Assembly (NCBI GenBank): GCA_021295155.1
Contig: JAJTJC010000036.1
Location: 682,001-746,000, forward strand
DNA: 64,000 bases
Direction of reading: 5' to 3'
Origin: Flavobacteriaceae bacterium D16
GTDB taxonomy: Bacteria; Bacteroidota; Bacteroidia; Flavobacteriales; Flavobacteriaceae
Below, one piece after another: positions 1-64,000 of this stretch (position 1 is its first letter; each line of letters starts with the position of its first letter). Under the pieces are notes generated by a model. The model saw only the letters and a program-made list of their open reading frames with translations, did not search any database and was not told the origin of the DNA. The position numbers and the translations under genes were made by a program.

Positions 1-68
1 AGGTTTACAAGCAAATGAAAATGTATAACGATGAGGAGCTAAACCCTGTATTACGCGGTGAAAAATAA
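1..68 (+). CDS. 3' end of a probable DUF4254 protein (partial)
   Basis: The window opens inside a reading frame of 21 sense codons ending at the TAA at 66-68. The visible tail (VYKQMKMYNDEELNPVL) resembles the C-terminus of DUF4254 proteins, which in flavobacteria often sit directly upstream of a GT9 glycosyltransferase, as here. The next gene starts at a GTG inside this frame, so the two overlap by 11 bases and are probably translationally coupled. The family name rests on a short tail plus context, so it is tentative. The function of the family is not known to me. Confidence 0.5.
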   Translation, partial: VYKQMKMYNDEELNPVLRGEK

Positions 69-1098
69 CCTCCGCCATTTATTGGTTATTCGACTATCAG
101 CCATGGGAGATGTTGCCATGACTGTTCCCATTCTTAATGCATTGGTAAAACAGCATCCTGATCTTAGGATTACGATGCTAACTAAAAAAGCCTTCACCCC
201 TTTATTTGAGGGGATACCCAATCTGGAGGTATTTACAGCAGAGGTTAATGGCCGGCACAAGGGCCTAAAAGGATTATGGAAACTTCACAGAGAGCTCATG
301 GAGCTCTCTATTTCTGCTGTTGCTGATCTACATAATGTACTTCGAAGTAATATCCTGAAACGGTATTTTCGTTTGGCCAAAGTACCTTTTGTGCAGATCA
401 ATAAAGGACGCAGGGAGAAAAGGGCACTTACTGCAGCAAAGAACAAGGCATTTATTCCGCTGAAAAGCACCGTGCAGCGCTATTGCGATGTCTTTGATTC
501 TTTAGGCCTGCCCATAGAACTTGCCACGGTTCGGCCCCTTAAGCAAAAAGCGCTTTCTGAAAAAACCCTTTCACTTATTGGCCAGAATAACCAAAAGTGG
601 ATAGGGATTGCCGCTTTTGCTGCCTTTCCAGGGAAAACGTATCCCTATAATTTGATGGAAGAGGTAATACAAAAACTAGATAATACTGATAAGTATAAAA
701 TATTTTTATTTGGAGGGGGGGATAAGGAGAAAGCTGTTTTGAAGAAAACAGCGGATAAATCTAAGCATGTTGTCAATATGGCCGGAGTGGTCAATTTGTC
801 TCAGGAACTGGAATTAATCTCACATCTGGACCTTATGATTAGCATGGATAGCGCCAATGCCCACCTTTCTGCCATGTATGGAATTCCAACAATTACACTA
901 TGGGGAGTCACACACCCTTACGCGGGATTTTATCCCTTTGGCCAGGATCCGGATAATGCTTTGCTAGCTGATCGTTCCCAGTATCCTTTAATACCCACCT
1001 CGGTCTATGGGAAAAAAGTTCCCAAAGGTTATGAAAGGGCTATGGAAACCATTAGCCCACAGCAGGTTTTGGATAAAATTGACAGTGTCCTGTCTTGA
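58..1098 (+). CDS. Glycosyltransferase family 9 (ADP-heptose:LPS heptosyltransferase-like)
   Basis: A 346-residue GT-B fold enzyme of the RfaF/WaaC type, expected to move a sugar from a nucleotide donor onto the lipid A core at the cytoplasmic face of the inner membrane. The N-terminus carries the family's opening strand and glycine loop (VIRLSAMGDVAMTVP, residues 10-24). The C-terminal donor domain has GGGDKE near residue 228 and the MDSANAHLSAMYGIP segment near 265-279, where GT9 enzymes bind the sugar nucleotide. The start is a GTG overlapping the upstream gene by 11 bases. Exact donor and acceptor cannot be read from sequence; the flavobacterial core need not contain heptose. Confidence 0.85.
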   Translation: MKNNLRHLLVIRLSAMGDVAMTVPILNALVKQHPDLRITMLTKKAFTPLFEGIPNLEVFTAEVNGRHKGLKGLWKLHRELMELSISAVADLHNVLRSNILKRYFRLAKVPFVQINKGRREKRALTAAKNKAFIPLKSTVQRYCDVFDSLGLPIELATVRPLKQKALSEKTLSLIGQNNQKWIGIAAFAAFPGKTYPYNLMEEVIQKLDNTDKYKIFLFGGGDKEKAVLKKTADKSKHVVNMAGVVNLSQELELISHLDLMISMDSANAHLSAMYGIPTITLWGVTHPYAGFYPFGQDPDNALLADRSQYPLIPTSVYGKKVPKGYERAMETISPQQVLDKIDSVLS

Positions 1099-1110
1099 GT
1101 GCATATTAAG

Positions 1111-1725
1111 CTATGCCAATTCCCTTTCTACCATAGTGTTCAGGTATGAGCGCAATTGTGAAATGTAATTGTATCTCAATATTCTGGGATTTCCTTCTAC
1201 CATCAAAGTTCTGATTCCCATATAGGAGGAAATAATAAAGCTGGCAACGGCTTCACTGCTGACGTGTCGGATTACATATCCATCTGTTTTTCCTTTTTGT
1301 AGCAAGGTAATTATGTTTACCTCCCATATTTTAAGGATATCACGCAAATACCTGCTTATGGTTTCATTCCTGCCATTAAACTCCGTTAAGAAGTTATGAA
1401 CCACAAAGCCATAATCCATTTCGTTGTTTTCTGCAGTCTGTAATGCGTTGTCTATGCTCTTTTCAATTACTGTCAGGGGATTTTTGTTACCTTCAATAGG
1501 TTCAATCAATGTACTATACACCTTTTGTACAATCAGGTTTTGAATAATACTGATAAAGAAATCTTCCTTGGATTGAAAATGATAATAGAAAGCACCTTTA
1601 GAAAGCTCCAGAGATTTTAAGATATCGTCTACACTGGTGTTGTAATAGCCTTGTTCATAGAATAATTCCATTCCAGTGACTTGCATTCTGTGCATGGTGG
1701 CCATTCGTTTTAAGTTCTTATCCAT
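1111..1725 (-). CDS. TetR/AcrR-family transcriptional regulator
   Basis: A 204-residue one-component repressor. Residues about 10-50 form the TetR helix-turn-helix: the pattern GMELFYEQGYYNTSVDDI followed by SKGAFYYHFQSKEDFF is diagnostic. The remaining roughly 150 residues are a helical ligand-binding and dimerisation domain with no recognisable ligand signature. It converges with the GT9 gene and is the last gene of the minus-strand group running from 5594. About 150 bases upstream of its ATG lies a perfect 8-2-8 palindrome inside a promoter (1865-1894), so self-repression is very likely. Two weaker copies of that palindrome at 4314 and 4440 suggest it also controls neighbours. The inducer is unknown; phenylacetyl-CoA or an arsenic-related ligand are guesses from context. 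Confidence 0.9.
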   Translation of the reverse strand: MDKNLKRMATMHRMQVTGMELFYEQGYYNTSVDDILKSLELSKGAFYYHFQSKEDFFISIIQNLIVQKVYSTLIEPIEGNKNPLTVIEKSIDNALQTAENNEMDYGFVVHNFLTEFNGRNETISRYLRDILKIWEVNIITLLQKGKTDGYVIRHVSSEAVASFIISSYMGIRTLMVEGNPRILRYNYISQLRSYLNTMVERELA

Positions 1726-1864
1726 CAGATTTGGGTTTTAAGGTTTAAAGACCATCGGGTCTACTATTAAAACCTCCGAATTGCAGGGAAGGGTGGTACA
1801 AACGGATGTACGAATACAAATAATCGATAAGCGGTTCAAAATCCGATCAACTACTTAAAATTCC

Positions 1865-1894
1865 CAAATCTAACCGACCACTTGGTCGGTAAAA
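1865..1894 (-). promoter_or_regulatory. Bacteroidota-type promoter of the TetR gene
   Basis: On the minus strand TAGATTTG (1865-1872) matches the -7 consensus TAnnTTTG exactly. After an 18-base spacer, the -33 position reads TTTT (1891-1894) against TTTG. The spacer is the TetR palindrome. Transcription would start near 1858, leaving an untranslated leader of about 130 bases before the ATG at 1725. No other feature was recognised in the rest of the 1726-1957 gap. Confidence 0.55.
1873..1890. promoter_or_regulatory. TetR operator palindrome
   Basis: ACCGACCA-CT-TGGTCGGT is a perfect inverted repeat with 8-base arms. It exactly fills the 18-base spacer between the -33-like and -7 elements of the promoter reading toward the TetR gene. 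That is where a bound repressor would block polymerase. The sequence is what is seen; binding by the adjacent TetR protein is inferred from position and from the usual geometry of such sites. Confidence 0.75.
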
Positions 1895-1957
1895 ACAATC
1901 GACAAATGGTAAAAATGCTGTCTTTTCAGTCTCAAAAAAGCGCTTTTATTAGAAGAT

Positions 1958-3013
1958 TTATGTCACGGCTCCCTGACAACTACTTCCTGATCCCGCCGTG
2001 CAACCATAGCAATGTTGCGAAATAAAGATTTCCCGCTTCCCTAACAGGGATTCATTGTAATCTTTAATGTGATTTACCTTACTCTGAACTTTGAGATCCA
2101 ACATCTGGTTAAAGTCGCAATCGTATAACCAACCGTCCCAACTTACAGAAAGGGTGTTGGTGCACATCACGTTTTCAACGGCAGATGGATTGTAAGCCTC
2201 TACCAGCGCATACATATAATCCTCATAGTTCTCCGAGGCGATCAGATAATCCAGGAAGCGCGAAATAGGAAGGTTTGTAATGGCAAACAGATCATGAAAG
2301 TCAATATCAAAATCTTCTTTCAAGGCTTTTTTAAAGTCATTTTCTAAAGCAGCCTGGTCTCCTGGCAGAAAAGCGCCGGACGGATTATATACCAGATCCA
2401 GGCGAAGCTCACTGCCCGGAAGCCCGTAGCCAACTGAATTTAATTGTTGCAGGGCCGTGATGGATTTATCAAAAACGCCATCCCCACGTTGTTTATCAGT
2501 TTTACCCCGGGTGTAATGTGGCATGGATGACACCACGTGAATGTTGTATTTCTTAAAAAATTCAGGCAGGTCATGGTATTTTTTGTTGGCCCGGATTATA
2601 GTAAGGTTAGACCGTACAATAAAATCCTGTATACCCGCCTTTGAAGCTTCTTCCACAAACCATCGAAAATTGGGATTCATTTCAGGGGCACCTCCGGTCA
2701 GGTCCAGGGTATGCGCTCCTGTATTCCGGATAACTTTAAGGCATTCTTCCATGGTTTCCCGGGTCATGATCTCTTTTCGGTCCGGTCCGGCATCTACATG
2801 GCAATGTTCGCAGACCTGGTTGCACATATAACCAACATTGATTTGCAGGATTTCCAGCTTTCTGGGCTTTAAGGGGTATTGCCCCGTCTCCATTAACTTA
2901 TCTTTAAAAAAGGGCAATTCCCCATCTGCAAACACGGATCCATTAAGAATATCTAACTGAGCATGTGTGTCTGCCAGCTTGTTATGCCTGGCTTTGAGCG
3001 ATTTCGTTTTCAT
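1958..3013 (-). CDS. arsS: Arsenosugar biosynthesis-type radical SAM protein ArsS
   Basis: A 351-residue radical SAM enzyme of the ArsS/DUF3641 type. Characterised relatives use S-adenosylmethionine to attach a deoxyadenosyl group to methylated arsenic, an early step of arsenosugar synthesis. The [4Fe-4S] motif CxxxCxxC is at C64, C68 and C71 (MCNQVCEHCH), followed by DLTGGAPEMNP and the C-terminal DUF3641 region with LRLDLVYNPSGAFLPG. Further cysteines near the end (C335, C338, C346 in HCYGCTAGSGSSC) fit an auxiliary site typical of the family. It is 69 bases downstream of the AhpD-like gene and in the same operon direction. No arsM methyltransferase is present nearby, so the pathway here is incomplete or the substrate is made elsewhere. 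Confidence 0.85.
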   Translation of the reverse strand: MKTKSLKARHNKLADTHAQLDILNGSVFADGELPFFKDKLMETGQYPLKPRKLEILQINVGYMCNQVCEHCHVDAGPDRKEIMTRETMEECLKVIRNTGAHTLDLTGGAPEMNPNFRWFVEEASKAGIQDFIVRSNLTIIRANKKYHDLPEFFKKYNIHVVSSMPHYTRGKTDKQRGDGVFDKSITALQQLNSVGYGLPGSELRLDLVYNPSGAFLPGDQAALENDFKKALKEDFDIDFHDLFAITNLPISRFLDYLIASENYEDYMYALVEAYNPSAVENVMCTNTLSVSWDGWLYDCDFNQMLDLKVQSKVNHIKDYNESLLGKREIFISQHCYGCTAGSGSSCQGAVT

Positions 3014-3082
3014 AATAGCAATTAGAAGTAAGCTAACATAAGGCCGTAAAAAATCTTAATTCCTTACATGCCACTGAAAGTT

Positions 3083-3418
3083 TTACATGGATAGTTTGTT
3101 GTATTTGTTCATCATTTGTACGCCGTGAACCAGGGTAGCCCCACTTTCTATGGCAGCCCCGGCATGCACGGCTTCCATCATTTCCTCTTTGGTTATGCCC
3201 TTTTGTAATCCGTCTTTGGTATAGGCGTCAATACAGTACGGGCATTTCACCACATGGGCGACTGCCAGGGCGATTAAGGATTTTTCACGAGCACTTAGCG
3301 CTCCTTCTTCGAATACTTTTCCGTAATAGTCAAAAAACTTGGTTCCGAGTTCTTCACTCCATTCGGTGATATTTCCAAATTTTCGCAAATCGGAGGGGTC
3401 GTAATATGAATTAGCCAT
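3083..3418 (-). CDS. Arsenosugar-cluster AhpD/carboxymuconolactone decarboxylase-like protein
   Basis: A 111-residue all-helical protein of the AhpD/CMD family, the size and type repeatedly found beside ArsS radical SAM genes and annotated as a peroxidase-like accessory. A CxxC pair (C59-P-Y-C62) and an upstream glutamate (E45) match the redox centre of AhpD. The two histidines of canonical AhpD (between and after the cysteines) read as tyrosine here (Y61, Y66), so ordinary peroxidase chemistry is uncertain. It lies between the glycosyltransferase and arsS genes on the same strand. A role in thiol or arsenic redox handling is inference. Confidence 0.8.
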   Translation of the reverse strand: MANSYYDPSDLRKFGNITEWSEELGTKFFDYYGKVFEEGALSAREKSLIALAVAHVVKCPYCIDAYTKDGLQKGITKEEMMEAVHAGAAIESGATLVHGVQMMNKYNKLSM

Positions 3419-3514
3419 TAGATATACGTTTAATAAAAATTAATAACGATGGGAAATCGAAAGGACTACTCCTGTCGATACCCTGTGGATAAGGTGAAAA
3501 ATGTCTTTAGAAGA

Positions 3515-4216
3515 CTAGTTATGTAAGGCAAAGAGAAAAGGGGAGCCCCGGTTGAGAATTCGGCTATACCGGTGAATGGAAATATAGGAAACCAAATGAT
3601 TTCCAATTTTTTCGCCTTTCTGGCGGGATTTGATCAATATCTTTTTAATACCCAATGGTATATTAATATAGCGATCTAATAGGAATGGAATGTCTGATGG
3701 GCTGTCCAGATCCCCCAGGGCATTCAACAAACACAGCGTTTCTTTCTTTTTTTCTAAGTATTGCTGCATTTGCCTGAAAACGGAAGAAGAATTCCAGTAT
3801 ATGGATAAAAACTCATCTTCAGAAAACATGGTTTTTGGGATTGCGAGAAGATAAAAACCTCCATCCAGGCTTGGCCCCAGGACTGCATTCCCGCTCTTTA
3901 ATTTGTCGTAGGCACTTTGCAGATGCGCACAGCCCAGGGCAGGTGTGTCGTTCCCAATTGTGATGATGCCTTCATAACCCCGTGAAAATACTTGCTTAAT
4001 GGCATGAGTATAACGTTCACCAAAATTATTCCCTTGCTGTTCCTTTTCTGTAAAATGAAAAAAGGGAATATCCAGAGCTTTAGCCAACTTTAAAGTGTGT
4101 TGGTTAAGGAGTTCATACAAGCCCTTTTTGCCTGCAATATATTTTTGCCGTTGTTCGGCCTCAGGCGATAAAGCAAAAATTAATAAGGCGATATTTTTCT
4201 GGGTGTCAATCCCCAT
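3515..4216 (-). CDS. TIGR04282/DUF2064-family arsenosugar biosynthesis-type glycosyltransferase
   Basis: A 233-residue GT-A-like nucleotide-sugar transferase of the DUF2064 type. The pattern IGNDTPALGCAHLQSAYDKL (residues about 88-107) and GPSLDGGFYLLAIP (about 116-129) are the family's metal and substrate regions. Members are commonly found with arsS and are proposed to glycosylate the arsenic-ribose intermediate. The usual second, TIGR04283-type transferase is not in this window. The gene heads the three-gene group 4216 to 1958. Two TetR-operator-like palindromes lie about 100 and 225 bases upstream of its ATG. Residues after about 200 are basic and poorly conserved with what I recall. Confidence 0.75.
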   Translation of the reverse strand: MGIDTQKNIALLIFALSPEAEQRQKYIAGKKGLYELLNQHTLKLAKALDIPFFHFTEKEQQGNNFGERYTHAIKQVFSRGYEGIITIGNDTPALGCAHLQSAYDKLKSGNAVLGPSLDGGFYLLAIPKTMFSEDEFLSIYWNSSSVFRQMQQYLEKKKETLCLLNALGDLDSPSDIPFLLDRYINIPLGIKKILIKSRQKGEKIGNHLVSYISIHRYSRILNRGSPFLFALHN

Positions 4217-4313
4217 GCTTTAATTTTCCCCTAACTTACAATTATATGCTCAAAAACCAGAAAGGCTTAATCAAATTAACACATTCAACCACAAAATCCG
4301 ATGATATACAGCA

Positions 4314-4331
4314 ACAGACCGCTTAGTCAGA
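4314..4331. promoter_or_regulatory. Operator-like site 2 (degenerate TetR palindrome)
   Basis: ACAGACCGCTTAGTCAGA matches the 1873-1890 palindrome at 13 of 18 positions, keeping the GAC..GTC core and the CT centre. It is 98 bases upstream of the glycosyltransferase start. A weak binding site for the same regulator is inferred. Confidence 0.35.
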
Positions 4332-4439
4332 TTTCAAGGTGATAGCACTAAAGCGATTGGCGGCAGAATTCGGTCATCCCTACCATATTTCCTGTTTAAA
4401 GGACAATTCTAAAAGATTTGAAGAGATATATCAGGAATA

Positions 4440-4457
4440 ACAAACCACTGGGTCGGT
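4440..4457. promoter_or_regulatory. Operator-like site 3 (degenerate TetR palindrome)
   Basis: ACAAACCACTGGGTCGGT matches the 1873-1890 palindrome at 15 of 18 positions, with an intact right half-site GGTCGGT. The neighbouring minus-strand octamer (TATTCCTG) is a poor -7 element, so it may be an auxiliary site or a relic. Confidence 0.45.
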
Positions 4458-4544
4458 TACAGTGTTGAAAATTGCACTCGATGAAATGCACCTAGGTGGC
4501 CCAAAATAAAGATATATTATGGCTTAATATTGCAAGTTGCCGCA

Positions 4545-5594
4545 CTATACATCGTCGTAATCTATAGTAAGGTTTGGTGTTGTAGGGTGGGCCTGACAGG
4601 TTAGTACAAAACCATCAGCAATCTCGCCATCTGTCAGGATTTGGTTCTTTTCCATAATTACCGCTCCCTCGCTTACCCTGGCAATACATGTACTGCAGAT
4701 TCCACCCTGGCATGAATAGGGGGCATCTATATCTGCTTTAAGTAGCGCATCAAGTACGGTTTCTTTCCTGTCCATAACTAACTGCTGCTCTTCTTCATCC
4801 AATATTACGGTCAGCTGTGTTTTACCTTCGTCTGCCATTGTTTTTTGTTTTTGCTCACCCTCTGAGCTGGTAAATAGTTCAAAATAAACTTTGTCTGAAG
4901 GAACTCCTTTCTTATTCAACAATTCACGTACTAATACGATCATGGGTTCCGGTCCACAAAGGTAATAATTGTCGAAATCGTATTCCTTAAACTTATTCTT
5001 TAGTACAAAATTAACCACAGATTTATCTATTCGCCCAAAAAGCGCATCTTCTTCCCGTGCCCGACTATAAATCATCTGAAGAATAAAACGATCGGCATAT
5101 TCTTGTTCTAAAGCTCGAAGTTCTTCGTAAAACATAGTGTCTGCCTGGCTTTGGTTACCATAGACCAAAACAAACCGGCTTTCCGGATTACTGTCAAGTA
5201 CTGTCTTTGCGATACTCATAATGGGGGTAATCCCACTTCCCGCAGCAAAGGCTATTATGTCTTTTTTATCTTCACTGTCAAAAACAAAACGGCCTTCAGG
5301 AGCACTCAGGTCCAAAACATCGCCTTCCTTCAACTTAGTATTGGCAAAATTGGAGAACCCGACATGGTCTACGCGTTTTACGCCAATAGTTATTTCTCCG
5401 AGGTCTGGCGATGAACTAATAGAATAGGCACGCCTCAGTTCTTCTCCGGATATTTCTTTTTTTATGGTGATATACTGGCCAGCCTTAAACTGGAAAGCTT
5501 CTTTATATTCCTCACCAATGGCAAATGTTATTGCGACGGAATTTGCGGTAAGCTGTTGTATTTTGTCAACTTTTAAAGGATAAAAAGCACTCAT
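4545..5594 (-). CDS. paaE: PaaE-like 2Fe-2S/FAD oxidoreductase (phenylacetyl-CoA epoxidase reductase type)
   Basis: A 349-residue reductase with three domains in the PaaE order: FAD-binding barrel (RRAYSISSSP, residues 54-63), NAD(P)H domain (AAGSGITPIMSI near 117-128, YLCGPEPM near 213-220) and a C-terminal plant-type [2Fe-2S] ferredoxin with cysteines C295, C300, C303 and C333. PaaE passes electrons from NADPH to the PaaABCD epoxidase that attacks phenylacetyl-CoA. No paaA-D genes are adjacent: upstream is a divergent ABC permease and downstream the arsenosugar-type group. It may serve an epoxidase encoded elsewhere or another oxygenase. Flavohaemoglobin- or CDP-reductase-like roles are possible but the domain order favours PaaE. 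Confidence 0.8.
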   Translation of the reverse strand: MSAFYPLKVDKIQQLTANSVAITFAIGEEYKEAFQFKAGQYITIKKEISGEELRRAYSISSSPDLGEITIGVKRVDHVGFSNFANTKLKEGDVLDLSAPEGRFVFDSEDKKDIIAFAAGSGITPIMSIAKTVLDSNPESRFVLVYGNQSQADTMFYEELRALEQEYADRFILQMIYSRAREEDALFGRIDKSVVNFVLKNKFKEYDFDNYYLCGPEPMIVLVRELLNKKGVPSDKVYFELFTSSEGEQKQKTMADEGKTQLTVILDEEEQQLVMDRKETVLDALLKADIDAPYSCQGGICSTCIARVSEGAVIMEKNQILTDGEIADGFVLTCQAHPTTPNLTIDYDDV

Positions 5595-5713
5595 TTGGGC
5601 AATTTTTCGGCAAACTTAAGCAATGACTAGGAGGGCTTTCCCAAAAAATAGGTTAAAAGTGTAACAAAATATATATTTACCGTACTAACGCATTGACCCA
5701 ACAGAATAAGGAA

Positions 5714-7186
5714 ATGTTCAGACACTTTATCAACCTTCAGTGGAAATCCTTTTTCAGATCCGCTTCATTTAAAACGAATATTGGTTTCAAAATCCTCATG
5801 GTTTTTGGAGCATTGTACTTTATAGTGGTATTCCTGGCACTAGGATTAAGTGCCTATTTCATTATAGATAAATCCGGACTCGGGGACCCCCTTCAGGTAG
5901 TTAATGGATTTATGATTTATTATCTCGTGGTAGATCTGTATATACGATATGCCTTGCAGAAAATGCCCATAATGAATATCAGGCCACTCTTGTACCTGCC
6001 ATTCAGGAAAAAGCAGGTGGTGCAGTATTCACTTGGAAAAACGCTGTTTTCTTTTTTCAACCTGATGCATGCCTTTTTCTTTATACCTTTTTCTATAATC
6101 CTGCTCGTTGAAGGATATAACCCCATGGGGGTTGTAGGCTGGCACCTGGGAATCTTTGCCCTCTTCTTTACCAATAATTTCCTCAATATCATGATGAATA
6201 ATAAGGATAGTGTTTTCTATCCGGTTATTGCGGTACTTGTTGGTTTGGGGATAAGCCAGTATTACGGTTGGTTCGATATTACGGCCTATACAGTTCATCT
6301 TTTTGACGCCCTGTACGAGCAACCCTTGTTTGCATTCTTGCCCTGGGCCTTGCTTATTTTTATGATCTATGCCGCCTTCGGCTATTTCAAAAAACACATG
6401 TACCTGGATGGTGGCCTGGCAACCAAACAGGCGGTGGCCAAAACGGAGAACTATACCTGGCTAAACAGGTTCGGGAATCTGGGGATTTTCCTTCAGAACG
6501 ATATCAAATTGATCAGACGGAACAAGCGGTCCAAAACAACTGTAATTATGAGCGCTTTGTTCTTGTTCTACGGGCTCTTGTTTTTTACCAATTCCATTGA
6601 AGCTTATGATAATCCGGTATGGAAGATCTTTGCAGGGATTTTTGTTTCAGGGGGTTTCCTGTTTAGTTTCGGACAGTTCGTTCCCAGCTGGGACAGCTCT
6701 TATTACCCCCTGATGATGAGCCAGAATATCCAATACAGGGAATACCTGAGCTCTAAATGGTACCTGGTGATCATAGCCACCATATTAAGTACCCTGGTAA
6801 GCGCATTCTATCTCTATTTTGGTTGGGAGGCCTATTTAGCCATAGTGGTAGGAGCCATATACAATATTGGAGTGAACTCTTACCTCGTCCTTTGGGGAGG
6901 GGCATATATTAAAACCCCAATAGACCTGACTTCCAATAAGAAGGCTTTTGGCGATAAACAGGCATTCAATACAAAAACACTATTACTAACATTGCCCAAA
7001 TTGTTACTTCCACTAGCGGTCTATGCCCTGGGGCATTACCTGGTAAATCCAACAGTAGGCTATATATTGGTAGCATTGTCCGGAGTTATAGGATTTGCTT
7101 TTAAAGAAGTTGTATTCCGGAAGATCGAGAAAATCTATAAGAAAGAAAAGTATAAGACCCTGCTGGCTTACAAGCAGAAAACCTAA
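5714..7186 (+). CDS. DUF5687 family ABC transporter permease
   Basis: A 490-residue polytopic inner-membrane protein with about 11-12 hydrophobic segments spread over its length and short basic cytoplasmic loops (for example KLIRRNKRSKTT). It matches the DUF5687 family, permease partners of a single ATPase in Bacteroidota. The ATPase gene follows after 15 bases. The frame is open back to a TTG at 5693, but the ATG at 5714 (MFRHFINLQWKSFFRSASF) begins where relatives start and follows AAGGAA, so it is preferred. Substrate is unknown; the arrangement suggests an exporter. It is divergent from paaE, with about 120 bases between them. Confidence 0.8.
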   Translation: MFRHFINLQWKSFFRSASFKTNIGFKILMVFGALYFIVVFLALGLSAYFIIDKSGLGDPLQVVNGFMIYYLVVDLYIRYALQKMPIMNIRPLLYLPFRKKQVVQYSLGKTLFSFFNLMHAFFFIPFSIILLVEGYNPMGVVGWHLGIFALFFTNNFLNIMMNNKDSVFYPVIAVLVGLGISQYYGWFDITAYTVHLFDALYEQPLFAFLPWALLIFMIYAAFGYFKKHMYLDGGLATKQAVAKTENYTWLNRFGNLGIFLQNDIKLIRRNKRSKTTVIMSALFLFYGLLFFTNSIEAYDNPVWKIFAGIFVSGGFLFSFGQFVPSWDSSYYPLMMSQNIQYREYLSSKWYLVIIATILSTLVSAFYLYFGWEAYLAIVVGAIYNIGVNSYLVLWGGAYIKTPIDLTSNKKAFGDKQAFNTKTLLLTLPKLLLPLAVYALGHYLVNPTVGYILVALSGVIGFAFKEVVFRKIEKIYKKEKYKTLLAYKQKT

Positions 7187-7201
7187 AAAGAAAATTGTAT
7201 T

Positions 7202-7897
7202 ATGATCAAGGCAGAGAACCTGAGTAAAACATACGGAGATCAAACGGTATTAAACCTGGAGAATCTTGACATTCCAAAGGGACAGAGTTTTGGATTAGTT
7301 GGAAACAATGGAGCCGGAAAGACTACCTTTTTCAGCTTACTCCTGGACCTTATACAACCCAGTTCTGGAAAAGTCCTGAATAACGAGATTGAAATTGCCC
7401 AAAGTGAAGACTGGAAGCCCTTTACTTCTGCTTTTATTGATGAGTCCTTTCTGATAGGGTACCTGACTCCTGAAGAGTACTTCTATTTTATCGGGGAATT
7501 GAGAGGGCGTAACAAAGCGGATGTAGACGCTATGCTCGAACCTTTTGAAGACTTTTTCCATGGAGAAATCCTGGGTCAGAAGAAATACCTGCGAGACCTT
7601 TCAAAAGGAAATCAGAAAAAAGTAGGGATAGTGGCCTCCTTTATTGGAGACCCGGAAGTTATTATTTTGGATGAACCATTTGCTAACCTGGATCCCACAA
7701 CCCAAATACGCCTAAAAGCAATTATAAGAGACCTGGCAGCAAACAAGGACGTAACTATACTTGTTTCCAGTCACGACCTGATGCATGTAACTGAGGTTTG
7801 TGAACGTATTGTAGTGCTCAATAAGGGAGAGATTGTAAAGGATATTGCCACCTCTACCGAAACCCTCAAAGAGCTGGAAAGCTTCTTTGCAGGATAA
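7202..7897 (+). CDS. ABC transporter ATP-binding protein
   Basis: A 231-residue ABC ATPase that powers the preceding DUF5687 permease. Walker A is GNNGAGKTT (34-42), the Q-loop region follows near 80, the signature reads LSKGNQKKV (about 136-144) rather than LSGGQ, and Walker B plus catalytic glutamate is VIILDEPF (about 154-161), with an SSHD H-loop near 190. The LSKG signature and the lack of a fused membrane domain are usual for the CcmA/YxlF-type ATPases that work with exporter permeases. Translation is probably coupled to the permease, 15 bases upstream. Confidence 0.9.
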   Translation: MIKAENLSKTYGDQTVLNLENLDIPKGQSFGLVGNNGAGKTTFFSLLLDLIQPSSGKVLNNEIEIAQSEDWKPFTSAFIDESFLIGYLTPEEYFYFIGELRGRNKADVDAMLEPFEDFFHGEILGQKKYLRDLSKGNQKKVGIVASFIGDPEVIILDEPFANLDPTTQIRLKAIIRDLAANKDVTILVSSHDLMHVTEVCERIVVLNKGEIVKDIATSTETLKELESFFAG

Positions 7898-8065
7898 CCC
7901 TATCTGACATATTTCAATAGCGTTCAGTGTGAAGTAAAAGGATATTACGCTGCCAATTGCTATACCCTTAAAAGCAGCCTGTAGAGAAAACCTTTCAGTT
8001 TTAAGGTACAGGGCATAATAATCCGAAGCTTTTTCAGTTTAGTTTTTATAAGAATACCAACAACC

Positions 8066-10624
8066 TTGAAGCTTCGATATTCACTTTTGTTCGCTGGTGT
8101 TCTTGGGGGCATCCTTTTTAACGCTTGTTCTACCAAGAAAGACGCATTTATAAATCGCAACTGGCACGCGCTTAATACCAAGTACAATGTTCTGTACAAT
8201 GGTAACCTGGCTTTTGAAGATGGCCGGGAACAACTCAATACTACTTACCAGGATAATTATTGGGATATTCTTCCTGTAGAAAGATTGCAGGTAACAGAAG
8301 ATATCAAGCTTGATTCAGAGGACAACAACCCTAACTTTATCAGGGCCGAAGAAAAGGCTACCAAGGCCATACAAAAGCACGGTATGGAGATTGACAATGA
8401 AGAACGCAATCCTCAGGCTGACGAAGCTTTTTTACTACTTGGCCAGGCGCGGTATTTCGATCAGCGCTATGTACCAGCTTTGGAAGCTTTCAATTATGTA
8501 TTGCGTAAATCAGCAAACAGTGACAAGTTTAATGAGGCTACTATTTGGAGGGAGAAAACCAATATTAGGCTTGGAAATGAAGAACTGGCATTAAAGAACC
8601 TCAAACGGCTATTCCGTTATGAAAAGTTAAAAGATCAGGAATACGCCGATGCCAGGGCTATGATGGCCCAGGCCTACATCAACCTGAATATCCCGGATAC
8701 GGCCATCAGGCAACTGAAAATAGCCCAGGCCTACACTAAAAAAGGGGAAGAGAAAGGACGATATCTTTTTATCCTCGGCCAGTTATACAATCAGCTAGGG
8801 TATCAGGACAGTGCTAATCTCGCATTTGACAAGATAATATCCTTAAATAGGAGGACACCAAGGGTGTATATGATCAACGCCCATATTCAGAAAATTCAAA
8901 ACACTCTGCTTACACCTGAGAATCAGGAGGCCATGCTCGAATACCTCAGGGATCTGGAAGAAAACAGGGAGAACCGTCCTTTCCTCGACAAGATATACAG
9001 GGAACTGGCGGTATACCATTCCAAAATAGAACAGGACAGTGTTGCCCTGGTTAATTATAATAAATCACTTAGGGTTACGCGCAATACTCCACAATTGAAC
9101 GCTCTTAATTATGAAGATCTGGCGGATTATCATTTTGATGAGAATGATTATCCCAATGCCGGGGCGTATTACGACAGTGTGCTTACCAACTTGCCGGAAA
9201 ACACTAAAAAATTCAGGAGTATCAAGAAAAAACGCGATAACCTGGAAGACGTTATTGCTTATGAGGAAGTAGTGCAATATGCAGATAGTGTTATTACCCT
9301 TTACGAGATGACCGATACGGAACGTCGCAGCTATTTTGATCAATATATTGCGGAGTTGAAAGCAAGGGAAGAAGCAGCTGCTAAAAAAGAGGAAGCCCGG
9401 GTCACTGCTGGATTTGCAGCCTTTGCCGAAACCAAAGGCGGTAAGGAAAACAAAGGTAAATTCTATTTCTACAACATTACGAGTCTGGGATATGGAAAGA
9501 ATGCATTCAGGAACAACTGGGGAGATAGAACGCTCGAAGATGATTGGCGCTGGAGCAATAAGAATAGGATACTGCCTTCTGAGGCCACCGGTGATGCGAT
9601 AAGCCTGGATGATTCTCAGGGAACAGATGACTTATCGGATGACCAGAAGTATTCAGTTGATTATTACCTCAGCCTGATCCCACAGGAGAAAGAGCTAATA
9701 GACAGTCTTCATACAGAACGCAATTTCGCCAATTATCAGCTTGGTTTGATCTATAAAGAAAAATTCAAGGAAAATTTGCTTGCCGCAGACAAGCTGGAAC
9801 AGGTGCTTTCACGAAATCCGGAAAAACGACTAGTCCTTCCAACCAAATACAATCTGTATAAGATTTATGAGGAGGCAGAGAGTCCTTTGGCTGCGGGAAT
9901 GAAAGAAAGAATATTGAGAGAACATCCGGACTCCCGTTACGCCATGATCTTACTAAACCCCCAGGCAGTGATTACCAAGTCTGAGGACACTCCGGAAGCA
10001 CAATACATGAGGCTGTATAATAAATTCAGGAACCAGGAATTCCTTCAGGTAATAACTGGTGCAGAAGAGCAGATCAATCAGTACGCAGGCGAGCCCATGG
10101 TCCCTAAGTTCGAAATGTTGAAAGCCAACGCTATAGGGCGCTTACAGGGCTTTGAGCAATTTAGCGAAGCGTTGAACTATGTAGCCCTGAATTATCCCAA
10201 TAAACCAGAAGGAAAGAAAGCACAGCAAATGATAGCTGAACAGTTGCCTAAATTGGAAAAGAAAGATTTTGTTGATCCGGTAAAGACACCTAAATCAGAT
10301 AATTGGAAGGTGGTCTTTCCTTTTAAAAGAAGCAGAAATGAAGCTGCTCTTAAGCTTAAGAAGAAACTGGAAGAATCCATAGAAGGCCTGAGATATAAAA
10401 ATGTGGTTTCCAGGGATATCTATAACCTCGAAGAGGAATTTATAGTAGTACATGGTTTTTCTTCCAAAGACTTTGCACTGGGATATCTAGAACTCCTTAA
10501 AAACAACAAGGATTACCGGATTGATCTTGATAATTTCGTAATTTTATCAACAAACTATAAGATTATCCAGGTTCATAAAAACCTGACCTTATACAAGGAC
10601 ACCATGTTAACCCCAAAACCATAA
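8066..10624 (+). CDS. sprE: SprE/PorW-type gliding motility and type IX secretion lipoprotein
   Basis: An 852-residue TPR-rich protein matching SprE (PorW), needed for type IX secretion and gliding in flavobacteria. The N-terminus has a lipoprotein signal with cysteine in the ILFNACS context (about C21), so it should be anchored in the outer membrane facing the periplasm. Helical repeat pairs run from about 110 to 420 (DEAFLLLGQARYFDQRYV, RGYLFILGQLYNQLG-like units), followed by a charged linker with EAAAKKEEAR and a C-terminal region with more TPR-like segments. The only usable start before the signal peptide is TTG at 8066; no in-frame ATG lies upstream. The 5 bases to the bactofilin gene imply one transcript. 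Confidence 0.8.
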   Translation: MKLRYSLLFAGVLGGILFNACSTKKDAFINRNWHALNTKYNVLYNGNLAFEDGREQLNTTYQDNYWDILPVERLQVTEDIKLDSEDNNPNFIRAEEKATKAIQKHGMEIDNEERNPQADEAFLLLGQARYFDQRYVPALEAFNYVLRKSANSDKFNEATIWREKTNIRLGNEELALKNLKRLFRYEKLKDQEYADARAMMAQAYINLNIPDTAIRQLKIAQAYTKKGEEKGRYLFILGQLYNQLGYQDSANLAFDKIISLNRRTPRVYMINAHIQKIQNTLLTPENQEAMLEYLRDLEENRENRPFLDKIYRELAVYHSKIEQDSVALVNYNKSLRVTRNTPQLNALNYEDLADYHFDENDYPNAGAYYDSVLTNLPENTKKFRSIKKKRDNLEDVIAYEEVVQYADSVITLYEMTDTERRSYFDQYIAELKAREEAAAKKEEARVTAGFAAFAETKGGKENKGKFYFYNITSLGYGKNAFRNNWGDRTLEDDWRWSNKNRILPSEATGDAISLDDSQGTDDLSDDQKYSVDYYLSLIPQEKELIDSLHTERNFANYQLGLIYKEKFKENLLAADKLEQVLSRNPEKRLVLPTKYNLYKIYEEAESPLAAGMKERILREHPDSRYAMILLNPQAVITKSEDTPEAQYMRLYNKFRNQEFLQVITGAEEQINQYAGEPMVPKFEMLKANAIGRLQGFEQFSEALNYVALNYPNKPEGKKAQQMIAEQLPKLEKKDFVDPVKTPKSDNWKVVFPFKRSRNEAALKLKKKLEESIEGLRYKNVVSRDIYNLEEEFIVVHGFSSKDFALGYLELLKNNKDYRIDLDNFVILSTNYKIIQVHKNLTLYKDTMLTPKP

Positions 10625-10629
10625 ACAAA

Positions 10630-11100
10630 ATGTTTTCCGATAACAAAAAACCTAGAACTATGAACGAAATTGGCGGGCAACCCAACAGAATTGAAAAGAA
10701 CACGAAAATTAAAGGAGATATTATTTCCGAAGCAGACTTCCGTATTGACGGTAAGCTGGACGGAAACGTAAAGACTTCCGGCAAGGTGGTCATTGGCAAA
10801 GGAGGATACATCCATGGCAAAGTGGAATGTGTAAATGCAGACATTGAAGGCAATTTTAACGGGGAACTACTCGTATCAGATTTACTTTCACTTAAAGCAT
10901 CTGCAGTAATTGAAGGAACCGTTTCTGTAACTAAACTGGCCGTAGAGCCAGGGGCAACCTTTAATGCTTCCTGTTCTATGAAGGGCAAAGGAGGACTCAG
11001 CAGCAGTACATCAGCATCTCCAGCTTCAAGTGCACAAGGAACTGCTAAACCAAATGTAGCTACGACAAAAAATCCGGGAGAAAAGGCCAGGATTTCCTAA
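10630..11100 (+). CDS. Bactofilin (polymer-forming cytoskeletal protein)
   Basis: A 156-residue bactofilin. The core, residues about 28-125, is a run of short glycine-rich strands (IKGDIISEADFRIDGKLDGN, IGKGGYIHGKVEC) that forms a right-handed beta-helix able to polymerise without nucleotide. The ends are low-complexity: a polar N-terminus and a Ser/Ala/Thr-rich C-terminus. Bactofilins scaffold cell-wall enzymes or polar proteins on the cytoplasmic membrane. It follows sprE by 5 bases and precedes the AtpI-like gene by 95, a link between gliding/secretion and ATP synthase loci that may simply reflect conserved gene order. Confidence 0.9.
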   Translation: MFSDNKKPRTMNEIGGQPNRIEKNTKIKGDIISEADFRIDGKLDGNVKTSGKVVIGKGGYIHGKVECVNADIEGNFNGELLVSDLLSLKASAVIEGTVSVTKLAVEPGATFNASCSMKGKGGLSSSTSASPASSAQGTAKPNVATTKNPGEKARIS

Positions 11101-11131
11101 GTGCTGTTGCCAGGATCACGATAGCCACATT

Positions 11132-11160
11132 CCGGGATAGTCTACGGGAAGAGATCCCGG
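11132..11160. repeat. Short inverted repeat before the AtpI-like gene
   Basis: CCGGGAT (11132-11138) and ATCCCGG (11154-11160) form a 7-base stem with a 15-base loop, without a following T run. It lies between the bactofilin and AtpI-like genes and could be an RNA-processing or weak pausing structure. Confidence 0.25.
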
Positions 11161-11195
11161 TACCACTTAATGAAAACCTACCTCAGGGGGGTCAT

Positions 11196-11408
11196 ATGCC
11201 TAAACCTAAGAAATCCAGATACTGGTTAAGCCTCACGGGAATCGCCGTTCAGATGGGGGTTATCATCTATCTTGGGGCGTGGTTTGGACAATGGCTGGAT
11301 GAGAAAGAAAGTTCGGAAAACAATACCTACACCATTTTTCTTACCCTTTTCGCCGTAGCTGTTGCCATGTATCTCGTAATTAAACAGACCAAAAAACTCA
11401 ACTCCTGA
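11196..11408 (+). CDS. AtpI/AtpZ-family membrane protein
   Basis: A 70-residue protein with two transmembrane helices (about 12-30 and 44-62) and basic ends. It fits the AtpI/AtpZ family encoded at the head of ATP synthase loci and thought to help assemble the c-ring or carry magnesium. The start ATG at 11196 is preceded by a strong purine run (CAGGGGGG), unusual in this window where most genes lack a Shine-Dalgarno sequence. The stop is one base before the TTG of the next gene, indicating coupling. Confidence 0.8.
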   Translation: MPKPKKSRYWLSLTGIAVQMGVIIYLGAWFGQWLDEKESSENNTYTIFLTLFAVAVAMYLVIKQTKKLNS

Positions 11409-11409
11409 A

Positions 11410-11811
11410 TTGATCCGTAAATCGCTCACATTTTTACTTCAACTGATCATCGCTTTAATTTTGGTGGGCGTCTTGCATTACGGGGTGCTTTTTGCTAATG
11501 AATGGCCTATTTCCTTTACAGATATGACCTGGGCCTATTTTTTGAACCTGGCACTCGCATACGGAATCTATTTCGCCATGCTCCAGTTTGCAGCGCAACA
11601 AAGCAAACACCTGGGGTTTCTTTTTCTAATTGGAAGTGCACTTAAATTTGTTGCCTATTTTGTTATTCTGCAGCCCATTTTTTCTCGAGATGGCAGCCTT
11701 TCCAAAACAGAATTTTTTTACTTTTTTATCCCTTATCTCACCTGTCTTATCGCCGAGACGCTAGCCCTGGTGAAATTGCTTCGCGAGATTGATCAGCCAA
11801 ACAATTCTTAA
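11410..11811 (+). CDS. DUF6168-like four-helix membrane protein
   Basis: A 133-residue protein with four predicted transmembrane helices and few charged residues. It matches the DUF6168 family that I recall between the AtpI-like gene and atpB in flavobacteria. The position suggests an ATP-synthase-linked role, perhaps like AtpI-type assembly factors, but no function is established. The start is TTG directly after the AtpI-like stop. About 100 bases separate it from atpB, which has its own likely promoter. Confidence 0.6.
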   Translation: MIRKSLTFLLQLIIALILVGVLHYGVLFANEWPISFTDMTWAYFLNLALAYGIYFAMLQFAAQQSKHLGFLFLIGSALKFVAYFVILQPIFSRDGSLSKTEFFYFFIPYLTCLIAETLALVKLLREIDQPNNS

Positions 11812-11871
11812 AGCCTTCTATCCCTTTTAAATAAATGGGGGAAATGCTTTTTTCTTTTTATAAGAATGCCT

Positions 11872-11879
11872 TACATTTG
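11872..11879 (+). promoter_or_regulatory. Candidate -7 element for the atpB operon
   Basis: TACATTTG matches TAnnTTTG exactly. The -33 position about 19 bases upstream lies in a T-rich run (TTTT instead of TTTG). Transcription would begin near 11885, some 29 bases before the atpB ATG. Confidence 0.45.
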
Positions 11880-11913
11880 CACCGATTTTTAGAGACCCAA
11901 TTTGCCGATCGGT

Positions 11914-13017
11914 ATGCAACGAACATTTTTGACTGGACTTCTCTTTGCGACAGTTTTCATCTTTCATATTTCTGTTTTTGCCAAAAGCGATGAAAGTGAA
12001 GGCGATAAGGACTTGAAGACAGAAATCGACGAATACATTCAGCACCATTTAAAGGATTCTCATGATTTTTCCTTGTTTTCCTATTCCAGGGATAATGGCG
12101 AACACGTATATGTTGGATTTCCGCTACCGGTAATTTTATGGGATGATGGGCTTAAGGTTTTTTCATCATCTAAATTCCACCACGGTGAAACCCTGGCTGA
12201 GGTAGATGGAAACTTTTATAAGCTCTACCACAGTAAAATTTATAAAACGGATGCTGAGGGAACTATTAATTACGATGAGGATGACCACCCCACCAACGTC
12301 AAGCCCGTAGATTTTTCCATGACCAAAAGTGTAGTCATGATTATGATCACCGGCTTGCTGATGTTTTTACTTTTCAGGGGGCTGGCCCGATCCTATGCCA
12401 AGAATGGTGGTATTCCTAAAGGTATTGGACGGTTTTTTGAACCTATTGTACTTTATATCCGGGATGATATTGCCATTGCTACCATTGGAGAAAAACGATA
12501 TAAGAAGTATATGGGGTTTCTGCTTACCATATTTTTCTTTATCTGGTTCCTTAATATGTTTGGTTTAACTCCTCTGGGGGTAAACGTAACCGGAAACATT
12601 GCCATTACCACAGCATTAGCAATCCTTACATTCCTGATAACTAATTTAACAGGCACCAAGGATTACTGGAAACACCTTTTAGATCCATTGGGGGATTCCA
12701 TGCCCTGGATCGCTAAGATTCCGCTATACATTATTTTGGTTCCCATTGAATTACTGGGAATATTCATCAAACCATTTTCCCTGCTTATTCGTTTGTACGC
12801 AAACATGCAGGCCGGCCATATTGTTATTATGAGTCTTATTGGTTTGATGTTTCTGTTTAAAAACTGGATAGGGAGTTCATTGTCCTTCGGACTGGCATTT
12901 GCCATCTCCCTTATCGAAATATTGGTGGCGCTTTTACAGGCGTATATTTTCACCATGCTCTCTGCCTTGTATTTTGGATTCGCGTCCGAAGAACATGAAC
13001 ACGCAGAAGCACACTAA
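11914..13017 (+). CDS. atpB: ATP synthase F0 subunit a
   Basis: A 367-residue a subunit, the stator channel that passes protons to the c-ring. It is longer than the proteobacterial protein because of an N-terminal signal peptide and a roughly 110-residue charged periplasmic domain (SDESEGDKDLKTE onward), both usual in Bacteroidota. The essential arginine lies in LLIRLYANMQAGH near residue 290, and the final helices have LIEILVALLQAYIF. The frame is open to a TTG at 11902, but the ATG at 11914 begins the signal peptide cleanly and is preferred. It is the first gene of atpBEFHAG. Confidence 0.95.
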   Translation: MQRTFLTGLLFATVFIFHISVFAKSDESEGDKDLKTEIDEYIQHHLKDSHDFSLFSYSRDNGEHVYVGFPLPVILWDDGLKVFSSSKFHHGETLAEVDGNFYKLYHSKIYKTDAEGTINYDEDDHPTNVKPVDFSMTKSVVMIMITGLLMFLLFRGLARSYAKNGGIPKGIGRFFEPIVLYIRDDIAIATIGEKRYKKYMGFLLTIFFFIWFLNMFGLTPLGVNVTGNIAITTALAILTFLITNLTGTKDYWKHLLDPLGDSMPWIAKIPLYIILVPIELLGIFIKPFSLLIRLYANMQAGHIVIMSLIGLMFLFKNWIGSSLSFGLAFAISLIEILVALLQAYIFTMLSALYFGFASEEHEHAEAH

Positions 13018-13048
13018 GTTGAATGTTTAATTTTTAACGCTATTTATT

Positions 13049-13249
13049 ATGTCTATTCCAAGAATTGTAGGTGCAGGACTTATCGTAATCGGTGTTGGCG
13101 TGGGTATCGGAAGAATCGGTGGCCAGGCTATGGAAGCGATTGCAAGACAACCTGAAGCTTACGGAAAAATTCAAACAGCGATGCTTATCGTAGCGGCGCT
13201 TATTGAAGGTATTGGTTTTGCTGCATTGTTCGCAACTGCAGAAAGCTAA
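13049..13249 (+). CDS. atpE: ATP synthase F0 subunit c
   Basis: A 66-residue hairpin proteolipid. Helix 1 is glycine-rich (GVGVGIGRIGGQA), the polar loop is ARQPEA (32-37) and the ion-carrying carboxylate is E53 in ALIEGIGFAALF. There is no Gln/Ser/Thr sodium-binding set in the visible motifs, so proton coupling is the simpler reading. The gene is followed by a strong hairpin with a T run before atpF, which would let atpE be expressed above its neighbours, matching the many c copies per enzyme. Confidence 0.95.
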   Translation: MSIPRIVGAGLIVIGVGVGIGRIGGQAMEAIARQPEAYGKIQTAMLIVAALIEGIGFAALFATAES

Positions 13250-13262
13250 AATTAAATCACAG

Positions 13263-13297
13263 GCATCCGCAACGGTTGGTTGCGGAGGCTTGTTTTT
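13263..13297 (+). terminator. Intra-operon terminator or attenuator between atpE and atpF
   Basis: GCATCCGCAAC (13263-13273) pairs with GTTGCGGAGGC (13279-13289) at 10 of 11 positions around a 5-base loop, followed by TTGTTTTT. This has the form of an intrinsic terminator but lies inside the atp operon, 31 bases before the atpF start. Partial termination, or protection of the atpE 3' end, would raise subunit c relative to the later subunits. Confidence 0.65.
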
Positions 13298-13327
13298 AAT
13301 GCGTTAAATATTCAAGAAAAATTTAGG

Positions 13328-13828
13328 ATGGAGCAGTTAATAGAAGAATTTTCATTAGGCCTTTTTTTCTGGCAGACCTTATTGTTTATCGCCCTTTTAT
13401 TCCTACTGTGGAAATATGCATGGAAGCCTATCCTCGGTGCAGTAAACGACAGGGAAGAGGGGATTAAGAATGCCCTTGCCGCCGCAGAGGAAGCCAAGAA
13501 GGAAATGCAAAATGTAACCGCAGACAGTGAAAAACTGTTGCAGGAAGCACGAGCAGAGCGAGAGGTTATGCTGAAGGAAGCCCGGGAAATCAAGGAGAAG
13601 ATTGTTGCTGATGCCCGTGATGTGGCACAGATTGAAGGCGATAAAATGATCAAACAAGCCCAGGCTACAATTGAGAGTGAGAAGAAAGCGGCTGTTGCAG
13701 ATATCAAGAATCAGGTAGCTGATCTTTCCCTTCAGATCGCTGAAAAAGTAATCAAAGAGCAATTGTCCGACGACAAGAAACAAATCAAAATCGTTGATGA
13801 TATGCTTGGGGACATTAAATTGAATTAA
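13328..13828 (+). CDS. atpF: ATP synthase F0 subunit b
   Basis: A 166-residue peripheral stalk subunit. One N-terminal membrane helix (residues about 8-27, WQTLLFIALLFLLWKYAW) is followed by a long charged, alanine-rich coiled coil reaching to the C-terminus. The frame is open upstream to a non-ATG codon at 13280, but that extension crosses the hairpin and lacks homology. ATG at 13328, preceded by TTTAGG, gives the normal N-terminus MEQLIEEFSLGLFFWQ. It is 5 bases from atpH. Confidence 0.95.
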   Translation: MEQLIEEFSLGLFFWQTLLFIALLFLLWKYAWKPILGAVNDREEGIKNALAAAEEAKKEMQNVTADSEKLLQEARAEREVMLKEAREIKEKIVADARDVAQIEGDKMIKQAQATIESEKKAAVADIKNQVADLSLQIAEKVIKEQLSDDKKQIKIVDDMLGDIKLN

Positions 13829-13833
13829 TCCTT

Positions 13834-14373
13834 ATGAGTGATTCAAGAGCAGCTGTAAGATACGCCAAAGCTATACTGGAACTTGCTATTGATAAAAAAG
13901 CAGACGTAGCCCTGGAAAAGGACATGCGCCTTGTTGTCAGTGCTATTCAGGAGAACGGCGATCTAAAAGATGTACTTGGAAGCCCTGTGATTCCTGGAGA
14001 AGTCAAGAAATCTATTTTAACCGGGGTTTTTAAAGAGATCCATGAGTTAGGAAAAGGACTGATTGAGCTGTTAGTTGACAAGAAAAGGATAGCACTATTG
14101 AGTGAAGTAGCTGTTCAATATATAAGGCTCCATGAAGAATACAAAGGAGAACGTGTAGCTTACGTAACCACAGCGGTTCCCCTGAGTAATAATTTAAAGG
14201 ATAAATTGCTCAAGCAAGTTGAGAAACTTACAGGAGATAAAGTAACCCTGGAAAACCAGGTAGATGAATCTGTTTTAGGCGGTTTTGTATTGCGCATAGG
14301 AGACTTGCAATACAATGCCAGTATAGCCAACAAGCTGGATAAAATAAAAAGAGAATTTACAAATAGCATTTAA
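13834..14373 (+). CDS. atpH: ATP synthase F1 subunit delta
   Basis: A 179-residue delta (OSCP) subunit that ties the b stalk to the top of the alpha/beta ring. The N-terminal helical domain begins with SRAAVRYAKAILELA, and the C-terminal domain carries the family's VLGGFVLRIGDLQYNASI (about 147-164). Length and position between atpF and atpA are normal. Confidence 0.95.
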   Translation: MSDSRAAVRYAKAILELAIDKKADVALEKDMRLVVSAIQENGDLKDVLGSPVIPGEVKKSILTGVFKEIHELGKGLIELLVDKKRIALLSEVAVQYIRLHEEYKGERVAYVTTAVPLSNNLKDKLLKQVEKLTGDKVTLENQVDESVLGGFVLRIGDLQYNASIANKLDKIKREFTNSI

Positions 14374-14421
14374 TCATATTTCGACTTCATTATGCGGTCG
14401 TTTATTTTAGAAGATTAGAAT

Positions 14422-16002
14422 ATGGCAGGAGTAAAAGCCGCTGAGGTATCAGCAATATTAAAGAAACAATTATCAGGTTTTGATGCGAGCGCTACCCTTG
14501 ATGAGGTGGGAACCGTATTGCAGGTAGGGGATGGTATTGCCCGTGTCTATGGGCTTGCAAATGCTCAATACGGAGAATTGGTTGAGTTTGAAGGAGGCCT
14601 CGAAGGTATCGTTCTTAACCTTGAGGAAGATAATGTTGGTGTGGTATTGTTAGCACCGTCCAAAGAAATCAAGGAAGGAGCAACGGTAAAAAGAACCCAG
14701 CGAATTGCTTCGATAAACGTTGGTGAAGGAATCGTTGGTCGTGTCGTGGATACTTTGGGAACTCCTATCGATGGAAAAGGGCCTGTTTCAGGAGAGTTAT
14801 ACGAAATGCCATTGGAACGAAAGGCTCCAGGGGTAATCTTTCGTCAGCCTGTATACGAACCACTGCAGACCGGTGTAAAAGCGGTAGATGCGATGATTCC
14901 TATCGGACGAGGCCAGCGAGAACTGGTAATTGGCGACCGTCAGACAGGTAAAACGACAGTTTGTATCGATACCATCATCAACCAAAAGGAATTTTACGAT
15001 GCTGGGGAACCTGTTTATTGTATTTATGTAGCGATAGGACAGAAAGCTTCAACTGTTGCCAACATTGCAAAAATCCTTGAAGATAAAGGAGCCCTGGCTT
15101 ATACCACTATAGTTGCGGCGAACGCCTCTGATCCTGCTCCCATGCAGGTATACGCTCCATTTGCAGGGGCGGCTATTGGCGAGTACTTCCGTGATACCGG
15201 ACGCCCGGCTTTAATTATATATGATGATTTATCCAAACAGGCGGTAGCATACCGGGAAGTTTCCCTGCTTTTAAGAAGACCTCCGGGACGTGAGGCATAT
15301 CCAGGGGATGTTTTCTACCTACACTCCAGATTGCTGGAACGTGCGGCAAAGGTTATTGATGATAACAATATTGCGCAAAACATGAACGATCTTCCGGATG
15401 TATTGAAACCAATGGTTAAAGGTGGAGGTTCTCTAACCGCATTGCCTATTATCGAAACCCAGGCAGGTGATGTTTCCGCATATATCCCAACAAACGTAAT
15501 TTCGATTACAGACGGACAGATATTCCTGGAACAAGATCTGTTTAACCAGGGGGTTCGTCCTGCTATTAACGTTGGTATTTCAGTATCCCGTGTAGGAGGA
15601 GCTGCTCAGATCAAATCGATGAAAAAAGTAGCTGGGACACTTAAACTGGACCAGGCGCAGTTCAGGGAACTGGAAGCTTTTGCCAAGTTTGGTTCTGATC
15701 TGGATGCGGCTACTCTGAATGTAATTGAAAAGGGACGAAGGAATGTAGAAATCCTGAAACAGGCCCAGAGTGATCCATTTACCGTAGAAGATCAGATTGC
15801 TATTATCTATGCAGGATCTAAGAATTTGCTTCGGGATGTACCTGTTGAAAAGGTAAAAGAATTTGAAAGAGATTACCTGGAGTTTTTGAATGCTAAGCAT
15901 AGGGATGTTTTGGATGTCCTGAAATCTGGGAAACTTACAGATGAAGTAACTTCAGTACTTACAGAGGTTTGTAAGGACCTGGCAAGTAAATACAAAAGCT
16001 AA
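14422..16002 (+). CDS. atpA: ATP synthase F1 subunit alpha
   Basis: A 526-residue non-catalytic nucleotide-binding subunit. It shows the P-loop GDRQTGKTT (about 172-180), the conserved [16 protein letters not shown] strand and helix, and the arginine-finger segment [11 protein letters not shown] (about 388-398). Length is slightly above the E. coli protein, as in other Bacteroidota. The partner beta and epsilon genes (atpD, atpC) are not downstream; in this phylum they form a separate locus. Confidence 0.97.
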
Positions 16003-16028
16003 ATAAAATCCGGTAACGAAAGATACCT

Positions 16029-16889
16029 ATGGCTAACTTAAAGGAAATACGCAGCAGGATTGCATCGGTAAGTTCAACCATGCAGATAACCAGCGCCATG
16101 AAAATGGTGTCTGCTGCCAAATTGAAGAAGGCCCAGGATGCAATTACGGCCATGCGGCCTTATGCTAACAAGCTAACGGAACTTCTTCAGAACCTTAGTG
16201 CCAGTCTGGACAGTGAAGCCGGAGGGCAGTACGCTGAAGAGAGGGAAGTGAAGAAGGTACTTATAGTGGCCATTACTTCCAATAGAGGCCTTTGTGGTGC
16301 TTTTAATTCCAACATCATCAAACATTGTATTTCCCTAACCAAAACGGAGTATGAGGGAGCCTCTGTTGAAATGATGACCATTGGAAAGAAAGGAAACGAC
16401 CTGTTGAGTAAAAGTTTTAGCATAGCGGGAAATCACAGTGATATATATGATCATTTGACCTTTGAAAATGCTGCTTCTATTGCTGAGGAACTGATGAAGG
16501 CTTTTACAGAAGGGAAGTACGACAAGATTATTCTGGTGTACAACCGATTTAAAAATGCGGCTACACAAATTGTGACTACCGAGCAATTCCTTCCGATATT
16601 ACCAGCAGAAGGAGCCGATCAATCAGGAGCCGACTACCTCTTCGAACCAACCCAGGAGGATATTGTGACCCAGCTTATACCAAAGTCGTTGAAAACGCAA
16701 TTATTCAAGGGAATTCGAGATTCTTTTGCCAGTGAACACGGAGCAAGGATGACAGCTATGCATAAGGCAACGGATAATGCCTCTGAATTGAAAGAACAGT
16801 TAACGCTTACCTATAATCAAGCGAGACAGGCGGCTATTACTAATGAAATCCTCGAAATAGTTGGGGGAGCTGAGGCTTTAAATCATTAG
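16029..16889 (+). CDS. atpG: ATP synthase F1 subunit gamma
   Basis: A 286-residue central-shaft subunit. The N-terminal coiled-coil helix starts IRSRIASVSSTMQITSAMKM, and the C-terminal helix has RMTAMHKATDNASELKEQL, both invariant family segments that form the rotating shaft. The middle Rossmann-like domain includes SNRGLCGAFNSN. It ends the operon and is followed by an intrinsic terminator at 16915. Confidence 0.97.
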   Translation: MANLKEIRSRIASVSSTMQITSAMKMVSAAKLKKAQDAITAMRPYANKLTELLQNLSASLDSEAGGQYAEEREVKKVLIVAITSNRGLCGAFNSNIIKHCISLTKTEYEGASVEMMTIGKKGNDLLSKSFSIAGNHSDIYDHLTFENAASIAEELMKAFTEGKYDKIILVYNRFKNAATQIVTTEQFLPILPAEGADQSGADYLFEPTQEDIVTQLIPKSLKTQLFKGIRDSFASEHGARMTAMHKATDNASELKEQLTLTYNQARQAAITNEILEIVGGAEALNH

Positions 16890-16914
16890 GCTGCACTATA
16901 AAATCGTTATAGCG

Positions 16915-16939
16915 ACCCTGCTTTTGGCAGGGTTTTTTT
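16915..16939 (+). terminator. Intrinsic terminator after atpG
   Basis: ACCCTGC and GCAGGGT pair around a TTTTG loop and are followed by a run of seven Ts, 25 bases after the atpG stop. This closes the atpBEFHAG transcript. Confidence 0.85.
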
Positions 16940-16961
16940 ATGGATTTGAAGGAAATTCAAA

Positions 16962-16991
16962 TTTGGCACCAATTTTGGTTTTATATCTTTG
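16962..16991 (+). promoter_or_regulatory. Bacteroidota-type promoter of the 17020 lipoprotein gene
   Basis: TTTG (16962-16965), an 18-base spacer and TATCTTTG (16984-16991) match the -33/-7 consensus at every fixed position. It lies just after the atpG terminator and about 28 bases before the ATG at 17020, so a new transcription unit starts here. Confidence 0.65.
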
Positions 16992-17019
16992 ATTAAGCAT
17001 AATTAATGATCCCAGTATT

Positions 17020-17529
17020 ATGAAATATACTTTTACCATTATGGTTGTAATCCTTTTTGGAATGTCAGGATGTTCTTCCCAGAAAAAGCTGGTGGAACAG
17101 GCTCCTTTCAGCGTTGAAAAACCTAGCTGTACGCCTTTTGAGGGTGGCTTAGAGGCCAGCGGTTCAGGGTTTGTGCTCCAATTACCGATATCTACCCAAG
17201 CTGAAGATGAAATTACATTCGAAAAGGTGTTTTTCAGAGGCCATATTCTCAATCCGGAATGGGTGACTGAGGAAGGAAATCGGTTTCTTCAATGTCGTTA
17301 TATGCGCAAAGGCAAGGAAAAACCAGACATCATTATGCATGATGACCCTATGATGGAGGTTGGCAATCAACCCCCGGGTGAAATTGTAGAAAAGGAGGAG
17401 TTTCCATTTAAACTTAAACCGGACGAAGCGGTTATCGCTTATCGCCTCAAGGGTAAAACGGTTTATACGAAAATCAGCGGGATAAAAGAAAAAAGCCCCC
17501 TGATCTATCCCTCAAGGCAGAATAACTAG
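17020..17529 (+). CDS. Hypothetical lipoprotein
   Basis: A 169-residue protein with a clear lipoprotein signal: a hydrophobic helix then GMSGCSS, acylation expected at C18. The mature part is mainly beta-prone with scattered charged stretches and no motif I recognise. The aspartate-rich IIMHDDPMMEVGNQPPG near residue 105 is distinctive. A consensus promoter precedes it, and the flippase gene follows after 55 bases, so it may lead the envelope operon that runs to 22450. Unknown function; probably a periplasm-facing outer-membrane lipoprotein. Confidence 0.65.
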   Translation: MKYTFTIMVVILFGMSGCSSQKKLVEQAPFSVEKPSCTPFEGGLEASGSGFVLQLPISTQAEDEITFEKVFFRGHILNPEWVTEEGNRFLQCRYMRKGKEKPDIIMHDDPMMEVGNQPPGEIVEKEEFPFKLKPDEAVIAYRLKGKTVYTKISGIKEKSPLIYPSRQNN

Positions 17530-17584
17530 CTTTGCCAGTAGGGTTTAAATACCTAATTTTAAGTCCTACCTAAGCAATGCGTAT

Positions 17585-19051
17585 TTGAGTCTGCTTCAGA
17601 AACTGTTCAAACAAACTTTTATTTACGGGTTAGCCACCGTGCTTCCCCGCATGCTTTCGTTTATACTAGTCCCCCTGTACACCAAAGTAATGCCGCCGGG
17701 ATCTTATGGGGAGGTTACCCTGATTTATGCCTGGTTTGCCATATTTAATGTCATCCTTGCCTATGGCATGGAAACCGCGTTCTTCCGTTTTTACAATGCT
17801 TCAGAGCATAGAAAAAATGTTACTTCAACCGCCCTGATCTCTATTGGGGTATCAACGGGAATTTTTGCCCTTTTCGCCCTGATGTTTAAAGAAAGCCTGG
17901 CAAGCCTGTTAAACATTGAATTTCGCTATATCGAGTATGTAATTTACATACTCGCCCTGGATGCACTGGTAATTGTTCCGTTCGCCTGGCTACGAGCCAA
18001 TGAGCAACCCATGCGTTACGCATTAGTAAAGATCCTGAATGTTGCCATTAACCTCGGATTAAATGTTTTTTTCCTTTTGTTACTGCCCGGACTCGCAGAG
18101 GCCAACCCGAAGACCCTTTTGGAGGTGATATATATCCCGGATTTTGAAATATCCTATATTTTCATATCGAATCTTGCGGCCAGTGGGATTACCCTGCTTA
18201 TCATGTTTCGCCGCTACCTGCTTGTATCCTATGTCTTTGACAGAGGGTTATGGCGTAAAATGATGAAATACGCCTTGCCGGTAATGGTAGCCGGGGTGGC
18301 CTTTACCATCAATGAGGTATTTGATCGCGTTTTGCTCTCAGAGTTGTTACCGGAAGGAATTGCGAAGGCAGAAATAGGAAAGTATTCTGCTTGTTACAAA
18401 CTGGCTCTTTTTATGACCCTGTTTGCCACTGCTTTTCGTCTTGGGATTGAACCTTTCTTTTTTAGTCATGCTTCTTCAGATGAGCCGGAAAAAGCCTATG
18501 CTCAGATTACCAATTATTTCGTGGTACTGGGAAGTGTAATTCTATTGGTAGTAGTAGTTTTTGCAGATCTCCTCAAACAACTCTTTATCCTTGACCCGGA
18601 CTACTGGGAAGCCATGCCCATTGTTCCGATTATTCTCCTTGCCAGTTTTTTCCTGGGGATTTATCATAATTTATCGGTTTGGTATAAGGTTACGGATCGT
18701 ACGCGATATGGAGCCTATTTTTCCCTGTCCGGTGCCCTTGTAACCATCCTGGTTAATTATTTCCTGATTCCTGTCATGGGATATTATGCCTCCGCTCTGG
18801 CCACCTTAATGGCCTATTCCTTAATGATGATACTCTCTTTTTATTTTGGCAAAAAACATTATCCTATTCCCTATAATAATCGTAAGATCATATTTTACCT
18901 CGGACTATCCATCCTTTTTTCGGCCATTTCATTTTACGTTTTTAACAGAAATTTGGTTATTGGGGGGCTACTTCTTTTAGTATTTTTAGTGTTGGTGTAT
19001 CGCATGGAAAGCAATATCCTAAAACGAATTTTTCTTAAACGAAAATCATGA
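17585..19051 (+). CDS. Wzx-like oligosaccharide flippase
   Basis: A 488-residue MOP-superfamily transporter with about 14 membrane helices. The N-terminus ([20 protein letters not shown]) is the hallmark of Wzx/RfbX-type flippases that turn lipid-linked saccharides across the inner membrane. A charged mid-loop between helices 6 and 7 carries [20 protein letters not shown]. The start is TTG; the in-frame upstream sequence gives no better choice. The stop overlaps the dut ATG by four bases (ATGA). Its cargo is unknown: no glycosyltransferases or Wzy lie alongside. Confidence 0.85.
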
Positions 19052-19482
19052 AAATCAAGATTCGAAATATATCTGGACATGACCTGCCTGCATATGAGAC
19101 GGAAGCCTCCGCGGGAATGGACTTAAGAGCTAATTTAACAGACCCGGTAATCCTTGGGCCTTTGGAACGTGCGGTCGTTAAAACGGGACTTTTTATTGAA
19201 CTTCCCATCGGTTTTGAGGCTCAGGTAAGGCCCAGAAGTGGATTGGCGGCTAAAAAAGGAATTACCGTATTAAATGCACCCGGAACTGTGGATGCCGATT
19301 ATCGGGGAGAAATTGGCGTAATTCTTGTGAATATATCCAATGAACCCTTTACTATTTCCAATGGTGAGCGAATTGCACAAATGGTAATTGCAAGGCATGA
19401 GCGTGCCGAATGGGAAGCTTCAGAAGAACTCTCAGAGACAAGTCGGGGATCTGGGGGGTTTGGTAGTACCGGAGTAAAATAG
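19048..19482 (+). CDS. dut: Deoxyuridine 5'-triphosphate nucleotidohydrolase (dUTPase)
   Basis: A 144-residue trimeric dUTPase that hydrolyses dUTP to dUMP, keeping uracil out of DNA and feeding thymidylate synthesis. All five family motifs are visible: AGMDLRA (about 23-29), RPRSGLA (about 62-68), [13 protein letters not shown] (about 79-91), GERIAQMVI (about 108-116) and [10 protein letters not shown] (about 132-141). It is translationally coupled to the flippase by an ATGA overlap. Confidence 0.95.
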
Positions 19483-19517
19483 GGCTTCGTTCAGGTTTAA
19501 ATTGATTCCAGGAGGAA

Positions 19518-20429
19518 ATGATGTTGAGGAAAGTTAAACTTATGGGAGTAGCAACAGCACTCCTCTTTATTTCTCAGGGGTTAGTCGCTCAGGAGGAAGA
19601 AAGTGCTGAGGTTTTTCTGGAAGAATATACCGATCAGTTTGAGGAATGTTTTTTTGAGGCATTAAAACAAAAAAGCATCGCCAATTACGATAAGGCCATC
19701 AATCTGCTCTTACAATGCAGTGAATTTACTTCTAACCAAAAAGTGTTGGATTATGAATTGGCCCGCGTTTACCTTGCTAATAAGCAATACATACAAGCAC
19801 AGGATTACGCCATAAGGGCACTTAATGATCAACCCGAAAATCCCTGGATATTAAGTACTCTGCTCGATATTTTGCAGGCTCAGGGAAATAACCATCAATT
19901 GGTTAAGGAGCGTATACCCTGGGATAATATCACCCTAAGAAAAAACCTGGTTTCCCTGTATTTTGACCGGACCGATTATACAAATGCACAAGAGGTATTA
20001 AAAGACATGCCCAATTCTATTTTTACTAATCAACTGGCCCGAAAAATATCGGATTCTTTGAAAAAACAAGGGAAAATAGAGGTTGCAACAGCAGTTAAAA
20101 CCAGGCCGGAAAATCCTTTGGAGGTTCTCCGTGTACAACTGGAAGAATACTATAGCACTGAACAGTTTGCATTATTGGAATCCACAGCTGGGGAAGGCCT
20201 TGAACGTTATCCAGCCCAGCCATGGGTATATTATTACTATGGTCTTGCCTTACATAGAAATGGAAAATTATCCGAGGCTGCAGGGATTCTGGAAAGTGCT
20301 TTGGATTTTCTTCTGGATGATAATGATTTGCAGTTAAAAATCTATAAGGAATTAGCTGCTGTTTATACTGCCCTTGGAAATGCATCCAAGGCAAATATGT
20401 ATCTTAGCAAAATAAAATCAGGCTCTTAA
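19518..20429 (+). CDS. Secreted tetratricopeptide-repeat protein
   Basis: A 303-residue protein with an N-terminal signal peptide (MGVATALLFISQGLVAQ, cleavage expected after the final AQ) and a mostly helical mature region. Helix pairs with TPR spacing are visible near residues 55-110 (NYDKAINLLLQCSEF, LARVYLANKQYIQAQDYA) and again near 225-295. It probably scaffolds periplasmic protein contacts. Four bases separate it from the DUF4292 lipoprotein gene, and the gene set 17585-22450 looks like one envelope-related transcript. No specific partner can be named. Confidence 0.75.
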   Translation: MMLRKVKLMGVATALLFISQGLVAQEEESAEVFLEEYTDQFEECFFEALKQKSIANYDKAINLLLQCSEFTSNQKVLDYELARVYLANKQYIQAQDYAIRALNDQPENPWILSTLLDILQAQGNNHQLVKERIPWDNITLRKNLVSLYFDRTDYTNAQEVLKDMPNSIFTNQLARKISDSLKKQGKIEVATAVKTRPENPLEVLRVQLEEYYSTEQFALLESTAGEGLERYPAQPWVYYYYGLALHRNGKLSEAAGILESALDFLLDDNDLQLKIYKELAAVYTALGNASKANMYLSKIKSGS

Positions 20430-20433
20430 ATCC

Positions 20434-21219
20434 ATGAATGAAAGGAAATTGGCTGTGGTAAAGCGGATTCTGGCCTCGGTAGTAATTGCCCTGACTTTCT
20501 CTTGTAAATCAGGCAAGATAATCTCGGATGCAAAGGCAGATAAAAGTCTTCCTGCCCGTTTAATCATCAAGAATCATTATAAGAACGAACTGGACTTCAA
20601 AACCTTGACCGGCCGGATCAAGATAGATTATTCTGATGGCTATGCCACGCAAAGTATTGGGGTTAGTCTTAGGATGGAAAAGGATAAGGCTATTTGGATT
20701 AGTGCACCCCTGGGAGTGGTAAAGGCCCTGATTACCCCTGAAAGGGTTTCCTTTTATAACAAACTGGACAACCAATATTTTGATGGTGATTTCAGGTATC
20801 TAAGCAATTTGCTCGGCACAGAGGTTAATTTCGAAATAGTACAAAACCTGTTGTTGGGACAGGCCCTTCTTGATCTTAGGAAAGAAAAATATCTCGCGGA
20901 AGTCAATGGAGATAACTATGAACTAAAGCCTAAAAAGGCTATGGAGCTGTTCAAGCCCTTATTCCGTATAGAACCAGGAAACTATAAACTTGCAGCGCAA
21001 CAATTGGCTCAACCCTGGAAAAAAAGACTCCTCGAGATACGATATAAGAATTATCAGAAAAGAGATGAGCGTATTCTACCTAATGAAATAGGAATCGTAG
21101 CCATTGATATGAATCAGCGGACTACAATTGCAATTGAATACCGCAGCATGGAGTTTAACAGGCGGATTAATTTTCCCTATAAAATCCCGAAAGGGTTTGA
21201 AGAGATAGTCCTCAAATAA
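20434..21219 (+). CDS. DUF4292 family lipoprotein
   Basis: A 261-residue protein of the DUF4292 family, which is widespread in Bacteroidota and structurally akin to LolA/LolB-like lipoprotein carriers. A short signal (SVVIALTFSCKSGK) places the lipid-modified cysteine at about C24. The mature part has the long beta-strand pattern of the family: LTGRIKIDYSDG, KAIWISAPLGVVKALITPER, NRRINFPYKIPKGFEEI. The EnvC-like gene follows after one base. A role in lipoprotein or lipid handling at the outer membrane is inference. Confidence 0.8.
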   Translation: MNERKLAVVKRILASVVIALTFSCKSGKIISDAKADKSLPARLIIKNHYKNELDFKTLTGRIKIDYSDGYATQSIGVSLRMEKDKAIWISAPLGVVKALITPERVSFYNKLDNQYFDGDFRYLSNLLGTEVNFEIVQNLLLGQALLDLRKEKYLAEVNGDNYELKPKKAMELFKPLFRIEPGNYKLAAQQLAQPWKKRLLEIRYKNYQKRDERILPNEIGIVAIDMNQRTTIAIEYRSMEFNRRINFPYKIPKGFEEIVLK

Positions 21220-21220
21220 T

Positions 21221-22450
21221 ATGAAGACCGGTTTCGGAAATATCATTCTGAATATGCTCTTGGTCCTGTTAGTTTCAACCTGGCAGGGAAATGCGCAGAC
21301 GAGCGAGCAAAAGGCTCTGGAAGCTAAACGGGAACAACTACAAAAGGAAATAGCCGAAATGAACCGACTCCTTTTTGCAGAGAAAAAACAGCGCGGTACT
21401 GTTCTGGACCAAATGGAAAACCTCGACCAGAAGATCAATATCCGGCAGCAACTCATCCGTGTTACTAACCAGCAATCCAATTTACTGAACAGGCAGATCA
21501 ATGTAAACATCAGGAACATAAGCAAATTGCGTGACGATCTGGAAGTACTGAAAGTAGATTACGCCGAGATGATACGTAAGTCTTACCAGAATAAATCACA
21601 GCAAAGCCGATTGATGTTCCTGCTTTCTGCAGAAAGCTTCTATCAGGCATATAAAAGATTACAATACCTCAAGCAATATACCGCGTATCGTAAACAACAG
21701 GGTGAGGAAATTGTTCGGAAAACTGAAGAACTGTCCGCTTTAAATCGGGACCTTACCAACCAGAGAAAGGAAAAGGACCGGTTGATTGCAGAGAATACTA
21801 AGGCGAAAAATGCGCTGCTAAAAGAGATCAAATCGCAGAAAGGTCTGTTGCTAACCATCAGACAGAATGAAAGCAAATATTCGGCCGAACTGCAGGCCAA
21901 GAGAAAGGAGGCCCGACAGATCGATAGACAAATAGAACGACTCATTCGCAGTGCTATAGCCGCTTCCAATAAAGGTGCTACAGGAAAGACTTCGGGGAAT
22001 ACTTTCACCCTAACTCCGGAAGCAGCAATAGTTGCCAAAAGCTTTTCGGCCAACAAAGGGAAGTTGATCTGGCCGGTCGAAAAAGGTGTCAAAAGACAGG
22101 GATATGGGGTTTATAAAGATGCTATTTACCCCGGAATTAAACACCAGAGTAACGGAGTAATCATTGCAACCGATGAAGGGGCAAAGGCTCGTGCAGTTTT
22201 TGAAGGAGAGGTAATTGCCATTCTAGCCGTACCCGGTGGGAATAAAGGGGTTCAAATAAAACACGGAAATTATATTAGCACCTACTATAACCTATCTGAT
22301 CTTTACGTAAAGAAGGGCGATAAGGTAGATGCTAAAGATGAACTGGGAGAGATATATACCAATCGGTTTAATGGCTTGACTCAGCTTAAGTTCTACCTCT
22401 ATCGAGATGTTACCCGCCTTAATCCTGAAGAGTGGATCTACCGATTATAA
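21221..22450 (+). CDS. EnvC-like murein hydrolase activator (degenerate LytM/M23 domain)
   Basis: A 409-residue secreted protein: signal peptide to about residue 25, a long coiled coil (about 27-250) rich in Q, K, E and R, then a C-terminal LytM/M23 domain (about 290-409). The zinc-ligand motifs of active M23 peptidases (HxxxD and HxH) are not recognisable; the expected positions read KHQSNGVIIATDEG and LKFYLYRD. This is the pattern of EnvC/NlpD, which do not cut peptidoglycan but activate amidases during cell separation. It is the last gene before the aldo/keto reductase, 10 bases away. Confidence 0.85.
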   Translation: MKTGFGNIILNMLLVLLVSTWQGNAQTSEQKALEAKREQLQKEIAEMNRLLFAEKKQRGTVLDQMENLDQKINIRQQLIRVTNQQSNLLNRQINVNIRNISKLRDDLEVLKVDYAEMIRKSYQNKSQQSRLMFLLSAESFYQAYKRLQYLKQYTAYRKQQGEEIVRKTEELSALNRDLTNQRKEKDRLIAENTKAKNALLKEIKSQKGLLLTIRQNESKYSAELQAKRKEARQIDRQIERLIRSAIAASNKGATGKTSGNTFTLTPEAAIVAKSFSANKGKLIWPVEKGVKRQGYGVYKDAIYPGIKHQSNGVIIATDEGAKARAVFEGEVIAILAVPGGNKGVQIKHGNYISTYYNLSDLYVKKGDKVDAKDELGEIYTNRFNGLTQLKFYLYRDVTRLNPEEWIYRL

Positions 22451-22460
22451 ATAGAAAACT

Positions 22461-23297
22461 ATGAAAAAATTAACCGATATTCAAGGGACCTTCAAGTTGC
22501 ATAACGGGGTTGAGATGCCTTATTTGGGCCTGGGGGTTTACCTCTCTAAAGACGGACAGGAAGTCAAAAATGCTGTAAAATGGGCATTGGATGCCGGTTA
22601 CCGGCATATAGACACTGCTTCTATCTACGGGAATGAAGAAGGAGTAGGTTCTGGCATTCGGGCTTCGGGTATTCCCAGGGAAGAGGTTTTCCTGGTCAGC
22701 AAGGTCTGGAATTCCGATCAGGGTTATGACTCAACCTTGAGGGCTTTTGATGCCAGTCTTGAACGTCTTGGGATGGATTATCTGGACCTATATCTGATTC
22801 ACTGGCCGGTTGGAGGAAAATACAAAGATACCTGGAGGGCTTTGGAAAGCTTATATGCTGAAAAGCGTATTCGCGCCATAGGGGTAAGTAATTTCATGCA
22901 ACACCATCTCGAAGATTTATTAAATGTAGCCGAAGTAGTCCCTATGGTTAATCAAATGGAGTTTCATCCTTATTTGGTACAACAGTCCTTAATGGATTAC
23001 TGTAAAGAGAAGAGCATACAATATGAAGCATGGTCGCCTATGATGCAGGGAAATATCTTTGAGGACCCCGTATTTCATCAGCTTACGGGGAAGTATAATA
23101 AAACCATTGCCCAGATCGTGCTACGCTATGATTTACAAAAGGGGGTTATTACTATTCCCAAATCATCCAAAAAGGAAAGGATAATTGCGAATGCAGATCT
23201 CTTTGATTTTGAATTATCTCAGGCTGACATGGACTATCTGGACGGATTGGACAAGGGTCAACGCTTTGGTCCGGACCCCGACAATTTTGATTTCTAA
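22461..23297 (+). CDS. Aldo/keto reductase
   Basis: A 278-residue cytosolic NADPH-dependent carbonyl reductase of the AKR5 (2,5-diketo-gluconate reductase-like) type. The catalytic tetrad is complete: D51, Y56, K81 and H114, within YRHIDTASIYGNE, LVSKVWN and LYLIHWP. The cofactor-binding end has ITIPKSSKKERI (about 232-243). The substrate cannot be told from sequence; small aldehydes and diketones are typical. It follows the EnvC-like gene by 10 bases and converges on the thioesterase gene. Confidence 0.9.
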   Translation: MKKLTDIQGTFKLHNGVEMPYLGLGVYLSKDGQEVKNAVKWALDAGYRHIDTASIYGNEEGVGSGIRASGIPREEVFLVSKVWNSDQGYDSTLRAFDASLERLGMDYLDLYLIHWPVGGKYKDTWRALESLYAEKRIRAIGVSNFMQHHLEDLLNVAEVVPMVNQMEFHPYLVQQSLMDYCKEKSIQYEAWSPMMQGNIFEDPVFHQLTGKYNKTIAQIVLRYDLQKGVITIPKSSKKERIIANADLFDFELSQADMDYLDGLDKGQRFGPDPDNFDF

Positions 23298-23312
23298 AGG
23301 ACTTATGTACGA

Positions 23313-23843
23313 TTAATCCGTGAACAAGGCCTTCAGTTCGGTTGCGTCATGCGGGTTCATTTTGCCTGCAAGTACCAGGCTGAGCTGTTTTCGTCTCAAG
23401 GCCCCGGCAAAACGTTCCTTTTCCAGTGAAGTTTCTGGTTTTATGGGAGGAACTTCGGTTGGTATGCCCGTATCATCTACCGCAACAAAGGTATATATCG
23501 CTTCATTGGCTTTGGATCGTTCACCACTAAAACGATCTTCTATCCAGACATCGAGATAGACTTCCATGGAAGTACGGAAAGCTCTTGAAATCTTGGCTTC
23601 AACAGTCAGAACACTACCCAGGGGGACGGTTTTGTTGAATGCCACATGATTTACTGAGGCCGTTACTGTAATCCTTCTGCTGTGCCTTCTGGCAGCAATA
23701 CTAGCTGCACGATCCATTCGCGCTAATAGTTCCCCTCCAAAAAGGTTATTCAGTGGGTTTGTTTCACTGGGAAGTACCAGGTCTGTCATTATTGCCATGG
23801 ATTCACTAGGTGTCTTTGCCTCCATCATTTCAGATTTAGGCAC
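23313..23843 (-). CDS. Acyl-CoA thioesterase (hotdog fold)
   Basis: A 176-residue single-hotdog protein of the cytosolic acyl-CoA hydrolase (BFIT/YciA) group, which frees fatty acids from CoA. The family segment NPLNNLFGGELLARMDRAAS (about 33-52) holds the residues that line the thioester site, and TASVNHVAFNKTVPLGS (about 62-78) forms the second conserved strand. The C-terminus has a short extra helical tail (RFAGALRRKQLSLV). It stands alone between convergent and co-directional neighbours. Confidence 0.85.
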   Translation of the reverse strand: MPKSEMMEAKTPSESMAIMTDLVLPSETNPLNNLFGGELLARMDRAASIAARRHSRRITVTASVNHVAFNKTVPLGSVLTVEAKISRAFRTSMEVYLDVWIEDRFSGERSKANEAIYTFVAVDDTGIPTEVPPIKPETSLEKERFAGALRRKQLSLVLAGKMNPHDATELKALFTD

Positions 23844-23879
23844 AAAGATAACTCGGAAATAGGTAGAAAAAAATGGGGG

Positions 23880-24830
23880 CTACTTAACAGACAATAACCA
23901 GGCGTCCGGAGATTCCTTTTGCCTGATGCGTTTAAGGTCGGTCAGAGCCTTCTGTGGGTCTTCGTAACTTCCGTAGGTAACCTGGTGCAGGCCATAAGAA
24001 CTTAACCCGAGATAAGCCGATTGGTAACCTTTAGATTTCAGTATACGGATTTTCTTTTCGGCGTTGGCCTTAACACGAAAGGCTCCTGCAATAATGTGGT
24101 GGGTTTTTACCTTTTTCTTTTTGGCTACCGGCAAGGTAACTGCAGGCAATTCCACAGGTTTAGCATTGAAAAAGGTAGCTTCCTGAATATTTCGGGTAAC
24201 AATTTCTTGCGCCTTAGTCCTGGCAATTTGGTTTTTGTCAAGATTTTCTTCGTAGAAACGGAATCCGGTAACCCCGGCAGAAAGGGCCAACAAAACAACT
24301 GCCGCGTATTTCAATAAAGGCCGAAGGGAAGGTACCTGGTTTCGCTCTTCAGGGGTAATGATAAATGGAATTTTCTCTTGCAGTTCTTCAACTTCTTCTT
24401 TGAGTACCTCCCTGATAACTGGTGGAGCAACTACAGATGCCAGACCAAAGGACGCAGTAAGGTAATTTACTTGCTTTTCAGGCCTGAATTGCAATTTTCC
24501 TTCCCGATTAAACCAAAGTTTACCAATACCAGCTAATTCAAGTGGTTTGCTGTCCCTCAGTTCCTTTTTCCAGCCAGACACAGTTTCCAGGACACTTTCC
24601 AGCATTTCGTCGTAGGAAACTCCCTGGGCATTGGCCATGTAGGAAACCAAAAGGCCATCATTGCTAGACAGCTGCTGGTTGAATGATATTTCTTTGGTAG
24701 GGGGAGAGAAAGTGTTTGTAGACTTCTGTAAAAAGGCCGATTTTACCTGAGTAAGAAATGCGCCAAACTCTGGTACTACAACACAGTTGTATCGATATAG
24801 TAATTCCTGTATGTACTGTTCAGCGCCCAT
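23880..24830 (-). CDS. Membrane protein with N-terminal HU-CCDC81-type domain and C-terminal SPOR domain
   Basis: A 316-residue protein with an unusual layout. Residues about 1-130 match the paired HU-like domains described as HU-CCDC81 in Bacteroidota (YIQELLYRYNCVVVPEFGAF and a second half near 75-120 with LAGIGKLWFNREGKLQF). One membrane helix lies near 168-188 (LLKYAAVVLLALSAGVTGF), and the last 70 residues form a SPOR domain (HHIIAGAFRVKANAEKKIRI), which binds glycan strands lacking stem peptides at division sites. The N-terminus should be cytoplasmic and the SPOR domain periplasmic. It could link DNA or the division apparatus to the septal wall. It is divergent from dprA. Confidence 0.8.
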   Translation of the reverse strand: MGAEQYIQELLYRYNCVVVPEFGAFLTQVKSAFLQKSTNTFSPPTKEISFNQQLSSNDGLLVSYMANAQGVSYDEMLESVLETVSGWKKELRDSKPLELAGIGKLWFNREGKLQFRPEKQVNYLTASFGLASVVAPPVIREVLKEEVEELQEKIPFIITPEERNQVPSLRPLLKYAAVVLLALSAGVTGFRFYEENLDKNQIARTKAQEIVTRNIQEATFFNAKPVELPAVTLPVAKKKKVKTHHIIAGAFRVKANAEKKIRILKSKGYQSAYLGLSSYGLHQVTYGSYEDPQKALTDLKRIRQKESPDAWLLSVK

Positions 24831-24910
24831 TTTTACAAAGATGGAAAAAATTCAGTGGGCTTCAAACCCCATTACATAACTTTTTATTAACAGATAATAT
24901 TGTGTAGTTA

Positions 24911-26038
24911 GTGGATACCCCCATTCAAAACCCACAACAGGAAATTGAGTTACTCTCCCTATTACGTTTACAGGCAATTCCCTATATCGGCGATCAGACC
25001 GCCAAAAAGTTGATAGCAGTTTGCGGAAGTGCGGAAGAAGTATTCAGGACTAAGAAGTCGCAATTGCTGCAACTGGAAGGAATTGGAACCCGCATGTTAC
25101 AGGGATTGCACTCGAGTCACTATCGACACGCTGCAGAAAAGGAATTATATTATATCCGGGACAACAACATGGCATGTTTTACTTTCCAGTCAGCAGCATA
25201 TCCAAAATATCTCAAACATTGCCGTGACGGCCCTGTTCTCTTGTTTACAAAAGGAACCTATGATTTGACCGCAAAAAGGGTCATTAGCGTAGTTGGCACC
25301 CGGAATAGCACTCCGTATGGAGAAGCCTTTTGTGAATCTTTGGCTGAGGATTTAACGCCCATAGACCCGGTAATTGTGAGTGGCTTTGCATATGGAATTG
25401 ATATCTGTATACATAAAGCATGTATCAGCAATAGCCTGACAACATTGGGAATCCTGGCGCATGGCCTGAATCAACTCTACCCAAGGGAACATATTCGATA
25501 TGCAAAACGCCTGGAGTCTAATGGGGGATTTCTTACCGAATTTTGGAGTAGCAGTAGGCCAAATCGGGAAAATTTCCTCCAAAGAAACCGCATCATTGCC
25601 GGAATGAGTGAGGCAACTATAGTAGTGGAATCCGGATCAAGAGGAGGAGCCCTGATTACGGCAGATATGGCTAATGGTTATAACCGGGAAGTATTTGCCG
25701 TTCCCGGAAGGATTGATGATCCCTGGAGCCTGGGGTGTAACCAGCTTATCAAGTCGCAAAAAGCACATATGATTACATCTGCAGCTGACCTTATTTACAT
25801 TTTGGGCTGGGATTTACCTGACCCGGAAGCCAAACCGGTACAAAAAGAACTTTTTATTACGCTGGACCCCGACGAACAAACTGTTTATTCGTATCTGTCT
25901 GATAAGGGTAAATCCCATTTAGACGATATATCCCTGAACTGTGGTTTTTCGGTATCCCGAATAGCCGCAATTTTGTTTAGCATGGAAATGAAAAAAAGTA
26001 TCCGCCCACTACCAGGGAAATTATTTGAAATAGTCTAG
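24911..26038 (+). CDS. dprA: DNA-processing protein DprA
   Basis: A 375-residue DprA (Smf) that loads RecA on incoming single-stranded DNA during natural transformation. The N-terminal helix-hairpin-helix region includes YIGDQTAKKLI and LEGIGTRML. The Rossmann core has VVGTRNSTPYGEAFC, VSGFAYGIDICIHKACI, RNRIIAGMSEATIVVESG and GALITADMANGYNREVFAVPG. A C-terminal winged-helix remnant ends the protein. The start is GTG at 24911, just 80 bases from the divergent SPOR gene. dprA is also present in species not known to be competent. Confidence 0.95.
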   Translation: MDTPIQNPQQEIELLSLLRLQAIPYIGDQTAKKLIAVCGSAEEVFRTKKSQLLQLEGIGTRMLQGLHSSHYRHAAEKELYYIRDNNMACFTFQSAAYPKYLKHCRDGPVLLFTKGTYDLTAKRVISVVGTRNSTPYGEAFCESLAEDLTPIDPVIVSGFAYGIDICIHKACISNSLTTLGILAHGLNQLYPREHIRYAKRLESNGGFLTEFWSSSRPNRENFLQRNRIIAGMSEATIVVESGSRGGALITADMANGYNREVFAVPGRIDDPWSLGCNQLIKSQKAHMITSAADLIYILGWDLPDPEAKPVQKELFITLDPDEQTVYSYLSDKGKSHLDDISLNCGFSVSRIAAILFSMEMKKSIRPLPGKLFEIV

Positions 26039-26071
26039 GACAGGCGTTTTTTTCGGAATTATGAGTTTTTG

Positions 26072-27043
26072 CTATTGATAACCCAGTTTACTTCGAACCC
26101 GGTTCAAAACAGAATTGGCCACAAGTTTCGCCTTTTCTGCTCCCTGAGCCAGCACATCATCAATTTCGGACAGGTTTTCCATATAATGGGCAAACTTCTC
26201 TCTGGGCCCGGCAAACTCCCTCAATATCACTTCATAGAGGGCCTGTTTGGCATGCCCATATCCGTAATTACCGGCCCGGTAATTGGCACGCATAGTTGCA
26301 ATTTCCTCTTCTGTGGCCAATATTTTGTACAAGGCAAAAACATTGTCCTGATCCGGATCTTTAGGGGCCTCCAGGGGCTTGCTGTCGGTAACGATGCCCA
26401 TTATTTGTTTTCTTAGTTTCTTGTCGGGCTGGAAGATATTGATCAGGTTTCCTTTGCTTTTACTCATCTTCTGACCATCAGTTCCGGGAACATACATGGT
26501 TTCCTCTTTTACCTGAGCATCTGGTAAAACAAAAGTTTCTCCGAAGAGGTTATGGAAACGTGAAGCCACATCACGGGTCATTTCCAAATGTTGAAGCTGG
26601 TCTTTTCCCACCGGCACAATATGGGCGTCGTATAACAAAATATCAGCAGCCATAAGCATCGGATAGGTAAAGAGTCCGGCATTCACATCGGCTAATCTGT
26701 CTGCCTTGTCTTTGAACGAATGGGCAAGGGTTAACCGTTGGTATGGGAAGAAGCAGCTCAGGTACCATGCCATTTCGGAAACCTGTGGTACATCACTCTG
26801 GCGATAGAAAACTGTTTTATTGAAATCAAGTCCGAATGCAAGCCATGCAGCTGCTGTGGCGTAGGTATTTTTCCGAAGCTCTTCCCCATTTTTTATTTGT
26901 GTGAGGGAATGCATGTCAGCTATAAACAGGAAAGAGTCATTTTTGGGTTCCTGAGCCATTTCTATGGCCGGGATAATGGCCCCAAGTATGTTACCCAGGT
27001 GCGGAGTCCCGGTACTTTGAATACCTGTGAGAATTCTTGCCAT
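26072..27043 (-). CDS. trpS: Tryptophanyl-tRNA synthetase
   Basis: A 323-residue class I synthetase charging tRNA-Trp. The HIGH-like signature is TGTPHLGN (11-18) and the KMSKS loop is KMSKSKG near 187-193. The Trp-pocket and dimer helix regions (MAWYLSCFFPYQRLTLAHSF, AADILLYDAHIVPVGKDQLQ) are intact. The frame extends upstream to an ATG at 27067, but the ATG at 27043 gives the normal start MARILTGIQSTG; the extra eight residues lack homology. It converges with dprA. Confidence 0.95.
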   Translation of the reverse strand: MARILTGIQSTGTPHLGNILGAIIPAIEMAQEPKNDSFLFIADMHSLTQIKNGEELRKNTYATAAAWLAFGLDFNKTVFYRQSDVPQVSEMAWYLSCFFPYQRLTLAHSFKDKADRLADVNAGLFTYPMLMAADILLYDAHIVPVGKDQLQHLEMTRDVASRFHNLFGETFVLPDAQVKEETMYVPGTDGQKMSKSKGNLINIFQPDKKLRKQIMGIVTDSKPLEAPKDPDQDNVFALYKILATEEEIATMRANYRAGNYGYGHAKQALYEVILREFAGPREKFAHYMENLSEIDDVLAQGAEKAKLVANSVLNRVRSKLGYQ

Positions 27044-27064
27044 CCGTTTCAGATTAAGGATTAG

Positions 27065-27072
27065 CAAAAGTA
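27065..27072 (-). promoter_or_regulatory. Candidate -7 element for trpS
   Basis: TACTTTTG on the minus strand matches TAnnTTTG and lies 22 bases upstream of the trpS ATG. No clear TTTG is found at -33. The element supports ATG 27043 over ATG 27067, because initiation near 27058 would exclude the longer start. Confidence 0.4.
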
Positions 27073-27093
27073 AAAGAAATACCGATACCCTGC

Positions 27094-27101
27094 TAAATTT
27101 G
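27094..27101 (+). promoter_or_regulatory. Candidate -7 element for plsC
   Basis: TAAATTTG matches TAnnTTTG and ends 13 bases before the plsC ATG at 27115, giving a leader of only a few bases. The trpS and plsC promoters therefore lie back to back in a 71-base gap. Confidence 0.4.
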
Positions 27102-27114
27102 TTACTTTTGGCCC

Positions 27115-27846
27115 ATGCTCCTCTGGGTTAAAAAATCAGGACAGCTTTTCTTTCGGGTGTGGTTCTATATTTTGGTAACCCTTCCCATTCTGCTATTTCT
27201 ACCTTTTCTGGTAGTGGTGACTATATCCGAAAAGACGTATGCCCAGTTCTTTTGGATGGCCAGAAATTTATGGGCTTCAGTTATCCTTTACGGCATGGGG
27301 TGTTTTCCAAAGATTGAATGGGAGGAAAAACTGGAACCGGGTAAAAGTTACATGTTGGTGGCCAATCATACCAGCATGCTGGACATAATGCTAATGCTTT
27401 GCACCAGCAGGAATCCATTTGTTTTTGTAGGGAAAAAGGAACTTCAAAAAATCCCCCTGTTTGGATTCTTCTACAAACGTGTCTGTATCCTGGTCGACCG
27501 GGAAAGTAGCCGAAGTCGGACCGCAGTATACCGCCGGGCTCAGAAAAGGCTTAATCAGGGACTGAGTATCTGTATTTTCCCTGAGGCCGGCGTACCGGAC
27601 GAATCTGTTATCCTGGACAATTTTAAAGACGGTGCATTTAAAATGGCTATTGCTCACGGAATCCCAGTGGTACCTATGACCTTTCTCGACAATAAGAAAC
27701 GCTTTCCATTTCGTTTATTTAGTGGAGGACCTGGTCCTCTTCGGGTAAAAGTGCATCGTTTTATAGACACCAGAGGACTTAAGGAATCAGATAAGTCTGA
27801 GCTTAGGGAACAAACAAGAAACCTTATTCTTGGTGATCTTACCTAA
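27115..27846 (+). CDS. plsC: 1-acyl-sn-glycerol-3-phosphate acyltransferase
   Basis: A 243-residue membrane-bound acyltransferase that makes phosphatidic acid from lysophosphatidate. An N-terminal hydrophobic region (about 8-38) anchors it. The catalytic HX4D motif is H85-D90 in NHTSMLD. Later family blocks are FVGKKELQKIPLFG (about 102-115) and the substrate motif IFPEAGVP (about 160-167), where EGT is more usual. Flavobacteria often carry several PlsC-like enzymes, including ones acylating aminolipids, so a non-glycerol acceptor is possible. Confidence 0.85.
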   Translation: MLLWVKKSGQLFFRVWFYILVTLPILLFLPFLVVVTISEKTYAQFFWMARNLWASVILYGMGCFPKIEWEEKLEPGKSYMLVANHTSMLDIMLMLCTSRNPFVFVGKKELQKIPLFGFFYKRVCILVDRESSRSRTAVYRRAQKRLNQGLSICIFPEAGVPDESVILDNFKDGAFKMAIAHGIPVVPMTFLDNKKRFPFRLFSGGPGPLRVKVHRFIDTRGLKESDKSELREQTRNLILGDLT

Positions 27847-27858
27847 TAGATTTCCAGT

Positions 27859-29085
27859 TTAATCTGTTTTGAGGTCAGACGCTTTAACTTTATCAAAAGT
27901 GGTAAACTCCCTGGGTTGACGATCTCGGATTTCTTCCGGAATATTTTCCAGGAGCTTGGCAAAATCGTCATCATCCATGGACTTAATTAATGCAGCAAAC
28001 TCCTCTGCACGGTCTTCCTTCGGAAAATATTTGCGGTACATTTTGGCTATTGATTTAAGCATTGGCAAATAGGGTTGGAGGTCCGTGGTTGTTGAAGCTG
28101 CTTCACTGTCAATCCAGGCGATGGGAACTTTTATGATATTTCCTTTTTTCAGTAAGGATGTCCTTAATAGGAGTTCAATATCAAAGGCAAACTTTTTTTC
28201 AATCATGCCATCAATTATATCCCGGACTATTTCCGCCTTAAATGCCTTAAAACCACATTGGGTATCAACAATATCACCTAGATTGGGGATAAGTCGTTTC
28301 CAAAGGTAGATAAAGAGCTTGCCACGATAATTGCGGCTGCCTTTTTTAATTACCACGGAGGAGGGTTTCCTTCTCGACCCGATTGCTACAAGATTTTCCT
28401 TCTTAAGTAAGGGATTTGCCAATAACATTACCTGGCCCAGATGTGTAGAAAGATCTGCGTCTGTATAGATCACCATATGATTGGTAATTTTACTTTGTCT
28501 CAATGCCTCCCACATCCCATAGACAATAGAACCGCCTTTTTGGCTATCCCGGGTAGAACTCATCCCTGAGGCAGGGGCATATCCTTTTTTTATGGCGTTT
28601 TCCAGGAAAAGAACCCTTACTTTATCGTTTAGTTGGTTTGCATCAACAATATGCTGTGCAATTTCCCCACTCTTTTCAGGGCAACCATCGTCTACAACTA
28701 TCAATTCCCATGTTACATGGGGTTGATTTTCAAATAGCCATTCCAACTGCCTCACTTTTTTTAACAGGAAATCTTCACCATGGGGGTGTTCACTGCTTTT
28801 GCGTATCCTGTTGTGCTCTTTGTAAACCGCGAACACAACGGATATCATGAGAGGTTGATCAATTTGTGCGGCCAGTATTTTGGATTTGGCAAGCTTCAGG
28901 GCCAAAAGCACAAAAATATGTTCCGGATTATTTTGCTTTATCAGGCGAGTTTCAATATCAACAAGCTCTGAAAAGGAATAACCTTCTTTTAAAATGGCAG
29001 AAACGCTATCGTAAATACGCTCTGCATGTCTTTCGTTGGTCAGGTCCAGGGCTTTTGGGCTGGAATCGATTAGTTGTTCTATCAT
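27859..29085 (-). CDS. Family 2 glycosyltransferase with unusual N-terminal extension
   Basis: A 408-residue GT-A enzyme related to dolichyl/polyprenyl-phosphate glucose or mannose synthases. The catalytic core (about 78-330) holds ISVVFAVYKEHNRI, VVDDGCPEKSGEI, the metal-binding YTDADLST and DTQCGFKAF with a downstream FDIELLLR. About 75 residues precede the core and are predicted helical (LTNERHAERIYDSVSAIL), and about 75 acidic residues follow it; neither resembles the membrane tails of DPM1 relatives. No transmembrane helices are evident, so it may act at the membrane surface or on a soluble acceptor. It lies 6 bases downstream of the secreted protein gene on the same strand. Confidence 0.75.
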   Translation of the reverse strand: MIEQLIDSSPKALDLTNERHAERIYDSVSAILKEGYSFSELVDIETRLIKQNNPEHIFVLLALKLAKSKILAAQIDQPLMISVVFAVYKEHNRIRKSSEHPHGEDFLLKKVRQLEWLFENQPHVTWELIVVDDGCPEKSGEIAQHIVDANQLNDKVRVLFLENAIKKGYAPASGMSSTRDSQKGGSIVYGMWEALRQSKITNHMVIYTDADLSTHLGQVMLLANPLLKKENLVAIGSRRKPSSVVIKKGSRNYRGKLFIYLWKRLIPNLGDIVDTQCGFKAFKAEIVRDIIDGMIEKKFAFDIELLLRTSLLKKGNIIKVPIAWIDSEAASTTTDLQPYLPMLKSIAKMYRKYFPKEDRAEEFAALIKSMDDDDFAKLLENIPEEIRDRQPREFTTFDKVKASDLKTD

Positions 29086-29091
29086 TTGACA

Positions 29092-29622
29092 CTATTCATT
29101 TTTTAACTTCCGTTGATAGGTACCCTCCATAATCAGTTGATCTTTACCATCCTTCTTTTGAAAGAGCGTCCATTTAAAAGTTTTATCGTCCTTGAATTCC
29201 CATATTTCTGTATAGTTTTTGGGTCTATCGTTTGAGGAATAGGTAGTCAGGCGATTGATCATCGTGTTTTCTTGGAAAAAAGTGGTGTATTCAAAAAAGT
29301 CTGCAGGCATATTAACCGCAGTAAAATATCCTTTGATTTGCTTTTCTCCGGGGTGCCAGATCCAAAGACCCTCAGAAACAAGTTCAGGGATTCCATCTGT
29401 GATGAAATAATTACTGGATTTCACCGAAAGTTTACCTACGCCCCATTCAAATACCTGATATGAATTACCGAGGTGCCATTCTCCTCCTATCAATCTGGAA
29501 AAATCAGAAAGAAATTCTTTGGTTATATTCTCTTTATACTGTCCCGATAAGGAGGTGGTAAAAAAAAGTATAGAAATGGCAATAAATTTAAGCAAAAGTC
29601 TCAGTCTACCTGTTTTTTTCAT
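29092..29622 (-). CDS. Secreted hypothetical protein
   Basis: A 176-residue protein with an N-terminal signal peptide (LLLKFIAISILFFTTSLSG). The mature part is rich in aromatic residues and alternating beta-strands (FSRLIGGEWHLGNSYQVFEW, EGLWIWHPGEKQIKGYF, IWEFKDDKTFKWTLFQK), suggesting a lipocalin- or DUF1579-like barrel that could hold a small hydrophobic ligand. That fold is inference; I do not recognise the family. It is co-directional with the GT2 gene, 6 bases away. Confidence 0.6.
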   Translation of the reverse strand: MKKTGRLRLLLKFIAISILFFTTSLSGQYKENITKEFLSDFSRLIGGEWHLGNSYQVFEWGVGKLSVKSSNYFITDGIPELVSEGLWIWHPGEKQIKGYFTAVNMPADFFEYTTFFQENTMINRLTTYSSNDRPKNYTEIWEFKDDKTFKWTLFQKKDGKDQLIMEGTYQRKLKNE

Positions 29623-32222
<2,600 letters not shown>

Positions 32223-32253
32223 GCCCGAATAAAGATTGTTTCATAATACAAAG

Positions 32254-32282
32254 GAGTGGCCTCATAGGAGGCCACTTTTTTT
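32254..32282 (+). terminator. Intrinsic terminator after katG
   Basis: GTGGCCTC and GAGGCCAC form a perfect 8-base stem around ATAG, followed by seven Ts. It ends the katG transcript, and the stop codon of the opposite-strand gene lies at its tail. Confidence 0.9.
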
Positions 32283-32285
32283 ATT

Positions 32286-32654
32286 TTACCCCTTCAACAA
32301 CCAGATTACCCTGTCATAAGAAGCGATATAGTGGAGGAGGCATATTCCAGCAAACACCATACTGGAAAGAAGAAAACCAATATCATAAAGCACCCAAGAG
32401 GCGAAGGTAAAAATACCCAGCTCAATTAAGAGACGCAGCCAACCGGGCACAGCAACGGGGGCATTTCCGGATCTACTAGGATCTTCCGGTACGGCAAAAA
32501 TACCCCATACGGCCATTAGTAATATTGGAAGAAGAAAAGCCCAGAGAAACCGAACCCAATCTGCCCCTTGTTTCCACCCCCAGATACCCACAGCAGCTAT
32601 AGCTGCTATTTCAAGCAGGAAACGAAGCATAAGATTTACAGGGTATGACCCCAT
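32286..32654 (-). CDS. YrdB/DUF2568-like membrane protein
   Basis: A 122-residue protein with four hydrophobic helices and the conserved W-G-x-F-A-V-P-E-D-P-S-R segment (about 47-60, GIFAVPEDPSRSG) that marks the YrdB/DUF2568 family. The family is of unknown function and found in many bacteria. An internal ATG at residue 9 (MLRFLLEIA) is an equally good start. The stop codon overlaps the tail of the katG terminator, and the gene lies 7 bases after the next membrane-protein gene, so the two are co-transcribed. Confidence 0.75.
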   Translation of the reverse strand: MGSYPVNLMLRFLLEIAAIAAVGIWGWKQGADWVRFLWAFLLPILLMAVWGIFAVPEDPSRSGNAPVAVPGWLRLLIELGIFTFASWVLYDIGFLLSSMVFAGICLLHYIASYDRVIWLLKG

Positions 32655-32661
32655 GGAGAAT

Positions 32662-33213
32662 TTATTTTTTCTTATTAATCCTGGAAATCAAAAACAATAC
32701 CCCAAAACGGATTACTTTATAGTTAAAAAGGAAAAGTATCAGAAATATTAGACTGAATAAAATGGGCAAATTAGCCCCAAAAGTATAACTCATTCCCAGG
32801 ATAAAGCCCAGGAGATATTCAGGACGATATAGGGGATGGAAAAAAGAAAACGCAATTGCCCCGAGCATCATATAACCAGGTATGGGAGTGTCCAAGATAA
32901 AAAAGACGGATAGCAGGACCCCGAATATAAGGGCAATGAAAAAAGGATAGACCAAGGCCTTTGCTAACTCAGTGGAATCCAGTTTGGCTCTTTGTTCCAG
33001 GTTCTTATTGATCCACAACAACAACAAGAAGGTTACTAGAGGTAGCGTGATTATACCCCACCAGTTCGAGATACCCGGAAGGTCGTCGCGGTGCAACAAA
33101 TAATGGGTAGGAACACCACCATGGTTATAATCCCAGAGCAGATGTGCCAAGACCAGCAGCGTTACCAGCCCGGTAAATATCAGGCGACGTTTAGAGGATA
33201 ATCGCTTATTCAT
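32662..33213 (-). CDS. Hypothetical multi-pass membrane protein
   Basis: A 183-residue protein with about five transmembrane helices and a basic N- and C-terminus. The loop HGGVPTHYLLHRDDLPGISN (about 31-50) has two histidines and two aspartates and is the only distinctive stretch. I do not recognise a family. It sits 10 bases downstream of the Sua5 gene and 7 upstream of the YrdB-like gene, in a short minus-strand operon. Confidence 0.6.
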   Translation of the reverse strand: MNKRLSSKRRLIFTGLVTLLVLAHLLWDYNHGGVPTHYLLHRDDLPGISNWWGIITLPLVTFLLLLWINKNLEQRAKLDSTELAKALVYPFFIALIFGVLLSVFFILDTPIPGYMMLGAIAFSFFHPLYRPEYLLGFILGMSYTFGANLPILFSLIFLILFLFNYKVIRFGVLFLISRINKKK

Positions 33214-33223
33214 GATTGTAGTA

Positions 33224-34183
33224 TTATTTTTGAGTGGCTCTTTTTAAGCGATCATTAATGGCTTTCCCCATACCCACATCTGGAAATCGTTCGGCTACAA
33301 TTATATCCAATTCCTGTTTATCCAGTTGGTGCAGGGCAGCATATAACCTAGAGGCAGCCTCTTCCAAATTTCCCTGTCTGGAGAGAATCTTCTGTGCTTT
33401 GATGTTGGGCGCTTCAACTGTGTTTTGAAAGAGTAGTACACCGATACGTTGATCAGGGAGATCAGCTATGAATTTAGACACATCATCCACTACCACGGTT
33501 GTGGTTAAAGGGGCATAATGCCGGGATAGCATGCCCGGGGCATCAGGGGCCGCTTCCTTTTTGTTCTTTACCTGGATCTCACCAATGAGGGCGGTGATTT
33601 CTTCAACTGTAATCGACCCTAATCGGTATAAGACGGCTTTTCCATTTTCAAACCCCACAATGGTAGATTCTATACCTCTCTTACAGGTTCCTCCTTCCAA
33701 CACCATGGATAACTTTCCATTAAAATAGTTGGCTACGTGCGACGATTCCGTGGGGCTAATCGAACCGAACGGGTTGGCGCTGGGAGCGGCAAGTGGGAAG
33801 TCTAGCTTACCAAGGAGTTCCAGGGCAACAGGATGTTTAGGAACCCTTACAGCTACTGTGTCCTTTCCGGAGGTTACCAGGTCAGGTACTTCAGGTCTTT
33901 TTTTTAGGATCAATGTCAATGGTCCGGGCCAGAATCGCTCTGCGAGAAGCTTTGCCTCTTCGGGAACGTATTCTACTACTTTATGTAATTGATCTACTCC
34001 ACTGAGATGAACTATAAGGGGATTGAAAAAGGGTCTTTGTTTTAGTTCGAATATTTTTTTTACGGCTTTCTCGCTAAAAATATTTCCGGCCAGGCCGTAG
34101 ACTGTTTCGGTGGGGATGGCCACAACATCTTCCTGCTTGAGGAATTCAACTGCCTTGGCAATATTGTTCGATAAAAAGGTCAT
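33224..34183 (-). CDS. L-threonylcarbamoyladenylate synthase (Sua5 type)
   Basis: A 319-residue enzyme making threonylcarbamoyl-AMP from threonine, bicarbonate and ATP, for the universal t6A modification at position 37 of ANN-decoding tRNAs. The YrdC-like domain (about 10-205) shows IPTETVYGLAGN, KQRPFFNPLIVHL, PLTLILKK and APSANPFGSISPT. The extra C-terminal domain (about 225-319) with SRHYAPLT marks it as the longer Sua5 form rather than TsaC. It heads the small minus-strand operon to 32286. Confidence 0.93.
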   Translation of the reverse strand: MTFLSNNIAKAVEFLKQEDVVAIPTETVYGLAGNIFSEKAVKKIFELKQRPFFNPLIVHLSGVDQLHKVVEYVPEEAKLLAERFWPGPLTLILKKRPEVPDLVTSGKDTVAVRVPKHPVALELLGKLDFPLAAPSANPFGSISPTESSHVANYFNGKLSMVLEGGTCKRGIESTIVGFENGKAVLYRLGSITVEEITALIGEIQVKNKKEAAPDAPGMLSRHYAPLTTTVVVDDVSKFIADLPDQRIGVLLFQNTVEAPNIKAQKILSRQGNLEEAASRLYAALHQLDKQELDIIVAERFPDVGMGKAINDRLKRATQK

Positions 34184-34277
34184 TTACGATATCCGGGATA
34201 AACCCCATTAATGGCGTGAAGATACCATTTTTTGACATTGACTGAATATCATCTGCAGCTACTTTAAGGACCTCTAT

Positions 34278-34619
34278 TTATTTGTCTGACCAAACTGCCA
34301 GCTCATTTCCGCTGGGGTCTTTAAAATGAAATCGGCTTCCTCCGGGAAAGGAAAAAATAGCCTTGGTTATTGACCCACCTGCCTTTTCCACTTCTCCCTG
34401 GACAGCCTGCAGATTGGAGTGATAAAGTACAATCAAAGCACCATTTATTATGGGTTCTTGGGTAGTCTCAAAACCTCCATAGATGCCGCTTTTAGCAAAT
34501 GAGGTGTAAGTTGGGCCATAGTCTGTAAATTCCCAGCCAAATACCTGGTTGTAGAAGGCTTTAATTTTTTCAAGATCGTGGGCCTTAAATTCAATATAGT
34601 CGATGTGGTTATTGGTCAT
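34278..34619 (-). CDS. VOC-superfamily (glyoxalase-like) protein
   Basis: A 113-residue single-domain VOC protein made of two beta-alpha-beta-beta-beta modules. The start YIEFKAHDLEKIKAFYNQVF and the end SRFHFKDPSGNELAVWSD are the standard first and last elements. The candidate metal ligands (one Glu near residue 6 and a Glu in GNELAVW) are partly kept, but His ligands are missing, so an enzyme or a small-molecule binding protein are both possible. It follows the mutarotase-like gene by 11 bases. Confidence 0.8.
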   Translation of the reverse strand: MTNNHIDYIEFKAHDLEKIKAFYNQVFGWEFTDYGPTYTSFAKSGIYGGFETTQEPIINGALIVLYHSNLQAVQGEVEKAGGSITKAIFSFPGGSRFHFKDPSGNELAVWSDK

Positions 34620-34630
34620 TTTTCTTTGTT

Positions 34631-35512
34631 TTACAAGTTGAAGAATTCATAAGTCCGGGTCCATTTCTGCTTCTTTCCCGGTGCTACGGATATGGTATGG
34701 AATAATTCCGGGCTCACTACATGCTGCCAGCCCCAAAGATTCACTTTTTGGGTTTCAAAACTACCTGTTTCACGAATACCTATTTTCGATTTCTTGTGCT
34801 TCAGCTCCCAAAAGGCCGGGATTGTTTTTGTGCCGTTTAGATGGCTTATAAAGAACTGCTCTTCTGGAGTGCCATTGAAAGTAATTTCCTTTGACCCAAG
34901 GATCATTTTTCCCTCCGGATTGACCAGCATCTGAAACTTTTCTTGCTCAATTGGAAAGGAAAAGCGCAATTCATATTGCTTTCCAATAAGATCCTGATCA
35001 GCGCCCATAAAATTGTGCACATACTCCTCAGTGACAATTGCTTTTTGACCGGTATTTTCCAGTTGATAAGTAATAGTCAGACTGCTATCCTCAATGCTAA
35101 ATTCCTTAATAAGTCTGTAGGCATATCCATTGAGGGTTTCCGATACACATGTGATTCTTAGCTTATTCCGATAAGGCTCTACCTGGAAATTGGCAGGCCT
35201 GATTTTATAGGGAACGGTGAACTGGTAGGAATCCCCTGATTTTTGAAGGGCACCGACTCCAATTTTGTGAAACCACTCACCTTGCTGGGTTTCCTCAAAA
35301 CCAATAGCAGTTTCGATCCCGAATTCGTTGTATAATCCCATCCCAAAAAGGTTGGTGTCAACACTATCTGTTCGCTCTATTGTAGTTGCCGGCACATCCC
35401 TATACAATACCCTTGTGACCTTACCTGTCCAGTCGAAACGCGAAAAACTATAACCTTCCAGGGGGAGATCCAGCTGCACTTCCAGGGAATTGTTCTTTAG
35501 TATATGAGGCAT
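34631..35512 (-). CDS. Galactose-mutarotase-like protein
   Basis: A 293-residue, almost entirely beta-stranded protein with the supersandwich look of aldose-1-epimerase and DUF4432-type folds: FGMGLYNEFGIETAIGFEE (about 56-74), TEEYVHNFMGADQDLIGKQ (about 161-179) and WGWQHVVSPELFHTISVAPG. Histidines near 166 and 269 could be catalytic, but the GalM signature is not exact. There is no signal peptide, so it is cytoplasmic. The neighbouring GH26-like enzyme suggests a carbohydrate role. Family assignment is by fold impression only. Confidence 0.55.
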   Translation of the reverse strand: MPHILKNNSLEVQLDLPLEGYSFSRFDWTGKVTRVLYRDVPATTIERTDSVDTNLFGMGLYNEFGIETAIGFEETQQGEWFHKIGVGALQKSGDSYQFTVPYKIRPANFQVEPYRNKLRITCVSETLNGYAYRLIKEFSIEDSSLTITYQLENTGQKAIVTEEYVHNFMGADQDLIGKQYELRFSFPIEQEKFQMLVNPEGKMILGSKEITFNGTPEEQFFISHLNGTKTIPAFWELKHKKSKIGIRETGSFETQKVNLWGWQHVVSPELFHTISVAPGKKQKWTRTYEFFNL

Positions 35513-35536
35513 GGAGTGTTAATTCTTAGTTATTAC

Positions 35537-36625
35537 CTATTCTTTCCAAAGCTGTTTCCATAAATCCGGGCCTGGTTTCAAGTACCTTGGTTTGGATATT
35601 TCCTCTTGCCACTTTTCCGAAATATAGGGGCTGACCTGAATTCGAGAATCCACCTGCTGAAAGGTTGGATTGTTGATCCACATGGGCTGGGAAGCCCAGT
35701 TTTCATTTATATAGCTTATGGCCTTAACAACATCCTGATAGTTATTTACTGTCCTGAAGAAAGGCACAAACCAGTCCTGCCAAACCCTTACCGCGATTTT
35801 GGGGTCTTTCAAATCTGTGTTGAAATACAAATCGCCTTTTTGGGTAACGGGAGTAGCTTCAGCAATAAATACAGGCTTGCCGTGTTTTCTGGCAAATACA
35901 AGCATTTCTGTATCGGGATTCCCAAAATAAGAGTATCCGCACCAGTCTACCAGCTCATCCCCGGGATACCATTCTTCAAGAACGTCCTGTCCGGATCCTG
36001 TCCCTTTGGATTGCCATACAAAGGCCACATTCTCAACCCCTAATTCTTTAAATAGACGGTGAACCCGTTTCCAGGCAGCCAAATAATGTTTGCGATTATA
36101 ATGGTTCCAATCCCAACCGTCAAATTCATAACCCAACCGCAAAAAAACAGGGCGTTTCCCCAGGCCCTTGATCCAGTTTGCTAAATCCCTGATGAGGTTA
36201 TCGTGATCTCCCTGTGCTAATTGCTTTTCATGGTCAACAAAGGCCAGTCCGATAGCAACCAGGCTATGGGAGAAATCTGATATTTTCATATAACACTGGA
36301 CACAGCTGTCACCAGCACCCCAATTGTCCGTTGTTTTAATCCCATCGTTGCCTTTATTGATATGCCCATAGGAATTGGTCCCGGGAGAAAAATTGGTATA
36401 CAGGGTGATGCCAGCTGGTATCTCAAAATGATCACAATATCCGTCTGAATATTCAGAAAGCCCGCCTATAGCATCCATATCTTGCCCAACAAACACCAAA
36501 CATTTCCCATTTTCGGGTTCAAATTTTGCCCTATTAGTTTTGTCGAGGGAATCATCCATTTTTTGCGCAAAAAGGAAGTTGGAAAATAATAAACTGGTAA
36601 TTAAAAGGATTCTGGAGCATTTCAT
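35537..36625 (-). CDS. Secreted GH26-like glycoside hydrolase
   Basis: A 362-residue protein with a signal peptide (LLITSLLFSNFLFAQ). The mature domain looks like a (beta/alpha)8 clan GH-A enzyme. The acid/base candidate is E167 in FLRLGYEFDG, and the nucleophile candidate is E256 in VFIAEATP, matching the strand 4 and strand 7 glutamates of GH26 mannanases. WNHYNRKHYLAAWKRVHRL after the first glutamate is typical of GH26. Four cysteines (near 64, 108, 111 and 229) may form disulfides. Beta-mannan is a plausible substrate but unproven; there is no SusCD pair nearby. Its ATG overlaps the upstream gene by four bases. Confidence 0.65.
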   Translation of the reverse strand: MKCSRILLITSLLFSNFLFAQKMDDSLDKTNRAKFEPENGKCLVFVGQDMDAIGGLSEYSDGYCDHFEIPAGITLYTNFSPGTNSYGHINKGNDGIKTTDNWGAGDSCVQCYMKISDFSHSLVAIGLAFVDHEKQLAQGDHDNLIRDLANWIKGLGKRPVFLRLGYEFDGWDWNHYNRKHYLAAWKRVHRLFKELGVENVAFVWQSKGTGSGQDVLEEWYPGDELVDWCGYSYFGNPDTEMLVFARKHGKPVFIAEATPVTQKGDLYFNTDLKDPKIAVRVWQDWFVPFFRTVNNYQDVVKAISYINENWASQPMWINNPTFQQVDSRIQVSPYISEKWQEEISKPRYLKPGPDLWKQLWKE

Positions 36626-37017
36626 TCTTTGATTTGGCTTTCCTCTTTTCTTTTTCTGTTATAGCTTAAAATAAATAGCACCCCGATAATGACAAAGGGG
36701 ATGGTGATCAGTGATATAATACCCAGACTCATCCATAGGGATTCATTCATTTTGTAATTGTGCACAAAGACAAATGGACTGGTGATCAACCCGATAGTCA
36801 CAAAAATAATACCACCAACTTTTTCCCATTTCCAGGCTAAAAGAAGAATGGCAAGCAGTATAAAGGATGGAATCAGGTGCATCATGAATGCGAGTAATTG
36901 CTGCCCTAGACTTTCGCCGTGTTCAAAGGCGTCCAAAGCAAACATGCTAATAAAAAGGATGGCCAAAATACTCATGATCCTGGGTGTCCAGTGAAGAAGT
37001 TTAGTAGATACTTTCAT
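36622..37017 (-). CDS. Hypothetical four-helix membrane protein
   Basis: A 131-residue protein with four transmembrane segments starting after a short basic N-terminus (STKLLHWTPRIMSILAILF). The sequence FEHGESLGQQLLAFMMHLIP after helix 1 is characteristic of a small uncharacterised bacterial membrane family that I recall without a name. It overlaps the GH26-like gene by four bases (ATGA), implying co-translation, and follows the molybdenum hydroxylase gene by 19 bases. Confidence 0.6.
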   Translation of the reverse strand: MKVSTKLLHWTPRIMSILAILFISMFALDAFEHGESLGQQLLAFMMHLIPSFILLAILLLAWKWEKVGGIIFVTIGLITSPFVFVHNYKMNESLWMSLGIISLITIPFVIIGVLFILSYNRKRKEESQIKE

Positions 37018-37036
37018 GAAATACTTCTTGAATTCA

Positions 37037-39226
37037 TTAGCTATTTAAAGCAGCCAAAACCCTTTCCGAGGTGAACGGGATATGTCGCAAGCGTTTTCCA
37101 GTTAATTTAAGAAATGCATTGGCAATAGCTCCCGCAACCATTGGCGTAGCTGTTTCCCCTACTCCTTCAGGGATTTCATTGGAATCGATCAGAACCGTTT
37201 CAATACTATCCGGGATATCCTCCATCCGAAGCAGGGGATAGTTGTGGTAATTGGATTGTTGTACCCTGCCATCTTTAATGGTAATCTGTTCTTTGAGGAC
37301 GCTGCTCATCCCCATGATAACCCCCCCTTCCATTTGCGCCTTTACATTATCCGGTTGGACAACGATCCCGGCATCCAGGGCTATCCAAAAATGGTGAACT
37401 TTAATTTTACCTGTATTTTGATCAACCGAAATTTCGCATACTCCTGTACCCAGAGAACCGTGTTCCACAAAGGAAACACCTTTGGCGCGCCCCTCTTTTG
37501 TGGGACCATTCCAGTCAGATATCTCAGCCACTTTTTCAAGAGTAGCTAAGGCCCTTGGAGAATCGGCCATTAATTTTCTCCTCAGGGCCACCGGATCCAT
37601 ATTTTGTTGGTAGGCAATCTCATCTAACATGCTTTCGATGGCGAATTTGTTCGGCCCATGGCCAACGGCCCGCCAGTGTTTCAGGCGCACACCGTGGGAA
37701 GCTGAACGCCATTCTACGAGCTGATTAGGAATGTTATAATGGTCGTTACGGGCACCGCTTGCCACCAGGTGGCCGCCATCTCCAATAACGCAGTGTGAAA
37801 AGCCTGTAATATTTCCCGTATTATCAACGCTTGCCTTCAGCCGTTGCAGGGATAGAGGACGAAATGCTCCGTAGCCGACGTCGTCTTCGCGTGTCCAGAT
37901 TAATTTCACTGGTTTAGGGGCCATTACTTTGGCTATTTCGGCACACTCTTCTACAAAGTCGTTCATGCTCCTGCGCCCGAATCCCCCACCCAGGTATTGT
38001 AAATGCACGTTAACCTTTTCCGGCGCAATTCCTAAAATATCGGGGACTCCCAGTTTGGTGTCGGGACCTTGCTGGCTGCCAACCCAGACTTCGGCACTTT
38101 GCCCATCTTCTGCAACCTGAATTATCGCATTCAGGGGTTCCATCTGAGCGTGGTATACATAGTCGTTCTTAAAATCTGCTGTATACGATTTTGAGGCCGA
38201 TCGTGCTGCGTTTTCTACACTGCCCATCTCGTTGATAATGCGACCTTTTTTACCCTGCCCGGCAATGTTCTCGTAAGAAGTGTATACTTCCTGAGAATTA
38301 AAGCCTGTGGCCTGAGATTCACTCCATTCTATCTTTAATAGCTTTTTTGCCTGTAGCACCTGTTCGAGTGATTTTGCCACTATTCCAACCGCATAATCAA
38401 AAGGTACCAATTGCAAGACCCCATCCTGGGCCAGTATTTCTACCTCATTTAGGAGGGTAGGGGTAGCACCATGTAAATTACCACGTTCCAGGACTGCATA
38501 GACCATTTCGGGCATAAGAATATCAATGGCAAATTGAGCACTACCATCTGTCTTGGATGGAATTTCCGTCCTGGGGATATATTTCCCAACTAATTGGAAA
38601 TCCTTTTGCTTTTTCAAATCACTTTCTGAAATATCCGGCATGTTTTCCGGGAGTTTCAAATGGGGCACTAACTCCCCATAACCCAATTTTTTTCCGGAAA
38701 CTTCATGGATTACCTCACTATTTTTAGTGCTGGTTTCTGACAAGGGTACTCCCCAAAGTTCTGCTGCCGAATGCCTGAGGATGTAACGTGCCTCTGCCCC
38801 TGCTTTACGCATTACGGGATAATAACTTTTGGTTGTCCTGCTTCCCACAGTAAACATCAGTTTGCTTCCTGGAACCCAACCTTCCGAACCATAAATGGCA
38901 GACTCCTGTGGCGAAAATTCTACCTTAACCCTCGACCAGTCAGCATCCATCTCTTCTGCGAATAGCAATGGGAGTGCAGTCATGGATCCCTGACCCATTT
39001 CGGCTGCGGGGTTAAAGATGGTAATTTCACCATCTTCGGTGATTTGTACCCATGCAGTAATCTCATGTTTTTCGAGTTGTTCCTTAATGCCTTTGGTATC
39101 TTTACAGGAAATCATTTGAGGCAGTAACCCTGAGACTCCAATAAAGAGAGCTACTCCACTAGAAGATTTTAGAAATTCCCGTCGGGTAAAACCTTTTTCT
39201 GGTATTGTTTTAAGATGATTTTTCAT
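37037..39226 (-). CDS. Periplasmic molybdenum hydroxylase large subunit (IorB-like)
   Basis: A 729-residue xanthine-dehydrogenase-family molybdopterin-binding subunit like isoquinoline 1-oxidoreductase beta. A twin-arginine signal (TRREFLKSSSGVALF, residues 14-28) sends the folded cofactor-loaded enzyme to the periplasm. Family segments include FNPAAEMGQGSMTALPLLFA, GGGFGRRSMNDFVEECAE (about 412-429) and, near the C-terminus, EGVGETATPMVAGAIANAF with the catalytic glutamate. It pairs with the [2Fe-2S] subunit gene 12 bases upstream. No cytochrome or XdhC-type maturation gene is adjacent. The substrate (N-heterocycle or aldehyde) is unknown. Confidence 0.88.
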   Translation of the reverse strand: MKNHLKTIPEKGFTRREFLKSSSGVALFIGVSGLLPQMISCKDTKGIKEQLEKHEITAWVQITEDGEITIFNPAAEMGQGSMTALPLLFAEEMDADWSRVKVEFSPQESAIYGSEGWVPGSKLMFTVGSRTTKSYYPVMRKAGAEARYILRHSAAELWGVPLSETSTKNSEVIHEVSGKKLGYGELVPHLKLPENMPDISESDLKKQKDFQLVGKYIPRTEIPSKTDGSAQFAIDILMPEMVYAVLERGNLHGATPTLLNEVEILAQDGVLQLVPFDYAVGIVAKSLEQVLQAKKLLKIEWSESQATGFNSQEVYTSYENIAGQGKKGRIINEMGSVENAARSASKSYTADFKNDYVYHAQMEPLNAIIQVAEDGQSAEVWVGSQQGPDTKLGVPDILGIAPEKVNVHLQYLGGGFGRRSMNDFVEECAEIAKVMAPKPVKLIWTREDDVGYGAFRPLSLQRLKASVDNTGNITGFSHCVIGDGGHLVASGARNDHYNIPNQLVEWRSASHGVRLKHWRAVGHGPNKFAIESMLDEIAYQQNMDPVALRRKLMADSPRALATLEKVAEISDWNGPTKEGRAKGVSFVEHGSLGTGVCEISVDQNTGKIKVHHFWIALDAGIVVQPDNVKAQMEGGVIMGMSSVLKEQITIKDGRVQQSNYHNYPLLRMEDIPDSIETVLIDSNEIPEGVGETATPMVAGAIANAFLKLTGKRLRHIPFTSERVLAALNS

Positions 39227-39238
39227 TGGGAATTCGGT

Positions 39239-39706
39239 TTATAGGTTTGTTGTTTCCGATGCACGCTCAATCGCTTTAAGGATACGTATATACGTTCCGC
39301 AACGGCACATAACCGGACTCATATACCTCTTGATTTCTTCTCGGGAAGGATTTGGATTTTGTTTGAGCAGTGCTGCTGCCTGCATGATTTGTCCGGACTG
39401 ACAGTAGCCGCATTGGGGAACTTGTTCTTCTATCCAGGCTTTTTGAACAGGATGATCAGCAGATTCGGACAGGCCCTCAATGGTCTTGATTTCTTCTCCG
39501 TTGGCAACCCCCTCAATCGGGAGAACACAGGCTTTTGCAGGCCTTCCATCTACATGTATGGTGCAGGTACCGCATTGGGCGATTCCACAGCTGTATTTGG
39601 TGCCGGTAAGTTCCAGATGTTCGCGAAGGACCCATAGCAGTGGAGTACCTTCAGGAACGGTCACCTCATAGATTTCAGTATTGATACGCAGGGAATAAGT
39701 TGGCAT
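39239..39706 (-). CDS. Molybdenum hydroxylase [2Fe-2S] subunit (IorA-like)
   Basis: A 155-residue ferredoxin-type subunit carrying two [2Fe-2S] clusters. The N-terminal plant-type cluster uses the cysteines of CGIAQCGTCTI plus one near 60 (KACVLPIEG). The C-terminal helical cluster uses CGYCQSGQIMQAAALL and MCRCGTYIRI. It passes electrons from the molybdenum subunit encoded just downstream. There is no signal peptide of its own, so it is presumably carried out in complex by the twin-arginine signal of its partner. Confidence 0.92.
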   Translation of the reverse strand: MPTYSLRINTEIYEVTVPEGTPLLWVLREHLELTGTKYSCGIAQCGTCTIHVDGRPAKACVLPIEGVANGEEIKTIEGLSESADHPVQKAWIEEQVPQCGYCQSGQIMQAAALLKQNPNPSREEIKRYMSPVMCRCGTYIRILKAIERASETTNL

Positions 39707-39806
39707 AAGGAATATTTTGTCCTTAAGTTACCAAAAAAATGGGATGCTGGTATTGGAAATTTGGTATAGATCAGCTTCTGTGGAACAGACCTCCGGCTTA
39801 TCAGTT

Positions 39807-39847
39807 ATTTGCATTTAATAAAACCGATTAATGCAAATTAAATCGGT
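39807..39847 (-). terminator. Two overlapping, mutually exclusive hairpins downstream of the nitrilase/DinB pair
   Basis: ATTTGCATT and AATGCAAAT (39807-39838) form one stem of up to 12 pairs with a single bulge. ACCGATT and AATCGGT (39823-39829, 39841-39847) form another that shares bases with the first. Read on the minus strand the second is followed by TTTATT and could end the transcript coming from dinB; the first would then compete. The rest of the 39707-39874 gap shows nothing else. Confidence 0.4.
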
Positions 39848-39874
39848 CACTTTATTTTATGGATTTAATAGTGA

Positions 39875-40378
39875 TTATTTCCCGATTGCAGCTTTAATTT
39901 TTGCAAGGTGATGGAAACTATGACGCAGAGCATGATCTTCAATAAAAAACTGAGCGGTGAGTGGTGCATTTGCATTAAGGGATACCGTTGCGGCGCTATC
40001 CAGATCTTCATCTGCGAATTCTCGTATGGAGTTGGCAGCAATTTTGCTGTTCTTTTTTAGTAATTCCAAAGTTTCTTGCTTACCCACATTTCTATTTTCC
40101 TGCGCATGATTTGCATTCATTTGATTGATTACTTCCGGGGTTGCCTCGGTGATTGGTTCCCCTTTAGCAAGTAGTTGGGCCAACTCAACCTCTATGGGAT
40201 AAACGCTAGCTACATGATGAACCACTACTCCTACAGACCTTCCGTCGCCAATTACAGGAGTTTGCCATTCGTCTTCGGATAAACCTTCGGCATATGTTGC
40301 CAGGGCATTAGCTCCTTTTAGTAGTCGTTCTGCAAGAGCATTAGCTCTATTACTAGTTGATGTGCTTGATTGTGCCAT
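39875..40378 (-). CDS. DinB-family four-helix protein
   Basis: A 167-residue helical bundle of the DinB/YfiT superfamily. Three histidines that can bind a metal are visible: VVHHVASV (about 52-59) and the C-terminal DHALRHSFHHLAKIK (about 148-162). Many relatives are thiol-dependent S-transferases, often using bacillithiol, a thiol also found in some Bacteroidota. The gene begins 12 bases after the nitrilase stop, so they are co-transcribed and may detoxify related compounds. The substrate is unknown. Confidence 0.8.
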   Translation of the reverse strand: MAQSSTSTSNRANALAERLLKGANALATYAEGLSEDEWQTPVIGDGRSVGVVVHHVASVYPIEVELAQLLAKGEPITEATPEVINQMNANHAQENRNVGKQETLELLKKNSKIAANSIREFADEDLDSAATVSLNANAPLTAQFFIEDHALRHSFHHLAKIKAAIGK

Positions 40379-40389
40379 GATATAAATTT

Positions 40390-41304
40390 TTATTGGTTTG
40401 GTTTAACTGAAAAGTTGAATACATCTGGCCTGGCGTAATGCCCTACAACATCAAACATCCGTTTGGCCTCCGTAATAGTATTGAGGTCTATATCTGCATA
40501 TAGTATTCCTTCTTCTGCTTCCAGAGGACCGGCAATAATTTGTCCTTTGGGAGAAATAATACAGCTATTTCCGGTATTTATCCACTTCCTTCCTTCCGGA
40601 TATAGTTTTTTAAAGTCAAATTCCTCCGGGATATCATTAATGTTTAGAGCCATACAGGTACTAACCACAAATAAACCTCCTTCCCTGGCAACATGCTGCA
40701 TGGATTGTAACCAGTTTGGACTTTTGTCCCAGGTAGGAGCAGCTAGAATTTGCGCCCCAGTTTCATAGACTGCATTTCTTGCTAAGGGCATATAATTCTC
40801 CCAACAAATGAGTCCTGCAATTTTACCTGCAGATGTATCGTACGCTTTGAAGGAAGAACCATCGCCCTGAGCCCAAATAAGTCGTTCACCTCCGGTGGGA
40901 ATTAACTTACGGTGTTTACCCAATATTTCACCTTGTTCCCCAATGAATAATAGTGTGTTAAACAAACTGCTTCCGCTTGTTTCGGAATTACGTTCGTGCA
41001 TTCCAATCACTACACTAACGCCTGCTTTCTTTGCAGCCTCACATAGTTTGTGAGTTGAGTTGTCGGGGATGGAAACTGCATTCTCAACAAGTTTTACATA
41101 TAATTGGTTTAATTCAGCGCCTTTACTATTGGGGATTAACCATATCCAATCCGGGTATCCCGAGATAAATGCTTCAGGGAACACGATTAAGTTGGCATCG
41201 TTTTCACCAGCTTTCTCAATTGCATCGCATGCCTTATCTACTGTTTTGATTTTATTTAGAAATACGGGGGATAATTGAGCAGCTGCAACTTTAATTTTGG
41301 TCAT
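40390..41304 (-). CDS. Nitrilase-type carbon-nitrogen hydrolase
   Basis: A 304-residue enzyme of nitrilase-superfamily branch 1, which turns nitriles to acids and ammonia (or cyanide to formamide). The catalytic Glu-Lys-Cys triad is E44 (VFPEAFISGYPDW), K133 (GKHRKLIPTGGERLIW) and C167 (GLICWENYMPLAR). The CWEN context distinguishes true nitrilases from amidases. It is cytoplasmic, with no signal. The DinB-type gene follows in the same operon and the secreted molybdenum hydroxylase lies beyond, so a nitrile or N-heterocycle route is conceivable but speculative. Confidence 0.92.
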   Translation of the reverse strand: MTKIKVAAAQLSPVFLNKIKTVDKACDAIEKAGENDANLIVFPEAFISGYPDWIWLIPNSKGAELNQLYVKLVENAVSIPDNSTHKLCEAAKKAGVSVVIGMHERNSETSGSSLFNTLLFIGEQGEILGKHRKLIPTGGERLIWAQGDGSSFKAYDTSAGKIAGLICWENYMPLARNAVYETGAQILAAPTWDKSPNWLQSMQHVAREGGLFVVSTCMALNINDIPEEFDFKKLYPEGRKWINTGNSCIISPKGQIIAGPLEAEEGILYADIDLNTITEAKRMFDVVGHYARPDVFNFSVKPNQ

Positions 41305-41528
41305 AGTCTAAAGGTATTGCGGATTATAATTCCATTGGTTAGCTGCAGTTGCGGAAATGATTCCCAAAGGAGTTGTGCAAATACCCTGAGAGGCAGTTAA
41401 ATATCAGTTAACCTAGCTGAAAGTACGAAAACTTATTGATAATTAGGGCTTTAAGTTTCACTTCTATAAAAAAGCAAAGAATGAAAAAGATGCAGATTTA
41501 TGGATTAACTAAACAATAAGACTTCCAT

Positions 41529-42710
41529 CTATTGGCTTGACTCCACCCTTTTATATGAAAGCGCAAATAGCCCAATTACCGGCCCCAGTGCAAGGGGTAA
41601 ATAAAGGTAGCTCCCTGGAAGGTGTTTCTGCAACAAGGTCAACAATTGGATACTTACAATGGTTATTGCAAAGCCCAGGCAATTAACTATGGTGAGTGCC
41701 GTACCTTTATTTTTGGCTTCGGCATTTTTGGCCACAAGGGTTGAGAAAAGAGGAGAATCGGCTATTACAACCATCCCCCAGAAGAGGAGAAAACCAATAA
41801 AAAGCCCTTCTGATTTGGCGAGGAATACAATGGGCGAAAGGAAGCAGCACAGGCAGGAGGATAACAAGGCCGAATAGGCTATTTTTTTAGCACCCCATTT
41901 CATTGACAGGTAACCTCCTAATACGCAGGCCAAACCCCCGATTCCGATGATAAAGAAGGAAAGAAGTGGAATATTAAGTTTCACATCAGGGTTAAAGGAG
42001 TTGTACGTTCCTAAGATTACCGGGACAAAGGCCCAGAACGCATAGAGTTCCCACATATGCCCAAAATAACCAAAGGCAGCTGACCGGAATTCCGGTTTGC
42101 CAAATACTTTGAAGAAGGCCGAGAAATCAAGTTGCTGACTTCTTTTCCTGTGTGGGCCGTCTGGAACGAAAAGGAACATCAACAACCCACCAGATAAGGC
42201 GAGGCCAGAAGTGGTGTATACCACAAGCTTCCATGGGAGTATTTGTCCAATGCTTTTTAGTAAATGTGGGAATGCAGTTCCAAGGACCAACGCTCCAACA
42301 AGGAATCCCAGGGATTTACCCAGTCCTTTGTCGTAATAATCCGCGGCAATTTTCATTCCCACTGGATAGATGCCAGCCAGAAAAAACCCCGTTCCAAAGC
42401 GAAACAGCAAAAGGCTGTAATAAGAATTTCCATCCCATGCCACCCCAGTGTTAAATAGGGCTCCAATTAGGGCGCTGAACAGGAAAACCCGGGAAGGGGA
42501 AAACCTGTCGGCTACAGTAAGGAAGGCAAACACCAGGGTTCCCGAGATAAAACCAAACTGTACGGCAGAAGTAAGGTTACCCAAAGCTGATGCGCCCAGA
42601 GAGAAGGTCTGCACCAGATCTGGCATTACCCCGTTACCAGCAAACCACAGGGAGGTGCAGCAGAACTGAGACAGGACGATTACGGGCAATATGCGTTTAG
42701 GTATCGTCAA
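41529..42710 (-). CDS. Major facilitator superfamily transporter
   Basis: A 393-residue transporter with 12 predicted helices. The N-terminus (VIVLSQFCCTSLWFAGNGVM) and the loop between helices 2 and 3 (ADRFSPSRVFL) have MFS character, and GPHRKRSQQLDF forms the central cytoplasmic loop (about 180-191). It resembles the CynX/NNP-like uptake or YfcJ-like efflux groups only loosely, so direction and cargo are open. About 220 bases without a recognised feature (41305-41528) lie between it and the nitrilase gene. Confidence 0.85.
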   Translation of the reverse strand: MTIPKRILPVIVLSQFCCTSLWFAGNGVMPDLVQTFSLGASALGNLTSAVQFGFISGTLVFAFLTVADRFSPSRVFLFSALIGALFNTGVAWDGNSYYSLLLFRFGTGFFLAGIYPVGMKIAADYYDKGLGKSLGFLVGALVLGTAFPHLLKSIGQILPWKLVVYTTSGLALSGGLLMFLFVPDGPHRKRSQQLDFSAFFKVFGKPEFRSAAFGYFGHMWELYAFWAFVPVILGTYNSFNPDVKLNIPLLSFFIIGIGGLACVLGGYLSMKWGAKKIAYSALLSSCLCCFLSPIVFLAKSEGLFIGFLLFWGMVVIADSPLFSTLVAKNAEAKNKGTALTIVNCLGFAITIVSIQLLTLLQKHLPGSYLYLPLALGPVIGLFALSYKRVESSQ

Positions 42711-42733
42711 CTATTCAATTATATCGATAATTA

Positions 42734-42761
42734 AGCCTCTGTTACTGAAATAACAGAGGCT
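42734..42761 (-). terminator. Hairpin terminator after the small beta-barrel gene
   Basis: AGCCTCTGTTA and TAACAGAGGCT form a perfect 11-base stem around CTGAAA. It lies 20 bases beyond the stop of the 43227-42781 gene; on the minus strand it is followed by a weak T-rich stretch (TTAATTAT). Confidence 0.7.
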
Positions 42762-42780
42762 ATTAAACTATACGCGTGGG

Positions 42781-43227
42781 TTAGAAATGAAGCCCAATTC
42801 CAATACCCCCCGCAGTTATGGTTCCTCCACCAAATTCTGCTATAATTCCTATAAAATCATCTATTTTATATTCAACTCCGATATGGGCATTTAAATTAAA
42901 ATTGTCGTTGCCATCACCTGAAAGGAAAGCAGCGTCAACACCACCCCAAATATCCCATGGTTCTGCCAGGCTAAAAAGACTGTCGAAATAGTAATCTGCC
43001 CTGCCTCCAAGAGCCAGCTCATTGACTCCACTGAACCAGATCCGTGCTTCAGGCGAGACAGTCAGGCTTGGGGCCACTTGAAATTCGTAGTGAGCCGCTA
43101 CACTGCTATTATCCCCGAATTTCACAAATGCATTCAAGGTGTTCCCATAATCTTCCTGTGCAAGGGCATTTTCTGTAGAGCTTAAGAAAAGGCCCGCAGC
43201 CAGTAAACAAAGTACAATGTTTTTCAT
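42781..43227 (-). CDS. Small outer-membrane beta-barrel protein
   Basis: A 148-residue protein with a signal peptide (CLLAAGLFLSSTENALAQ) and a mature part of alternating amphipathic strands (SSVAAHYEFQVAPSLTVSP, FNLNAHIGVEYKIDDFIGII) ending in a terminal phenylalanine after GGIGIGLHF, the usual barrel C-terminus. About six to eight strands fit, like OmpA/OmpW-size barrels. It is monocistronic, between a promoter (43263) and a terminator (42734). Function unknown. Confidence 0.75.
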   Translation of the reverse strand: MKNIVLCLLAAGLFLSSTENALAQEDYGNTLNAFVKFGDNSSVAAHYEFQVAPSLTVSPEARIWFSGVNELALGGRADYYFDSLFSLAEPWDIWGGVDAAFLSGDGNDNFNLNAHIGVEYKIDDFIGIIAEFGGGTITAGGIGIGLHF

Positions 43228-43262
43228 GTTCTCAATTTTAAATTTTAACGATTATTTGCTAA

Positions 43263-43291
43263 TAAATATAATGAAAAGGTTTGTTTGCAAA
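43263..43291 (-). promoter_or_regulatory. Promoter of the small beta-barrel gene
   Basis: On the minus strand TTTG (43288-43291), a 17-base spacer and TATATTTA (43263-43270) match the Bacteroidota consensus at all but the last position of the -7 box. The start would fall near 43257, about 30 bases before the ATG at 43227. Confidence 0.5.
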
Positions 43292-43325
43292 TTGGGATTC
43301 AATCGCATTTGCAAGCTTGTCCAGA

Positions 43326-45440
43326 TTAATCTGATTTCATAAGGCTTATGGCAAATCCACCACCCTCTGCCAGATTGATACTTAAAGTGGAGCTGTGGGT
43401 TATTTCCAATTCCTCAATACTAATATCAGTCGGATTGTCCCGGTAGTGCGCATCCGAACCATCTTTGTAAATCACGGCATTATAGGATGCACCTTCAGGT
43501 AGAAAATCAAACGAAAGGTCAATTTCTCTGGCATTCTCATCAGTAATGCCCCCTACAAACCAATTGCCGGTTTCCCTTTCTTCCCGTGCAATGGTAACAA
43601 AATCACCCACTTCTCCATTCAGGACTTTGGTTTGTTCCCAATCTACTCCCACGTCTCGTATAAATTGAAAGGCAGGCTGATCTTCATAATTTTCAGGAAA
43701 ATCGCAGGCCATTTGAATAGGGCTGTAAATAACAACATATAAGGCTAGTTGCTGTGCGATCGTTGTGTTTACCTGGCTTTCGGGTTTAAGCGGTAAACTA
43801 ATTTCAAACACTCCGGGGGTAAAATCTATGGGGCCTGCCAACATACGGGTAAAGGCCACAATGGGCAGGTGTTCAGGTGGGTTACCACCCTCAATAGACC
43901 AGGCGTTGAATTCCTGGCCCCTTAATCCCTCACGAGCGATGGCGTTGGGATAGGTTCTCCTTATCCCGGTAGCTTTTATGGGTTCATGGGCGTTGATGGC
44001 AATTTGATATGTTGCAGCCTTTTCCAGCACCTTTCGATAGTGATTTACCATCCATTGACCGTGGTGGTATTCTCCCTTTGGGATGATCTTTCCTACGTAA
44101 CCTGTTTTTACGGAATGTATCCCCAGGTCTTTCATTAGGGCATAGGCCGTATCCATTTGCTGTTCATAGGTTCGCGGAGCAGCAGAAGTTTCATGATGCA
44201 TAATGATATCTACCCCTTTTTCCTTTCCATACCGCACCACTTCTTTAAGGTCGTAATCAGGATAGGGTGTAATAAAATCAAAAACGCCCTCACGGTCTTC
44301 AAATCCGATCCATCGTTCCCATCCGGTGTTCCAGCCTTCCACAAGGATTCCTTTAATGTTATTTTTTGCCGCAAAATCAATATAGCGCTTGGTGTTTTCT
44401 GTTGTGGCACCGTGGTTGCCATGGGGTCTCCCATCATTGGTCCAGGTACCCATGTCCTGTGATCCTGCATAATCCCAGGTGGATGTACCAACATGCATTT
44501 CCCACCAGATGCCTATATATTTCTGGGGTTCAAACCAGGAGACATCACCAAGTTTGTTAGGGTCATTAAGGTTCACAATTAAGTTGGACTCAATGAGCTC
44601 CGAAGCCTTATCGGCAATTTGGATTGTTCGCCAAGGCGTTTTGAACGGAAGCGCCCTTTTCACCTTATATCCCATTCTGTCAGAACCCACTAATTCGCTG
44701 GTTAAAGTCAGGTTTTCCGGGTCTACTTTTAAGGTCATTCCTGAGTAATCGGTCAGGTTGGCTTCGTGAAAGCTAAGATGTGTTCCGGATTCCATTCGCA
44801 TAGTTACCGGAGTGTTGACCGCATTTTCAGGAATTTTGGTTGAAGCAAGGTTAGGGTGGTCCCTTTTAGAAATGGCGTCAATTTCAGAAACCTTGCTGGT
44901 ATTGTATAGGTGTTCGTAGATGTCCCAGTCCCCTGGAATCCACCAGGTAGTGTGATCTCCTGTAAGCTGGAATTCTGTGTTTTCGTCCATTATAGTCAGG
45001 GAATCGACACCGCCCTGTTCAGGGAATTCATATCGAAAAGCCACTCCGTCATCATAGGACCTGAAGTAAATATTAACACGTCTTTTTGGGTCTTGCTTTT
45101 CCTGCAATCTCGCTACGGCTTCATTTGCGTGATTTATAACTTCCCTTTGCTCTCCCCAAGGCATTCCCCAGGTTTCGTCAATGGGTCTTTCTTCAAACCC
45201 TACAAATGTAAACCCCTGTTTCATTGATTCCTGACCCTTAAAGTCGAAACTCATTTTTGAATCGTTGATGATGAGCTCATCACCATGGGAGACTGAGTAT
45301 GTCGGTTCACCCTTTTCCGTTAATCTGAAGTGCAAAGTGTTGACTCCATTTGGTGACTCAAGGTGTAATGTTGGTTCACTTTGGCAACTCAATGCCAATA
45401 CAAGTAAGGCAATTAAAAGAAATCGTGTTGGCTTATTCAT
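43326..45440 (-). CDS. Glycoside hydrolase family 97 lipoprotein (alpha-glucosidase type)
   Basis: A 704-residue GH97 enzyme (SusB-like). A lipoprotein signal puts the acylated cysteine at C19 (LLVLALSCQSE). An N-terminal beta-sandwich (about 25-280) precedes the catalytic barrel with YIGIWWEMHVGTSTWDY, ILVEGWNTGWERW, MHHETSAAPRTYE and INAHEPIKATGIRRTYPNA, and a C-terminal sandwich ends it. Conserved glutamates in these segments bind calcium and act in catalysis. The sequence HSVKTGYVG carries glycine where I recall the retaining members having the aspartate nucleophile, so an inverting alpha-glucosidase is the likelier type. No SusCD genes flank it. Confidence 0.9.
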   Translation of the reverse strand: MNKPTRFLLIALLVLALSCQSEPTLHLESPNGVNTLHFRLTEKGEPTYSVSHGDELIINDSKMSFDFKGQESMKQGFTFVGFEERPIDETWGMPWGEQREVINHANEAVARLQEKQDPKRRVNIYFRSYDDGVAFRYEFPEQGGVDSLTIMDENTEFQLTGDHTTWWIPGDWDIYEHLYNTSKVSEIDAISKRDHPNLASTKIPENAVNTPVTMRMESGTHLSFHEANLTDYSGMTLKVDPENLTLTSELVGSDRMGYKVKRALPFKTPWRTIQIADKASELIESNLIVNLNDPNKLGDVSWFEPQKYIGIWWEMHVGTSTWDYAGSQDMGTWTNDGRPHGNHGATTENTKRYIDFAAKNNIKGILVEGWNTGWERWIGFEDREGVFDFITPYPDYDLKEVVRYGKEKGVDIIMHHETSAAPRTYEQQMDTAYALMKDLGIHSVKTGYVGKIIPKGEYHHGQWMVNHYRKVLEKAATYQIAINAHEPIKATGIRRTYPNAIAREGLRGQEFNAWSIEGGNPPEHLPIVAFTRMLAGPIDFTPGVFEISLPLKPESQVNTTIAQQLALYVVIYSPIQMACDFPENYEDQPAFQFIRDVGVDWEQTKVLNGEVGDFVTIAREERETGNWFVGGITDENAREIDLSFDFLPEGASYNAVIYKDGSDAHYRDNPTDISIEELEITHSSTLSINLAEGGGFAISLMKSD

Positions 45441-45628
45441 TTTCGAAGGTATTTAAAGCTATAAAAATAATAGTTTACCTTCGGTTTTCGATATTAGGGG
45501 GTTTCAATTACTAAGGGGCTTGCTGTTTCGTTTAACCCCCAGGTATGTTAATGTTTTGATAAACAGCAGTCTAATGTTTAATCTTTTATTACATTCGTTA
45601 AACATAACCATTATCGTTTTAGCCAATC

Positions 45629-46468
45629 ATGATCTCAAATTTCTTCAAACTAAGCTTTCTAGCTCTTATACTGCTGGTTTCCAGTAAATCAAATGCCCAG
45701 GAATTCCAGGGGCAAGCCTATTATTTTTCAAAATCTAAGTTGGAACTTGGTGCCTGGGGAGCCAGGATGAGTGAAGCCCAGAAAAAGCAGATTCAGGAAC
45801 GCCTTAAAAATCGCCTGGAGAAGACCTATGTGCTGAATTTTAATAGGGAAGAGTCAGTTTTCGATGAAGAGGCAAAACTGGACGCATGGTCCGGTGCAAC
45901 TGATTCATGGGGAAAGAATTTCGCACCAGGCAAGTCTTACAAGAACTTAAAGGATAATGCTTTGGTCCAGAATCAGGAATTTTACGGTAAAAAGTTTTTG
46001 GTCAAGGACGAGTTACTGGCCATGGAGTGGAAAATGGGGACTGAGTCCAAAAAAATAGGGCAATATACATGCTTTAAGGCAACTACAGTAGTACCAACTT
46101 CTGATTTGACCTGGTATGATTTTTCCTGGGGAGATTTAAGAGCAGCCCAGCAAAAAACTTCTGATTCTACAAACGTGCAGTCTAATGAACCGGATATAAA
46201 GTTAACACAGATTGAGGCCTGGTTTACTCCTGAAATACCGGTAGGACATGGCCCAGGTGAATACTGGGGACTTCCGGGGCTTATCTTAGAGGTTAGTGCC
46301 GGTAATACAATTATGCTTTGCTCTAAAATTGTGATGAACCCACAGGAGAAGCTTAAAATTGAAGCTCCTGACAAAGGGAAAGTTATCACTAAAAGCGACT
46401 ACCAGGCTACCGTATTTGAGAAAATGCAGGAAATGAGAGACAACCGCGGTAGAAGGCGAAGTCGATAA
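45629..46468 (+). CDS. GLPGLI family protein
   Basis: A 279-residue exported protein (signal peptide LALILLVSSKSNAQ) of the GLPGLI family, named for a motif that is exact here: WGLPGLILEVSAG near residues 211-223. Preceding it, AWFTPEIPVGHGPGEYWGL is also diagnostic, as is the early AYYFSKSKLEL strand. Members are almost confined to Bacteroidota, usually beside a TonB-dependent receptor, as found 48 bases downstream. Role unknown; accessory periplasmic function for the receptor is inferred. The C-terminus is basic (DNRGRRRSR). Confidence 0.92.
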   Translation: MISNFFKLSFLALILLVSSKSNAQEFQGQAYYFSKSKLELGAWGARMSEAQKKQIQERLKNRLEKTYVLNFNREESVFDEEAKLDAWSGATDSWGKNFAPGKSYKNLKDNALVQNQEFYGKKFLVKDELLAMEWKMGTESKKIGQYTCFKATTVVPTSDLTWYDFSWGDLRAAQQKTSDSTNVQSNEPDIKLTQIEAWFTPEIPVGHGPGEYWGLPGLILEVSAGNTIMLCSKIVMNPQEKLKIEAPDKGKVITKSDYQATVFEKMQEMRDNRGRRRSR

Positions 46469-46516
46469 TCGAAAAATAGCGCATAGTTCTCCTACATTAG
46501 CAATTAGCACCACTAC

Positions 46517-49231
46517 ATGAAAAGAATTTTATATATCGCGATATTCTTCGCGACCTGTAACTCCTTTGCCCAGGTTAAGCTTGAGGGCGTAGTACGAGAT
46601 AGTTTGAACCAACCCCTGGAGGCAGCTAATGTAATTGCAATAAATCAGGAAACCAGTGGTCTGGAATCCTTTGGTGTTACCACGCAGCAGGGACGCTATA
46701 GGCTGGATCTAGGTAAGAATGGCACCTACAAAATTCAGATCAGCTATGTCGGGATGAAGACCTTCACGGAGATCCTTTCAACAAAAGAAAGTAATATAAC
46801 CAAAGATTTCACCCTGGAGGCAGATAATGTGCTGGAAGGAGTAGAGCTGGTTTATGAAATGCCTGTTCAGGTTAAAGGCGATACCGTGGTTTATAATGCC
46901 GACTCTTTTAAGAACGGTACCGAGCGAAAGCTGGAAGATGTTTTGGAGAAGCTACCCGGAGTTGAGATCAATGAAGAAGGGCAGATTGAAGTAGAAGGCA
47001 AGGTGGTCAATAAGCTAATGGTTAACGGTAAGGATTTTTTTGACGGGGACACTAAATTGGCGTCAAAGAATATTCCCTCCAAGGCTGTAGATAAGATTCA
47101 GGTCTTACGCAATTATTCTGAAGTAGGTCAGTTGCGCAGTGTCACAAATAACCAGGACAATGTTGCCCTTAACATTAAACTCAAAGAAGGAAAAGAGAAT
47201 TTCTGGTTTGGAGATGTTACTGTTGGGGCAGGAAGTTCTCCGGATAAGGAGCTGTATCTGGTTCAACCCAAATTGTTTTATTATAGCCCTAAATACAGTC
47301 TTAATTTTATTGGAGATATCAACAATACTGGTGAAGTTGCCCTCACAAGACGTGATATCAGGAATTTTGGTGGAGGTTTCCGGGCACCCAGCAGAAGCAG
47401 TGGAACCAATATAAACCTTGGAGATAACAGCCTTAATTTTTTGACTAATCAGAACAATGCACTTGAAATAGAGAACAAATTAGCTACTGGTAATTTCAGC
47501 TACTCACCCAACCAGGCGCTCGACCTTAGTGGTTTTGTAATATACAATAGTAGTCGTATTGTTTCACGTGAAATAAGCTTCATTCGCTATACGGACCCTG
47601 AGTTAGGAATCCCAGATGAGCAAACGGAACAATCAAGCAATGAGCGATCTAATCAGGGTCTTGTTAAGCTTAGCGCCAAGTACCAGCCCAATTTCAGTAA
47701 TCAATTGGACTATGACCTTTTGGGCCGTGTCTCCAATGACAGGCAAAATCAGAACCTTTTTTCCTCCGTATTGGGCAATACCAGGCAGCTGGATGAGGTT
47801 ACACCATTCAGTTTTAATCAAAACCTGAACTACTATTATACCCTGGATGAAAATAATATTTTCGCATTGGAAGCCCAGCACCTTATAAAAAATGAAGACC
47901 CCTTTTACAATGCTGTCTTGGTCAATGACCCCTCTGGTGATAACGCTTTCGACTCCACTGCGGAGGCCCTGGGTTTAGATACCTTCCAGAGTAATTATGA
48001 CCTCGGCCAGAACCGACGTATCAAGTCCAATCAATTGGATGCCAAATTGGATTATTACCATATCATCAATACCAAAAGCAACCTTAACCTGACTTTAGGA
48101 ACTATTTTAAGTCGGCAGGAATTCAACTCCAACATTTTTCAGTTTCTGGACGATGGCTCGCAGTTCAATCCAACACCCATTATTAATGACGGAAAGGCAA
48201 CTAACGATACTGAGTACAACTTTAGCGATATCTACTTAGGAGTACATTATCGCGTAAAGCTGGGAAAATTTACGCTAACCCCCGGTTTTTCAGTACACGC
48301 TTATGGAAACAAGAACATACAGTTCGGAGAAACCTTTAAGGACAATTTCTTTCGGTTTTTACCGGATTTTGAAACCCGGATTCAATTGAAAAAAAGTGAA
48401 TCACTCACCCTCAGATATAACATGCTTAACCAGTTTACAGATGTAACAAGACTGGCAGAGGGAATAGTGCTAAACAATTTCAATAGTATTCAGTTCGGTG
48501 AGGCTGAACTGCAGAATGCCCTATCTAACAACATAAGTTTGTTATACAGCAGTTTCAACCTGTTCAACTATACCAATGTTTTCGCCAGGGCATCATATTC
48601 AAGCAATATCGACCAGATTCGGAGTCTGACCACATTTGAAAATGTAATCCGGACCAGTACGTTCTTTAATTCCAGTTTTGCAGATGAAAATGTCAATGTA
48701 TTTGGACGGGTTCAGCGTACATTTGGTAAGATAAGGGCCACTCTGAATGCCAGCTTCAATTACAGCAAAATTAATCAGTTCATTCAGGGGCAGCGATCCC
48801 TAAACGAGGGTTATACTCAGACTTATACCCCTGGGATTCGAACCAATTTCAAAGTAGCCCCAAACGTGAACTTTAGGTACCGCTATAGTGTAACCAACAA
48901 TAATCAGGGAGGAGGAAAAACCCGGTTCGTTACCAATGCACCTTCCGTTGAGTTTGATGCATATATTTGGAAATCAGTTACTTTACGAACAAATTATACG
49001 TACACCAATCAGGATTTGGACAATGGCAATTCACAGTCGTTCCAGAATTGGGACGCCACCCTCGCCTACAGAAAGAATAGGGATGCTAAATGGGAATATG
49101 AGATCAGAGCTACCAATATACTAGACATTGACTCTCAGGTACGAAACAGCGCAAATAATGTTTCTGTTTTTGCCTCAGAGACCTTTATACAGCCCAGGTT
49201 TGTGACTTTTAGGTTGGTGTACACCCTATAA
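46517..49231 (+). CDS. TonB-dependent receptor-like outer-membrane protein with carboxypeptidase-like domain
   Basis: A 904-residue outer-membrane protein. After the signal peptide comes a carboxypeptidase regulatory-like beta-sandwich (about 22-105, LEGVVRDSLNQPLEAANVIA and YKIQISYVGMKTF). Then a plug-like domain with GTERKLEDVLEKLPGVEI (about 134-151) follows, and a barrel of roughly 650 residues ends in a terminal TFRLVYTL strand. No clear TonB box is visible near the mature N-terminus. The pairing with GLPGLI suggests transport of a protein, peptide or metal chelate rather than glycan; that is inference. Confidence 0.85.
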   Translation: MKRILYIAIFFATCNSFAQVKLEGVVRDSLNQPLEAANVIAINQETSGLESFGVTTQQGRYRLDLGKNGTYKIQISYVGMKTFTEILSTKESNITKDFTLEADNVLEGVELVYEMPVQVKGDTVVYNADSFKNGTERKLEDVLEKLPGVEINEEGQIEVEGKVVNKLMVNGKDFFDGDTKLASKNIPSKAVDKIQVLRNYSEVGQLRSVTNNQDNVALNIKLKEGKENFWFGDVTVGAGSSPDKELYLVQPKLFYYSPKYSLNFIGDINNTGEVALTRRDIRNFGGGFRAPSRSSGTNINLGDNSLNFLTNQNNALEIENKLATGNFSYSPNQALDLSGFVIYNSSRIVSREISFIRYTDPELGIPDEQTEQSSNERSNQGLVKLSAKYQPNFSNQLDYDLLGRVSNDRQNQNLFSSVLGNTRQLDEVTPFSFNQNLNYYYTLDENNIFALEAQHLIKNEDPFYNAVLVNDPSGDNAFDSTAEALGLDTFQSNYDLGQNRRIKSNQLDAKLDYYHIINTKSNLNLTLGTILSRQEFNSNIFQFLDDGSQFNPTPIINDGKATNDTEYNFSDIYLGVHYRVKLGKFTLTPGFSVHAYGNKNIQFGETFKDNFFRFLPDFETRIQLKKSESLTLRYNMLNQFTDVTRLAEGIVLNNFNSIQFGEAELQNALSNNISLLYSSFNLFNYTNVFARASYSSNIDQIRSLTTFENVIRTSTFFNSSFADENVNVFGRVQRTFGKIRATLNASFNYSKINQFIQGQRSLNEGYTQTYTPGIRTNFKVAPNVNFRYRYSVTNNNQGGGKTRFVTNAPSVEFDAYIWKSVTLRTNYTYTNQDLDNGNSQSFQNWDATLAYRKNRDAKWEYEIRATNILDIDSQVRNSANNVSVFASETFIQPRFVTFRLVYTL

Positions 49232-49279
49232 ATAACAAAGTACTTCTTATTGAGATATCTCTGGTAATTTTATGTAAGG

Positions 49280-49699
49280 CTATTCTCCATCAAATGGCAG
49301 CAGATCTGGTTTTAGATACTGCGCTTTTCCCTTTTCAGAAGAATAAATATCAAATCCATAATGGGCATTGATCAGTTCTCTGAAATTCATTTTCAAACGA
49401 GGGAATTCGGAGATAAAATCTTTGAAATTATCAGACTTGGACCGAGAAATAAAGTGATCGACAACTCTGATAGCAGCAACTGTTAAAGTAGTGTGATATT
49501 TCTCCTCGGCACCTAGGGAAGTTACATATTGTTTAAGCTGATCCTGTACCATTGATTCGGTTGTATTTAACCCGTATTTCCGGAGATATAGCCAGGACAA
49601 CCTCAAATGGGCTTCATGGGAAAAAATTAATGGGTCCATTGTACAGCTGATAAACTGCTCCTCAAACTCCTGGTCCGAAAGTTTATAATGTTCCTCCAT
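49280..49699 (-). CDS. Conserved hypothetical protein
   Basis: A 139-residue cytoplasmic helical protein with the segment FSHEAHLRLSWLYLRKYG (about 27-44) and later KYHTTLTVAAIRVVDHFI (about 67-84). The spaced histidines (H28, H31, H69, H82) might bind metal, as in four-helix enzymes. I recall similar short proteins in other bacteria without a function. It converges on the TonB-dependent receptor and sits downstream of the strong terminator at 49773, so it has its own transcript. Confidence 0.6.
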   Translation of the reverse strand: MEEHYKLSDQEFEEQFISCTMDPLIFSHEAHLRLSWLYLRKYGLNTTESMVQDQLKQYVTSLGAEEKYHTTLTVAAIRVVDHFISRSKSDNFKDFISEFPRLKMNFRELINAHYGFDIYSSEKGKAQYLKPDLLPFDGE

Positions 49700-49772
49700 A
49701 CGTTCGGCATTCCAACGAATAAATATAAGGTTTCTGCGGGGTGATTTTTGGATTTAGCACTTATATAACAAG

Positions 49773-49803
49773 CAAAAAGAACGCCCCGGGGTTCCCCGGG
49801 GCG
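49773..49803 (-). terminator. Intrinsic terminator after the ECF sigma/barrel operon
   Basis: CGCCCCGGGG and CCCCGGGGCG (49782-49803) form a 9-10-base GC stem with a minimal loop. On the minus strand it is followed by TTCTTTTTGC. It lies about 50 bases after the stop at 49850. Confidence 0.85.
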
Positions 49804-49849
49804 CACATAGGAGTTGCCACCGTAGCGGCCACTAACCTAACCAACTTCT

Positions 49850-51307
49850 TTAAAACCTGAAGCTCAATCCACTGTATACCCCAACTGAAAATGGCTGGAA
49901 GTTTCCTGCAGTATCGGAAAATGTATTTAGCTGGTATTTGAACATGGGCTCCAGATTCAATTGCATTTTTGGCGTGAGACGATAGTACATGCCCAAACCA
50001 AAATTGGTACTGAAATTAACCTCATTGATATTATTGGCCTCACCCATGGAAGTACTGGTATTGTCAGATACCAGGGTTACTGCATTCTCGGTCAGGAACA
50101 GGGAGCTTACCCCCCCGATCAGATTGACGCCCAGCTTCCTGTCCATGAGGTTATATTGCAACTCCACAGGTACTTCGAGATAGCCGAAATCCTGGACCAT
50201 ACGACCTTCCCGTGCAGGACTGGGAGCGTTGACCTCAAGAGCATCGGCTGCATTACTTTGTTGTGCTGCACGGCCCGTCTGGCTTTGTACTACCAGTGTT
50301 CGAGAGTTGGCATTGTAATCGATATTATCAATAAGGGAACTTGTAGATGCTGTCAGTGAAGAAGAAAATTCTACTTCATCGGTATCATAACCATAGTCTA
50401 CCCGGTGAACCCCGGATCGAACACTTAATTTTTTACTAACCTGATACGATACGGAAACCCCGTAGCTCAGGTTGACATTTCCCGATTTGCTGTTAGACAC
50501 GAAGTTGGAATGGATCGGAGAACCTTCAGCCAGTGTATTAAAATAGACCGGAGCTACCATAGGCCCCACTGACCAGCGGTTGGAATTGTTTTCTGCCACA
50601 ACTTCCTCCTCTTCCTGATCTTCCAGAGCATCAAATATGCTTTTCTTTGGTTTACCTTCTTGTGACAACTTTTGCTCTTCTTCAGAAACCTCGGCTACAG
50701 TTTCCACTTCAGGTTTTTTCCTGGGATCAGAAGTGGGATTCTCAATACTATTTTCAGGGGTATACTGATTTTCGGCCAGACCCCGACCTTTTACCTTGGT
50801 ATCCAATCCACTTTCATTAACCGTCCTATTGAGTAGTTCTTGTTTTTCACTGCCTTTTTTATCATTCTTATCCTTTTCGTTAGCCGCTAGTACCACGGCA
50901 CTCTCCTGATTCTGTATTGAATTTTCTGAAGAGCTCTCCTGTTGGTCGGCATCTTCACGCTTCCTGGAATTATTAGTGGAATTCTCTCCAGCCAGGGCAT
51001 CCTGCTTTTTAATATTTTCCTTAAGCTTATTATTATCTGGAGTTCCAGATTTCTCAATCGATTCAGGTTGTGCTGTATCAGTAATCGTTTCCGTACCTAT
51101 CTCTGATGTTTTAGGAAGGAAGAGATATAACAACAACGCAAGGGCGGCGGCTGCGCCTCCTAGTCTCCACCAAATCGGAATCACCCGTTTTTTGGATTTC
51201 TTTTCGTCCAGGGATGCAGCTATGGATTCCCAAACCCGTTCATCAGGGCTTTCCTGGTAATCCTTGAGCCTGTCCTTAAAGGCCTGGTCAATGTTAAACT
51301 TTTTCAT
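49850..51307 (-). CDS. Putative dual-membrane-spanning anti-sigma/outer-membrane barrel protein
   Basis: A 485-residue protein with a striking layout. Residues 1-45 are charged and cytoplasmic-like, including FKDRLKDYQESPDERVWESI. One hydrophobic helix follows (about 47-65, LGGAAAALALLLYLFLP). Residues about 66-245 are a disordered Glu/Lys/Asn/Ser-rich linker long enough to cross the periplasm. Residues about 248-485 are outer-membrane strands ending SGLSFRF with the terminal aromatic residue of barrels. The ATG overlaps the sigma factor stop by four bases. This fits the dual-membrane anti-sigma (Dma) idea described in Bacteroides: the barrel senses at the surface while the N-terminus holds the sigma factor. 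Sigma binding is inferred from coupling and topology. Confidence 0.75.
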   Translation of the reverse strand: MKKFNIDQAFKDRLKDYQESPDERVWESIAASLDEKKSKKRVIPIWWRLGGAAAALALLLYLFLPKTSEIGTETITDTAQPESIEKSGTPDNNKLKENIKKQDALAGENSTNNSRKREDADQQESSSENSIQNQESAVVLAANEKDKNDKKGSEKQELLNRTVNESGLDTKVKGRGLAENQYTPENSIENPTSDPRKKPEVETVAEVSEEEQKLSQEGKPKKSIFDALEDQEEEEVVAENNSNRWSVGPMVAPVYFNTLAEGSPIHSNFVSNSKSGNVNLSYGVSVSYQVSKKLSVRSGVHRVDYGYDTDEVEFSSSLTASTSSLIDNIDYNANSRTLVVQSQTGRAAQQSNAADALEVNAPSPAREGRMVQDFGYLEVPVELQYNLMDRKLGVNLIGGVSSLFLTENAVTLVSDNTSTSMGEANNINEVNFSTNFGLGMYYRLTPKMQLNLEPMFKYQLNTFSDTAGNFQPFSVGVYSGLSFRF

Positions 51308-51849
51308 GCTTTGCTGGTTTTAGCAATAGATATATTTTCGTTTTTGATCTTTTCTCTTAAAATCATTCGGGCTCTTGCCAGATTTGATTTTGATGTGCCG
51401 AGGGAGGTACCCAGGAGTTCACTGATCTCCTTGTGGGAATATCCATCGAGAACATACAAGTTAAATGTCAACCTGTATTTATTAGGGAGTTCCTGTATAA
51501 ATCCAAGTAAGGTTTGTAAACTTAATTCCTGAACAGGTTCTCCTGTTTCCTCTGTTTGGCTGTGCTGATTGGAAATAAGGCTTAGCGGTTCCTGTTTCCT
51601 GTATTTCTGAAGCACGGTATTAATGGTAATGCGCTTCATCCAACCTTCAAAGGAACCTTTGGACTTGTATTGTCCAATTTTATCATAGATCGTCATAAAG
51701 CTGTCATGTAAACTGTCTTCAGCTTCCGTACGGTTACGGGAATACTTGAGACACAGTCCAAATAGGGTGCTCGCGTACTTGCGGTACAGGTACTCCTGTG
51801 CCTTGCGATCTCCCTTTTTACAGGATGCTATGAGCGTATCCAGATTCAA
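51304..51849 (-). CDS. ECF-family RNA polymerase sigma factor
   Basis: A 181-residue sigma-70 family factor with regions 2 and 4 only. Region 2 (about 22-88) shows LYRKYASTLFGLCLKYSRNR and SFEGWMKRITINTVLQKYR. Region 4 (about 118-168) shows LPNKYRLTFNLYVLDGYSHK followed by ELLGTSLGTSKSNLARARMI, the helix-turn-helix that reads the -35 element. The next gene overlaps it by four bases and is probably its anti-sigma factor. A lipoprotein gene lies 36 bases upstream on the same strand. The regulon cannot be read from this window. Confidence 0.93.
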   Translation of the reverse strand: MNLDTLIASCKKGDRKAQEYLYRKYASTLFGLCLKYSRNRTEAEDSLHDSFMTIYDKIGQYKSKGSFEGWMKRITINTVLQKYRKQEPLSLISNQHSQTEETGEPVQELSLQTLLGFIQELPNKYRLTFNLYVLDGYSHKEISELLGTSLGTSKSNLARARMILREKIKNENISIAKTSKA

Positions 51850-51885
51850 ATTGTTGGTTAGAATTAGCGGATGAGCCCTTACGGC

Positions 51886-52305
51886 TTAATTAATGGGAAC
51901 GGTTATTTCTATATATTCCTGTTCTCCATTTTCGTCTTCCCCTGCCCAGAATCGGAACAAATAGGGTTGATCGTAAATTACCAAAAAGTTAAAGGACTCG
52001 GTAATTTCCTCTACTACCTGGGCACATTGCTGGTTATCCACCTCCGAGCCAATAGCTACAACGCTACGTACAGTAGTATCTTCCTGGCGAACATCAAACC
52101 CTTCAAAAAACACGCAGTTACTGGGTCTGATAAATGTTACACTTATTTCATAAGTTTCATTCAGGGTAAAAGTATCCGGCATATCCACACTGGTGATTTG
52201 CAGAGGGACAAAATGATACTTAATACTGTCGTCTTCAAGTTCGCAGCCCGTAAGGCCTAAGAGCAGGAATAATCCTATCCACACATATAATTGCTTCATA
52301 ATCAT
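51886..52305 (-). CDS. Hypothetical lipoprotein upstream of the ECF sigma gene
   Basis: A 139-residue lipoprotein: LLLGLTGCELEDD puts the modified cysteine at about C21, with acidic residues following, a pattern compatible with surface export of lipoproteins in Bacteroidota. The mature part is beta-rich (YHFVPLQITSVDMPDTFTLN) and holds two cysteines (C61 and about C92), possibly a disulfide. ATG at codon 3 is an alternative start. Its position 36 bases before the sigma gene suggests it belongs to the same regulatory operon, perhaps as ligand or partner of the barrel. Confidence 0.65.
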   Translation of the reverse strand: MIMKQLYVWIGLFLLLGLTGCELEDDSIKYHFVPLQITSVDMPDTFTLNETYEISVTFIRPSNCVFFEGFDVRQEDTTVRSVVAIGSEVDNQQCAQVVEEITESFNFLVIYDQPYLFRFWAGEDENGEQEYIEITVPIN

Positions 52306-52382
52306 CGCACATTTAATGTTTAGATGAATAGGGTGGAGAAAGGTTGCTTAATTGCCCACTATTAATAGCCGGAAACAGGATT

Positions 52383-53390
52383 TTAACCCTTTAACGTCTG
52401 AATAGCCTCCTTGATCTTAGCCTCCAGTTCTTCCAGTAGTTCCGGATTATCGGCCAAGAGCGATTTAACGGCATCGCGTCCCTGTCCCAGTTTGGTGTCC
52501 CCGTAGCTAAACCATGAGCCACTCTTTTTGATGATTTCATAGGCTACTCCAAGGTCCAGGATCTCCCCGACTTTAGAAATTCCTTCTCCATACATGATGT
52601 CGAATTCTGCTGTTTTAAAGGGAGGGGCAACTTTGTTTTTAACAACTTTTACCCGGGTCTTATTCCCTTGAACAGCACCGTCAGAATCTTTAATCTGTGT
52701 AGAACGTCTTATGTCTAACCTGACAGAGGCATAAAACTTAAGGGCGTTACCCCCGGTTGTAGTTTCCGGGTTTCCAAACATGACCCCAATTTTTTCACGC
52801 AACTGATTGATAAAAACAACCGTACAATGGGTTTTACTGATGGAACCGGTGAGTTTTCTCAATGCCTGTGACATTAAACGGGCATGTAACCCCATTTTAG
52901 AGTCTCCCATCTCGCCTTCTATCTCGCTTTTAGGCGTAAGTGCTGCCACAGAGTCAATAATCACTATGTCAATAGCCCCTGAACGAATCAGGTTATCAGC
53001 AATTTCCAGAGCTTGTTCTCCATGATCGGGTTGGGAAATGATCAGATTGTCGATATCCACACCAAGTTTTTGTGCGTAAAAGCGGTCAAAGGCGTGTTCA
53101 GCGTCAATGAAGGCTGCAATTCCTCCTTGTTTTTGAGCTTCTGCTATAGCGTGCAGCGTCAGTGTCGTTTTACCTGAGGATTCTGGTCCGTAAATCTCAA
53201 CCACACGTCCACGGGGATAACCCCCTACACCTAGTGCGATATCCAGACCCAGAGAGCCTGAGGGAATTACCTCTACATCTTCAACAACATGATCACCCAT
53301 TTTCATAACAGCACCCTTTCCATAGGTTTTATCAAGTTTGTCGAGGGTGAGTTTCAGGGCTTTTAATTTGGCGTCTTTTTCGCTGCTCAT
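52383..53390 (-). CDS. recA: Recombinase RecA
   Basis: A 335-residue RecA, the strand-exchange and SOS coprotease ATPase. Walker A is GPESSGKTT (about 66-74), Walker B ends [10 protein letters not shown] (about 140-149), and loop L1/L2 segments [20 protein letters not shown] and [19 protein letters not shown] are intact. The frame extends upstream to 53450, but ATG 53390 gives the family start [12 protein letters not shown] and is used here. No LexA-like box was recognised upstream. The next gene in the same direction is the lipoprotein at 52305, 78 bases on. Confidence 0.97.
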
Positions 53391-53524
53391 GGGGTATCCT
53401 TTTTTTGAGAATGAAGGGCTAAAATTACCATTTCTTTTTGCATAACACAATCACCCAAGCAACCTTTTTCCCAATTTGGCATCTCCTTTGTAAACAGCTA
53501 CTCATACTATTATATATCCGGGCA

Positions 53525-53630
53525 CATAAAACCCCGGGCAACGTTGACCATGTATCCCGTTTGGATTCTATGAAAAAGAAAATAAAACAGGCATGGTCTT
53601 TAAAGAGCCTTGATTTTCAGGGCTCTTTTA
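53525..53630 (+). ncRNA. Candidate small RNA upstream of trhO
   Basis: A plus-strand terminator-like hairpin (53602-53628) lies where no upstream plus-strand gene exists for several kilobases, and trhO has its own promoter just after it. The simplest reading is a short independent transcript of about 100 bases. A possible weak promoter (TTTG near 53508, about 20 bases, TATATATC) would start it near 53525. A second small hairpin (CCGGG...CCCGG) lies near its 5' end. A 34-codon frame beginning at 53571 runs through the terminator and is a less likely product. Confidence 0.3.
53602..53630 (+). terminator. Orphan terminator-like hairpin
   Basis: AAAGAGCC and GGCTCTTT pair over 8 bases, extended inward by TTG/CAG to about 11 pairs, ending in TTTT. 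This form of stem, with A's at the base opposite the T run, is common for Bacteroidota terminators. Confidence 0.55.
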
Positions 53631-53632
53631 CA

Positions 53633-53663
53633 TTTGGTAATCCTCTGATAATGTGTATTTTTA
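53633..53663 (+). promoter_or_regulatory. Promoter of trhO
   Basis: TTTG (53633-53636), a 19-base spacer and TATTTTTA (53656-53663) match the Bacteroidota consensus except for the last base of the -7 element. Transcription would start near 53669, 36 bases before the ATG. Confidence 0.55.
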
Positions 53664-53704
53664 CCGAATAATTATCTTTTCTCAACTTAATCCATTGGTA
53701 TAGC

Positions 53705-54763
53705 ATGCAACTGTACAATACATTAAGTGCGAAAGAGAGAGAAGCCCTTATTGAGGAAGCCGGCCTGGATCGGCTTACCATCTCTTTCTACAAGTACGCA
53801 CACATCGGTAACCCTAAGATTTTCAGAAACCACCTGTTCATACATTGGAATGAACTGGATGTCCTTGGAAGAATTTATGTAGCCAGGGAAGGCATTAACG
53901 CCCAACTTTCTGTACCCGCTATTAATTTCGAAGCCTTTAAGGCTCACCTGGACAGTATTTCGTTCCTGGAAGGGGTACGCCTCAATATCGCCTTAGAACA
54001 GGATAATAAATCCTTCCTTAAATTAAAAGTGAAAGTGAGGCATAAGATCCTGGCAGACGGACTTAATGATCACACTTTTGATGTAACCAACAAAGGGGTA
54101 CATGTGGGTGCTGAACAATTTAACCACTTGATTGATGACCCCGAAACGGTGCTGGTAGATATGCGTAACCATTATGAAAGCGAAATTGGCCACTTCAAAA
54201 ACGCCATCACCCCTGACGTGGACACTTTCAGGGATTCGCTGGATTTAATTGAGGAGCAACTTGCTGATCACAAGGAAAACAAGAATCTGGTCATGTACTG
54301 TACCGGAGGCATACGTTGCGAAAAAGCAAGTGCTTACTATAAACATAAAGGCTTTAAAAGGGTTTTCCAACTTGAAGGTGGTATCATTGAATACACCCGA
54401 CAGGTTAGAGATAAAAATCTGGAAAACAAGTTCATCGGAAAGAATTTTGTCTTTGATCATCGCCGTGCGGAACGGATTTCTGATGAAATAATCGCCCAAT
54501 GCCATCAGTGCGGGAAACCGTGTGATACCCATGTGAATTGCGCCAATGAAGCCTGTCACCTCCTCTTTATCCAGTGCGAGGAATGTGCTTCTAAAATGAA
54601 TGACTGCTGTTCAGATGCCTGTAAGGAAATCCATGAATTGCCTTATGAGGAGCAAAAAAGGCTCAGAAAGGGTAAAGACGCAAGCAATAAGATATTCAAA
54701 AAGGGCCGCTCAGAGGTGCTTAAATTCAAGAAACCAGCAAACGATGCTGTAAACCAGACCTGA
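53705..54763 (+). CDS. trhO: tRNA uridine(34) hydroxylase TrhO (rhodanese-like)
   Basis: A 352-residue YceA/TrhO protein that hydroxylates uridine 34 of certain tRNAs using oxygen. An N-terminal ferredoxin-like domain (about 20-105, YVAREGINAQLSVP) precedes a rhodanese domain with the loop MYCTGGIRCEKASAY (about 198-212), whose cysteines are needed for activity. The C-terminus is cysteine-rich (CHQCGKPCDTHVNC, CEECASKMNDCC), giving a probable zinc-binding tail typical of TrhO. It has its own promoter and lies upstream of ricT. Confidence 0.92.
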   Translation: MQLYNTLSAKEREALIEEAGLDRLTISFYKYAHIGNPKIFRNHLFIHWNELDVLGRIYVAREGINAQLSVPAINFEAFKAHLDSISFLEGVRLNIALEQDNKSFLKLKVKVRHKILADGLNDHTFDVTNKGVHVGAEQFNHLIDDPETVLVDMRNHYESEIGHFKNAITPDVDTFRDSLDLIEEQLADHKENKNLVMYCTGGIRCEKASAYYKHKGFKRVFQLEGGIIEYTRQVRDKNLENKFIGKNFVFDHRRAERISDEIIAQCHQCGKPCDTHVNCANEACHLLFIQCEECASKMNDCCSDACKEIHELPYEEQKRLRKGKDASNKIFKKGRSEVLKFKKPANDAVNQT

Positions 54764-54835
54764 GGTCGGAACAACAACCATAGCCTTCTTGTAAAAAATA
54801 GTATCTTTATCCTCAGCGAAAAATTATGAACCTTT

Positions 54836-54864
54836 TTCGAAAAATCCGTGACGGATTTTTCGAA
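54836..54864. repeat. Perfect 13-base inverted repeat upstream of ricT
   Basis: TTCGAAAAATCCG and CGGATTTTTCGAA flank a TGA loop and end 14 bases before the ricT ATG. There is no T run after it, so it is not a standard terminator. It could be a protein-binding site or an mRNA structure controlling access to the ricT start. Confidence 0.6.
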
Positions 54865-54878
54865 TCAAGATACCAAAT

Positions 54879-56045
54879 ATGGGTTGTAACAGTTGTTCAA
54901 CCGGTAAGGATGGACAGCCGAGGGGATGTAGGAATAATGGAACCTGTGGATCAGATGGCTGTAACAAATTGACCGTGTTCGACTGGCTTTCCAATATGTC
55001 ATTGCCTGCTGGCCAGCAGCAGTTTGACGGAGTGGAAGTCCGGTTTAAAAATAGCCGAAAAGAATTCTTCAGAAATACCGAAAAGCTCAGCCTGAGCATA
55101 GGCGATGTTGTGGCTACACAGGCCAAATCCGGTCATGATATCGGGATCGTAACCCTTACCGGAGAGCTTGTACGGGTACAGATGAAGAAGAAGAAGGTTA
55201 CTGCTGATGACGAAGCACTCCCCAAGATATATCGCAAAGCTACCCAGAGAGATATAGACAAATGGCAGAAATGCCGTAACCAGGAAGAGGAGATAAAAAA
55301 GCGCTCCCGGGAGATGGCCATAATTCTCAAATTGGAGATGAAAATATCCGATGTAGAATTTCAGGGAGACGGCTCTAAAGCAACTTTTTACTATACCGCT
55401 GAAGACCGCGTCGATTTCCGTCAACTCATCAAGGACATGGCTAAGGCTTTTGGTATCCGGATTGAAATGAGGCAGATAGGATATCGCCAGGAAGCGCAAA
55501 GGCTGGGCGGAATTGGCTCCTGTGGAAGGGAATTATGTTGTTCCACCTGGCTTACGGACTTCAGGTCCGTTAGTACGGCAGCAGCCCGATATCAACAGCT
55601 TTCACTTAATCCTCAGAAACTGGCTGGGCAGTGTGGCAAATTAAAATGTTGCCTGAATTACGAACTCGATGTTTACCTGGAAGCCCTTAAAGATTTTCCT
55701 GCACAGGATTGTAAACTTTCTACCCAAAAAGGATTGGCGTTTTGTCAAAAGACGGATATTTTCAAGGAAACACTATGGTTTTCCTATAAAGACGATCCTT
55801 CTAACTGGCATGCCCTTACCAAGGATCAGGTCAAGGATATCCTGGCAAAAAACCGCGAGAAAATTAAAATTGCCAGCCTGGAGGAATATGCTGCTGAGAA
55901 TGTGAGAGATGATGAACTGATTTTTGAGAATGCTGTGGGGCAGGATAGCCTAACACGCTTTGACAGGCCTAAGCACAGAAACAAACGCAACAAAAGGCGC
56001 AAAAACAAGAATAAAAACAAAAAAACTACTGCAAGAAATGCCTAG
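54879..56045 (+). CDS. ricT: RicT/PSP1-domain protein
   Basis: A 388-residue PSP1-domain protein like RicT (YaaT), part of a complex that in other bacteria carries [4Fe-4S] clusters and promotes RNase Y-dependent RNA maturation. The N-terminus is cysteine-rich (GCNSCSTGKDG, CRNNGTCGSDGCN). The PSP1 core follows with DIGIVTLTGELVRVQMKK, FYYTAEDRVDFRQLIKDMA and the invariant GGIGSCGRELCCSTWL (about 210-225) and CGKLKCCLNYE (about 252-262). The C-terminus is a Lys/Arg/Asn-rich tail that may bind RNA. Its end overlaps gldH by 8 bases. Confidence 0.9.
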   Translation: MGCNSCSTGKDGQPRGCRNNGTCGSDGCNKLTVFDWLSNMSLPAGQQQFDGVEVRFKNSRKEFFRNTEKLSLSIGDVVATQAKSGHDIGIVTLTGELVRVQMKKKKVTADDEALPKIYRKATQRDIDKWQKCRNQEEEIKKRSREMAIILKLEMKISDVEFQGDGSKATFYYTAEDRVDFRQLIKDMAKAFGIRIEMRQIGYRQEAQRLGGIGSCGRELCCSTWLTDFRSVSTAAARYQQLSLNPQKLAGQCGKLKCCLNYELDVYLEALKDFPAQDCKLSTQKGLAFCQKTDIFKETLWFSYKDDPSNWHALTKDQVKDILAKNREKIKIASLEEYAAENVRDDELIFENAVGQDSLTRFDRPKHRNKRNKRRKNKNKNKKTTARNA

Positions 56046-56520
56046 GAGCTGGGTTTTGGTAATCCTTCTACTATTGTTTGCGGCCTGCAACAGTAACCTG
56101 ATTTTTTCAGAATTCCAGGCCAATTCCGGGGGAACCTGGTCACAGGATGATGTGAAGGAATTTATTTTCACTCAGGAGGATACGATTTCCAGATATAATC
56201 TGTTTATCAATATCAGGAATGACAATCAATATCCCTTCAGCAATCTTTTTATTATTACGGACCTGAATTTCCCGGACGGTACAGTGGTGCGTGATACCCT
56301 GGAATATGAGATGGCCTTGCCTGGTGGAGAATGGTTAGGAAAGGGGTATGGAAGTCTTAAAGAAAACAAACTTTGGTATAAAGAAAACATCGTTTTTCCC
56401 CTTCAGGGCGTATATACCCTAAAGGTTGCCCATGCCATGCGGCAGAATGGAACCGTGGAAGGGGTTTCTGAACTGGAAGGCATACCTGATATAGGTTTCC
56501 AAATTGAGACGATCGATTAA
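56038..56520 (+). CDS. gldH: Gliding motility lipoprotein GldH
   Basis: A 160-residue lipoprotein matching GldH, required for gliding in Flavobacterium. The lipobox is FAAC at C17 (VLVILLLLFAACNSN). The mature protein is beta-rich: the FNLFINIRNDNQYPFSNLFI-like block (about 58-76), FPDGTVVRDTLEYEMA and a C-terminal GIPDIGFQIE. The frame is open to 55960 inside ricT, but ATG 56038 gives a normal signal peptide and an 8-base overlap with ricT. The PBP gene follows after 3 bases. GldH probably sits at the inner or outer membrane as a lipid-anchored part of the gliding machinery. Confidence 0.92.
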   Translation: MPRSWVLVILLLLFAACNSNLIFSEFQANSGGTWSQDDVKEFIFTQEDTISRYNLFINIRNDNQYPFSNLFIITDLNFPDGTVVRDTLEYEMALPGGEWLGKGYGSLKENKLWYKENIVFPLQGVYTLKVAHAMRQNGTVEGVSELEGIPDIGFQIETID

Positions 56521-56523
56521 ACT

Positions 56524-58875
56524 ATGGCGAAGAAAACGCAACAAATAAAGAAAAAGACATCACAGGGATTTGGCATTTACCTTAAATGGTTTTGGGGCTT
56601 GTTTTTTGCTGGCGTACTGACCGTTTTCCTTATTTTCCTTTTGGCTGCGTGGGGTGTTTTTGGTGAAATGCCAACTTTTGAACGCTTAGAAAATCCACAG
56701 ACCAACCTTGCTACAGAAATACTTTCTTCTGACGGGGAAACCCTGGGAAAATTTTATCTGGACGACAACAGAACACCTGTTGCATATAAAGACCTTCCCA
56801 GTAATCTTGTTGAGGCGCTGGTAGCGACCGAAGATGTTCGCTATTACGATCATTCCGGAATTGATATGCGAGGGTTTCTACGTGCAGTGGCCTTTTTAGG
56901 ACAAAAAGGAGGTGCTAGCACCATTTCGCAACAGCTGGCTCGTCAATTGTTTGTAGGGGTCCGGTCAAAAAATACATTTCAGGCAGTTACTCAGAAGATC
57001 AAGGAATGGATCATTGCTACCCGTCTTGAGCGCAATTACACGAAAGAAGAGATCATTGCCATGTACATGAATATTTACGATTTCGGGTATAATGCTGATG
57101 GTATTCGTTCTGCAGCACGCATTTATTTTGGCAAAGAGCCCCCAGCCCTCAAAGTGGAAGAATCGGCTGTATTAGTAGGGATGCTTAAGAATTCTTCTCT
57201 GTATAACCCTATACGAAGAACTGAAATGGTTGAGAACAGGAGAAATACGGTACTCAGCCAGATGGCCAAATACGGATACCTATCTGATCAGCAAAAAGAT
57301 TCGCTTCAGGCACTCGAAATGGATATTAATTTCAATCCAGAAAGTCATCGGGATGGCCCTGCCCGTTATTTTAGAATATATCTGCAACGCTGGCTCAAGG
57401 ATTGGATAGAAGAAAACCCAAAACCAGTGACTGAGGGAGGAAGAGAAAAGTGGAATATCTATTTGGATGGCCTTAAGGTATACACCACCATCGATTCACG
57501 TATGCAGGCGAATGCCGAAAAAGCAGTTGCCGACCATATGAAGCAATTGCAGGCAGAATTTTTCCACCAGAATACTCCAATGCGAAATCCTACCACACCT
57601 TTCTTAGACCTGGAATCTGAAGAAATAAGGCTGATAATGGAGCGGGCGATGAAGAACTCTGATAGGTGGAGGAAGATGAAAGCCCAGGGTAAATCTGAAA
57701 AGGAAATTCGGGATTCTTTTACCAAGAAAGCAGAAATGACTGTGTTCGACTGGAAGAGTGAAACACAAGAAAAGGATACGGTAATGACTCCTCTGGATTC
57801 TATTCGTTATTACAAAACCTTCCTGAGGGCGGCTATGATGTCCATGGAACCCCAGACAGGTCATGTAAAAGCGTGGGTAGGAGGAATTGATTACAAACAT
57901 TTTCAATACGATAATGTGATTCAGGGCGCCCGTCAGGCGGGGTCTACATTCAAGCCTTTTGTTTACGCTGCGGCTATTGACCAGTTGCGCTATTCGCCCT
58001 GCGATGAGCTTCCGGACAATCAATACTGTATTGAAGCAAATAAACACGGTAACCCGGAACCCTGGTGCCCCAAAAACTCCAATGGGAAGTACTCCGGAGA
58101 AATGTACAGTTTAAAGAAAGCCCTGGCAAATTCCATGAACTCGATTACTGCCCAGCTGATTGATCGAGTAGGTCCCAAACCTGTGGTATCTATTGTAAAG
58201 AATCTTGGACTGACCAGGGAAATTCTGGAAGTCCCCTCCATTGCACTTGGCACCCCGGATTTTAATGTTTATGAAATGGTAGGAGCCTATGGTACATTTG
58301 CCAATCAGGGTGTCTACGTTAAACCAGTAATGGTTACCCGTATTGAAGATAAGAACGGTACCGTACTATATGAATATACCCCAGAGACCAAGGATGTGCT
58401 CAGCAAGGAGGTGGCCTATGCGATGGTCAACCTGTTGGAAGGAGTGACAGAAGGGGGCTCGGGAACTCGACTACGGCATAATACACAGGCAGAGGAAACG
58501 GTATACAAGGAAATTGTCACCGGCTATCCATATGAATTTACAAATCCCATTGCAGGTAAAACGGGGACAACACAGAATCAAAGCGATGGCTGGTTTATGG
58601 GAATGGTTCCAAACCTTGTCACCGGTGTATGGGTGGGAGGTGAAGATAGAGCCACTCATTTCAAAAATATCAGGTATGGACAAGGGGCTTCTATGGCCCT
58701 GCCCATTTGGGCCCTGTATATGAAGCAGAATTACGACAACCTGGAATTGGGAATTTCCGATGGAGAGTTCGTCGCCCCGGAAGAAATGACAATCAACCTG
58801 GATTGCACCAAAAAAATTGACTCCATTATTCAGGTCAACGACCTGGAAGACGATCTGGACGATATGGAATTTTAG
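56524..58875 (+). CDS. Class A penicillin-binding protein (PBP1A-type)
   Basis: A 783-residue bifunctional peptidoglycan synthase. A membrane helix lies at about 18-42. The GT51 glycosyltransferase domain shows LVATEDVRYYDHSGID with the catalytic glutamate near residue 101 and GGASTISQQLARQLF. The transpeptidase domain has the active serine in AGSTFKPFVYAA (SxxK, about 476), SMNS (about 538) and KTGTT (about 679-683). It builds and crosslinks glycan on the periplasmic side of the inner membrane. Linkage to gldH (3 bases) suggests co-expression. An acidic tail ends DLEDDLDDMEF. Confidence 0.95.
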   Translation: MAKKTQQIKKKTSQGFGIYLKWFWGLFFAGVLTVFLIFLLAAWGVFGEMPTFERLENPQTNLATEILSSDGETLGKFYLDDNRTPVAYKDLPSNLVEALVATEDVRYYDHSGIDMRGFLRAVAFLGQKGGASTISQQLARQLFVGVRSKNTFQAVTQKIKEWIIATRLERNYTKEEIIAMYMNIYDFGYNADGIRSAARIYFGKEPPALKVEESAVLVGMLKNSSLYNPIRRTEMVENRRNTVLSQMAKYGYLSDQQKDSLQALEMDINFNPESHRDGPARYFRIYLQRWLKDWIEENPKPVTEGGREKWNIYLDGLKVYTTIDSRMQANAEKAVADHMKQLQAEFFHQNTPMRNPTTPFLDLESEEIRLIMERAMKNSDRWRKMKAQGKSEKEIRDSFTKKAEMTVFDWKSETQEKDTVMTPLDSIRYYKTFLRAAMMSMEPQTGHVKAWVGGIDYKHFQYDNVIQGARQAGSTFKPFVYAAAIDQLRYSPCDELPDNQYCIEANKHGNPEPWCPKNSNGKYSGEMYSLKKALANSMNSITAQLIDRVGPKPVVSIVKNLGLTREILEVPSIALGTPDFNVYEMVGAYGTFANQGVYVKPVMVTRIEDKNGTVLYEYTPETKDVLSKEVAYAMVNLLEGVTEGGSGTRLRHNTQAEETVYKEIVTGYPYEFTNPIAGKTGTTQNQSDGWFMGMVPNLVTGVWVGGEDRATHFKNIRYGQGASMALPIWALYMKQNYDNLELGISDGEFVAPEEMTINLDCTKKIDSIIQVNDLEDDLDDMEF

Positions 58876-59014
58876 GCTTAATCGGATCCCGTTTTATAGC
58901 GGAATTTCGAAGCAAATTTTAACCTTTAGTAAACAACAATTCCGGCATTTTATCGTTAGATTAGAACCCTTTATCGGAATTTCAAATCAACATGAATGTT
59001 TAAACTCTTTCGCT

Positions 59015-59122
59015 ATGGATGCCCCAATGACACAAAATCCTACTGAAGATGAGGTACAGGTGTACCGAAATGATTTCTTCAGCGGAGTCCTAATGTTGGC
59101 AAAAAAGCTTTTTATGCTGTAA
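59015..59122 (+). CDS. Candidate 35-residue small protein
   Basis: A short frame from ATG 59015 to TAA 59122 with gene-like codon choice, followed 16 bases later by a strong terminator, and starting 139 bases after the PBP stop. The product begins polar and acidic (MTQNPTEDEVQVYRNDFF) and ends with an amphipathic or hydrophobic helix (SGVLMLAKKLFML), as in many small membrane-associated regulators. I do not recognise a family. The frame is open further upstream to 58817, inside the PBP gene, but that part is not credible. Alternatively the transcript is a small RNA. Confidence 0.45.
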   Translation: MDAPMTQNPTEDEVQVYRNDFFSGVLMLAKKLFML

Positions 59123-59138
59123 ATCGCCTGAAAACATT

Positions 59139-59174
59139 AAAAAAGGAGTAAACTAAATAGTTTGCTCCTTTTTT
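59139..59174 (+). terminator. Intrinsic terminator after the small ORF
   Basis: AAAAAAGGAG(T)AAACT pairs with AGTTT(G)CTCCTTTTTT around a 4-base AAAT loop, a stem of 16 pairs with one wobble. The 3' T run makes it a good terminator in the plus direction, just before the acetyltransferase gene. Confidence 0.8.
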
Positions 59175-59190
59175 GTTTGCTCGTATTTTT

Positions 59191-59745
59191 ATGGGCATGG
59201 AAAGGAGTCTCATAAAATGCAAACTTCATCAGTCTTCAGAATTGGCGCAACTTGCTGAAAAAACCTTTAGGGAGGCATTTGAAGCCTTGAATGATCCTGA
59301 AGATTTCCAATACTACATCACGCAGGCCTTTAATGAAGATCAAATCAGGAAAGTGTTATCATCTGAGGAGTCTGAGTTTCATTTGCTCTACCAGGACAAT
59401 CTTCTGGCTGGCTATTACAAAACCAATGTGCTTCAGGCTCAGACTGAAATAAAGGATTCCGAGGGTATGGAACTTGAACGCATATACGTGCTATCTGAAT
59501 ACCAGGGGATGGGGCACGGAAGATTTATGCTACAGGCAGCCAAAGAACAGGCGCGCAGCCAGGCTAAAACCTACCTCTGGCTTGGAGTATGGAAAGAGAA
59601 TACGGATGCCGTTCGATTTTACCAGGAAAATGGGTTTCAAATATTTGGGGAACACCCTTATTATATTGGTAAAGACAGACAAATGGATTGGCTGATGCGA
59701 CTTGATTTGGTTAACTTACCTCCTAATCGAAAAATCAGAGGATGA
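59191..59745 (+). CDS. GNAT-family N-acetyltransferase
   Basis: A 184-residue acetyl-CoA-dependent acetyltransferase. The acetyl-CoA loop is YQGMGHGRFMLQAA (about 109-122), and the preceding strand MELERIYVL and the following YLWLGVWKENTDAVRFYQ with NGFQIFGEHPYYIG are standard GNAT motifs A and B. The substrate is unknown. Two in-frame ATGs (59191, 59197) are possible starts; frame beyond 59191 would run into the terminator. The stop overlaps the next gene's start by four bases (ATGA). Confidence 0.88.
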   Translation: MGMERSLIKCKLHQSSELAQLAEKTFREAFEALNDPEDFQYYITQAFNEDQIRKVLSSEESEFHLLYQDNLLAGYYKTNVLQAQTEIKDSEGMELERIYVLSEYQGMGHGRFMLQAAKEQARSQAKTYLWLGVWKENTDAVRFYQENGFQIFGEHPYYIGKDRQMDWLMRLDLVNLPPNRKIRG

Positions 59746-60896
59746 AAAAAGTAATTTTTATAACTGCACTTTTGATGATGTGTACAGCGCTAAAAGCACA
59801 GGAGGTACAGTATTTCCCTGACCGTAATGCAACTTGGGAAGAAAAACTGCCTGGGGAACTGTACTTTAATCAAGCCAAACTGAATGAGGCTGTAAATTTT
59901 GCACTCGCCAATGAATATTCTGGTTCACGAGACCTTAGACAGGCAATATTAAAAGGTTTTGAAAGAGAACCCTTTCATGAAATACTGGGACCAACTAAAA
60001 AAAGAGGAGGCCCTGCCGGACTCATCTTAAGAAAGGGGTATAAGGTTGCACACTGGGGTGATATCCGAAGGGTAGATATGACATTCAGTGTTACAAAAAG
60101 CTTTTTATCTACTACGGCAGGTTTGGCGGTAGATCAAAAACTAATCGCCAGTACCTCAGACCAGGTTGGTGATTATATTTGGGATGGAACCTTTAATGGC
60201 GAACACAATAGCATGATTACCTGGGGCCATTTACTCCAGCAGAATTCGGATTGGAGCGGAACCCTATGGGGGATAAAAGACTGGGCAGATCGTCCGCCCA
60301 GGGAAGGAGACCTGGACGACTGGAAGTACAGAGAACTGAGGGAACCTGGTACGGTAATGGAATACAATGATGTGCGCGTCAATGTTCTGGCATACTCGCT
60401 GACGCATGTCTGGCGGAAACCACTACCTCTTGTGCTAAAGGAGGAACTTATGGACAAGATTGGAGCTTCTACCACATGGAGGTGGCACGGATATAAGGAT
60501 GCGTGGACAGAGATCGATGGTTTGAGGATGAAATCCGTTACCGGAGGGGGCCATTCCGGAGGTGGAATTTTTATTTCTGCTGAAGACATGGCGCGTTTTG
60601 GCCTGCTCTTCCTCAATAATGGAAAGTGGAAAGACAAACAGTTAATTAGTAAGGAATGGATTGCAGAAGCTATAACCCCTTCCGCACCTAATCCCAACTA
60701 TGGCCATATGTGGTGGCTGAACAAACAGGGAAGTCGTAACTGGAAAGGACTGCCGGAGAATATCTATTATGCAGCCGGGTTTGGCGGAAACTTTATAGTA
60801 ATCTGCCCAGATCAGGACCTGGTAGTAGTAACCCGATGGCTGGAGCCTAACAAAATCGGTGAATTTATGTCTAAGGTCTTTGAAGCTCTGGATTAA
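59742..60896 (+). CDS. Exported serine hydrolase (class C beta-lactamase-like)
   Basis: A 384-residue member of the penicillin-binding-like serine hydrolase family. The signal peptide is VIFITALLMMCTALKAQ. The catalytic SxxK is in TFSVTKSFLS (about 106-115), YxN is at YNDVRVN (about 207-213), and a glycine-rich GGGHSGGGIF (about 267-276) lies near the active-site floor. It may be an esterase, peptidase or lactamase-like enzyme in the periplasm; the family is broad. Translation is coupled to the acetyltransferase, and its stop overlaps the convergent aminotransferase gene by four bases. Confidence 0.88.
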   Translation: MKKVIFITALLMMCTALKAQEVQYFPDRNATWEEKLPGELYFNQAKLNEAVNFALANEYSGSRDLRQAILKGFEREPFHEILGPTKKRGGPAGLILRKGYKVAHWGDIRRVDMTFSVTKSFLSTTAGLAVDQKLIASTSDQVGDYIWDGTFNGEHNSMITWGHLLQQNSDWSGTLWGIKDWADRPPREGDLDDWKYRELREPGTVMEYNDVRVNVLAYSLTHVWRKPLPLVLKEELMDKIGASTTWRWHGYKDAWTEIDGLRMKSVTGGGHSGGGIFISAEDMARFGLLFLNNGKWKDKQLISKEWIAEAITPSAPNPNYGHMWWLNKQGSRNWKGLPENIYYAAGFGGNFIVICPDQDLVVVTRWLEPNKIGEFMSKVFEALD

Positions 60897-62044
60897 ATTG
60901 TATTGAGGATTTCAATAGCCTTATTCAGGGTTTCGTCTTTTTTGGCGAAGCAAAAACGGAGCTGGTGGTTATCTAGCTGCTTCTTATTAAAAACCGATAT
61001 CGGGATACTCGCAATTCCGTGTTCCCTGGTTAATCTCTCTGCTATGTGGATATCGGACTCCTCAGATATTTCCGAATAATCCAATAATTGGAAATAAGTA
61101 CCCTGAGTTGGGATAAACCTGAATCGAGAATTCTCTATACCCCTGAGAAACAGATTCCGTTTTTCCTCAAAGAATTTCCCCAGTCCCAGATAATGTTCCG
61201 GATTCTTTAGATAGGCGGTCAATGCATGCTGCAGTGGATGGTTTACACAGAACACAGCGAATTCATGTATTTTCTGAAATTCAGCCATGAGGTATTCGGG
61301 GGCGGCGCAGTATCCCATTTTCCATCCGGTTACATGAAAGGTCTTTCCAAATGAAGCACAGACAAGGCTGCGGGAGGCCAGATCCGGAAAGCGAGAAGCA
61401 CTTTCATGCTGCAAGCCGTCAAAAACCAGATGTTCGTAAACCTCATCACTTACTACCAGAATGTCGGTATCCCTGAGCAAATTTTCCAGACGCAGCATTT
61501 CTTCCCTGGAAAAGACCCTCCCACTTGGATTATGGGGTGTATTGATAACAATCATTCGGGTTTTGTGATTAATGCACCGGGCTACTTCATCCCAATTGAC
61601 CCCATGTTCTTTGCCTTCCATTTGAATTAATACTGGAATTCCACCATTAGCGACTATGGTTGGCTCGTAGCAATCATATGCAGGCTTCAGCACAATCACT
61701 TCATCACCCGGGTAAACAAATGCTGAGATGGCTGTAAATATTGCCTGCGTAGCTCCAACAGTAACTGTTATTTCCTTTTGAGGGTGGTAGGAAGAGCCGT
61801 AACAACGCTCTATCTTTTCAGCAATCTGTTCACGGAGCGGAAAAATACCTCCCAGAGGGGCGTATTGGTGGTAATCCTTTTGCATAGCCTGTTGTACGCA
61901 TTGCACCAATTCTGGATCTGGAGGAAAGTCCGGGAAGCCCTGTGAAAGATTCAGGGCGTTCTCCGTTTTTGCCATTTGACTCATGGTAGTGAAAATGGAG
62001 GTAGGAAGATCCGGGAGTTTTGATTTGAACGTTAACTTGGCCAT
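60893..62044 (-). CDS. Methionine-type PLP-dependent aminotransferase
   Basis: A 383-residue fold-type I aminotransferase close to YbdL methionine aminotransferase and kynurenine aminotransferases. The PLP lysine is in CASFGKTFHVTGWKMGYC (about K231). Other anchors are ALNLSQGFPDFPPDP (about 31-45), NTPHNPSGRVFSREE (about 167-181) and DEVYEHLVFDG. It probably closes methionine salvage by aminating 2-oxo-4-methylthiobutanoate, though the salvage genes are not adjacent. A terminator of the sdh operon lies just upstream of its start. Confidence 0.9.
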   Translation of the reverse strand: MAKLTFKSKLPDLPTSIFTTMSQMAKTENALNLSQGFPDFPPDPELVQCVQQAMQKDYHQYAPLGGIFPLREQIAEKIERCYGSSYHPQKEITVTVGATQAIFTAISAFVYPGDEVIVLKPAYDCYEPTIVANGGIPVLIQMEGKEHGVNWDEVARCINHKTRMIVINTPHNPSGRVFSREEMLRLENLLRDTDILVVSDEVYEHLVFDGLQHESASRFPDLASRSLVCASFGKTFHVTGWKMGYCAAPEYLMAEFQKIHEFAVFCVNHPLQHALTAYLKNPEHYLGLGKFFEEKRNLFLRGIENSRFRFIPTQGTYFQLLDYSEISEESDIHIAERLTREHGIASIPISVFNKKQLDNHQLRFCFAKKDETLNKAIEILNTI

Positions 62045-62093
62045 AGGAGAAACGGAAGTTTGTATAAAAATAGGAAATTAAAAAGGCGAGAAT

Positions 62094-62123
62094 AAAAAAA
62101 CCCCGGGTTAAGGCCCGGGGTTT
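62094..62123 (-). terminator. Intrinsic terminator of the sdh operon
   Basis: AAACCCCGGG and CCCGGGGTTT form a perfect 10-base stem around TTAAGG. On the minus strand it is followed by TTTTTTTATTC. It lies 20 bases after the sdhB stop. Confidence 0.9.
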
Positions 62124-62142
62124 CAATATGATTAATGATGTA

Positions 62143-62889
62143 TTATCCTTTTGCCGTTGCGCTCAGGTATTCCCTATTCATCCTGGCAATATTTTCCAGG
62201 GAAATACCCTTAGGGCACTCTACTTCACATGCGCCAGTATTGGTGCAGTTTCCGAACCCTTCCAGATCCATTTGTCTTACCATACTACGCACTCGGTCTG
62301 AAGCCTCCACTCTACCCTGGGGCAACAGTGCAAACTGAGATACTTTGGCTGAGGTAAACAGCATGGCGCTGGCGTTCTTACAGGCAGCCACGCAAGCACC
62401 ACATCCGATGCAGGTAGCAGCATTAAAGGATTTATCGGCCATTTCTTTTTCGATTGGTATCGCATTGGCGTCCACGGTATTTCCTGAAGTATTTACAGAA
62501 ACATATCCTCCGGCCTGCTGAATCCTTTCAAAAGCATTACGGTCAATGATAAGATCTTTAATTACAGGAAAGGCCCTGGCCCGGAATGGTTCAATAACAA
62601 TGGTATCACCATCATTAAATCTTCTCATATGCAATTGGCAAACCGTTATTCGGGTATCAGGTCCATGGGGTCTGCCATTAATCTGAAGCGAGCAGGTCCC
62701 GCAGATCCCTTCCCGACAATCGTGGTCAAATTCAATCGGTTCTTCACCTTTGGTGATAAGATCTTCATTAAGGACATCCAGCATTTCCAGGAAAGACATG
62801 TCTCCTTCAATACCTTCCATGGTATAGTCAACCATTTTACCCTTGGAATTCGCATCCTTTTGTCGCCAAATCTTTAAATATAATTTCAT
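62143..62889 (-). CDS. sdhB: Succinate dehydrogenase/fumarate reductase iron-sulfur subunit
   Basis: A 248-residue SdhB that carries electrons from the flavoprotein to quinone at the inner membrane. The [2Fe-2S] ligands are in [15 protein letters not shown] with a fourth cysteine in ITVCQLHM. The [4Fe-4S] motif is [15 protein letters not shown] (about 157-171), and the [3Fe-4S] motif is [15 protein letters not shown] (about 214-228). The sequence resembles the group of SdhCAB/FrdCAB with a single cytochrome b subunit found in Bacteroidota. It follows sdhA by 6 bases and ends at the terminator 62094. Confidence 0.95.
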
Positions 62890-62895
62890 AGCAAT

Positions 62896-64000
62896 TTATT
62901 TATAAGATCGAGTCTTAAGTTCAACGTTTTCAAATACAAGTTCTTCTTTGTGCAGCTTGGAGTTTTTAGGATCCCCTTTGTATTCCCAGGCAGATACATA
63001 ACGATAGTTTTCGTCATCCCTCAAAGCTTCTCCTTCAGGAGTCTGGTATTCTTCACGGAAATGTCCACCACAGGATTCATTCCTGTCCAAAGCGTCCATT
63101 GCAAAGAGTTCACCAATTTCAAGGAAGTCGGCTACTCTTCCGGCTTTTTCCAGTTCCTGGTTTTTGGTAGTTGCTTCTCCAGGTACTCGCACATTATTCC
63201 AGAAATCTTCGCGTAATTCTGAAATCTCCTTAATAGCTGCTTTTAGGTCTTTTTCATTTCGGGACATGCCACACTTGTTCCACATGATTTTGCCTAATTT
63301 CTTGTGGTAATAATCTACGGTATTCTCACCTTTTATGGCAATTAATCGATTGAGTTTATCTTTTACTGCTTTTTCAGCTTCATCAAATTCGGCTGAGTCT
63401 GTAGGAATAGCTCCTGTACGGATATCATCGGCAAGGTAGTCACCTATCGTATACGGCAGAACAAAATAACCATCGGCTAATCCCTGCATCAGCGCAGAAG
63501 CTCCAAGACGGTTTGCCCCGTGATCACTAAAATTGGCTTCCCCGGCAGAATAGCACCCGGGAATAGTGGTCATTAAATTATAATCTACCCATAACCCACC
63601 CATAGTGTAGTGGACGGCCGGATAAATCATCATTGGGGTTTTATAGGGATTTTCATCTACTATTTTTTCATACATCTGGAAGAGGTTACCGTATTTAGCT
63701 TCTACGATCTCTTCTCCCAGTTTTCGGATGGTGTCTTTATTGGCATCTTTGAGGCCCATAGTATAGGCCTTTTCCTTGCCGTATCGTTCAATAGCTGCAG
63801 CAAAATCAAGGTATACGGCTTCACCGGTTTTGTTTACTCCGTAACCGGCATCGCAACGTTCTTTTGCAGCTCTGGAAGCTACATCACGTGGCACCAGGTT
63901 TCCGAAGGCGGGATATCTCCGCTCCAGGTAATAATCGCGGTCTTCTTCAGCCAACTCGGTAGGTTTAAGTCGGCCTTCCCTGATAGCTTTCGCATCTTCC
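62896..64000 (-). CDS. sdhA: Succinate dehydrogenase flavoprotein subunit (partial, 5' end outside window)
   Basis: The C-terminal 367 or so residues of SdhA; the frame stays open to the window edge, and the TTG near 63954 is not a start. Visible parts are [20 protein letters not shown], the substrate and FAD region [20 protein letters not shown] and [20 protein letters not shown] with the conserved glutamate and His/Arg. The C-terminal helical part is [20 protein letters not shown]. It oxidises succinate in the citric acid cycle. sdhB lies 6 bases downstream, so an sdhCAB-type operon is expected, with sdhC beyond the edge. Confidence 0.95.

Follow-up and report, generated by a model that had tools for sequence, protein, structure and literature searches.

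A Dma-type anti-sigma protein predicted to span both membranes, with a candidate promoter motif and a covarying RNA beside recA in Flavobacteriaceae

Introduction

The described systems closest to the locus reported here are Dma1/Das1 and Dma2/Das2 of Bacteroides thetaiotaomicron. In the accessible part of that work, the Dma plan comprises an anti-sigma binding domain, a helix, a long disordered tether and a C-terminal beta-barrel; the gene for an ECF sigma factor lies adjacent, dma2 too sits in a three-gene operon, and deletion of dma2 raises expression of its own operon (PMC13088901). The pair M0N98_03761/03760 of Phocaeicola vulgatus is similarly laid out, with an ECF sigma factor followed by a long anti-sigma factor that carries a helix and an outer-membrane barrel. 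The available sections of its description liken it to EcfO of B. fragilis, name envelope stress as the likely signal, and report that the pair responds to a membrane-attacking toxin and that toxin stress leads to release of a protein with this layout; an operon lipoprotein, a promoter motif and an RNA are not mentioned in these sections (PMC9308784). Within the accessible parts of the literature examined, Dma-type proteins have so far been studied only in Bacteroides and Phocaeicola.

The SM6 promoters of Flavobacterium psychrophilum, a member of the same family as the genome considered here, are also of ECF type, and YceA (trhO) and the putative RNA Rfp11 are listed among their targets. They differ from the motif described below in having a CGT box at -10 where the latter has CATCT, and the selection of SM6 targets given in the available part of the source includes genes for type IX secretion, and none of its entries is described as a lipoprotein (PMC9723704).

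Here we describe a locus from Flavobacteriaceae bacterium D16, located in a 64,000-nucleotide stretch of DNA (the window). An initial annotation had likened its anti-sigma protein to the Bacteroides Dma proteins, and the published description, in its accessible part, does fit part by part: a likeness of description that extends over the N-terminal part, the one helix, the disordered tether and the barrel, as well as the adjacent ECF sigma gene (PMC13088901). The architecture is thus one already known as Dma, here found in a Flavobacteriaceae genome. Unlike Dma1/Das1 and Dma2/Das2, as far as these are described there, the third gene of the present operon encodes a lipoprotein, placed first, beside recA, and the system has a shared motif, lipoprotein-rich targets and an RNA. 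What is new is the gene order and the constancy of tether length, the promoter motif, the lipoprotein-rich targets, and a covarying RNA without an Rfam match.

Results

A three-gene operon downstream of recA

Downstream of recA, three minus-strand genes encode a lipoprotein, an ECF sigma factor with the Pfam domains Sigma70_r2 and Sigma70_r4_2, and a protein of 485 residues (Table 1). All three reading frames were found as initially annotated, and the tight coupling claimed for them was borne out: the sigma stop and the start of the 485-residue protein share 4 nt (ATGA), and the operon is followed by its own terminator-like stem-loop, in a region that has 7 terminator-like sites compared to a mean of 3.9 in shuffles.

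Table 1. Features of the locus, in positions of the window.
Feature	Position	Strand	Basis
Operon lipoprotein, 139 aa	51886..52305	-	ORF; predicted lipid-carrying Cys at residue 21; compact beta fold
ECF sigma factor, 181 aa, TTG start	51304..51849	-	ORF and Pfam
Dma-type anti-sigma protein, 485 aa	49850..51307	-	ORF, Pfam, conserved residues, AlphaFold2, structure comparison
Residues 1-45, cytoplasmic part, presumed sigma-binding	51173..51307	-	Conserved residues; binding inferred
Residues 46-63, predicted inner-membrane helix	51119..51172	-	AlphaFold2
Residues 64-222, predicted disordered tether, E/K/S/N-rich, sequence not conserved	50642..51118	-	AlphaFold2 and alignments
Residues 224-238, conserved short helix N-terminal to barrel	50594..50638	-	AlphaFold2 and alignment
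Residues 243-485, predicted 8-stranded outer-membrane barrel, last residue F	49853..50581	-	Pfam, AlphaFold2, structure comparison
Candidate operon promoter GCAACC-N15-CATCT	52322..52347	-	Motif searches
Terminator-like stem-loop 3' of operon	49781..49804	-	10 pairs, 9 G-C
Second candidate promoter, same type, directed away from recA	53459..53484	+	Motif searches
Candidate structured RNA, ~140 nt: hairpin, long stem, terminator	53491..53629	+	Covariation; start inferred from promoter

The 485-residue protein is predicted to pass through both membranes

Pfam OMP_b-brl_2 (PF13568) covers residues 243-456 of the 485-residue protein (30.8 bits, cut-off 27). AlphaFold2, with an alignment of 37 sequences, modelled a single helix (residues 46-63), a span with pLDDT below 50 (residues 65-220), a short helix (residues 224-238) and long strands (residues 245-484) with pLDDT mostly 85-95. 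Comparison of the barrel with solved structures gave Z scores of 18.0 (9nh2), 17.6 (NspA), 17.3, 17.0, 16.7 (OmpW) and 16.0 (OmpA, 1qjp), which agrees with the barrel originally proposed for the C-terminus, while a sequence search of the PDB with the same protein returned one weak hit only (E 0.51), probably by chance. The protein is accordingly predicted to be one chain through both membranes with an OmpA/OmpW-like 8-stranded barrel at its C-terminus. The one helix, disordered linker and terminal barrel of the initial annotation hold in the AlphaFold2 model, but the linker measures about 158 residues (~65-222) and not about 180, a length that is approached only when the helix at 224-238 and its flanks are counted in.

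The N-terminus had been called cytoplasmic, and residues 1-45 do precede the single helix, but this part is modelled at low confidence (pLDDT 50-66). Across 24 sequences, D7, P21, W26 and I29 are invariant within it, as are W46, G51, A53 and A54 in the membrane helix, and we presume the N-terminus to be the sigma-binding part. Between helix and barrel lie 166-211 residues in 24 homologues and 171-243 in 37 homologues, and the sequence of this span is barely conserved except for a KKSIF-like segment and the helix right before the barrel. That length is kept and sequence is not is the pattern expected of a tether. The sole well-kept part of the periplasmic region (KKSIFDxIxEQEE, 50594-50647) lies directly N-terminal to the barrel.

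The pair is widespread in Flavobacteriaceae and its gene order is kept

Matches to the anti-sigma protein were found in 126 of 149 Flavobacteriaceae genomes, a count that includes weak matches such as that in G127 (3.6e-6), and matches to the operon lipoprotein in 103 of 149. The latter are confined to genomes with an anti-sigma match (103/126 vs 0/23; Fisher 1.3e-14). Most but not all of the 23 genomes without an anti-sigma match are small; G033, for instance, has 4.8 Mb. Among the matches listed, Lentiprolixibacter aurantiacus M415 (L216) is the nearest relative with a name.

The order recA-lipoprotein-sigma-dma is kept in 75 of 80 named loci. The 80 regions fetched represent 78 genomes, and shares within this set are not frequencies because 22 loci without the lipoprotein were deliberately included. 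In 19 of these 22, recA was found, and the sigma gene follows it at 104-328 bp. Thirteen further loci, L002 and L352-L363, five of which represent three other families, each gave a sigma match as well; L353 among them holds only the barrel end and a sigma fragment.

A promoter-like motif precedes the operon and distant lipoprotein genes

The exact dyad GCAAC-17-ATCT occurs upstream of the operon in 68 of 80 sequences, compared to 4 for the best dyad in one shuffle. The motif lies upstream of the lipoprotein in 73 of 77 named loci, and with a looser pattern and longer upstream regions the operon motif was found in 75 of 77, L080 and L135 being without it. It is also retained upstream of the operon where the sigma gene itself comes first. 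We infer that GCAACC-N15-CATCT is the autoregulatory promoter of the operon's sigma factor, a reading that draws on sequence comparison.

A genome-wide search for the strict form CGCAACC-N15-CATCTA gave 250 occurrences, spread over 93 of the 149 genomes and inclusive of the 13 identical copies in G125; its reversed control gave 4. The strict form was found in none of the 23 Flavobacteriaceae genomes without an anti-sigma match, and it is missing from 33 of the 126 with one, including the window's own. There, 12 sites match the looser GCAACY-N15-YATCT, and 1 matches its reversed control. Apparent targets among the 12 are the operon, the recA-divergent site and the lipoprotein-like genes L142 and L150; of the others, six fall within ORFs and two lack an obvious target. 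Beyond the family, a CAACC-N16/17-GCATCT version precedes the sigma gene in 3 of 4 loci examined; the motif with such a spacer precedes it in none of three Flavobacterium-like loci that encode distant Dma-type proteins. Strict matches outside Flavobacteriaceae (10 of 266 genomes) were discarded as background, since the reversed control gave 12 matches there. The 13 listed sites in G125 (L182 and further copies) have an identical spacer and are possibly borne by a repeated element.

To characterize what lies behind the motif, 60 distant sites were chosen among those listed by position and not by content; the operon and recA-side sites, about 20 other listed sites and 12 of the 13 identical G125 copies were omitted. 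By a fixed rule, 35 of the 60 precede a lipoprotein start, mostly 14-50 nt downstream, compared to 182 of 20,000 positions drawn at random from the fetched loci; 70 of 648 flank ORFs there are lipoprotein-like, the operon lipoprotein itself included. Three more sites (L156, L180, L200) precede lipoproteins by eye beyond the rule. Seven of the 60 precede a 28-aa single-helix membrane peptide (L161: MKILLIFSILIVINIILLVFSVNKKTDP), whose differences at codon positions 1, 2 and 3 number 145, 38 and 282; its conserved loci are L157, L161, L176, L183, L186, L194 and L213. The other 18 fit neither class by rule. By eye, further distant targets comprise small barrels (L169, L211, L215) and SusC-like receptors (L172, L205, L209) at 109-146 nt downstream, and the remaining sites include some that look accidental. 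Eight regulon proteins and two micro-proteins compared with Pfam, and six of these or their like compared with NCBIfam, gave no match above cut-off.

A covarying RNA, or a peptide gene, beside recA

A second site, directed away from recA, is present in 48 of 75 loci and in 51 of 74 named loci. The sequence downstream of it forms two stems and a terminator in the window and in 31 of the 51 named loci. The common structure has 26 pairs, with 92.8% of cells paired and changes on both sides in 20 of the 26. Double changes were counted in 78 cells, compared to 23.2 in shuffles, none of 500 shuffles reached this number, and the signal drops once pairing partners are slid. The structure was derived from the alignment, and the alignment itself was not fitted to the structure. 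From the alignment, L231, L233 and L248 (short forms), L275 (cut short) and L288 (a near copy of L279) were dropped, and it was made without L237, L242, L249, L257, L258, L264, L267, L271, L274, L278, L281, L286, L290, L293 and L295. The window and nine loci, searched against 4227 Rfam families, gave no match at or above the gathering threshold.

Strong copies of the RNA model (E <1e-9) are found in 16 of 149 genomes, and by their coordinates all 16 fall within dma loci or the window. With E allowed up to 0.01 the model matches 88 of 149 genomes, but the weak matches that rank after the 16 strong copies score only about 30-45 bits, often lie on both strands, and occur also in genomes without an anti-sigma match (G016, G020, G128, G131, G137, G139); for these reasons only the 16 strong copies were counted. 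A coding gene in place of the RNA was rejected for the window's clade: the frame after ATGAAAAAG (ATGAAA) is not the same from one sequence to the next, and stops often interrupt it.

Where the window's clade has the RNA, sister clades have a 30-aa peptide preceded by the second site and ending in DGG, once EGG (15 cases: L063, L068, L071, L112, L114-L118, L120, L129, L130, L133, L136 and L137). Its differences at codon positions 1, 2 and 3 number 1010, 840 and 1559. On the RNA strand, 69 of 80 named loci have trhO as the next gene. The interval from the RNA terminator to trhO contains a main-sigma -7 box (TAnnTTTG) in 26 of 29 loci, compared to 2.9 expected; in the window itself the copy of this box is inexact.

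The operon lipoprotein

The operon lipoprotein was modelled by AlphaFold2 with 35 sequences as a compact beta fold with pLDDT 89. In the 137-aa form, whose numbering is used here, C62 and C92 are invariant alongside the lipobox cysteine C19. Among PDB entries, this fold ranks four Bacteroidales proteins highest (3k0y, Z 6.5; 3qwn, 6.0; 5bmt, 6.0; 3nqi, 5.9), only 3qwn is named NigD-like, and unrelated rows tie at 5.5 and below. When 35 members were compared with Pfam up to E 5, no NigD model was among the 19 families listed, and a profile search of PDB sequences gave no NigD match. Membership of the NigD family was thus set aside as a suggestive fold ranking with no sequence support, and we treat the likeness as a lead, not a finding. 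In Bacteroides, NigD1 is required for the vesicle phenotype of a dma1 deletion, according to the accessible part of PMC13088901.

In G017 and G145 the lipoprotein is encoded elsewhere in the genome with no motif in the fetched stretch, and the sigma gene retains the motif. At L138 and L140, the relocated lipoprotein follows, by eye, TGCGACAT...ATGTCG-like repeats in place of the motif.

Discussion

We regard it as likely that this locus is the Flavobacteriaceae version of the Dma/Das envelope switch. The architecture, gene order, promoter-like motif, genes behind it and RNA structure are supported by sequence and prediction, to which the following proposal adds binding of the sigma factor, its recognition of the motif, a trigger, a mode of release and production of the RNA. 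The cytoplasmic N-terminus of the Dma-type protein would hold the ECF sigma factor at the inner membrane, while the barrel, linked to this N-terminus by a disordered tether of conserved length, would be placed in the outer membrane. Outer-membrane stress or a surface ligand would disturb the barrel and so free the sigma factor, which would then read GCAACC-N15-CATCT promoters, that of its own operon included; its further targets would be a set of lipoproteins, the majority of them small, along with a few membrane peptides, a few barrels and the RNA beside recA. In favor of this switch are the architecture, the tether, kept in length without sequence, the gene order, the motif counts, the lipoprotein targets, the RNA covariation and the sigma match in all 13 further loci, as well as the rise of the operon on dma2 deletion in Bacteroides (PMC13088901) and the release seen under toxin stress in P. 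vulgatus (PMC9308784). Against it stand the anti-sigma genomes that are missing the strict motif, the window's own among them, the motif-less Flavobacterium-like loci, the unclassed distant sites and the poor model of the sigma-binding part.

How the sigma factor would be released admits another answer. One-helix anti-sigma factors are usually released by regulated proteolysis, and it is possible, if rather doubtful, that the chain is cut on signalling, with envelope proteases cleaving the tether or the membrane helix and the barrel acting merely as sensor. A long tether that AlphaFold2 models as disordered would be accessible to proteases, but the conservation of its length argues against such cleavage, and no cleavage site came to light. 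The initial annotation had also suggested the operon lipoprotein as a sensor or ligand, and in E. coli the sentinels RcsF and NlpE act in such a manner; here the lipoprotein would cap or plug the barrel, and its loss or mislocalisation would free the sigma factor. Its place as first operon gene in 75 of 80 named loci and its confinement to genomes with an anti-sigma match agree with this. As an obligatory role, however, the suggestion is weakened by the 23 of 126 anti-sigma genomes without a lipoprotein match, by the loci in which the distance from recA to sigma leaves no room for a lipoprotein gene, by the two genomes that encode it elsewhere without the motif, and by its being just one among many lipoproteins behind the same promoter, and we consider it unlikely. 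Since some genomes do without the lipoprotein and two have uncoupled it, comparison of these genomes makes it more likely an output or feedback than an obligatory sensor.

Two further alternatives concern the motif and the RNA. Flavobacteria carry several ECF sigma factors (7 in F. psychrophilum, in the accessible part of PMC9723704), and the window's own genome has a second ECF/anti-sigma locus, so that another of these could read the motif, with the operon just one target; we hold this to be very improbable, given that the motif stays upstream of the operon when sigma is the first gene, that its strict form is absent from all 23 genomes without an anti-sigma match, and that it is not found upstream of the second locus's sigma gene. 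It is likewise improbable that the recA-divergent RNA belongs to trhO as a 5' leader, acting as an attenuator, rather than being a separate small RNA: trhO is commonly the next gene on that strand, but the RNA ends in a terminator, and the main-sigma -7 box separates it from trhO in nearly all loci compared.

The sigma-E factor of E. coli is an envelope-stress ECF sigma that drives the small RNAs MicA, RybB and MicL, and its anti-sigma factor RseA spans the inner membrane only and is cut by DegS and RseP. The present system is like sigma-E in that an envelope-stress ECF sigma would also drive a small RNA, here a candidate, and unlike RseA in that a single chain is predicted to extend to the outer membrane. 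Tentatively, and as a view with something to be said for it, the Flavobacteriaceae pair may be the counterpart of the sigma-E response, one cytoplasm-to-outer-membrane chain reporting the state of the outer membrane and the response consisting of a lipoprotein regulon, micro-proteins and, across recA, a small RNA dependent on the sigma factor or, in sister clades, a 30-aa peptide gene; together these would amount to a previously undescribed circuit for outer-membrane lipoprotein homeostasis. If this is true, a one-chain trans-envelope sensor is joined to RNA-level control, a pairing not reported in this phylum in the literature searched, the coverage of which was incomplete. In the same literature, covered mostly without subscription journals, there was no report of the motif, the lipoprotein-rich target set, the RNA or the two micro-proteins. 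The motif and target list make the role of Dma testable in many other Bacteroidota: the motif can serve as a reporter, the target list points at outer-membrane lipoproteins, and the RNA and micro-proteins are new candidate genes.

Several other features of this genome are worth recording. At the second ECF/anti-sigma locus (L002, G000:C11:1306561-1309770), the sigma gene is followed by a 254-codon frame that shares the N-terminal segment and has one likely helix, and then by a separate protein resembling, by eye, a barrel of the outer membrane, which gives the impression of a Dma plan divided between two genes; a GGCAACT...CGTCTA variant can be seen by eye upstream of its sigma gene. In the window, a 139-aa ORF past the operon terminator (49280-49699) matches nothing in Pfam or NCBIfam and, among the 80 fetched loci, is found only in L084, from the same genus. 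Convergent with the operon, a 904-aa protein (46517-49231) has a CarboxypepD_reg domain and a weak TonB-plug match.
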